24,560 bases of DNA. It comes from a virus. Every line of letters starts with the position of its first letter. Position 1 is the first letter of the stretch. The notes beneath the pieces are model-generated. The model had not been told where the DNA came from. It ran no database searches and saw only the letters and a program-made list of their open reading frames with translations. The stretch lies in the IMG/VR virus record IMGVR_UViG_3300037132_000107, positions 1 to 24,560 of that record, one strand, 5' to 3'. The position numbers and the translations under genes are program-made. This document shows, piece by piece, positions 1-24,560 of this stretch.

Positions 1-25
1 CCGCCGCATAAGGAGAACAGACGAA

Positions 26-286
26 ATGAACTTTTCGAATATCTTCGCGTACCTTGAACTGGCCACCGGCGCAGTTTCCGTAATCGGCACAATTCAGCAC
101 CTTGTTGCAGGCTCTGCGCCACCACTCACAGGCGCTGAATTGGTTGCCACCGTGCAGCCCATCATCCAGGGCATCCAGCAGATCTTCCCCAAGATCACGA
201 TCCCGATGGACCTCGTGACGGACATCGCCAACGGCGCCGCCGACGCGATCAACAATTACTACAAAAAAACCACTCCGTCAGCGTAA
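26..286 (+). CDS. small phage protein, unknown function
   Basis: This 86-residue protein has a good ribosome binding site (AAGGAGA) before ATG 26. The sequence is hydrophobic in patches (about residues 8-30 and 38-70) with an alternating helical pattern and ends in a basic, polar tail. It has no recognisable domain and no clear signal peptide. It is the last gene before a strong terminator at 308, so it closes a transcription unit that enters from the left of the window. The size and helical character vaguely resemble the gene at 23149, but I cannot show homology by eye. The call as a real gene rests on the start signal, codon use and the terminator. Confidence 0.75.
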   Translation: MNFSNIFAYLELATGAVSVIGTIQHLVAGSAPPLTGAELVATVQPIIQGIQQIFPKITIPMDLVTDIANGAADAINNYYKKTTPSA

Positions 287-307
287 AGCGTTTTCCTCCT
301 CCTCCGT

Positions 308-343
308 GGCCGCCTCAGACTCATATCTGGGGCGGCCGTTTTT
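308..343 (+). terminator. rho-independent terminator
   Basis: A 12-bp stem (GGCCGCCTCAGA at 308-319 paired with TCTGGGGCGGCC at 326-337, one G-T wobble) with a 6-nt loop is followed by GTTTTTG. It lies 22 bases after the stop of the gene at 26-286 and should end that transcription unit. Confidence 0.9.
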
Positions 344-470
344 GTTGGCCTTCCTCTCGCCGCGTCCTGGCGCCGCAGTGCAATCTATTGATTCAAAAGA
401 GTTTTCCCTGTGGCGCCGCAATCAAGCCCTGGGGCTGGAGGACCGAGCCGATGGCGGGGCCATCCGAGTG

Positions 471-590
471 TTAACGAGCTTCACGGACTTCACGCACTTC
501 CTTCTATTGTTTTGTACGTGGCAGGAAAGGCTAATAGCAGGGGAGTTTAAACAAATAGAGTAAGTCCGTTAAGTCCGTGAAGCTCGTGAA
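471..590. repeat. inverted pair of 9-bp repeat arrays (iteron-like)
   Basis: The left arm (471-500) reads as a run of 9-bp units of the form TTmACGvAC. The right arm (561-590) is the same pattern on the other strand, including TAAGTCCGT twice in tandem at 561-578. A perfect 17-bp inverted repeat (474-490 against 571-587) anchors the pair, and the 30-base arms match at about 26 positions. The 60 bp between the arms is more AT-rich and contains TTTAAAC. Similar 9-bp-period repeats occur between genes in various bacteria. A replication or partition site, a protein-binding site or an extragenic repeat are all possible. Confidence 0.7.
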
Positions 591-599
591 TTGCCGAAG

Positions 600-674
600 A
601 TGACCAGAAGCCAACAACTCGCTGAGCAGTATGCCAGTCAGAACCGAGAATCTGCTGTCATCATCCTGGAATAG
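600..674 (+). CDS. possible 24-residue peptide or gene remnant
   Basis: ATG 600 opens a 24-codon frame reading MTRSQQLAEQYASQNRESAV and four more residues. The composition is protein-like and amphipathic helical, but there is no good ribosome binding site. The TAG stop (672-674) falls inside the first 18-bp palindrome at 671. It could be a leader peptide, the decayed N-terminus of a longer gene cut off by insertion of the control region, or chance. Confidence 0.25.
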   Translation: MTRSQQLAEQYASQNRESAVIILE

Positions 675-688
675 GGGATTTTCCCTAT
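671..688. promoter_or_regulatory. operator-like palindrome, copy 1
   Basis: This is the 18-bp sequence ATAGGGGATTTTCCCTAT, with inverted ATAGGG/CCCTAT arms. An identical copy starts 43 bp downstream at 714, close to four helical turns away, and a third is at 19465. This copy lacks the TAGTTTCGTGCG extension that follows the other two, so it looks like an auxiliary binding site. Confidence 0.65.
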
Positions 689-711
689 CAGATTTCCACA
701 GAAATCATTGA

Positions 712-770
712 AAATAGGGGATTTTCCCTATAGTTTCGTGCGCGGAAACATCGTACTCTAAGAATGTACA
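712..770 (+). promoter_or_regulatory. promoter/operator region of the left operon
   Basis: The 18-bp palindrome (714-731) is followed directly by AGTTTCGTGCGCG and then, after a variable segment, by GTACTCTAAGAATGTA. The same order, spacing and sequence recur at 19463-19521. TACTCT (754-759) is a possible -10 box, and 17 bp upstream lies the weak -35 candidate TAGTTT, which overlaps the palindrome edge. TTTCGTGCGCGGAAA (734-748) is a second imperfect palindrome. A hairpin (AGCGCC/GGCGCT, 772-790) precedes the ribosome binding site of the next gene. Promoter function is inferred; the conservation is seen directly. Confidence 0.6.
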
Positions 771-806
771 GAGCGCCTCGATACGGCGCTGAAAAGGAGA
801 TTTGAT

Positions 807-1268
807 ATGTCCCAGATTACAGAAATGCTTACGGTCGCAATCGCGGCCAGAAAAGATTCCCTCAAAGCGCTCCGGTCCCGGATCGCTGAAATCCTCGACC
901 CCATCCCCGTAGGCGTTGTCCTGTCGGATGAGGCGGGCGAAGTCTGCGAGATCGACCGCATCTGCACTGGTGCCAGCCAGTGGAGCAATCGGAGTTGGAT
1001 GGTCACCATCAAGGGCACGGGCGCCATCGCGGCCGGCAAGCTGCTGTGCGAGATCGACCTCGATGACAGTTACTGGGATGGCAACAACAGGCACAGCCGG
1101 TCGGATGAGCCGACCTGCCTATGGGATAACGGAGGAACGCAGGCTCTCGGGTACCTCAGCGGCCCCGAGACCCGCGCTTGCGCTCTGCGCTTGCCTGCCG
1201 CCATCGAGCGCTACATCCACCAGTGCGAGGCCGAGACGGCGGCGAACGCCGAGACTCTGACCGCGTAA
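807..1268 (+). CDS. hypothetical protein, first gene of left operon
   Basis: This 153-residue protein starts at ATG 807 behind a strong AAAAGGAG site. I do not recognise a family. The N-terminal 35 residues are predicted helical and basic, the middle holds Trp- and Asp-rich segments (W79, then SYWDG around 108-112), and the C-terminal 35 residues are Ala/Glu-rich and helical. Being the first gene behind the duplicated control element makes it an early or regulatory product by position only. The gene behind the other copy, at 19552, does not look homologous by eye. Confidence 0.75.
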   Translation: MSQITEMLTVAIAARKDSLKALRSRIAEILDPIPVGVVLSDEAGEVCEIDRICTGASQWSNRSWMVTIKGTGAIAAGKLLCEIDLDDSYWDGNNRHSRSDEPTCLWDNGGTQALGYLSGPETRACALRLPAAIERYIHQCEAETAANAETLTA

Positions 1269-1290
1269 TCGAAAAAAAAAGAGGAAGACA

Positions 1291-1560
1291 ATGGCACAAG
1301 TCAGGCGTTGCCCCTGCGGAAGTTACGGCGTCCAGCACGCCGCCAAGATCGGTCACACATGCTCGGCTGGCGATCATCCGGTGAGGCACGGCTCGCCGGC
1401 CAGCCACGCGAAATACGAAGAGATGGTCAAGATGCGAGCCGCTGGGCGGACCCTGAGATACATCGGCGCTCACTACGGCATCACCTATCAGGCCGTGCGG
1501 CAATTTCTGGCGTATCACCTACGGGCCTTACGGGCCGAGAGGAAAAAATGGCACAGATAA
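1291..1560 (+). CDS. small helix-turn-helix protein
   Basis: An 89-residue basic protein with a GAGGAAG site before ATG 1291. Residues about 45-75 (KMRAAGRTLRYIGAHYGITY and on to QAVRQFLAYH) fit a resolvase/sigma-region-4-type helix-turn-helix: a helix, IGAHYGIT at the turn, and a recognition helix. The N-terminal half carries Cys and His residues (CPCG at 7-10, H29, C31) that could bind a metal, which I cannot confirm. It may be a transcriptional regulator of this early operon, for example acting on the 18-bp palindromes, but that is inference. It overlaps the next gene by 13 bases. Confidence 0.75.
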   Translation: MAQVRRCPCGSYGVQHAAKIGHTCSAGDHPVRHGSPASHAKYEEMVKMRAAGRTLRYIGAHYGITYQAVRQFLAYHLRALRAERKKWHR

Positions 1561-1853
1561 GTCTAAACATCAGCAGCAGTGATGGAAGCAGTTTCGTGAT
1601 TCATGACTACAAGCCGGCCCACGGGCTAATTTCGATTCGGATAGACACCAATCTGCCGAGCGGGACGCCCTACGCCCTCGACTGGGTCATGATCCACGGC
1701 ACAGACGCCGATCTTCGCGAGTTTGCGCGGAGGATTTCGGCGGCGTTCCCCCCCGACGAACAGCAGGCGCGTGAGGAGGAGCGCGAGGAATCCGCGCGTG
1801 AGGATGCCGAACAGAACGAGACGGGCGCCATGCGCTGCCCGCCGAGGGAATAA
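1548..1853 (+). CDS. hypothetical protein
   Basis: A 101-residue protein. ATG 1548 is chosen because GAGGAAAAA sits immediately upstream and because it gives a short overlap with the preceding gene, in keeping with the operon. Upstream in-frame starts would overlap the helix-turn-helix gene entirely. The N-terminal 65 residues look like a mixed beta domain (ISLNISSSDGSSFVIHDYKP). Residues 70-95 are a highly charged Glu/Arg helix. No family recognised. Confidence 0.7.
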   Translation: MAQISLNISSSDGSSFVIHDYKPAHGLISIRIDTNLPSGTPYALDWVMIHGTDADLREFARRISAAFPPDEQQAREEEREESAREDAEQNETGAMRCPPRE

Positions 1854-1855
1854 CG

Positions 1856-2113
1856 ATGATACTCATAGAGTCCTATGATGTGGACGGTAAGACCGTCATG
1901 CACGATCAAAGTCCCGATGGAGTGACGCTCCGCGGAGTCACGATGGCGAAACTGAATGAGGCGCCGCTGCGGCCGATCATTGACCGCTTCAGGATCTACG
2001 TCTCCGGCGGGTCGATGTGGCACGGAAGACCGTCCCTCAATTTTGCGGTTCCGGCCGGCGGCCGCATGCTTATCTGCCACTGCGCCGAAGACGAAGACGG
2101 GAGGATATTGTGA
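1856..2113 (+). CDS. hypothetical protein
   Basis: An 85-residue protein starting two bases after the previous stop. No domain is recognised. The sequence is rich in beta-forming residues and ends with LICHCAEDEDGRIL. Its stop overlaps the GTG start of the RecT-type gene (GTGA), which points to translational coupling within the early operon. Confidence 0.65.
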   Translation: MILIESYDVDGKTVMHDQSPDGVTLRGVTMAKLNEAPLRPIIDRFRIYVSGGSMWHGRPSLNFAVPAGGRMLICHCAEDEDGRIL

Positions 2114-3009
2114 CCAGCGAACTCACCAAAGCCGCGCAGCAGGACGTGCAGCGCGACAAATACGACCAACGCGAAATGTCAACTGAACTTGCCGCCATGG
2201 ATAACTTATACGCTCGAGAGACAATCGAGACGATAAAACAAACTGTTTGCAAAGGGGCAACGGACGCTCAACTAAAGATTTTCCTAGAGGTTTGCCGCGT
2301 CACCACGCTCAACCCGTTCCTGCGGGAAGTCTGGTTCGTGCCCTCCGTGGGCATCATGGCCGGCCGCGACGGCTATCTGGCCATCGCGAACCGTCATCCG
2401 CAGTTCGACGGCATCGAGACGCGCGTCGAGAGGGACGAAAAGAATGTGCCGATCAAGGCGGTCTGCACCGTCTGGCGCAAGGATCGCGCGCACCCGATCA
2501 TCTGCGAGGCGTACTATTCGGAGTACCGGAAGTCCTCCGGCGTCTGGTCGCAGTACCCGAGCGCGATGATAAGCAAGGTGGCGGAAGTGTTGGCCCTCAA
2601 ACGGTCATTCGCCATCAACGGCGTAGTCACCGAGGAAGAGATCGGCACCGGCGAGCCGCAACCCCGCGGTAGCGCGGAAGCCAAGATCACCGGAGAAATG
2701 CCCCTGGTCGCGCCCCAGGCCACGCCAGAGACGCCCGCGCCCGCAGAAGCACCCACAGCGCCGGCTGATCCGTTGGCGGCCGTGCTGGTCAACTTTGGCA
2801 AGAAGGCGGCTATCACCGCCGCGTTTGCCGAGCTCAAGAAGGCGTGGCTGAAGTACGAATCCGAGGAAGCCTGGAACCAGACCTTGGAGCAGTTTGAGAT
2901 CCGCGGCGAGAACTACCGTTCCGTCGGCAACGCCAAGCGGTGTTTTACCGCGCTCTGGAAGGCGGTCGAGAAGATGATGGAGGAACAAAATGCCCAAAAT
3001 GCCCAGTGA
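2110..3009 (+). CDS. recT: RecT/Bet-family single-strand annealing protein
   Basis: A 299-residue DNA annealing protein that would promote strand annealing in phage recombination. GTG 2110 is chosen because GGGAGG lies five bases upstream and the start overlaps the previous stop; an upstream ATG at 2017 would overlap the prior gene. The Bet/RecT core spans about residues 45-180: ATDAQLKIFLEVCRVTTLNP, then GIMAGRDGYLAIANRHPQFD (81-100), VWRKDRAHPI, and the closing MISKVAEVLALKRSF...TEEEIG segment. An Ala/Pro-rich linker (about 195-250) leads to a separate helical C-terminal segment that is likely for partner contact. It is followed by a Gp157 gene, a common neighbour. No paired exonuclease is visible in the window. 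Confidence 0.93.
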   Translation: MTSELTKAAQQDVQRDKYDQREMSTELAAMDNLYARETIETIKQTVCKGATDAQLKIFLEVCRVTTLNPFLREVWFVPSVGIMAGRDGYLAIANRHPQFDGIETRVERDEKNVPIKAVCTVWRKDRAHPIICEAYYSEYRKSSGVWSQYPSAMISKVAEVLALKRSFAINGVVTEEEIGTGEPQPRGSAEAKITGEMPLVAPQATPETPAPAEAPTAPADPLAAVLVNFGKKAAITAAFAELKKAWLKYESEEAWNQTLEQFEIRGENYRSVGNAKRCFTALWKAVEKMMEEQNAQNAQ

Positions 3010-3646
3010 AATCGCAAAGCAGGACGCTACGTTGTATGCGCTCGCCGATGATTTTGGCGCGTATTTCGAGAGCCGCGAGATGATCGTGGCTGAACTGGCC
3101 GAGCCGCTGGAGCCGGTGGACTCCGATCCGCTGAAGGCGCAGCTAGAGGAGATCGACATCCACCTGGCGCGGCTCGGCGCGGAACTCGCCACGAAGACGG
3201 ATAATATCGCCGGGGTTCTTCGGCGCATGGCCACAGAGCAGGATGCCCTCAAGGCCGAGCAAGAGCGCATCCACAACCGCCGGAGGACGTTCGAGCGCGC
3301 CGAGAAGTGGCTGCGGGACTATGTGGTAGCGGTGATGCTGGGGCGGGGCATCACGCAACTCAAGACGACGGAAAACACGCTGTTCTTCCGGCATTCGGAC
3401 GCGGTCGTAGTGTCGGGCGATGTGGCCGACGCCTACAAAAACGTCACAGTCAAGATGCCGGCGTGGTTGTGGTTTCACCTGTCAGAGATGGGCCGGGCAT
3501 CCGACGACAAGGGGATTGTTGAGGGTGTCGAATCGCTACGCGTGAGCGAGGATATCAGCCTTTCGGCAATCAAAAAGGCGATCAAGTCCGGCGTGGCGGT
3601 GGATGGCGCGGACGTGGAATTTCATACATCGCTGGTGCTGCGATGA
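2990..3646 (+). CDS. siphovirus Gp157-family protein
   Basis: A 218-residue protein with the Gp157 layout: a short N-terminal helical part (LYALADDFGAYFESREMIVA), a long charged coiled coil from about 45 to 110 containing the family-typical TDNIAGVLRRMATEQDALKA segment, and a C-terminal beta region (TENTLFFRHSDAVVVSGDVA). Family members are phage proteins next to recombinases; their biochemical role is not settled. ATG 2990 has GGAGG nine bases upstream; ATG 2999 is an alternative. It overlaps recT by 20 bases and the next gene by ATGA. Confidence 0.9.
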   Translation: MPKMPSEIAKQDATLYALADDFGAYFESREMIVAELAEPLEPVDSDPLKAQLEEIDIHLARLGAELATKTDNIAGVLRRMATEQDALKAEQERIHNRRRTFERAEKWLRDYVVAVMLGRGITQLKTTENTLFFRHSDAVVVSGDVADAYKNVTVKMPAWLWFHLSEMGRASDDKGIVEGVESLRVSEDISLSAIKKAIKSGVAVDGADVEFHTSLVLR

Positions 3647-3789
3647 CGATAGCAAGCCAACAGGACGCCGCGCTGGTGACCGCCATGGCGCGCCAGGCAG
3701 CGGAAGACGCCGAGGTGGTGGAAATGTGCCTAGCGGCCGGATGCACGCTGGCAGAGGCAGAGGCAGGGATAAGAAGAGAAATCCTATGA
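3643..3789 (+). CDS. 48-residue hypothetical protein
   Basis: This short frame opens with ATGA overlapping the Gp157 stop and closes with ATGA overlapping the next start, exactly the coupling seen across this operon. The product is acidic and helical (MTIASQQDAALVTAMARQAA, later VVEMCLAAGCTLAEAEAGIR). No family recognised. Its reality is supported by position, coupling and coding-like third-position GC. Confidence 0.65.
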   Translation: MTIASQQDAALVTAMARQAAEDAEVVEMCLAAGCTLAEAEAGIRREIL

Positions 3790-4049
3790 GTGACGATCAG
3801 ATTCTTGAAAACACGGTTGGCACGTCCGGTCATTCGCGGCCGAATCTGCCGCCAGTATCGGGCATCGCGCGGAAGGAACGCCGCGACAAGGGCGTCCCGC
3901 GCAAGAGCAACGTCGCCGCCATGTCCGATCAGTTCATGGCGCTCGATCTGGAGACGCAGATCGTAATGCTTGAGGTACTCCAAGCGCTCCACCGCCAGGT
4001 GGTCAAAGGCCGCATCGCGGCAGGAACGGAGGTGGACGATGGCGTATAA
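3786..4049 (+). CDS. hypothetical protein
   Basis: An 87-residue protein starting at ATG 3786, preceded by AGAAGAG and overlapping the preceding stop. The N-terminal half is polar and probably disordered (residues 10-40, Pro/Arg/Lys-rich). The C-terminal half is helical (ALDLETQIVMLEVLQALHRQ). No family recognised. It overlaps the following gene by 11 bases. Confidence 0.65.
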   Translation: MSDDQILENTVGTSGHSRPNLPPVSGIARKERRDKGVPRKSNVAAMSDQFMALDLETQIVMLEVLQALHRQVVKGRIAAGTEVDDGV

Positions 4050-4320
4050 CAGCCCCGAAGACCGCCGCTGGCTGGCCACCATGGGCGTAGCACTCGAATC
4101 GCCAGACGATATGCACGCGCTATGCCACCAGCGCTGGCTGGAAGAACGCCAGAAACGCGAGACCGCCGAGGAGAGCATCGTCGCCAACGCGGCGACTTAC
4201 TCGGCGCTCACCGAGATCCTGGAGACAGAGATCCGGCGCCAGCACGCGGCGGCCGTCTCGGGCTGGTGCATCGCCGTTATCGCCAGCCTCGCGCTGGTGG
4301 TGACGTGGGCGGTTCGATGA
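4039..4320 (+). CDS. small C-terminally anchored membrane protein
   Basis: A 93-residue protein. ATG 4039 is preceded by CGGAGG at a good distance. The first 70 residues are polar and helical with Glu/Arg-rich stretches. Residues about 72-92 (AVSGWCIAVIASLALVVTWA) form one transmembrane helix next to the C-terminus, so it would be tail-anchored facing the cytoplasm. No family recognised. Its TGA overlaps the ATG of the ASCH gene. Confidence 0.65.
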   Translation: MAYNSPEDRRWLATMGVALESPDDMHALCHQRWLEERQKRETAEESIVANAATYSALTEILETEIRRQHAAAVSGWCIAVIASLALVVTWAVR

Positions 4321-4757
4321 AAGCTCTGACTTTGATTCAGCCCTGGGCAACGTTGGTTGCCGTGGGCGCAAAACGGATCGAAACTCGATCTTGGCGCACA
4401 TCGTATCGCGGGCCGCTGGCGATTCACGCGGCGAAAGGTTTTCCGAAGTGGGCGCGGATGTTCACTTGCGAGCCAGACTGCTATGAATGTTTCCCGACTT
4501 GCCGCGATGCGTCCGTGACGGGCTATCCACTGGGTGTTGTTTTGGCTACCTGCAAGATTGTCGCATGCACGCTGATATCTTCGGCCTTTACGGAACAACT
4601 GAGCGACAGGGAGCGGGCCCTGGGGAACTACGATTCAGGGCGGTTTGCCTGGGTGCTGGAAGACGTTGTGCAACTGGACAAGCCAGTGCCGGCGAAGGGC
4701 GCTCTGGGATTGTGGGAATGGGAAGTGGTCCACTTAGTAAGTGAAAAGGAGAAATAG
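4317..4757 (+). CDS. ASCH-domain (PUA-like) protein
   Basis: A 146-residue protein consisting of one ASCH domain. The diagnostic start is MKALTLIQPWATLVAVGAKR followed by IETRSWRTSYRGPLAIHAAK: IQPWA, a Gly-containing turn, E-T-R, then the RGPLAIHA strand. Later comes the GVVLATCKIV strand and the closing GALGLWEW. ASCH domains are RNA- or nucleotide-binding folds and some are ribonucleases. In phages they often sit in early operons, but the role is not known. ATG 4317 gives an ATGA overlap with the previous gene. Confidence 0.88.
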   Translation: MKALTLIQPWATLVAVGAKRIETRSWRTSYRGPLAIHAAKGFPKWARMFTCEPDCYECFPTCRDASVTGYPLGVVLATCKIVACTLISSAFTEQLSDRERALGNYDSGRFAWVLEDVVQLDKPVPAKGALGLWEWEVVHLVSEKEK

Positions 4758-4764
4758 TAATAAC

Positions 4765-5394
4765 ATGTCGAAACTGATATTCCGCGGAGCTTACATCCGC
4801 TTCGTCGACTTACGCTACGACGATAAGTCGAAACAAAAGTACGTCAAACTGAACTTCACCGCCGCTTTCTCGGAGCCCGTCCGCGAGGCTCTGGAATGGG
4901 GCGAACCGCCGGTCGGCTTCGACTCGGCAAAACTCGATGGCGATCTCACAGCAAGCCACTTCGTGCTGACTCCGGACGGTAAGGAACTCCGGCAGCATGA
5001 GCTGCAGCTTGACTCTACCGGCATCTCGAACTTCGAGTTCGCCCGGGGCAAGGTGGGAGAGGACAACTTCGAGCAGCAACTCCGCTTCCAGATCGTCACG
5101 AGCGCAGTTGGCGCGGCGGGTCGTGTCGAGGCTTACATTGAGGCCATAGGCAAGGGCACTGCGCAACTCCGAGTCAACTACGAGCAGCAGTCCGAGATGC
5201 CGCTGGAGGACAAACAAGAGCCGCTGATCTCTCGGGAGCAGGCGCGCGACACCAGCGAGGAAACGGATAACATCGAGGAAACCAGCAATCCTGATGCCGC
5301 GGCCCCGCTCGCTCCGCTGGCCTCTGCCGTCGCAATGGGCGAAGGGACGCACCAGAAGCGCAAGCCGCGCGAGAACAAGAGCACGGTGAACTGA
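4765..5394 (+). CDS. hypothetical protein of the recombination operon
   Basis: A 209-residue protein from ATG 4765; a GTG at 4741 is possible but lacks its own binding site, whereas AAAAGGAG lies 12 bases before 4765. Residues 1-150 look like a mixed alpha/beta domain (MSKLIFRGAYIRFVDLRYDD at the start, later FQIVTSAVGAAGRVEAYIEA). From about 155 the protein becomes a disordered acidic, then Ala/Pro, then basic tail (HQKRKPRENK). An acidic or basic tail in a gene placed just before rusA suggests a DNA-metabolism role, but I do not recognise the family. Confidence 0.7.
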   Translation: MSKLIFRGAYIRFVDLRYDDKSKQKYVKLNFTAAFSEPVREALEWGEPPVGFDSAKLDGDLTASHFVLTPDGKELRQHELQLDSTGISNFEFARGKVGEDNFEQQLRFQIVTSAVGAAGRVEAYIEAIGKGTAQLRVNYEQQSEMPLEDKQEPLISREQARDTSEETDNIEETSNPDAAAPLAPLASAVAMGEGTHQKRKPRENKSTVN

Positions 5395-5879
5395 TGCTCC
5401 GCGAGGTACCCGGATTCGCAATCCACGGCGCTCCCCGAAGCAAGAAGAACTCGCCGCGTATCGTCAACATTGGCCCCATGTGCCGGGTGTGCGGAAAACG
5501 CGGCGGGTTCCCAAAGGTGCTTCCGTCTCTCGCCTACGAGCAGTGGGAGAGAGCGGCCGTCATAGAGTGTATGCTCATCAATCAGAGGCTCCGCGCGGCC
5601 GGCGTGGAGCTTCCGATCATCAACCCTATCAGCGTCGAGGCGCTATTCTACCTGGTGCCAACGAAGTCCGGCCTAATGCGCCTGGACTGCCCCGACCTGT
5701 CAAACCTGATGGAGGCCGTCGGCGACATGCTCCAGGCGGCCGACATCATCCGCGACGACCGGCAGATTTGCGACTGGGACGGCACTCGGCGCATGCTTGA
5801 CGGATCGGACCCGCGCGTTGAAGTGTTCATAACAATCCTTGAGGACGTGCCAGTACAGGAGGTTCTACCATGCCAATGA
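5394..5879 (+). CDS. rusA: RusA-family Holliday junction endonuclease
   Basis: A 161-residue resolvase of phage recombination and replication. The signature is DLSNLMEAVGDMLQAADIIR followed by DDRQI (residues 101-125), giving the family acidic residues D101, D111 and D121/D122. A basic N-terminal strand-turn (GAPRSKKNS) and the closing RVEVFITI strand complete the fold. CRVC at 30-33 is an extra pair of cysteines in the loop before PSLAYEQWE. ATG 5394 overlaps the previous stop (TGATG). Confidence 0.9.
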   Translation: MLREVPGFAIHGAPRSKKNSPRIVNIGPMCRVCGKRGGFPKVLPSLAYEQWERAAVIECMLINQRLRAAGVELPIINPISVEALFYLVPTKSGLMRLDCPDLSNLMEAVGDMLQAADIIRDDRQICDWDGTRRMLDGSDPRVEVFITILEDVPVQEVLPCQ

Positions 5880-6139
5880 AAACCGAACAGGAAATCCGGG
5901 AGAAGTTGATGGTGCGGGCGGCCTTGGCCTTTCGCCCTCCACGACTAGAGTTTCATTCCGAGGTGACGCCGCGCATGGTCGAGTTGGGCCGAGAGATGGA
6001 GCGCACGCTCATCATGGGAGCCATTCGGGAGGCCGGATGCCGGCGGCGCTACTGCGAGATCGCTGCTCGAAGATTGAGCCAGGGCGTGCTTGATCTGGCG
6101 CCCGAAAAGCCTTTACACCCCGGCGAAAGCGGGGTATGA
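5870..6139 (+). CDS. hypothetical protein
   Basis: An 89-residue protein overlapping rusA by ten bases. It is helical and basic; residues about 30-60 read HSEVTPRMVELGREMERTLI. A similar EVTPxMVxL segment occurs in the short frame at 8417-8569, so the two may be related. No family recognised. Its stop lies inside the -10 box of the promoter that serves the replication gene, so transcription restarts exactly at the end of this gene. Confidence 0.65.
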   Translation: MPMKTEQEIREKLMVRAALAFRPPRLEFHSEVTPRMVELGREMERTLIMGAIREAGCRRRYCEIAARRLSQGVLDLAPEKPLHPGESGV

Positions 6140-6140
6140 T
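6112..6140 (+). promoter_or_regulatory. near-consensus sigma70-type promoter of the replication gene
   Basis: TTTACA (6112-6117) and TATGAT (6135-6140) are separated by exactly 17 bp. Each box differs from the housekeeping consensus at one position. The spacer itself is palindromic (CCCCG-gcgaaag-CGGGG, 6118-6134), a natural place for a repressor. Predicted transcription starts near 6147, about 90 bases before the GTG start. Confidence 0.75.
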
Positions 6141-6185
6141 TTCCTTGAGGCTGCCGCAAACCAGCTTCAACGGATGGCCGGACCC

Positions 6186-6233
6186 GCCGCGTCGCTCCCA
6201 CGACGCGGCCCCGGCTCACCTTGGGAGAGGTGA
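6186..6233 (+). promoter_or_regulatory. structured leader with a hairpin over the ribosome binding site
   Basis: Two hairpins precede the replication gene. The first has a perfect 9-bp stem (GCCGCGTCG 6186-6194, CGACGCGGC 6201-6209). The second (TCACCT 6216-6221, AGGTGA 6228-6233) places the GGGAGAGG ribosome binding site in its loop and 3' arm. Neither has a T-run, so they are not terminators. The arrangement would limit translation of the initiator. Confidence 0.55.
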
Positions 6234-6236
6234 ACA

Positions 6237-7226
6237 GTGACACTTCGTGTCCGCGATTGGAACAAGCATTTTGAGACGGCCGCCAGCCGAAAATTGGTGA
6301 AGTTGGACTGGGTGGCGATACCGAACAAGATGGACGGGTTGGGATATACCACCCTCGTAGATCATCCCCGAGGGGCGTCTCATCTCGGGGCCTGGTACGC
6401 CATCGTGGAGATCGCATCCAGGCAGAAAAAGCGCGGTACGCTCCCGGATGGACCCGGCGGGGTCTGTTTGAGCCTTGCCAGGCTGTCTCGGTTGCCGGCC
6501 GCCGAGTTCGAGGAAGCAATTCCGCGATTGCTTGAAATTGGATGGCTTGAACAAGTCGATTCGATTCAAGCAGATACAGAGAATCCGCCAATCATCCGCC
6601 AATCATCCGCCAGTAATCCCCCATCGTCCGCCAGTAATCCCCCATCGTCCGCCACTTCGTTGGGAGACGTTGGCGGATCTGTTATGTTATGTCCTGTAAT
6701 GTCTTGTAGTGTTTCATCATCAAACCTCAAAGAAGAAAAAGTTGTTTTTTTTAAGAAGTTTGATGATGAAAAACCAACACAACAAAAAGCACAAAACAGG
6801 CGATCCCCCGAGGAAGAACTGCGCGCGATCCATGAAGAGAAAACCGGCATCCGAATCTCGCCCGATGTCGAACGTCGCATCTGGGAACTGGTCGAACTGC
6901 GAGACGTGCCGCGCGTTGAATTTATTGAGCGACTTCGTCCGCATGTGCCGAATACCTGGGAGAATCCGGCCGGATTCCTGACATCGTTTGCCAAACGAAT
7001 CAACCAGGTTGTGGGCACGGAAATCACGATTCCAGAGTCTCCTCCGGAGCCGTCAAAGAACCCGAATGGACGTTGCAGCGCATGCAACGGGCTCGGCAAG
7101 GTGGGTGACGAATGGTGTACCTGCCAGACCGGTCGGGACTTCCACGCGCTGGAACTTCGAAGTCTCGGGCGAAAGCAAATGGCATCCGCGCCGGCAGAAC
7201 AGGCACAAGCGAAGGCGCAAGCATGA
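6237..7226 (+). CDS. phage replication initiator (O-like) with internal origin
   Basis: A 329-residue protein from GTG 6237. Residues about 20-108 resemble the winged-helix DNA-binding domain of phage replisome organisers (KLVKLDWVAIPNKMDGLGYT, LGAWYAIVEIASRQKKRGTL, LLEIGWLEQ). A low-complexity Ser/Pro/Asn linker (116-140) is encoded by the iterons, followed by a Lys/Phe-rich stretch encoded by the AT-rich tract. A helical domain (190-260) and a probable zinc site C280, C283, C294, C296 (CSACNGLGKV..CTC) end the protein. By analogy with lambda O, it would bind repeats inside its own gene and recruit the host helicase. A loader or helicase gene is not recognised downstream. Confidence 0.75.
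   Translation: MTLRVRDWNKHFETAASRKLVKLDWVAIPNKMDGLGYTTLVDHPRGASHLGAWYAIVEIASRQKKRGTLPDGPGGVCLSLARLSRLPAAEFEEAIPRLLEIGWLEQVDSIQADTENPPIIRQSSASNPPSSASNPPSSATSLGDVGGSVMLCPVMSCSVSSSNLKEEKVVFFKKFDDEKPTQQKAQNRRSPEEELRAIHEEKTGIRISPDVERRIWELVELRDVPRVEFIERLRPHVPNTWENPAGFLTSFAKRINQVVGTEITIPESPPEPSKNPNGRCSACNGLGKVGDEWCTCQTGRDFHALELRSLGRKQMASAPAEQAQAKAQA
6584..6654 (+). repeat. five helically phased TCCGCCA iterons
   Basis: TCCGCCA begins at 6584, 6595, 6606, 6627 and 6648, spaced 11, 11, 21 and 21 bp, that is one, one, two and two helical turns. The first two units extend to 11-bp identical repeats and the next two to 21-bp identical repeats. They lie in the coding region for the linker of the initiator. 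Such phasing fits cooperative binding by an initiator on one face of DNA. Confidence 0.75.
6681..6798. other. AT-rich tract with inverted repeat; candidate unwinding element
   Basis: Only 30 of the 100 bases from 6681 to 6780 are G or C by hand count, in an otherwise GC-rich genome. The tract contains a perfect 14-bp inverted repeat (6712-6725 TTTCATCATCAAAC, 6758-6771 its complement) around a purine-rich/T8 loop. Placed immediately after the iterons, this matches the lambda-type origin design (iterons then AT-rich region, all inside the initiator gene). Confidence 0.65.
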
Positions 7227-7462
7227 TCATCTCCGAATTTATTGCGATTCACGGCCAACCTCCGTACGATCTCAACTTCTGGCCAGGCGGCGTGGACCTC
7301 TCACGCTGGGGCAACGAGTGCAAGCGCGGTCTCCGTTACGCCGATACCGGCACGGCGGTCGCAAGCGGGACAGCCGGAGTTGTGCGTAAGATCAGCACGG
7401 GGCGCAAAGAGCGCGGGTCCGCCAGCGATGGCTACGACCGACAGCAGGCGCGCAATGGCTGA
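7223..7462 (+). CDS. hypothetical protein
   Basis: A 79-residue protein starting with ATGA over the stop of the replication gene. Residues 1-45 read MIISEFIAIHGQPPYDLNFW and on to GNECKRGLRYADTGTAVASG; the remainder is basic and Gly/Ser-rich. No family recognised. It overlaps the next small gene by eight bases. Confidence 0.6.
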   Translation: MIISEFIAIHGQPPYDLNFWPGGVDLSRWGNECKRGLRYADTGTAVASGTAGVVRKISTGRKERGSASDGYDRQQARNG

Positions 7463-7583
7463 CACCGAGCGCTACCAGATGCACTGCCAGTACTGCCAGC
7501 AGCGATTCGAGGGCAACACGGTAGCCGAGGCATTGCGCAAAGTCGAAGAGCACGAGCGGGAGAAACATGCCCCTGTGCATTGA
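7455..7583 (+). CDS. 42-residue zinc-finger-like protein
   Basis: The short frame from ATG 7455 encodes C11-x2-C14 followed by a helix ending H33-x4-H38 (HCQYCQQRFEGNTV, then EALRKVEEHEREKH), a C2H2-like arrangement with an extended spacer. It overlaps both neighbours, by 8 bases upstream and 17 downstream. The role is unknown; small zinc fingers are frequent in phage early operons. Confidence 0.65.
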   Translation: MADTERYQMHCQYCQQRFEGNTVAEALRKVEEHEREKHAPVH

Positions 7584-8397
7584 TTTATTTTGCGGGTTAG
7601 GCGGTTGGACGGAAGGATTTTTGGCAGAGGGTTATCGTGTCATCGGATTCGACATCGAGCGGCATCAGTACGGCGAAGCGCACTACCAGACGCAACTGGT
7701 GCTGCAGGACGTGCTCACGCTCCACGGGTCGCAATTCCGGCACGCTGACGTGATTGTGGCCTCGCCCCCCTGCCAGGCGTATTCTTACCGGGCGATGCCC
7801 TGGAAGCGCGCAAAGGCTCTTCCGCCGCCGTCGAACGATCTCTTCAACGCCTGCTTTCGGATTCAGGCTGAAGCGTGCGCCGCGGCCGGTCGTCATGTGC
7901 CGATGGTGGTGGAAAACGTCAAGGGAGCTCAGCCGTGGGTTGGTCGGGCAGCGTGGCACTTCGGGAGCTTCTATCTGTGGGGCGACGTGCCGGCGGTGAT
8001 GCCGATTATCCCGCCGCATCGCAAAGTGCCGGGCTTCAACTTCCACGCGCATGGGAAGGGAATTGTTGGCGGATCGTCCCAGAGCGCGGCGGTCGCGCAG
8101 CGGTGGCGTGAAGAGCACGGGTCTGGAGTGGGCAGCGGGCCGGAATGGTTCGACAAGGCGCTGGATGAGCGGCGGAAAGCGGCGACGTTGACGAAGGACG
8201 ATTCGCGGCTTGTTGAAGGCCGGAAAGGCTTGGACGGTAAAAGCGCCATTCGGGACAGGAGCAAAGATCCGCGCAAGAGCCACGGCAACAGCAATTCCCG
8301 CAAGGCAGCTTCGGCCATGATCGCCAAGATACCGGAGGAGTTATCGCGGTACATCGCCCGCTTCTACCGGACACATGAAGCACAGCGTGCTCGCTAG
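7567..8397 (+). CDS. C5 cytosine DNA methyltransferase
   Basis: A 276-residue solitary methyltransferase that would methylate cytosine in phage DNA and so protect it from host restriction. Motif I is DLFCGLGGWTEGF (6-18), the catalytic motif IV is SPPCQAYS with Cys69, and motif VI is VVENVKG (114-120). The segment GRAAWHFGSFYLWGDVPAVM is typical of phage-borne members, and the C-terminal helix with IPEELSRYIARFYR corresponds to motif X. No cognate endonuclease gene is nearby. Target recognition region is short, so specificity cannot be predicted. GGGAGAAAC before ATG 7567 is the binding site. Confidence 0.92.
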   Translation: MPLCIDLFCGLGGWTEGFLAEGYRVIGFDIERHQYGEAHYQTQLVLQDVLTLHGSQFRHADVIVASPPCQAYSYRAMPWKRAKALPPPSNDLFNACFRIQAEACAAAGRHVPMVVENVKGAQPWVGRAAWHFGSFYLWGDVPAVMPIIPPHRKVPGFNFHAHGKGIVGGSSQSAAVAQRWREEHGSGVGSGPEWFDKALDERRKAATLTKDDSRLVEGRKGLDGKSAIRDRSKDPRKSHGNSNSRKAASAMIAKIPEELSRYIARFYRTHEAQRAR

Positions 8398-8416
8398 ATC
8401 TGTCAAAGGTGCTACG

Positions 8417-8569
8417 ATGCGGCAATCCCCGCATAGTACTGTGCGCTCCCTGAGCCAGGAAAGGGCATCCCAGGTGCTCGCCTGCTACCCCGAAGTGACG
8501 CCCGATATGGTACGATTGCGGTTTGAACTCGTCGCCGACAGTCAGTTACATCACGATTCCGCTGTCTGA
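8417..8569 (+). CDS. possible small protein
   Basis: A 50-residue frame from ATG 8417, with AAAGGTG about seven bases upstream, in the gap between the methyltransferase and ParB-like genes. The segment EVTPDMVRLRFELV resembles EVTPRMVELGREME in the 5870-6139 product. It overlaps the ParB-like gene by 47 bases, which is long for this genome, so one of the two starts may differ. No family recognised. Confidence 0.4.
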   Translation: MRQSPHSTVRSLSQERASQVLACYPEVTPDMVRLRFELVADSQLHHDSAV

Positions 8570-9119
8570 TCTCGTCGCCCTACGCCGAAACCCGCAGTAC
8601 CTCAGCGAAAAACAGTCGGCCGCCCTGCGAAAGTCTATCTCCCGCGATGGCTTTCTCGCCCCGATCGTGGTGCGAAAGAAGAGCGAAAAGTACGAAATTC
8701 TATCTGGCAATCACCGCGTCGGCGAGGCTCGGGAGGCTGGACTTGCGGAAGTGCCGGCCTGCCTGGTGGACCCCTGCGACGATAAGCGCGCCGCGAGAAT
8801 TGCCGTCAACATGAACACCGTCCACGGCGAGCCGACACCGGAACTGATGGCCCCGTTTCTGGCCGACATGGACGAAGAGACCATGCGCTCAGTGTTCCTC
8901 GACGATGCGCTCCTGGCGGGCATCGTCGATTTCGATTCCACTCTCAAAGAACGCCTGGATGCGTTGATGCTGCCAGATGAGCTTGACCATGATTCGCCGA
9001 AAGGCGCCACCCCCAACTGCGTATGCAAATGCGGACACCGACACGTTGCCGTTGTGCGGAAGAATTCCAAGTCCAAGCGGCGAAAAGCACCGAATACTCG
9101 CGCGTCAAAACCCTCCTGA
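8523..9119 (+). CDS. ParB-like nuclease-domain protein
   Basis: A 198-residue protein with an N-terminal ParB/sulfiredoxin-fold domain: YITIPLSDLVALRRNPQYLS, then IVVRKKSEKYEILSGNHRVG (GNHR at 62-65) and an IAVNMNTVHGEP segment. The C-terminus has a small Cys/His cluster (CVCKCGHRH) and a basic tail. In phages this domain often sits beside terminase or methyltransferase genes and may act as a CTP-dependent switch or a nuclease; the role is unknown. TTG 8523 is the only in-frame start upstream of the domain after a stop at 8496, and it lacks a clear binding site. Confidence 0.8.
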   Translation: MNSSPTVSYITIPLSDLVALRRNPQYLSEKQSAALRKSISRDGFLAPIVVRKKSEKYEILSGNHRVGEAREAGLAEVPACLVDPCDDKRAARIAVNMNTVHGEPTPELMAPFLADMDEETMRSVFLDDALLAGIVDFDSTLKERLDALMLPDELDHDSPKGATPNCVCKCGHRHVAVVRKNSKSKRRKAPNTRASKPS

Positions 9120-9487
9120 ACCGCGGCAAGCATCCGGCGTTCATTGGGCGCCAGACCGTAATGAGTGCCACGCGCAACGGTGGCGCGTTCGTGTTCTCTT
9201 TTGGCGGCGAGGATGTTGCAACCGCCATCGTCAATCCGGCTCTGAATTGCCTGACGGTGCTCAACGTCGCGCCGAGTCATCGCTCGCACGGTCTGGGCGC
9301 TGCGATCCTGTGTTATCTCCAATGCAATTTCGCCCGCGTGCTTGAATCTGCCGTGCCGTTCTTCGAGCGCAACGGCTATGTCAGCCGCGGCAACCTGAAA
9401 CTCGGTAATCGACTGAAAACGCAAGTGATGGTAAAATCATCGCTGTTGACACTTGCAGGGCGCGTCGCCGCGATTTACCGGGTATAA
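9023..9487 (+). CDS. GNAT-family N-acetyltransferase
   Basis: A 154-residue protein with the acetyl-CoA binding core of the GCN5 superfamily: LTVLNVAPSHRSHGLGAAIL (about residues 77-96, R/Q-x2-G-x-G/A type loop) and the closing VPFFERNGYVSRG strand. The substrate is unknown. The 97-base overlap with the ParB-like gene is unusually long; the first about 20 residues (Cys/Arg-rich) look unlike coding sequence, so the true start may be later or non-ATG. Its position between a ParB-like protein and terminase suggests a conserved packaging-linked accessory. Confidence 0.78.
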   Translation: MQMRTPTRCRCAEEFQVQAAKSTEYSRVKTLLNRGKHPAFIGRQTVMSATRNGGAFVFSFGGEDVATAIVNPALNCLTVLNVAPSHRSHGLGAAILCYLQCNFARVLESAVPFFERNGYVSRGNLKLGNRLKTQVMVKSSLLTLAGRVAAIYRV

Positions 9488-9488
9488 A

Positions 9489-9845
9489 ATGCCAGCCGCA
9501 AAGAAAGTCACCGACGAAGATCGAGCGCGTGTTCAGTTGATGGCCGCGGCCGGGATGACCCAGCCAACCATCGCAGCCCGTATGGGGATGACCGATAAAA
9601 CCCTACGCGAACACTTCCGCGTCGAACTCGATTTCGGCCTTGCAGAAATAAACACTCTCGCGGTCGGCCAACTCGTAAGGCAGATCAAAGTGGGCAATAT
9701 GGCCGCGATTTGTTTCTGGCTGAAGTGCCGCGCCGGGTTCCAGGAGACGAGCGCGCACCGCTTCGTGGCGAAGGACGGCGAGGACCGCAAGATGGACATG
9801 GAGGCTGTGCGCGCCTTCATGCAGTCCGATGACCGATCCGGTTAG
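9489..9845 (+). CDS. terminase small subunit-like helix-turn-helix protein
   Basis: A 118-residue protein. Residues about 24-43 (MTQPTIAARMGMTDKTLREH) form a clear helix-turn-helix, followed by FRVELDFG, a helix with GQLVRQIKVGNMAAICFWLK, and CRAGFQE. This layout is characteristic of small phage proteins directly before TerL that recognise the packaging site. ATG 9489 is used rather than the ATG at 9453 because the domain begins just after it. It overlaps terL by 17 bases. Confidence 0.8.
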   Translation: MPAAKKVTDEDRARVQLMAAAGMTQPTIAARMGMTDKTLREHFRVELDFGLAEINTLAVGQLVRQIKVGNMAAICFWLKCRAGFQETSAHRFVAKDGEDRKMDMEAVRAFMQSDDRSG

Positions 9846-11241
9846 GTTCCAGGAGAAGTTCCTCGGCCGCAAACTCTGGGCTAAGCAGCAGGAACTCTGC
9901 CGCGCCATCACGACACACCCATCAGTCGCCGTCAAGGGCTGCCACGGTAGCGGCAAGACCTTCGCCGTCTCCGGCATGGTGCCCTACGAGCTCACCGGCC
10001 AAGACGAATCCATCGTCCTCATCATGGCGCCCACCTTGCGCCAGGTGAAAACCGTGTGGGGCGAAATCACGGCGGCGATCAGCGACAGCAAGATCCGCTA
10101 CCCGGAGCCGACCACGACGCGCTGGGAGATCTCGCCAAAGTGCTACGCGCAAGGATTCTCGAGCAGCAAGGGCGTCAATGCGCAAGGCTTCCACGGGCGA
10201 CGCGTCACCATCTTCGCGGATGAAGCCATCGGCATATCGTCGGACATCTGGGATGCTATCGAAGGCATCCGCTCTGCTGGCGACGTGCGCCTCGTGACTC
10301 TCTGCAATCCGACCGTGCCCGCCGGCCCGGTATACGAGAGCTTCACGAAACTCCGCGGCACACCTGGCCATTGCTGCATCACGATCTCCGCATTCGACAC
10401 GCCGAACCTGGCCGGTCTGACGCTCGAATCGTTGATGGCGCTCCCCGAGGATCAGCTCGACTATGCGCCGTTTCCGTGGCTCACCCGGCGACGGTGGGTA
10501 CGCGAGATGTATCACAAGTGGGGGCCGCAGAATCCGCGGTTCCAAAGTCGCGTGCTCGGCGAGTTCCCCCAGCAAGGCCAGTGGGCGGTATTCTCCCTGG
10601 CCTGGATCGAGCGCGCCGACCGAGAGCCCAATGCGGACGAACAGCGCGCGTCTAAGGGCTGTTACATTCAGGTGGGCCTGGACGTAGCGGCCGGCGGCGA
10701 TGACGAAACGGCGGCCTGCGCCCGCGTAAATGGCACGATACTGGCGCGAGACTCCTGGAGCGAAGCCGATCCGCGCGGTTCTGTCGTCCGCTGGCTGCGC
10801 GGACTGTCGGAACGCTTTCGACTGCCGGTGGGCCTCGTGGTGGTCGATACGGTGGGAGTCGGCCACGGCATGGCGCTGCATATTGCCGACTGCGGATTCC
10901 CGGTGTTCGGCTTCAAGGCAGGGTCGAGCCCGATGGACAAAGAGCAATTTCTGAACGCCAAAGCGGAGTCGTATTTCAGATTGCGCGATTGCTATAAAGA
11001 GAATTATATCAGTCACTTATCGGACGCCATCGACGAAGACACGAAGGCGCAATTATCAGGCGTAGAATATCGCGAACTCTCCCACGGTCAGATCCAGGTA
11101 GAGCCGAAAGAGGATGCGCGGAAACGCGGCGTGCAATCGCCGGATCGTGCGGAAGCTGAAGTCATGGCGTTCTGTCGAGTGGTACCGCAGCATCAGGGCG
11201 GCCCGATAGTACCGGGCGGATTGCAGATATCCCCGATTTAG
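9829..11241 (+). CDS. terL: terminase large subunit
   Basis: A 470-residue packaging motor and nuclease. The ATPase has Walker A GCHGSGKT (37-44), the MAPTLRQVKTVW segment, Walker B VTIFADEA (126-133) and the coupling motif around TLCNP (157-161). The C-terminal RNase-H-like nuclease has GLDVAAGGDD (283-292, D285 first acidic), VVVDTVGVGHG (second acidic) and SPDRAEAEVMAF (third acidic). Length is full for the family. It drives DNA translocation through the portal encoded at 16370, from which it is separated by the modification cassette. Confidence 0.96.
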   Translation: MTDPVRFQEKFLGRKLWAKQQELCRAITTHPSVAVKGCHGSGKTFAVSGMVPYELTGQDESIVLIMAPTLRQVKTVWGEITAAISDSKIRYPEPTTTRWEISPKCYAQGFSSSKGVNAQGFHGRRVTIFADEAIGISSDIWDAIEGIRSAGDVRLVTLCNPTVPAGPVYESFTKLRGTPGHCCITISAFDTPNLAGLTLESLMALPEDQLDYAPFPWLTRRRWVREMYHKWGPQNPRFQSRVLGEFPQQGQWAVFSLAWIERADREPNADEQRASKGCYIQVGLDVAAGGDDETAACARVNGTILARDSWSEADPRGSVVRWLRGLSERFRLPVGLVVVDTVGVGHGMALHIADCGFPVFGFKAGSSPMDKEQFLNAKAESYFRLRDCYKENYISHLSDAIDEDTKAQLSGVEYRELSHGQIQVEPKEDARKRGVQSPDRAEAEVMAFCRVVPQHQGGPIVPGGLQISPI

Positions 11242-11248
11242 ATTTCTA

Positions 11249-11278
11249 TTGACATCCCGCCGAGGTGCGCTCTAGAAT
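11249..11278 (+). promoter_or_regulatory. near-consensus sigma70-type promoter after terL
   Basis: A perfect TTGACA (11249-11254) and TAGAAT (11273-11278, one mismatch) are spaced by 18 bp in the short gap after terL. The -10 box contains the first ATG of the next gene (11277), so a transcript from here would start at about 11285-11286, where an in-frame GTG lies. Confidence 0.75.
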
Positions 11279-11453
11279 GCTAATTGTGCCTGACAAAGTG
11301 CAATTTAACGTGCTGATGGACTCCGAGACGGCTAAACTCGCGCGACTGGCCGCCATCGGCGAGAACATGCGCTTGGCGGACTGGTTGGACGAAGCCATCC
11401 GCAAGCGCGCGGGGCGTCCGATCAAAACTCCGCCGGTCAGGAGTGGCGAATGA
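11277..11453 (+). CDS. small ribbon-helix-helix-like protein
   Basis: A 58-residue protein (from ATG 11277; GTG 11286 or 11265 are alternatives) of RHH pattern: a short strand VQFNVLMD (8-15), helix SETAKLARLAAIGENM, then RLADWLDEAIRKRAG. Such proteins bind DNA as dimers. Because the promoter at 11249 would start the message at about 11286, the in-frame GTG 11286 could be a leaderless start under that promoter while ATG 11277 would serve read-through messages from terL. It could autoregulate the promoter it overlaps (inference). Confidence 0.7.
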   Translation: MLIVPDKVQFNVLMDSETAKLARLAAIGENMRLADWLDEAIRKRAGRPIKTPPVRSGE

Positions 11454-11596
11454 TCCGCCGATTGAAGCGCCGATGGTGCAAGATGCTGCACAGCGCGATC
11501 TACTTTGCCGGTGGCCGCACGTATCAGTGCCGAACCTGCGGAGAGCGGTTCCCGAATCCAGCCGTTCTGTCGCATCGCGCCGGGGTGCGGCCATGA
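11450..11596 (+). CDS. 48-residue zinc-finger-like protein
   Basis: This short frame opens with ATGA over the RHH stop and ends with ATGA over the next start. It has a basic N-terminus (MIRRLKRRW) and a C2H2-like core: C27-x2-C30, GERFPNPAVLSH (H42), lacking an obvious second His. Known context: small zinc-finger proteins are common in phages. The role here is unknown. Confidence 0.65.
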   Translation: MIRRLKRRWCKMLHSAIYFAGGRTYQCRTCGERFPNPAVLSHRAGVRP

Positions 11597-12357
11597 GCGA
11601 GCCGCTTGTCTGCGCCGTCATGCTGGTCAACGGGCGAGCCGAGATGGTGCGCCGGGCGGTCGCGAGCTTCCGAGCGCAGACCTACGCCAACAAATCGCTG
11701 CTGATTCTGGACACCGGCGAGCCGAAGCTCGGCGGCTATTACCGTCCGAACGAAGTCTACTCGATGATGAATGGCACGGGCCTCACCTTCGGCGCACTCC
11801 GCAATTACGCGAACACGCTGGCGCAGTCGGCCGATATCATCGCGCACTTCGACAGCGATGATTGGAGTCACCCGCTGCGCATCGAAGAGCAGGTGGCGTT
11901 CCTGCAATCGAGCGGCGTAGAGGCCGTCGGCTACCGTGAGCTCCTGTTCTGGGACACGCGGACAGTAGCACATGAATGCTCTTACGACGAGCGCGAGGCT
12001 TCGTGCCCGATCTGTGTAGACGAGCAACAGCGTCAACATGAGCAACATGGCGAAGCGTGGATCTACGCGCACCCGCACCCGCAATATATCGTAGATGCTT
12101 CCCGATGCTATTGGCGGCGCGTCTGGGAAGCGCACCCATACCGCGAGGACCGCAAGTACCCCGACCAGGATTGGTGGTTGCACCACTGGCCGCTGTGCGC
12201 GGCCGAATCGGCAATAGCGGGAGCCGAGTCGCGAATAATCTGCGGCATTCACGGCGGTAACACAAGCGAGGCGTACTTAGCTAAGCACATGATCGCGCCG
12301 GGCTGGAAACGTGCGCCGAAGTTCGACAGCTATTGCGCGGAGAGGATGCGGTTATGA
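11593..12357 (+). CDS. family 2-type glycosyltransferase
   Basis: A 254-residue protein with a GT-A fold: CAVMLVNGRAEMVRRAVASF at the N-terminus, the QTYANKSLLILDTG strand, TFGALRNYANTLAQSADIIA, and the nucleotide-sugar motif HFDSDDW (86-91, DSD as the DxD). A Cys-containing insert (CSYDEREASCPIC) precedes the acceptor part with DQDWWLHHWPL. It would transfer a sugar from a nucleotide donor; the acceptor (virion protein or DNA) is unknown. It is the first of three glycosyltransferase-type genes between terL and portal. Confidence 0.85.
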   Translation: MSEPLVCAVMLVNGRAEMVRRAVASFRAQTYANKSLLILDTGEPKLGGYYRPNEVYSMMNGTGLTFGALRNYANTLAQSADIIAHFDSDDWSHPLRIEEQVAFLQSSGVEAVGYRELLFWDTRTVAHECSYDEREASCPICVDEQQRQHEQHGEAWIYAHPHPQYIVDASRCYWRRVWEAHPYREDRKYPDQDWWLHHWPLCAAESAIAGAESRIICGIHGGNTSEAYLAKHMIAPGWKRAPKFDSYCAERMRL

Positions 12358-13079
12358 AAATCCTGGCCATCGTCTGCACGTTTCAGGAGGCGGACATAAT
12401 CGGCTGGACCGTGCGCCACCTCAAGCGGCAGGGCTGCGACGTGCTGGTGATCGACTGTGAGAGCACGGATGAAACCGTGATGGTGGCGCACACGGCCGGC
12501 GCAGAGATCCTCCGCCATCCAGCGCCGCCGGTGTCCTGGCACGAACTCTTGCGCCAGGTGGAAAAGATCGCAGCCGGGGCTGACGCCGACTGGATTATGC
12601 ATTGCGATGCCGACGAACTGCGCTACAGCCGTTACCCTGATGATGTCTTGGCTCAAGCATTCCAGAACGTCCAAGACTCAAGCTTCAACGCCGTCGATTT
12701 TCAGGTGCTCACGTTCCACCCGGTCGACAATGGCTTCGACGGCTCACAAGACCCCGAGCAGTACTTCCGCTATTACAGCGACGACCCGCTCAACCAGCGC
12801 ATCGGCCAGGTGAAAGCATGGCGCAACGTCGGGCCCGTGAGCCTCGCGGCCAGCGGCGGCCACCAGGTGCAGTTTCGCGGCCGACGCATCTGCCCGGTGA
12901 AGTTTCTGTCGAAGCACTACCCGATTCGCTCACAGGCGCACGGCGAGCGCAAGGTATTTGAAGAACGAAAGTGGCTCGATCAAGCGCTGGGGCGCCAGGG
13001 CTGGCACGTGCAATACAACGGCATCGTGCCGGGGCACAGCTTTCTCAAATATCCGAAATGCCTGATGGAGTGGAAATGA
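12354..13079 (+). CDS. family 2-type glycosyltransferase
   Basis: A 241-residue protein of the GT2 superfamily, related to short glycosyltransferases with the start MKILAIVCTFQEADIIGWTV. Key parts are LVIDCESTDET (31-41), DWIMHCDADE (79-88, DAD as DxD), and a C-terminal region with KFLSKHYPIRSQAHGERKVF. Cytoplasmic, no membrane segment. Its start overlaps the previous stop (ATGA). It differs enough from the first gene that it is not a recent duplicate. Confidence 0.85.
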   Translation: MKILAIVCTFQEADIIGWTVRHLKRQGCDVLVIDCESTDETVMVAHTAGAEILRHPAPPVSWHELLRQVEKIAAGADADWIMHCDADELRYSRYPDDVLAQAFQNVQDSSFNAVDFQVLTFHPVDNGFDGSQDPEQYFRYYSDDPLNQRIGQVKAWRNVGPVSLAASGGHQVQFRGRRICPVKFLSKHYPIRSQAHGERKVFEERKWLDQALGRQGWHVQYNGIVPGHSFLKYPKCLMEWK

Positions 13080-13324
13080 GTTACATCGTCGAAAAGAATG
13101 TGCCCCTCCCCGATAAAAAAAGTCAGTCAGGGACGCTGAGTCAGTTGCCGTGGGATCGGATGGAGGTAGGAGATTCCTTTGTGTATGAGCACAATTCCTC
13201 CGGTGGGCTAAGAAAAGCCGCAAAGAATGCAGGAATCGAAATTCTCATTAAAGGAATTAGTGTGATACACACAGTTGGCCATGGGACAAAGTGCGATAAA
13301 TGGCGGATTTGGAGAGTCAAATGA
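13076..13324 (+). CDS. hypothetical protein
   Basis: An 82-residue protein with ATGA overlaps on both sides. Residues 25-40 (PWDRMEVGDSFVYEHN) and the end KCDKWRIWRVK match a pattern seen in small phage proteins, where a surface-exposed VGDSF strand precedes a terminal R-x-W-R-V. Its base composition is less GC-rich than the flanking genes, hinting at separate acquisition. Function unknown. Confidence 0.7.
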   Translation: MSYIVEKNVPLPDKKSQSGTLSQLPWDRMEVGDSFVYEHNSSGGLRKAAKNAGIEILIKGISVIHTVGHGTKCDKWRIWRVK

Positions 13325-13899
13325 TTCTCGACTCCAACTTACCGCCGATCCTGGAGACCGCGCCCTGGATGCTCTCCGACGGCGGCGCGCTCGACGTGGA
13401 CCGCTGCCCGGACTGCTGGGAGCGCCGCGCGCACATCGAGCGCTACACGTGGGCCTGCCGCGTCTGCACTGGCATGCGCGTGCTCGACTTCGGCTGCGGC
13501 GTCGGCTATGGCTCCGAGATGCTGGCGGCGGCGGGAAACAGCGTCACGGCGGTGGATACGTCGGAATTCGCATTGGCTCTAGCCGAGGAATTCCATCCCG
13601 GCCCGATGTATCTGCCTACGATTCCGAGCAAGTATCCATTCGACGCCTGCGTGGCCTTCGAGGTCCTCGAGCACCTGGACGACCCGCAGCACTTCATCGA
13701 CACGGTTCCGGCACGGCACCTGATCGTATCCGTTCCGGTGCGGGTGGAACAGGACAACCCGCATCACAAACAGCACTTCACAAGTTGGCGTATGCGCGCG
13801 ATGTTACTGAGGCGCTTCCTGCCTCGCTCCTGTTGGCAGCAAACGGAGCCGTATCACTGGGACCCGAGCATCGTGATATTCCACATGGAGGAGCGATGA
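13321..13899 (+). CDS. class I SAM-dependent methyltransferase
   Basis: A 192-residue protein with SAM-binding motif I VLDFGCGVGYG (54-64), the acidic residue of motif II in VTAVDTS (D79), and CVAFEVLEHLDDP (110-122) as motif IV. Before it, CPDC (29-32) and CRVC (46-49) form a likely zinc knuckle. This Cys-rich start plus methyltransferase layout is typical of small-molecule or sugar methyltransferases in glycan clusters, so the likely substrate is a sugar placed by the neighbouring glycosyltransferases (inference). ATG 13321 overlaps the preceding stop. Confidence 0.88.
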   Translation: MILDSNLPPILETAPWMLSDGGALDVDRCPDCWERRAHIERYTWACRVCTGMRVLDFGCGVGYGSEMLAAAGNSVTAVDTSEFALALAEEFHPGPMYLPTIPSKYPFDACVAFEVLEHLDDPQHFIDTVPARHLIVSVPVRVEQDNPHHKQHFTSWRMRAMLLRRFLPRSCWQQTEPYHWDPSIVIFHMEER

Positions 13900-14132
13900 C
13901 GGACCGAAGAGTTATAAAGTACCGCAACTTGCCAACGAAATTACCAATCGGATCTACAGCGGTAGTATGGCTGCTGCTGGATCGCTTTCAGGCTCCGGGG
14001 TGGGTATGGGGAGCGGTCGGGGTCATCTGCCTGGCAACCTGGGCGGCCGTCATCTATCAGATTTGGATTGAAGATGGAGTTGATATATTTGCGGAAGGGA
14101 AGGACGACAAGACATCATGGCTTACTCGATAG
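13896..14132 (+). CDS. small membrane protein
   Basis: A 78-residue protein beginning with ATGA over the methyltransferase stop. Residues about 34-57 (PGWVWGAVGVICLATWAAVI) form a clear transmembrane helix; residues 18-30 form a shorter hydrophobic stretch. Basic N-terminus and acidic C-terminus. No family recognised. It overlaps the next gene by 16 bases. Confidence 0.7.
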   Translation: MTDRRVIKYRNLPTKLPIGSTAVVWLLLDRFQAPGWVWGAVGVICLATWAAVIYQIWIEDGVDIFAEGKDDKTSWLTR

Positions 14133-14380
14133 TTATTCCGTCGCGTAACATCGACAACCTTCTGGCCTGCGTGAAGGCCGTGCGCATCGCGGGCGAGGCG
14201 GGGCGCGTCATCGTGCTTTGGGATGATGGCGCAACGATCCAAGACGACGGACACTTTATCCAGTTCAACGGCCGGCTTATCCCAGCAAAGATTACAGGTG
14301 CGGGAGATATCCCGGTATCGGTTGCTGACATTGAGGACGTGGTGGAGGGCAACATTTACGACCATGAGGGAGCGGACTGA
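14117..14380 (+). CDS. truncated glycosyltransferase N-terminus duplicate
   Basis: An 87-residue protein whose first 39 residues match the start of the following gene at 29 positions (both begin MAYS..IPSRNIDNLLACV, then R.AGE..RVIV.WD.G). After that it diverges into an unrelated acidic tail (DGHFIQFNGRLIPAKI, later EDVVEGNIYDHEGAD). Only the first beta-alpha-beta unit of a GT-A fold is present and no DxD, so it is not an active transferase alone. It has GGAAGG upstream of ATG 14117 and ends one base before the next start, so it is likely translated. Confidence 0.75.
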   Translation: MAYSIVIPSRNIDNLLACVKAVRIAGEAGRVIVLWDDGATIQDDGHFIQFNGRLIPAKITGAGDIPVSVADIEDVVEGNIYDHEGAD

Positions 14381-16114
14381 ATGGCTTACTCAGTGATAAT
14401 TCCGTCAAGAAACATCGACAACCTGCTGGCGTGCGTTGGCGCGCTGCGAGCGGCCGGTGAGACTGCCCGCGTGATAGTCGTCTGGGATCACGGGAAGCCC
14501 GCGCCGCCCGGCGTTCAGTGCCGCGCAATCCCGGCGACTGGCGACCAGCATCTCGAAGTTTACGAAGGCGTCTCGCCGTTCTGCTTCGCCCGCAACTGCA
14601 ACATCGGAATCGCTGCGGCCGGAACGGATGACGTGGTGCTGCTGAACGACGATGCGCTACTAGAGTCAGGATCACATTTCGAGGATCTTCGACCGTCAGA
14701 CGGCTACGGCACCGTCGACGCAACGACGAACGTCACCGGCTATCCAGAGCAATGGCGACGGCGATTCGATGCCGCCCAACTATGCCGCGAGGTCCAGCTT
14801 TGCGCCTTCGTGTGCGTCTACATACCGCGGCGCACGCTCGATATTGTGGGTCTGCTCGATGAGCGATTCTGCGGTCCCGGGGTCTACGGCGGAGAGGATG
14901 TCGATTACTGCCTGCGCGTGCAGCAGGCCGGCCTGAAGGTGGGTGTTTCCGACCTGTGTTTCGTCGATCACGCGAGTCTAAAGAGCACGTTTCGCGGCGC
15001 GCATCCGACGAACGGCGCGCCGGGCGACATCCGCGAGTCAAGCCGGATCGGGCGCGAGAAATGGGGCGACAAATGGCCGAGGCTGGGGGGCATAACCGGC
15101 GCGCCGAAGTTGGCACCTCCGAATCGGATAAACGTCTACACGTGCTCAAAGTGCGGCGGCTACACGGTCACAATTGACATTCACGAGGGAGTAACTCCAT
15201 TCATGCTGTGTTGTCGCGCGAGCGGCAGAGAGGGTGACTGCCGCGGCATGGCCGAGAGTTCGCTCTACCCGAGCGGAGAGAAGCCGTCCTGGATACCCGA
15301 TCCGGCGTGGGAGTGGTTCAAGCCCGTTGGGCCTGAATATCGTAAGCTGAATCGAGCAATGCGAGAGCACGTCGATAAGGGCGGTCTGGATATCAGGCCG
15401 AGGCTGAGATGCGCCGATAGGGGAATAATGGCCAATCTGACGCTCGTCTACGTCGCGAAGGATCAAGTCGGGCTCGATGCGTTCGACCTGACGCACATGA
15501 CCGGAGCCGAGGTCATCGGCTGGGCGAACGATGCCGGGCTCGCGCTCTCGCGTATCGGCAACGAGATGCTCGACCGCTGCAAGTCTCTCGTGTTCGGCCT
15601 CTGTCACGCGGACGCGGTCTTCGGCCCCGGCGCGCTCGATGCGTTCGTGGCCGAGGCGATGCGCGGTGCCGTCTGCGGCATCGTGGGCATCGATCTGGCC
15701 GGCCTCTATCGATGCTCGTTTGAGAGCCGTCGAGACTCGTGGTGGCAAGGCGAAGGGGCCGGCCGAGGCTGGGCGCATGAGAACGAGAATGGCTTGGTTC
15801 ACTCAAGGCCACGCTGGCCACCAAGCCGCATACTCACAGGCGGTCCCGGCGAGGTCTCGACGCTCGACGGAATGGCGGTCTTCTTCCGCCGCGACCTGGG
15901 CCTACGATTCGACGAGGAGACCTTCACTGGCTACCACTGCCACGTGGAAGACCTCTGCCTCCAGGCGCACTCTCGCGGCATCCCGGTAACGGTTCCAGCG
16001 GCAGACGCGCACCACCGCAACCATATACAGAGTCAGGCGTTCTTGGCCGACTATCGCCGCTATCGCGCGAAACTCGCGGCGAAATGGGCAGGCACGGAGT
16101 TCAGAACGACATGA
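14381..16114 (+). CDS. three-part glycosyltransferase fusion with zinc ribbon
   Basis: A 577-residue protein in three parts. Residues 1-235 are a GT2 domain (MAYSVIIPSRNIDNLLACVG; VLLNDDA at 87-92 as the acidic motif; PGVYGGEDVDYCLRVQQAGL at 166-185). Residues about 250-340 are a zinc-ribbon segment, YTCSKCGGYTVTIDIHEGVT with C255, C258 and later cysteines 277, 278 and 287, seen elsewhere as a free-standing phage protein. Residues 350-577 form a second, StrF-like glycosyltransferase domain (TLDGMAVFFRRDLGLRFDEE, later YHCHVEDLCLQAHSRGI). ATG 15428 with GGGG upstream, at the start of the third part, could give a shorter product. Confidence 0.82.
   Translation: MAYSVIIPSRNIDNLLACVGALRAAGETARVIVVWDHGKPAPPGVQCRAIPATGDQHLEVYEGVSPFCFARNCNIGIAAAGTDDVVLLNDDALLESGSHFEDLRPSDGYGTVDATTNVTGYPEQWRRRFDAAQLCREVQLCAFVCVYIPRRTLDIVGLLDERFCGPGVYGGEDVDYCLRVQQAGLKVGVSDLCFVDHASLKSTFRGAHPTNGAPGDIRESSRIGREKWGDKWPRLGGITGAPKLAPPNRINVYTCSKCGGYTVTIDIHEGVTPFMLCCRASGREGDCRGMAESSLYPSGEKPSWIPDPAWEWFKPVGPEYRKLNRAMREHVDKGGLDIRPRLRCADRGIMANLTLVYVAKDQVGLDAFDLTHMTGAEVIGWANDAGLALSRIGNEMLDRCKSLVFGLCHADAVFGPGALDAFVAEAMRGAVCGIVGIDLAGLYRCSFESRRDSWWQGEGAGRGWAHENENGLVHSRPRWPPSRILTGGPGEVSTLDGMAVFFRRDLGLRFDEETFTGYHCHVEDLCLQAHSRGIPVTVPAADAHHRNHIQSQAFLADYRRYRAKLAAKWAGTEFRTT
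15802..15823 (+). repeat. 22-bp direct repeat, copy in the fusion glycosyltransferase gene
   Basis: The 22 bases beginning CTCAAGGCCACGCTGG recur exactly at 17432-17453 in the portal gene. They are read in different frames (SRPRWPP here, LKATLATT there), so shared protein sequence does not explain the match. The core is palindromic (GGCCA-cgc-TGGCC). Confidence 0.6.
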
Positions 16115-16148
16115 TGGGATCGCAAGACACGCGCTACACTGATGACGA

Positions 16149-16373
16149 ATGGCACCACACAATCCGAACAATCCGAGATATCTGATAATCGTGGCGCAGA
16201 GCCGCATACTCCTCCAGATGGCTGTTGACCCGAAGTTGGCCGATGGCGTCTGGGAGTGCAGCGGGCCGCCGTTTTGGGACGCGCAGACCCGCGAGTGGTG
16301 CCAGGCTATCGTGCGGCGCCTGCGAGAGCCTGCCGCCGGTACAGTCAATCTCCGCGAGGTGAAACGTCGATGA
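16149..16373 (+). CDS. hypothetical protein
   Basis: A 74-residue protein from ATG 16149 whose stop overlaps the portal start. The ribosome binding site is weak. A 24-codon frame opening with ATGA over the preceding stop (16111-16185) might serve as a coupling peptide. Residues reading DPKLADGVWECSGPPFWDAQ and a basic C-terminus are visible; no family recognised. Confidence 0.6.
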   Translation: MAPHNPNNPRYLIIVAQSRILLQMAVDPKLADGVWECSGPPFWDAQTREWCQAIVRRLREPAAGTVNLREVKRR

Positions 16374-18352
16374 ATTTCTTCCAGCGTCTATTCGTCCGCG
16401 CCGCCGCGTGGATCGCACCGCCGCTCGGCAAACTGCTGCGCTCCACAGGCGGCACAATCGAGCGCGCCCAGGCTGAAATCAGCGAACTGCGGGAGCGGAA
16501 TAACATCCGCCGCCAGCAGATCCAAGACGAACAACAGGAACTCCGCGAAGCCATTCAGATGATCGCGCCCGCGTGGTTGCCACCCGTCGCCCGGCTCACC
16601 GCCGCCACCTCGGAATCGTTGCGCGAGTCCGGCGCGCCGGGCGCCGTCATCAAATGCGTCGAGCGGCTGTGGGAGTTGGAACTGGCGCTCGAAGATCGCG
16701 GCTGGGTCAGAGAACTGACGCTGGCAAACTTCGAATTCAGTCTGTTCGGGATTCATCGCATCATTGCGATTTGCCGATTATTCCACATCAAGAACCCGCT
16801 CATCAGGCGCGGCATCCAGGTTTGCAGCTTCTACGTTTTTGGCCGCGGCGTGACGATCAGCAGCGATGATGATGACACCAACCAGGTGCTTCAAGACTTC
16901 TTCACGAGCCCCAAAAACATTCAGGAGGTCGGGCATTGCGCGCTCGTGCGGAAGAACGAAGCCATGTGGACGGACGGCAACCTCTATGTCATTTTCTTCC
17001 GCGATCAGAAGACCGGCGAGCTCGTGATTCGCTCTCTCGATCCAATCGAGATCGTAGAGATCGTTCACGATCCTGACGACGCTAGCCAAGAGCAATTCAT
17101 CCACCGCCGATGGATGTCTCAGCAGTTCGACGTGGCTTCCGGAGTCCACAGACCCGTACCGGCCGAGGTTTGGTATCCGGCGCTCGGATACGATCCTGAC
17201 GTGATGCCGGATAAGATCGGGAACATCGAGGTTTCCAAAGACACTCCCGTCGATCATGTGAAAGTCGGGGCTATGGCGAACTGGCAGTACGGCGTGCCGC
17301 TCACATATCCGGCCATCGACTACGCGCGTGCTGTGCGGAAACTCATCGACAATTGGTGCTCGATTCAGGAGGCAATGGCGCGGTTCTCATGGCAGGTGGA
17401 GACACAGGGCGGCTTGCCGGCCATCGCGAATCTCAAGGCCACGCTGGCCACCACGCTGGCCACTGGCGACGGTTCGATGTACGAACAGAACCCGCCGCCG
17501 AACGCTGCATCCGCGTGGATCAGCGGCCCCGGCAACAAGTTGTCGATGAGCAAGACCTCGGGCATGATCGATAGCCCCGAGATAGGCCGGCGCGTGGCGC
17601 ACCTGGTCTACATGGTGTTCGGACTGCCGGAGACGTTCTTCGCGGATGCTTCGGTCGGCACAGTGGCCACGGCTACCAGCCTGGATCGTCCCACCGAACT
17701 GAAGTTCAAGGAGGACCAGGCGAGATGGCGCGAGATACTCCAGAAGTGGGGAGGATACGCCGTCGAATCGAGCAAACAATCGCCGAGCGGTCGGCTGTCC
17801 GAGGCTAAGACCAAGAGCAAGCCGAAACCGAAGACACCGCCTAAGATCAACGTGGATTGGCCGAGCATCCTGGAACACGAAATTCTTTCGCAGATTCAAG
17901 CAATTACGCAGGCCGCCACGCTCGGCGGATTTGAGTGCACCGGCATGGATGAGAGGTTAACGATGGGATTGCTGATGCAGGAATTTGGTGTCGAGAACTG
18001 GCAGGACGTGCTTGAGCTCATGTACCCTGAGAAAGATTATGATCCGCTGATGGATCGCACGCCGCTCCTGGCGCAGCAACAGGACGCGGCGCTCAATCCT
18101 CCTCCGGCTCCGGCAATGGGAGGCGCGCCGCTGAACACGGGTCCGACCGGCATGCCGACGCCGAACCCTGCCAAGCCAGCGGCCGGGCAACCGCCAGAGA
18201 CGCCCACAGACGCACCACCGCAAGCGCCCATGCCGAAGAAGCCGCACGCGAAGCACATGACGGGAGCGGAGTCGGCGCAACTGGCGCGCGCGGTGGCATC
18301 GCTGCAAAAGGCGGCAATCCTGCTCAAGGAACGCGCGAATGGATCAGCTTGA
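16370..18352 (+). CDS. portal protein
   Basis: A 660-residue portal that would form the dodecameric vertex ring for DNA entry, the docking site for TerL. ATG 16370 is chosen by the ATGA overlap; sequence upstream of it is not coding-like. Residues 25-60 form a coiled coil. The portal core follows: IKNPLIRRGIQVCSFYVFGR, then the wing region with MWTDGNLYVIFFRDQKTGEL, DPIEIVEIVHDP, and MVFGLPETFFADAS before the clip/stem region. The C-terminal 120 residues are a Pro/Ala-rich, disordered tail. Length is at the long end for portals, due to that tail and the N-terminal coil. Confidence 0.88.
   Translation: MNFFQRLFVRAAAWIAPPLGKLLRSTGGTIERAQAEISELRERNNIRRQQIQDEQQELREAIQMIAPAWLPPVARLTAATSESLRESGAPGAVIKCVERLWELELALEDRGWVRELTLANFEFSLFGIHRIIAICRLFHIKNPLIRRGIQVCSFYVFGRGVTISSDDDDTNQVLQDFFTSPKNIQEVGHCALVRKNEAMWTDGNLYVIFFRDQKTGELVIRSLDPIEIVEIVHDPDDASQEQFIHRRWMSQQFDVASGVHRPVPAEVWYPALGYDPDVMPDKIGNIEVSKDTPVDHVKVGAMANWQYGVPLTYPAIDYARAVRKLIDNWCSIQEAMARFSWQVETQGGLPAIANLKATLATTLATGDGSMYEQNPPPNAASAWISGPGNKLSMSKTSGMIDSPEIGRRVAHLVYMVFGLPETFFADASVGTVATATSLDRPTELKFKEDQARWREILQKWGGYAVESSKQSPSGRLSEAKTKSKPKPKTPPKINVDWPSILEHEILSQIQAITQAATLGGFECTGMDERLTMGLLMQEFGVENWQDVLELMYPEKDYDPLMDRTPLLAQQQDAALNPPPAPAMGGAPLNTGPTGMPTPNPAKPAAGQPPETPTDAPPQAPMPKKPHAKHMTGAESAQLARAVASLQKAAILLKERANGSA
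17432..17453 (+). repeat. 22-bp direct repeat, copy in the portal gene
   Basis: Exact match to 15802-15823. Here it is followed by another CACGCTGGCCACTGG unit, so the portal copy sits in a local mini-repeat encoding ATLATTLATG. Confidence 0.6.
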
Positions 18353-19166
18353 GGCCGACGTTATTGAGGGCATGATAATCGTCGCGGATCAGATAATCGA
18401 GATCCTGGAGGCCCCGCGCGGGCTGAAGCATCCGCGCCACCAAGAGCACCTGGCACCGGCTACGGCGCGCGTCAAGGCGGTGCTCGCTCACTACTTCCGC
18501 CGGCAGGGCGCGGCTATCCTGGAAGACATCCGCCCGCACATCGAGCACGCGCGGGCGATGTTCGCGGAGGCTTCCGCGGCCGGTAAGCGCTTTGCCAACG
18601 TGCTGCTGCCCTCCAGCGTTTCACCGCTCGCGTTCGCCGTCACGGATTCCGAGGACGCCGAGTATGCCGCGGCGATCCAGTCTGCCATCGCGGGCGCCGC
18701 GAAAGTGCTCTCCGCCGAGATGGAGGCCGGCGACTGGTCCGCGCCGAACGTCGCCACCAATTTTCTGCGCCAGAACTCGCTGAGCAAACTCACGGGCGAC
18801 CTGGCGGAGACAACCAAGGACCGGCTGCGGAATGCCATTGCCGACGCCTGGGACAAGGGTGGCAGCTACGATCAGATCGTGGGGGCAATCCAGGATACCG
18901 TTGAGCAATTCTCGTCTGTGCGCGCCGGGATGATCGCCCAAACGGAGACGAATGACGCCTACAACGAGGGCCGGGATGAGATGGCGCGCAGTGCCGGGCT
19001 CAATGAGAAATCATGGGAGACCGAGAGCGGCAACCCGTGCGAGGTCTGCCTGGCCAACGTGGACGACGGCTGGATCGACATCGACGACACGTTTTCGAGC
19101 GGCGACGATGCGCCAACCGCACACGTGAATTGCATGTGCGATCTGAACTACCGAGGTACGCGCTGA
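18339..19166 (+). CDS. SPP1-gp7/MuF-like minor head protein
   Basis: A 275-residue head morphogenesis protein. The N-terminal two thirds are helical. The diagnostic C-terminal domain includes AGMIAQTETNDAYNEGRDEM, AGLNEKSWETESGNPCEVC, and the closing TAHVNCMCDLNYRG. Family members are injected or internal proteins attached to the portal; here no toxin domain follows. It overlaps the portal gene by 14 bases, the standard order. Confidence 0.88.
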   Translation: MDQLEADVIEGMIIVADQIIEILEAPRGLKHPRHQEHLAPATARVKAVLAHYFRRQGAAILEDIRPHIEHARAMFAEASAAGKRFANVLLPSSVSPLAFAVTDSEDAEYAAAIQSAIAGAAKVLSAEMEAGDWSAPNVATNFLRQNSLSKLTGDLAETTKDRLRNAIADAWDKGGSYDQIVGAIQDTVEQFSSVRAGMIAQTETNDAYNEGRDEMARSAGLNEKSWETESGNPCEVCLANVDDGWIDIDDTFSSGDDAPTAHVNCMCDLNYRGTR

Positions 19167-19456
19167 TGAAATTCCTGCCCGTTGAGTCGAGCCACATCGA
19201 GGCTATCGGCTACGATAGCGACACGCTTACGCTGGCCGTGCGCTACAAGAGTGGCAAGCTCTACGTGCACCCGAACATCACTGCGACCCAGTTCGACGCG
19301 CTGATGACCGCGCCGTCGAAGGGCGCATGGGTGAGCCAATTTCTGAAAGGAGGTGCGCAGAAGACTGAACCAGAGCAGCGGGCCGAGATACCCCCCGGCC
19401 CGCTAAAAGCCAAGCGCACTCCGGACTGCTCTTTCGGTGTGGTTCCGCGCAGATAA
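19166..19456 (+). CDS. KTSC-domain protein
   Basis: A 96-residue protein starting at ATG 19166, overlapping the previous stop by one base. Residues 1-60 match the KTSC pattern: VESSHIEAIGYDSDTLTLAV, then YKSGKLYVHPNITATQF, and ALMTAPSKGAWVSQFLKG. The domain is named after the lysyl-tRNA synthetase C-terminus in which it was noticed; its function in phages is unknown. The C-terminus is a basic, Pro-rich tail. It is the last gene before the second copy of the control element. Confidence 0.85.
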   Translation: MKFLPVESSHIEAIGYDSDTLTLAVRYKSGKLYVHPNITATQFDALMTAPSKGAWVSQFLKGGAQKTEPEQRAEIPPGPLKAKRTPDCSFGVVPRR

Positions 19457-19462
19457 CTACCG

Positions 19463-19521
19463 AAATAGGGGATTTTCCCTATAGTTTCGTGCGCGAAAAT
19501 GCTGTACTCTGAGAATGTAAG
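19463..19521 (+). promoter_or_regulatory. second copy of the left-operon promoter/operator
   Basis: The same 18-bp palindrome (19465-19482), AGTTTCGTGCGCG and GTACTCT-GAGAATGTA occur in the same order and spacing as at 712-769. TACTCT is at 19505-19510 with TAGTTT 17 bp upstream. The half-palindrome here reads TTTCGTGCGCGAAAA. The core is conserved while flanking bases differ, as expected for selected binding sites. It opens the accessory block of 19552 onward. Confidence 0.65.
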
Positions 19522-19551
19522 CAGGTCGCTACCAACGGCCAGGAGAAAACG

Positions 19552-19821
19552 ATGAAATACTACGATCCGAACACTGAACGGTATGAAACCATCACAACTA
19601 ACGGGCTGGCGCACAGTCAGGCGGGCTGGACTGGAGCCGTGGAATACGGCGTTCTCTACTATCTCCCGCGCGGCAAGTTCCTGAGCGCGGTGAAACACCA
19701 GGACAGGGGCGACCTCGCCACGGATCTCCGCATCCACGCTCACCGCCCGAAGATGGTGCGTGATATCTATGTCGGTGGAGAGCCAATCCAACGTAGTGAG
19801 AATGGAGTCCCAAAACTGTAG
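19552..19821 (+). CDS. hypothetical protein behind the shared control element
   Basis: An 89-residue protein with a strong CAGGAGAA site before ATG 19552. Beta-rich composition (MKYYDPNTERYETITTNGLA, GAVEYGVLYYLPRGKF). No family recognised. Its promoter region matches that of the gene at 807, so both are probably regulated together. Confidence 0.72.
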   Translation: MKYYDPNTERYETITTNGLAHSQAGWTGAVEYGVLYYLPRGKFLSAVKHQDRGDLATDLRIHAHRPKMVRDIYVGGEPIQRSENGVPKL

Positions 19822-19954
19822 TCTCTGCCGTGCGCTATGGTCGCATCGGCCACTCCGCGTAAGCAGAGCCTCCACCGTGGTAGGTGGGGCCGGTAGGCAA
19901 CCCGGCGAAACAGGCGACGGCGCAGAAGGCGGTCGCGGAGATTGGTGGAGTTAA
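19802..19954 (+). CDS. possible small protein
   Basis: A 50-residue frame from ATG 19802, overlapping the previous gene by 20 bases and ending seven bases before the pentapeptide gene. It contains CSLC (6-9) and a Gly-rich tail. Codon quality is mediocre and no domain is visible; the stretch may instead be an untranslated spacer with the GGTGGAG binding site of the next gene. Confidence 0.3.
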   Translation: MESQNCSLCRALWSHRPLRVSRASTVVGGAGRQPGETGDGAEGGRGDWWS

Positions 19955-19960
19955 AAAAAT

Positions 19961-20710
19961 ATGGCAATCTCGATCTTGAATCGCTACACAAAGGCAGTGC
20001 TCTACACGAGCGCTACTACAGAGGATATCGTTACAGCGGTCATTGAGGCTATCAAGAGCGGGGCGAACCTCATCGGGGCGGACCTCAGCAGGACGAACCT
20101 CAGCAGGGCGAACCTCAGCGGGGCGAACCTCATCGGGGCGGACCTCAGCAGGACGAACCTCAGCAGGGCGAACCTCATCGGGGCGAACCTCATCGGGGCG
20201 AACCTCATCGGGGCGAACCTCAGCAGGGCGAACCTCAGCAGGGCGAACCTCATCGGGGCGAACCTCATCGGGGCGAACCTCATCGGGGCGAACCTCAGCA
20301 GGGCGAACCTCAGCGAGGCGGACCTCATCGGGGCGAACCTCAGCGAGGCGGACCTCAGCGAGGCGGACCTCAGCGGGGCGAAGGGCCTGCTACCGAACGG
20401 CCTCGTGCCACTCCAGATACTCGCCACGCGGGACGTCATCGTCGTACGTACGTCGGGATTTATCACCATCGGCTGCGAGCATCATGATATTGCATGGTGG
20501 CGCGAGAACTGCCAGAAACTCGGCGAGCGTGAGCGCTATAACCCCCAGCAGATCGTCGAATACCGGGCGCACATCAACTACTGCGCCCAATGGATGAAGA
20601 CGTACGGCGTGGACCAAGTCTCGCGGTGCGAGGCCTGCTCCGGAACTGGATTCACCGTCAATTCCGGCGGTGGCAAAGACCCGTGCCCGTGCACGGGAGA
20701 ATTCGCATAA
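19961..20710 (+). CDS. pentapeptide-repeat protein with zinc-motif tail
   Basis: A 249-residue protein. Residues 1-34 are a helical cap, 35-139 are 21 consecutive A(N/D)L(S/I)x pentapeptides, which fold as a right-handed square beta-helix of about five coils, and 140-220 form a C-terminal domain (VRTSGFITIGCEHHDIAWWR) that accompanies such repeats in other phage proteins. The last 25 residues carry a DnaJ-type CEACSGTG..CPC motif. Pentapeptide proteins can mimic DNA and bind gyrase or other DNA-binding enzymes; a role against host defence is possible but unproven. Confidence 0.85.
   Translation: MAISILNRYTKAVLYTSATTEDIVTAVIEAIKSGANLIGADLSRTNLSRANLSGANLIGADLSRTNLSRANLIGANLIGANLIGANLSRANLSRANLIGANLIGANLIGANLSRANLSEADLIGANLSEADLSEADLSGAKGLLPNGLVPLQILATRDVIVVRTSGFITIGCEHHDIAWWRENCQKLGERERYNPQQIVEYRAHINYCAQWMKTYGVDQVSRCEACSGTGFTVNSGGGKDPCPCTGEFA
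20063..20377 (+). repeat. 21 tandem 15-bp units coding for pentapeptides
   Basis: Units of the form GCGAACCTCATCGGG and close variants run without a break for 315 bp. Positions 20057-20117 are repeated exactly 60 bp later, and a block of three ANLIG plus ANLSR units is repeated further on. Near-identity at the DNA level, not just in protein, points to recent slippage or unequal exchange. Confidence 0.9.
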
Positions 20711-21015
20711 TGAAACACAACGGAAGCTGCGATAAAACTTGCGGACACATGCTCAGCATGATGACCGTTCCCTACACCCAAGCCGTCCAGCGCCTTTTGG
20801 ACCGCGACCCGCGCGTGGTTGAATACCGCGAGATTGACGAAGATTGGCTGGAAGTCGTCTATGCTCCCCGCCGTCCCGTGGCTGCTACCTACTACGTTGC
20901 GGCCATGGAGTTGCGGATAAAGGGACTGGCTGGCGAAACGCGGGGCTGCCGGCGTCGAGAGTTTCGATTGACTCCCTGCCCGTCAGCCTCACTCAATCCG
21001 ACATCGAACGCATGA
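20710..21015 (+). CDS. hypothetical protein, apparently frameshifted
   Basis: The frame from ATG 20710 gives 101 residues. The first about 72 are natural in composition (SCDKTCGHMLSMMTVPYTQA, then EIDEDWLEVVYAPRRPVAAT), but the last 25 are Arg/Pro-rich and out of keeping. The -1 frame from about 20919 to 21053 has good codon use and ends in the ATGA overlap that nearly every gene here shows. The intended product is therefore probably 114 residues, made by -1 frameshifting, or the gene carries an indel. No family recognised. Confidence 0.65.
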   Translation: MKHNGSCDKTCGHMLSMMTVPYTQAVQRLLDRDPRVVEYREIDEDWLEVVYAPRRPVAATYYVAAMELRIKGLAGETRGCRRREFRLTPCPSASLNPTSNA

Positions 21016-21053
21016 AACGCCAAGGCTACCTCGGCGCAGGGTGGGCGCGATGA
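20919..21053 (+). other. A_AAG_GGA slippery site and -1 frame extension
   Basis: AAAGGGA (20919-20925) is a canonical X_XXY_YYZ heptamer in the correct phase for the upstream frame (ATA AAG GGA). After a -1 slip the frame continues TGWRNAGLPASRVSIDSLPV and on to RMKRQGYLGAGWAR, stopping at 21053 with ATGA over the next gene. The extension has no plausible independent start nearby. No strong downstream pseudoknot was identified by eye. Confidence 0.5.
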
Positions 21054-21514
21054 CAAGAAACCAAATTGAAGTGGCGGGACGACTTTTCTTCGATCTCTTT
21101 CCTGACAACACGGAGGTGATCGACGGCGACCATCCAAAGATGGAAAAGATCTTCGATGCCTTCAGGGCGGTGATGAAAGAGCAGAGCACTAGTTACCTGG
21201 CGATAGAGCGCAGGCTGAGCCAAATGGCGGGCGAGTACGAACGGTTATACAACGAGATCCTTGGGCCGATGCTGACCCGCTGCCGATTCGCTCAGGACGC
21301 TGAACACGGTGGCCCAGGACATGACGATACACACACGCCGCATGATTGGGCTGAGTTCATCCGGAAGTTTGCGGGGCGTGCCGAGTATCAGGGGCAGTTC
21401 ATCGAGAACGCCGAAGCCGTTGGCCGGTACCAGGAATACATGATCGCAGTCGCCGGACTTGCGATATCGGCTGTGCTGAGTTCCCAGCGCAAAGTTAGGG
21501 GAGAATCCGCGTGA
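21050..21514 (+). CDS. conserved-type phage hypothetical protein
   Basis: A 154-residue mostly helical protein from ATG 21050. The segment GHDDTHTPHDWAEFIRKFAG followed by a long helix with GRYQEYMIAVAGLAISAVLS is a pattern I associate with small phage proteins of unknown function; the HDD...HDW cluster might bind metal. Its start overlaps the -1 frame end at 21053, supporting that frame. Confidence 0.7.
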   Translation: MTRNQIEVAGRLFFDLFPDNTEVIDGDHPKMEKIFDAFRAVMKEQSTSYLAIERRLSQMAGEYERLYNEILGPMLTRCRFAQDAEHGGPGHDDTHTPHDWAEFIRKFAGRAEYQGQFIENAEAVGRYQEYMIAVAGLAISAVLSSQRKVRGESA

Positions 21515-21834
21515 AACGCCCTACTGTTCGCCAAACACACGCTATGTGTGAATCGTTGAATGCGCGGGCCGTGATCGTGCTGGCGTTCTCTCAGGACGGC
21601 ATAGCAGGCGCGTCCTACGGAGAAACGAAACGGGAGTGCCAGCAGGTAGGCTATACCCTCGATAAGATCGTGGAAGCGCTGGAAGGCGGGCAGATACCAG
21701 TCTGGGCCACGCCCGACCGCGCACAAGAGGAACGCCGGGCGCAAGAGGAAGGCGATTGGTGCCACGAATGCAAAACTCCCCTTTCGTGCTGTAACTGCGA
21801 CCGCGAACTGGCATACACACCGGAGTCCGAATGA
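21511..21834 (+). CDS. hypothetical protein with C-terminal zinc knuckle
   Basis: A 107-residue protein with GTG 21511 (GGGGAG upstream, GTGA overlap). The N-terminal domain reads ESLNARAVIVLAFSQDGIAG then ASYGETKRECQQVGYTLDKI, a small alpha/beta pattern seen in phage accessory proteins. The C-terminus has CHECKTPLSCCNC, likely zinc-binding. Function unknown. Confidence 0.7.
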   Translation: MKRPTVRQTHAMCESLNARAVIVLAFSQDGIAGASYGETKRECQQVGYTLDKIVEALEGGQIPVWATPDRAQEERRAQEEGDWCHECKTPLSCCNCDRELAYTPESE

Positions 21835-22040
21835 GAGGTACCGTGTGGGCGTGCCAAACCGTCTCGGGATGAAGGACTGCATTCGAGGCGATCCGCGCCA
21901 AGATCATCTACGGCGGGAGCGTCAAGCGCGGCAAGTTCGGGGAGTCGCCGGTGGACGAGGAAATCTTCGCAGAGATGACGCGCCCGGTTGTGGAAACTCC
22001 ACAGTCCGACGCCGAAAAGGAGACGGAAGGTGGTCAGTGA
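21831..22040 (+). pseudogene. short gene interrupted by in-frame TGA
   Basis: ATG 21831 (ATGA overlap) opens MRGTVWACQTVSG, then an in-frame TGA at 21870-21872, after which the same frame continues with protein-like sequence (TAFEAIRAKIIYGGSVKRGK, GESPVDEEIFAEMT) to a TGA at 22038. The second part has strongly coding-like codons but no ATG; ATG 21869 overlaps the internal stop but is in another frame and would need a +1 shift within three codons. A GTG at 21951 with GGGGAG upstream could express the last 29 residues. It may be a decayed gene, readthrough, or a sequence error. Confidence 0.5.
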
Positions 22041-22091
22041 CTTTCACCACTCAAATCCGAATAGCCAGTATAAGTTAATCTGATTCTGTGG

Positions 22092-22541
22092 TCAAACGGC
22101 CAGGCAAGCCTTGAAGGCATCGAGCGCCCCGGCTCGCCCTGTGTCCAGGGCAGGGCGCAGATACGGCTGCGCGTGGAAGCCTACCCAGGTGCCATCGCGG
22201 TACGCGTAGATCCACGCCCCGGTGATTGGTACGCCCGTCTGCGGCAGGGCATACGGATACGTCCCGCGGCCACGAGTGCCCGTGCCGAACTCAACGAAGG
22301 CAGCGTATGCGGCGTCGTAGCTCACATACGAGGTGACGTGCTGCGATTTGACCATCGCCGTAAGGGTGACTTTGCCGCTGGCGGCGAGGTCGCCAGTCTC
22401 GCCCCGCGGACAGTTCACGTCGGCCTCTCCCAGGACGACGTTCGCCGCGGCTTCCGCGCCGACGAGCAACTTCGCGACAAGGGCGGTCTCGAATACCGCG
22501 AAGTTCTTCCCGGTGAAAACCGCCTTGGCCTTGAGGTTCAT
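22092..22541 (-). CDS. HK97-gp10-like tail completion/connector protein
   Basis: A 149-residue protein on the minus strand. The pattern fits the HK97 gp10 family: NVVLGEADVNCPRGETGDLA followed by SGKVTLT, then VSYDAAYAAFVEFGTGTRGR, and the closing AQPYLRPALD helix. Members join head to tail or set tail tube length. It is the third gene of a short minus-strand run. Being opposite to portal and terminase is unusual for this type of gene. Confidence 0.78.
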   Translation of the reverse strand: MNLKAKAVFTGKNFAVFETALVAKLLVGAEAAANVVLGEADVNCPRGETGDLAASGKVTLTAMVKSQHVTSYVSYDAAYAAFVEFGTGTRGRGTYPYALPQTGVPITGAWIYAYRDGTWVGFHAQPYLRPALDTGRAGALDAFKACLAV

Positions 22542-22548
22542 CTCACGA

Positions 22549-22716
22549 TCAGAGTAGCGCGCGGATGGTGGGCCAAGTCAAGTAGAGTGCCAAGAAGAAC
22601 ACGCCCCAGCAGAACGACGCATTGCCGTACCAGGGGGCCGCAGTGCAACACCACCAGGACTGGCCCAGGGCTGCGATGAGCAGCAGCAGCAGGGCCAGGA
22701 CAGCGACGAAGGTCAT
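22549..22716 (-). CDS. 55-residue two-helix membrane protein
   Basis: On the minus strand, ATG at 22716 immediately follows the TAA of the preceding gene. The product has two hydrophobic helices, residues 2-19 (TFVAVLALLLLLIAALGQ) and 34-48 (SFCWGVFFLALYLTW), linked by a Trp/Cys-rich loop (SWWCCTAAPWYG). Size and topology would allow a holin-like role, but no lysis gene is adjacent, so function stays open. The frame ends seven bases before the gp10-like gene. Confidence 0.65.
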   Translation of the reverse strand: MTFVAVLALLLLLIAALGQSWWCCTAAPWYGNASFCWGVFFLALYLTWPTIRALL

Positions 22717-23118
22717 TTACTTGCCGACCTTTCCGGCCGGGAAGTTCTGGTTCTGGCGCGCGAGGTCCACGTATTCCGTGCGAGCGCGATACGATTCCGG
22801 CGACTCGCCCGGCAGGTATTCCGGCGTTGTTTCGCCGTAGGTTTTCGCCATGCGGCCGGCGTGCTGCTCGGCGGTTTCTCCCGGGCGCACTTTCTTGTCC
22901 TCGATCACGGCCGCCTTGTGCTGCGGGCTCTCGTGCTCGGGCTGGTTGAGTTCGTGGACCAAGCTCACAAGTTGCTTCGAGGCCGTCTCGATTGCATCGA
23001 CCGCGCCCTGGTCTTCGTCGGACAGGACGCCCGCCGAAACCTGCAACTGATTGATTTTGAGATCCAAAGCGGCGACTGCCGCCTGGAGATTGGTGAAACT
23101 TTCGTTCGTCATGTCCAC
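22717..23118 (-). CDS. hypothetical protein, first gene of the minus-strand module
   Basis: A 133-residue hydrophilic protein. GTG 23118 has GGAG at nine bases; ATG 23112 is an alternative. Residues 5-60 form long helices (FTNLQAAVAALDLKINQLQV), likely a coiled coil. The rest is polar with a repeated pattern PGETAEQHAGRMAKTYGE then PGESPESYRARTEY, two similar 20-residue segments. The end is NFPAGKVGK. No family recognised; it might be a small tail or scaffold-type protein by position. Confidence 0.7.
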   Translation of the reverse strand: MDMTNESFTNLQAAVAALDLKINQLQVSAGVLSDEDQGAVDAIETASKQLVSLVHELNQPEHESPQHKAAVIEDKKVRPGETAEQHAGRMAKTYGETTPEYLPGESPESYRARTEYVDLARQNQNFPAGKVGK

Positions 23119-23130
23119 ACTTTAGCACTC

Positions 23131-23151
23131 CGTGCTACCATTTCGGGCATG
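23131..23151 (+). promoter_or_regulatory. start-proximal repeated element, copy 1
   Basis: CGTGCTACCATTTCGGGC runs directly into the ATG at 23149 with no Shine-Dalgarno site. TG-C-TACCAT resembles an extended -10 box ending eight bases before the start codon, which would give a leaderless message. Just upstream TAGCAC-tcc-GTGCTA (23123-23137) is a palindrome that overlaps it. An identical element precedes the gene at 23849. Confidence 0.5.
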
Positions 23152-23529
23152 AGCTTCGTTTCAATTGTCCGGAAGATTTTAGGAGTTGCGATGATCGTTG
23201 AGCATGATGCGGCGCCTCTCGCGGAAACCTTGTTTCCGTCATTCAGTCCAGAAATCTCAGCATTCGACAGCTTGGTGACGATGCTGACGGGGTCCATCGC
23301 CAAGCAAGAAGTGCAGACACCGAATGCTGCTGGGGAAGCTAAAAAGACCGCCGTTATCAGTGACTTTGACAGTCAACTGAAGCCGATTAACAATCTTCTT
23401 CAAGTGACAGGCTACCAGGTGTCATACGATTCTGCGGCGTTGAGCGCTGCTACCGATGCCTTCGTGGCAGCTTACAATCAAACAGCGGTGCTGAGGCAGT
23501 CGATTGTGATTACCAAGACCATCGCGTGA
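23149..23529 (+). CDS. hypothetical protein
   Basis: A 126-residue protein read divergently from the minus-strand module across a 30-base gap. ATG 23149 is chosen because the repeated element ends exactly there. The N-terminus MSFVSIVRKILGVAMIVEHD is weakly hydrophobic; the rest is helical and polar (FDSQLKPINNLLQVTGYQVS, then ATDAFVAAYNQTA). No family recognised. Its GTGA end overlaps the next start. Confidence 0.72.
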   Translation: MSFVSIVRKILGVAMIVEHDAAPLAETLFPSFSPEISAFDSLVTMLTGSIAKQEVQTPNAAGEAKKTAVISDFDSQLKPINNLLQVTGYQVSYDSAALSAATDAFVAAYNQTAVLRQSIVITKTIA

Positions 23530-23783
23530 CCCGTATGAGTGACCCAGTAATTTTAGAGTGGTCTGATCGGTGCGACGATCCGCGCATTGCACCGCACTTG
23601 CAGACGTTGGCGGATCAGTCCTTCGCGTCACTGATTTATATTGCGCGCTCGGTTGGCATCGATGCGGCTGCCGCGCCGTTCGATGTGATGGATGAACACG
23701 TCGGGAACGCCTGGAAGGCATGCATCGCGGAGTTCTTGGTGACCTTGCTGTCGCCCGTTCCGGATGGCATGCCGTCCAAATAG
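23526..23783 (+). CDS. hypothetical protein
   Basis: An 85-residue acidic protein from GTG 23526 (GTGA overlap) or ATG 23535. It contains MSDPVILEWSDRCDDPRIAP and several helical segments (AWKACIAEFLVTLLSPVPDG). No family recognised. It appears to form a two-gene unit with the gene before it. Confidence 0.65.
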   Translation: MTRMSDPVILEWSDRCDDPRIAPHLQTLADQSFASLIYIARSVGIDAAAAPFDVMDEHVGNAWKACIAEFLVTLLSPVPDGMPSK

Positions 23784-23830
23784 GCGTAGTCGAAGTACAA
23801 GAGGCAGCCGAATACCAGTGCCACAACACT

Positions 23831-23851
23831 CGTGCTACCATTTCGGGCATG
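23831..23851 (+). promoter_or_regulatory. start-proximal repeated element, copy 2
   Basis: The same CGTGCTACCATTTCGGGC plus ATGAG as at 23131 lies 700 bp downstream and again ends at a start codon without a Shine-Dalgarno site. The upstream palindrome of copy 1 is not conserved here (AACACTCGTGCTA). Confidence 0.5.
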
Positions 23852-24202
23852 AGGACAATCGCGATTCTGCTTTTCCTGGCGATCATCGCCACGGCTCAAA
23901 CTCCCCTCGTGCTTTTCACCGTCCCCGACATCTCCGGCACGGGTTCCGCCGTCCAACTGGCGGCCACCGGCACGGCCCGCTGGTGCCAACTGGTCGCGCC
24001 GGCCGGTAACACTTCCGTCGTTCGCTGGGGCGATTCGGTCATCACCACCAGTCGCGGATCGATCATCGCAGCCGGCGCCGGCCAATTCATTCCGCCAATG
24101 GTCGGGCCGAATCCCGGCGGCGGGAGTGGCGTGTTCTCGCTGAGCACGATCTATGTGCTGGTGCAGAGCGGCGACAAAATCACGGCGACGTGCGGGAGAT
24201 AA
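23849..24202 (+). CDS. exported hypothetical protein
   Basis: A 117-residue protein with a signal-peptide-like start (MRTIAILLFLAIIATAQTP, cleavage possibly after residue 16). The mature part is beta-rich and small (VLFTVPDISGTGSAVQLAAT, VRWGDSVITTSRGSIIAAGA, IYVLVQSGDKITATC) with two cysteines, resembling a compact beta-sandwich. No family recognised. It is followed with TAATG overlap by another exported-type gene. Confidence 0.7.
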   Translation: MRTIAILLFLAIIATAQTPLVLFTVPDISGTGSAVQLAATGTARWCQLVAPAGNTSVVRWGDSVITTSRGSIIAAGAGQFIPPMVGPNPGGGSGVFSLSTIYVLVQSGDKITATCGR

Positions 24203-24560
24203 TGACGATGCGACTCTTGATGATTCTGACGCTTTCGGCCAGCGCTGCCCTGGCGCAGTATTACCCTTTGGGTGGTGGAGGTGGAGGTGGTTCCCCCACA
24301 GGCGCGGCTGGGGGAGCACTCACTGGGACGTACCCCAATCCGGGTGTCGCCGGTTCTACTGCTGGCGCTACTGACCCCGCAACGTGCACGCCTGGGGTCA
24401 CACTCGACAACTGGAATACGACCTCAAGCGCGTGGCACTACTGCTCCGCAACAAATACTTGGGCGGCGGGCCGGAGTGTAATGGGCAATCTATCGATAGG
24501 GAATGCGTTGCTTATATGGACCCAAGGTTTCCGAATCTCGTACGTGGACGCGGATACACT
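24202..24560 (+). CDS. tail-fibre-type protein with signal peptide, 3'-partial
   Basis: ATG 24202 overlaps the previous stop; the frame stays open to the window end (119 codons). It begins with a signal-peptide-like segment (MTMRLLMILTLSASAALAQ), then a run of seven Gly, then AAGGALTGTYPNPGVAGSTA, a variant of the GGxLTGTYPNP motif common at the start of phage tail fibre and collagen-like adhesin modules. The following ATCTPGVTLDNWNTTSSAWHYC has a Cys-pair module. A signal peptide on a virion fibre is odd; host-type secreted adhesin captured by the phage is an alternative. Confidence 0.75.
   Translation, partial: MTMRLLMILTLSASAALAQYYPLGGGGGGGSPTGAAGGALTGTYPNPGVAGSTAGATDPATCTPGVTLDNWNTTSSAWHYCSATNTWAAGRSVMGNLSIGNALLIWTQGFRISYVDADT

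Follow-up and report, generated by a model that had tools for sequence, protein, structure and literature searches.

A probable phage replication origin within its own initiator gene: phased iterons followed by a five-nucleotide array

Does the gene at positions 6237–7226 of this viral sequence contain the origin of the phage that carries it, and which DNA elements would define such an origin? A sequence-only reading had placed a lambda-like replication origin here, inside an initiator gene. The window (the whole stretch of DNA analysed, a virus record of 24,560 bases from IMG/VR, possibly a fragment) has the neighbouring genes of a tailed phage, namely RecT, Gp157/Gam-like, RusA, C5 methyltransferase, ParB-like, terminase, and portal. 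In this possibly fragmentary record, no DnaC-like (PF01695) or DnaB-type (PF03796) gene is found. The features of the locus, in window coordinates, are as follows.

6237–7226, + strand: replication initiator gene with a GTG start, 329 aa (from the ORF, the family matches of its relatives, and a structure model)
6584–6654, + strand: iteron ladder, five TCCGCCA and two TCCCCCA, in steps of 11, 11, 11, 10, 11, and 10 bp
6671–6677, − strand: inverted iteron copy, TGGCGGA on the + strand (sequence inspection)
6680–6714, − strand: 5-nt-periodic array, (TGTNN)7 on the + strand, equal to (NNACA)7 on the − strand
6681–6796, no strand: A+T-rich tract, candidate DNA unwinding element, 28–30% G+C per 100 nt
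6712–6771, no strand: perfect 14-bp inverted repeat, arms 6712–6725 and 6758–6771, 32-nt loop
6777–6798, + strand: short second ACA series, ACA at 6777, 6782, 6791, and 6796 (read from the sequence)

The initiator gene and the elements in its linker-coding part

The protein is modeled with a winged-helix-like N domain (residues 1–110, pLDDT 93–98 over most of its length), a disordered linker (~116–184), a helical C domain (191–259, moderate confidence), and a Cys-rich C terminus. The iterons, the tract, and the inverted repeat all fall within the linker-coding part of the ORF (residues ~116–184), where the sequence-only reading had located them. Searched by itself, the protein has no match above the cut-off in Pfam, PHROG, or NCBIfam (the Pfam match to FAM217, E 0.011, is below the cut-off of that family), and the Pfam search reveals no AAA+ domain. 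A sequence search of solved structures returned nothing significant, and Foldseek gave no match of the model to the PDB at E below 1; its weak matches are to viral replication proteins and replisome organizers. Weak matches to winged-helix folds include the N domains of plasmid RepA proteins (4pql, 4pta, and 5kbj, Z about 5). The best VIA-align Z score, 6.3, was set aside as evidence of kinship, since the winged-helix arrangement is common. No annotated phage was found by tblastn with either the whole protein or the N domain.

On the + strand, TCCGCCA starts at 6584, 6595, 6606, 6627, and 6648, and the five copies described earlier at spacings of 11, 11, 21, and 21 bp are thus present. With 10.5 bp per turn, their offsets are 0, 1.05, 2.1, 4.1, and 6.1 turns, in agreement with the proposed location on one helical face. 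Both 21-bp gaps are occupied by TCCCCCA half-matches (at 6617 and 6638), which had been overlooked, as had the inverted copy at 6671–6677. The occurrence of five TCCGCCA copies in 71 nt is above the chance level, as no 7-mer exceeds three copies per 75 nt in 200 first-order random windows. The only denser 7-mer cluster, of six copies, is found in the same window and, from a self-comparison, is probably the pentapeptide-repeat gene near position 20000. This gene (19961–20710) has strong tandem repeats at the DNA level, with an offset of 75 bp and 85–92% identity.

A G+C content of 30% over 100 bases, as reported for the tract, is confirmed at 6681–6780, and the 100-mer with the lowest G+C of the whole window (28%) is located at 6697–6796. 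The two arms of the 14-bp inverted repeat match exactly, and no other perfect inverted repeat of at least 11 bp with a loop below 60 occurs in the window. As a single strand the 14-bp repeat folds well (z −3.5 for DNA and −4.4 for RNA), and among the relatives compared it is confined to the near-identical group of the window. The cumulative GC skew climbs almost steadily with no turning point at the origin or elsewhere, a profile that is uninformative at the scale of a 24.6-kb fragment.

With 21/30, the 5-nt periodicity of the array at 6680–6714 exceeds that of every 30-mer elsewhere in the window (19/30 at most), and 100 shuffles gave 0 matches. The + strand ACA series mirrors, by eye, this left array across the inverted repeat.

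A divergent initiator family with phased iterons

A near-identical gene, with 0–3 substitutions, is present in 11 phages from other samples. The 21-bp unit occurs in these phages in one, two, or three copies, and thus the number of iterons shifts while the remainder is nearly fixed. No relative was obtained in a first scan of genome contigs; a degenerate DNA pattern of the W-V-P-x-P-N motif of the N domain recovered ~50 distinct relatives and later ~65. The PHROG matches of these relatives are to replication initiation protein, replisome organizer, O-like, and DnaD-like loader families. The replisome organiser family PF09681 is weakly matched by 6/50 relatives (best E 1.5e-4), and the O-like phrog_678 and phrog_345 by 3/50 and 1/50, respectively, while the window protein matches neither PF09681 nor any PHROG. 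Compared with annotated phages, one relative (L077) reached 381 records, and tblastn with another (L065) gave nothing. A DnaB-type helicase gene is found in 8/26 family records, and an IstB/DnaC-like match in 3/26, two of them above the family cut-off. The reading of the gene as an initiator is thus supported by independent routes, through the PHROG and PF09681 matches of the relatives and through the helicase and loader genes, and on these sequence matches the window gene is a member of a divergent family of phage replication initiators. Two different members of the family, separated by ~5 kb, are found on one contig (L044), and repeats and an array of its own accompany each of them.

The spacings of 7-mer direct repeats were counted in 64 loci over the zone from the N domain to the array, and each locus also supplied the control zones from which the expected values were taken. 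A spacing of 11 bp is observed in 18 loci (0.3 expected), of 21 bp in 32 (1.0 expected), and of 22 bp in 10 (0.5 expected); spacings of 33 and 42 bp are found in 10 and 11 loci, respectively. The favoured values are multiples of the helical repeat, and those of 11 and 22 bp break the codon frame. Across the relatives, the comparison that had been suggested for homologous initiator genes reveals iterons that keep their helical phase while both the iteron sequence and the encoded linker vary. The feature expected of an iteron origin, helically phased direct repeats conserved together with the initiator, is thus observed.

The iteron sequences differ by lineage (TCCCGCA/TGCGGGA dyads, TGGCGGA, GAACGTC, GGTAG, and others). 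Their 7-mers correlate with the identity of the N domain (Mantel rho 0.375, 0/300 permutations), whereas no such correlation is seen for an upstream control (rho 0.002). This pattern is consistent with an N domain that recognizes the iterons, with a contribution from common descent. In some loci (L031, L029, L044, L047, and L153), CG-alternating runs (CGCGCGCG) are found between the iterons and the array.

The five-nucleotide array

Immediately past the iterons, most relatives contain a stretch with a period of 5 nt, GAATGGAATGGAAGGGAA or ACAGGACAGGACA, that is (GAANN)n or (ACANN)n. In 50/65 loci, the linker-coding zone holds the 30-mer with the strongest 5-nt periodicity of the entire locus (mostly 4–15 kb scanned, and with two near-identical relatives of the window included in the count). 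The enrichment is not circular, because the relatives were gathered by a protein motif. A strong array is present in 51/63 loci, including the window: 40 are GAANN in the sense orientation, 8 ACANN sense, 2 GAANN antisense, and 1, that of the window, ACANN antisense. In the 12/63 loci that lack a strong one, the array is either not obligatory or more degenerate. In three relatives (L102, L106, and L082) the reading frame ends before the array, which is thus located past the stop codon. The retention of the array where it is noncoding or encodes another peptide points to selection on the DNA and not on the protein or mRNA. Many relatives have an array that is not rich in A+T, and the maximum A+T content per 60 nt of the gene is often just 52–63%; the conserved downstream element is the 5-nt array and not A+T-richness as such. 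As in origins of the DnaA-trio/RctB kind, a short tandem motif is found in register beside the putative double-strand sites of the initiator.

The same association is seen from the side of the array. Viral contigs were scanned for bare (ACANN)7 or (GAANN)8, at least 120 stretches each, with no protein query. Among the matches listed, there are 212 distinct sites, and in 136 of them the longest overlapping ORF is on the same strand. The array is located 300–500 nt from the ORF start in 88/127 distinct array-containing ORFs, and phrog_1408 (replication initiation) alone is matched by 43/127; both figures refer to the matches listed and, like those of the hand-picked set below, describe samples without matched control ORFs. 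Ten array ORFs picked by hand comprise seven with replication-initiation or DnaD-like loader matches, one methyltransferase, and two with nothing. Bare arrays among the matches listed thus land mostly on initiator genes. In the annotated phage r1t, ORF11 contains the single best array of the 33-kb genome, and Javan18 has an NNNTA version. No array is found at the known origins of P22, TP901-1, and Sfi21, and a whole-genome comparison gives no distinctive 5-nt array for lambda, P22, or TP901-1. Judged within 2 kb, the lambda tract had resembled a 5-nt array; it was dropped, as its score of 17/30 ties with five other places in the genome.

The pattern might also arise if the repeats simply encoded a low-complexity linker, with the DNA periodicity arising secondarily from coding or from slipped-strand duplication. 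The 21-bp unit corresponds to seven codons and varies in copy number between near-identical phages, as would follow from slippage, and the linker is predicted to be disordered. However, the frame-shifting spacings of 11 and 22 bp dominate over neighbouring ones, the period of the array is 5 nt and not 15 nt, and arrays are located past a stop codon in three relatives and on the opposite strand, where they encode a different peptide, in three. The frame-shifting spacings and the arrays outside the gene already contradict a linker by-product, which we consider very improbable. A regulatory role, in which the iterons and the array act as an operator or RNA element of the initiator gene and not as an origin, has hardly better prospects. 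Iterons near initiator genes often take part in autoregulation, and a strong RNA fold is computed for the inverted repeat (z −4.4), but the site is in the middle of the gene, the array follows the stop codon in the same three relatives, the antisense arrays of three lineages speak against an mRNA element, and the inverted repeat is restricted to the near-identical group.

A more serious alternative accepts the origin and concerns only how the array is read: as double-stranded DNA (through half-turn spacing, wrapping, or a nucleoid protein), or simply as a segment that eases melting. Five base pairs are half a helical turn, and the tract of the window is very A+T-rich. In contrast, the arrays of the family often are not (52–63% at most per 60 nt), which makes melting alone insufficient, the motif is strand-asymmetric and mostly found on one strand, and the short tandem motifs of known unwinding elements are bound as ssDNA (PMC10316083). 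We give this alternative an appreciable chance, somewhat on the unlikely side. By analogy, the array may be bound as a single strand, with a double-strand or melting role as the other possibility.

A proposed mode of action and comparison with known origins

Judged from these sequence comparisons, the locus is very probably a phage replication origin within its own initiator gene, in which iterons are followed by a 5-nt array that would grip one strand. The proposal of an origin inside the initiator gene is well supported by the replication PHROGs of the relatives, the phased iterons, and the DnaB-type gene in 8/26 records. In the mechanism we propose, the winged-helix N domain would bind the phased iterons as dsDNA, and the assembled complex would strain and open the adjoining tract. 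The initiator, or a partner loaded with it, would then hold one opened strand through the repeated motif of the lineage, (ACANN)n or (GAANN)n, as the analogy with other origins suggests, and the replicative helicase would be loaded at the strand so held. In the window, the − strand array and its short + strand echo past the inverted repeat could, more speculatively, allow both strands to be engaged.

An origin inside the initiator gene is already known for lambda and P22, and that of r1t is also located inside its initiator gene. Of the proposed likeness to lambda, the order of parts is retained, and the iteron type and the downstream array differ. The lambda ori (in gene O), lambdoid origins, and P22 gene 18 have in common with the window the order of N-domain code, iterons, and A+T-rich tract within the initiator gene. 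However, lambda iterons, as in lambdoid origins generally, are imperfect inverted repeats (dyads) of 18–19 bp (PMC7466680 and the annotation of the lambda record), whereas the window has direct repeats of 7 bp that follow one another in 10/11-bp steps. By this iteron type the origin of the window does not belong with the lambdoid ones. Lambda has no clear 5-nt array despite the shared layout, and in P22 the best 5-nt stretch of gene 18 falls outside the ori. By itself, the window protein has no detectable sequence relation to lambda O, a few of its relatives match O-like PHROGs, and a DnaC-like or DnaB-type gene was not found in the window, which may be a fragment. The lambda-type O proteins bind the ssDNA of the AT-rich tract, and the minimal fragment for unwinding comprises two iterons and this tract (PMC7466680).

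The replisome organizers of Gram-positive phages (r1t ORF11, Streptococcus Javan phages; PF09681/Phg_2220_C) are matched by relatives of the window protein, and none of these domains is recognized in the window protein itself. As in the window family, phased repeats (GGAACC) are followed by a 5-nt array in r1t ORF11; the array unit of these organizers is AGAWN or NNNTA, in contrast to ACANN in the window. Among bacterial and plasmid initiators, DnaA, RctB, and TrfA recognize the unwinding element, once it is opened, as ssDNA through the short tandem motifs in it (PMC10797057, PMC11711613, PMC10316083, PMC4081077). The DnaA-trio of oriC, the ATCA repeats for RctB in Vibrio ori2, and the GGTT repeats of RK2 resemble the window in that a short tandem motif adjoins double-strand initiator sites. 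The window differs from them in its 5-nt unit and in its small phage initiator with a winged-helix-like N domain, for which ssDNA binding is suggested by analogy.

More broadly, tailed-phage origins might commonly follow one rule, in which a 5-nt ssDNA element, (GAANN)n or (ACANN)n, stands beside iterons in the initiator gene and acts as the phage equivalent of the DnaA-trio, selecting the strand to be held and revealing origins where no protein is annotated. We regard this rule as tentative, with a chance slightly short of even. No description of a 5-nt array in phage origins was found in the papers searched, which were mainly open-access, and priority is not established. The array beside phased iterons is a DNA signature that finds initiator genes with no need for protein similarity, and it supplies a large number of predicted phage origins that can be put to the test. 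If the array is bound as ssDNA in a strand-specific manner, the "ssDUE recruitment" known for DnaA, RctB, and TrfA would come to include small phage initiators of the winged-helix type and a unit of new length, and the question would arise of which protein reads DNA five nucleotides at a time.

Two other regions of the window show features of their own. The terminase–portal interval (11443–16114) contains a block of glycosyltransferase-like (by inspection only) and methyltransferase-like ORFs, most of which have no PHROG match. The near-palindrome ATAGGGGATTTTCCCTAT is present in three copies (671–688, 714–731, and 19465–19482), two of them upstream of a + strand ORF at 807 and one upstream of the ORF at 19552. 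The segments 712–768 and 19463–19519 have 57 bp in common at 89%, and the element is possibly a phage operator or promoter.
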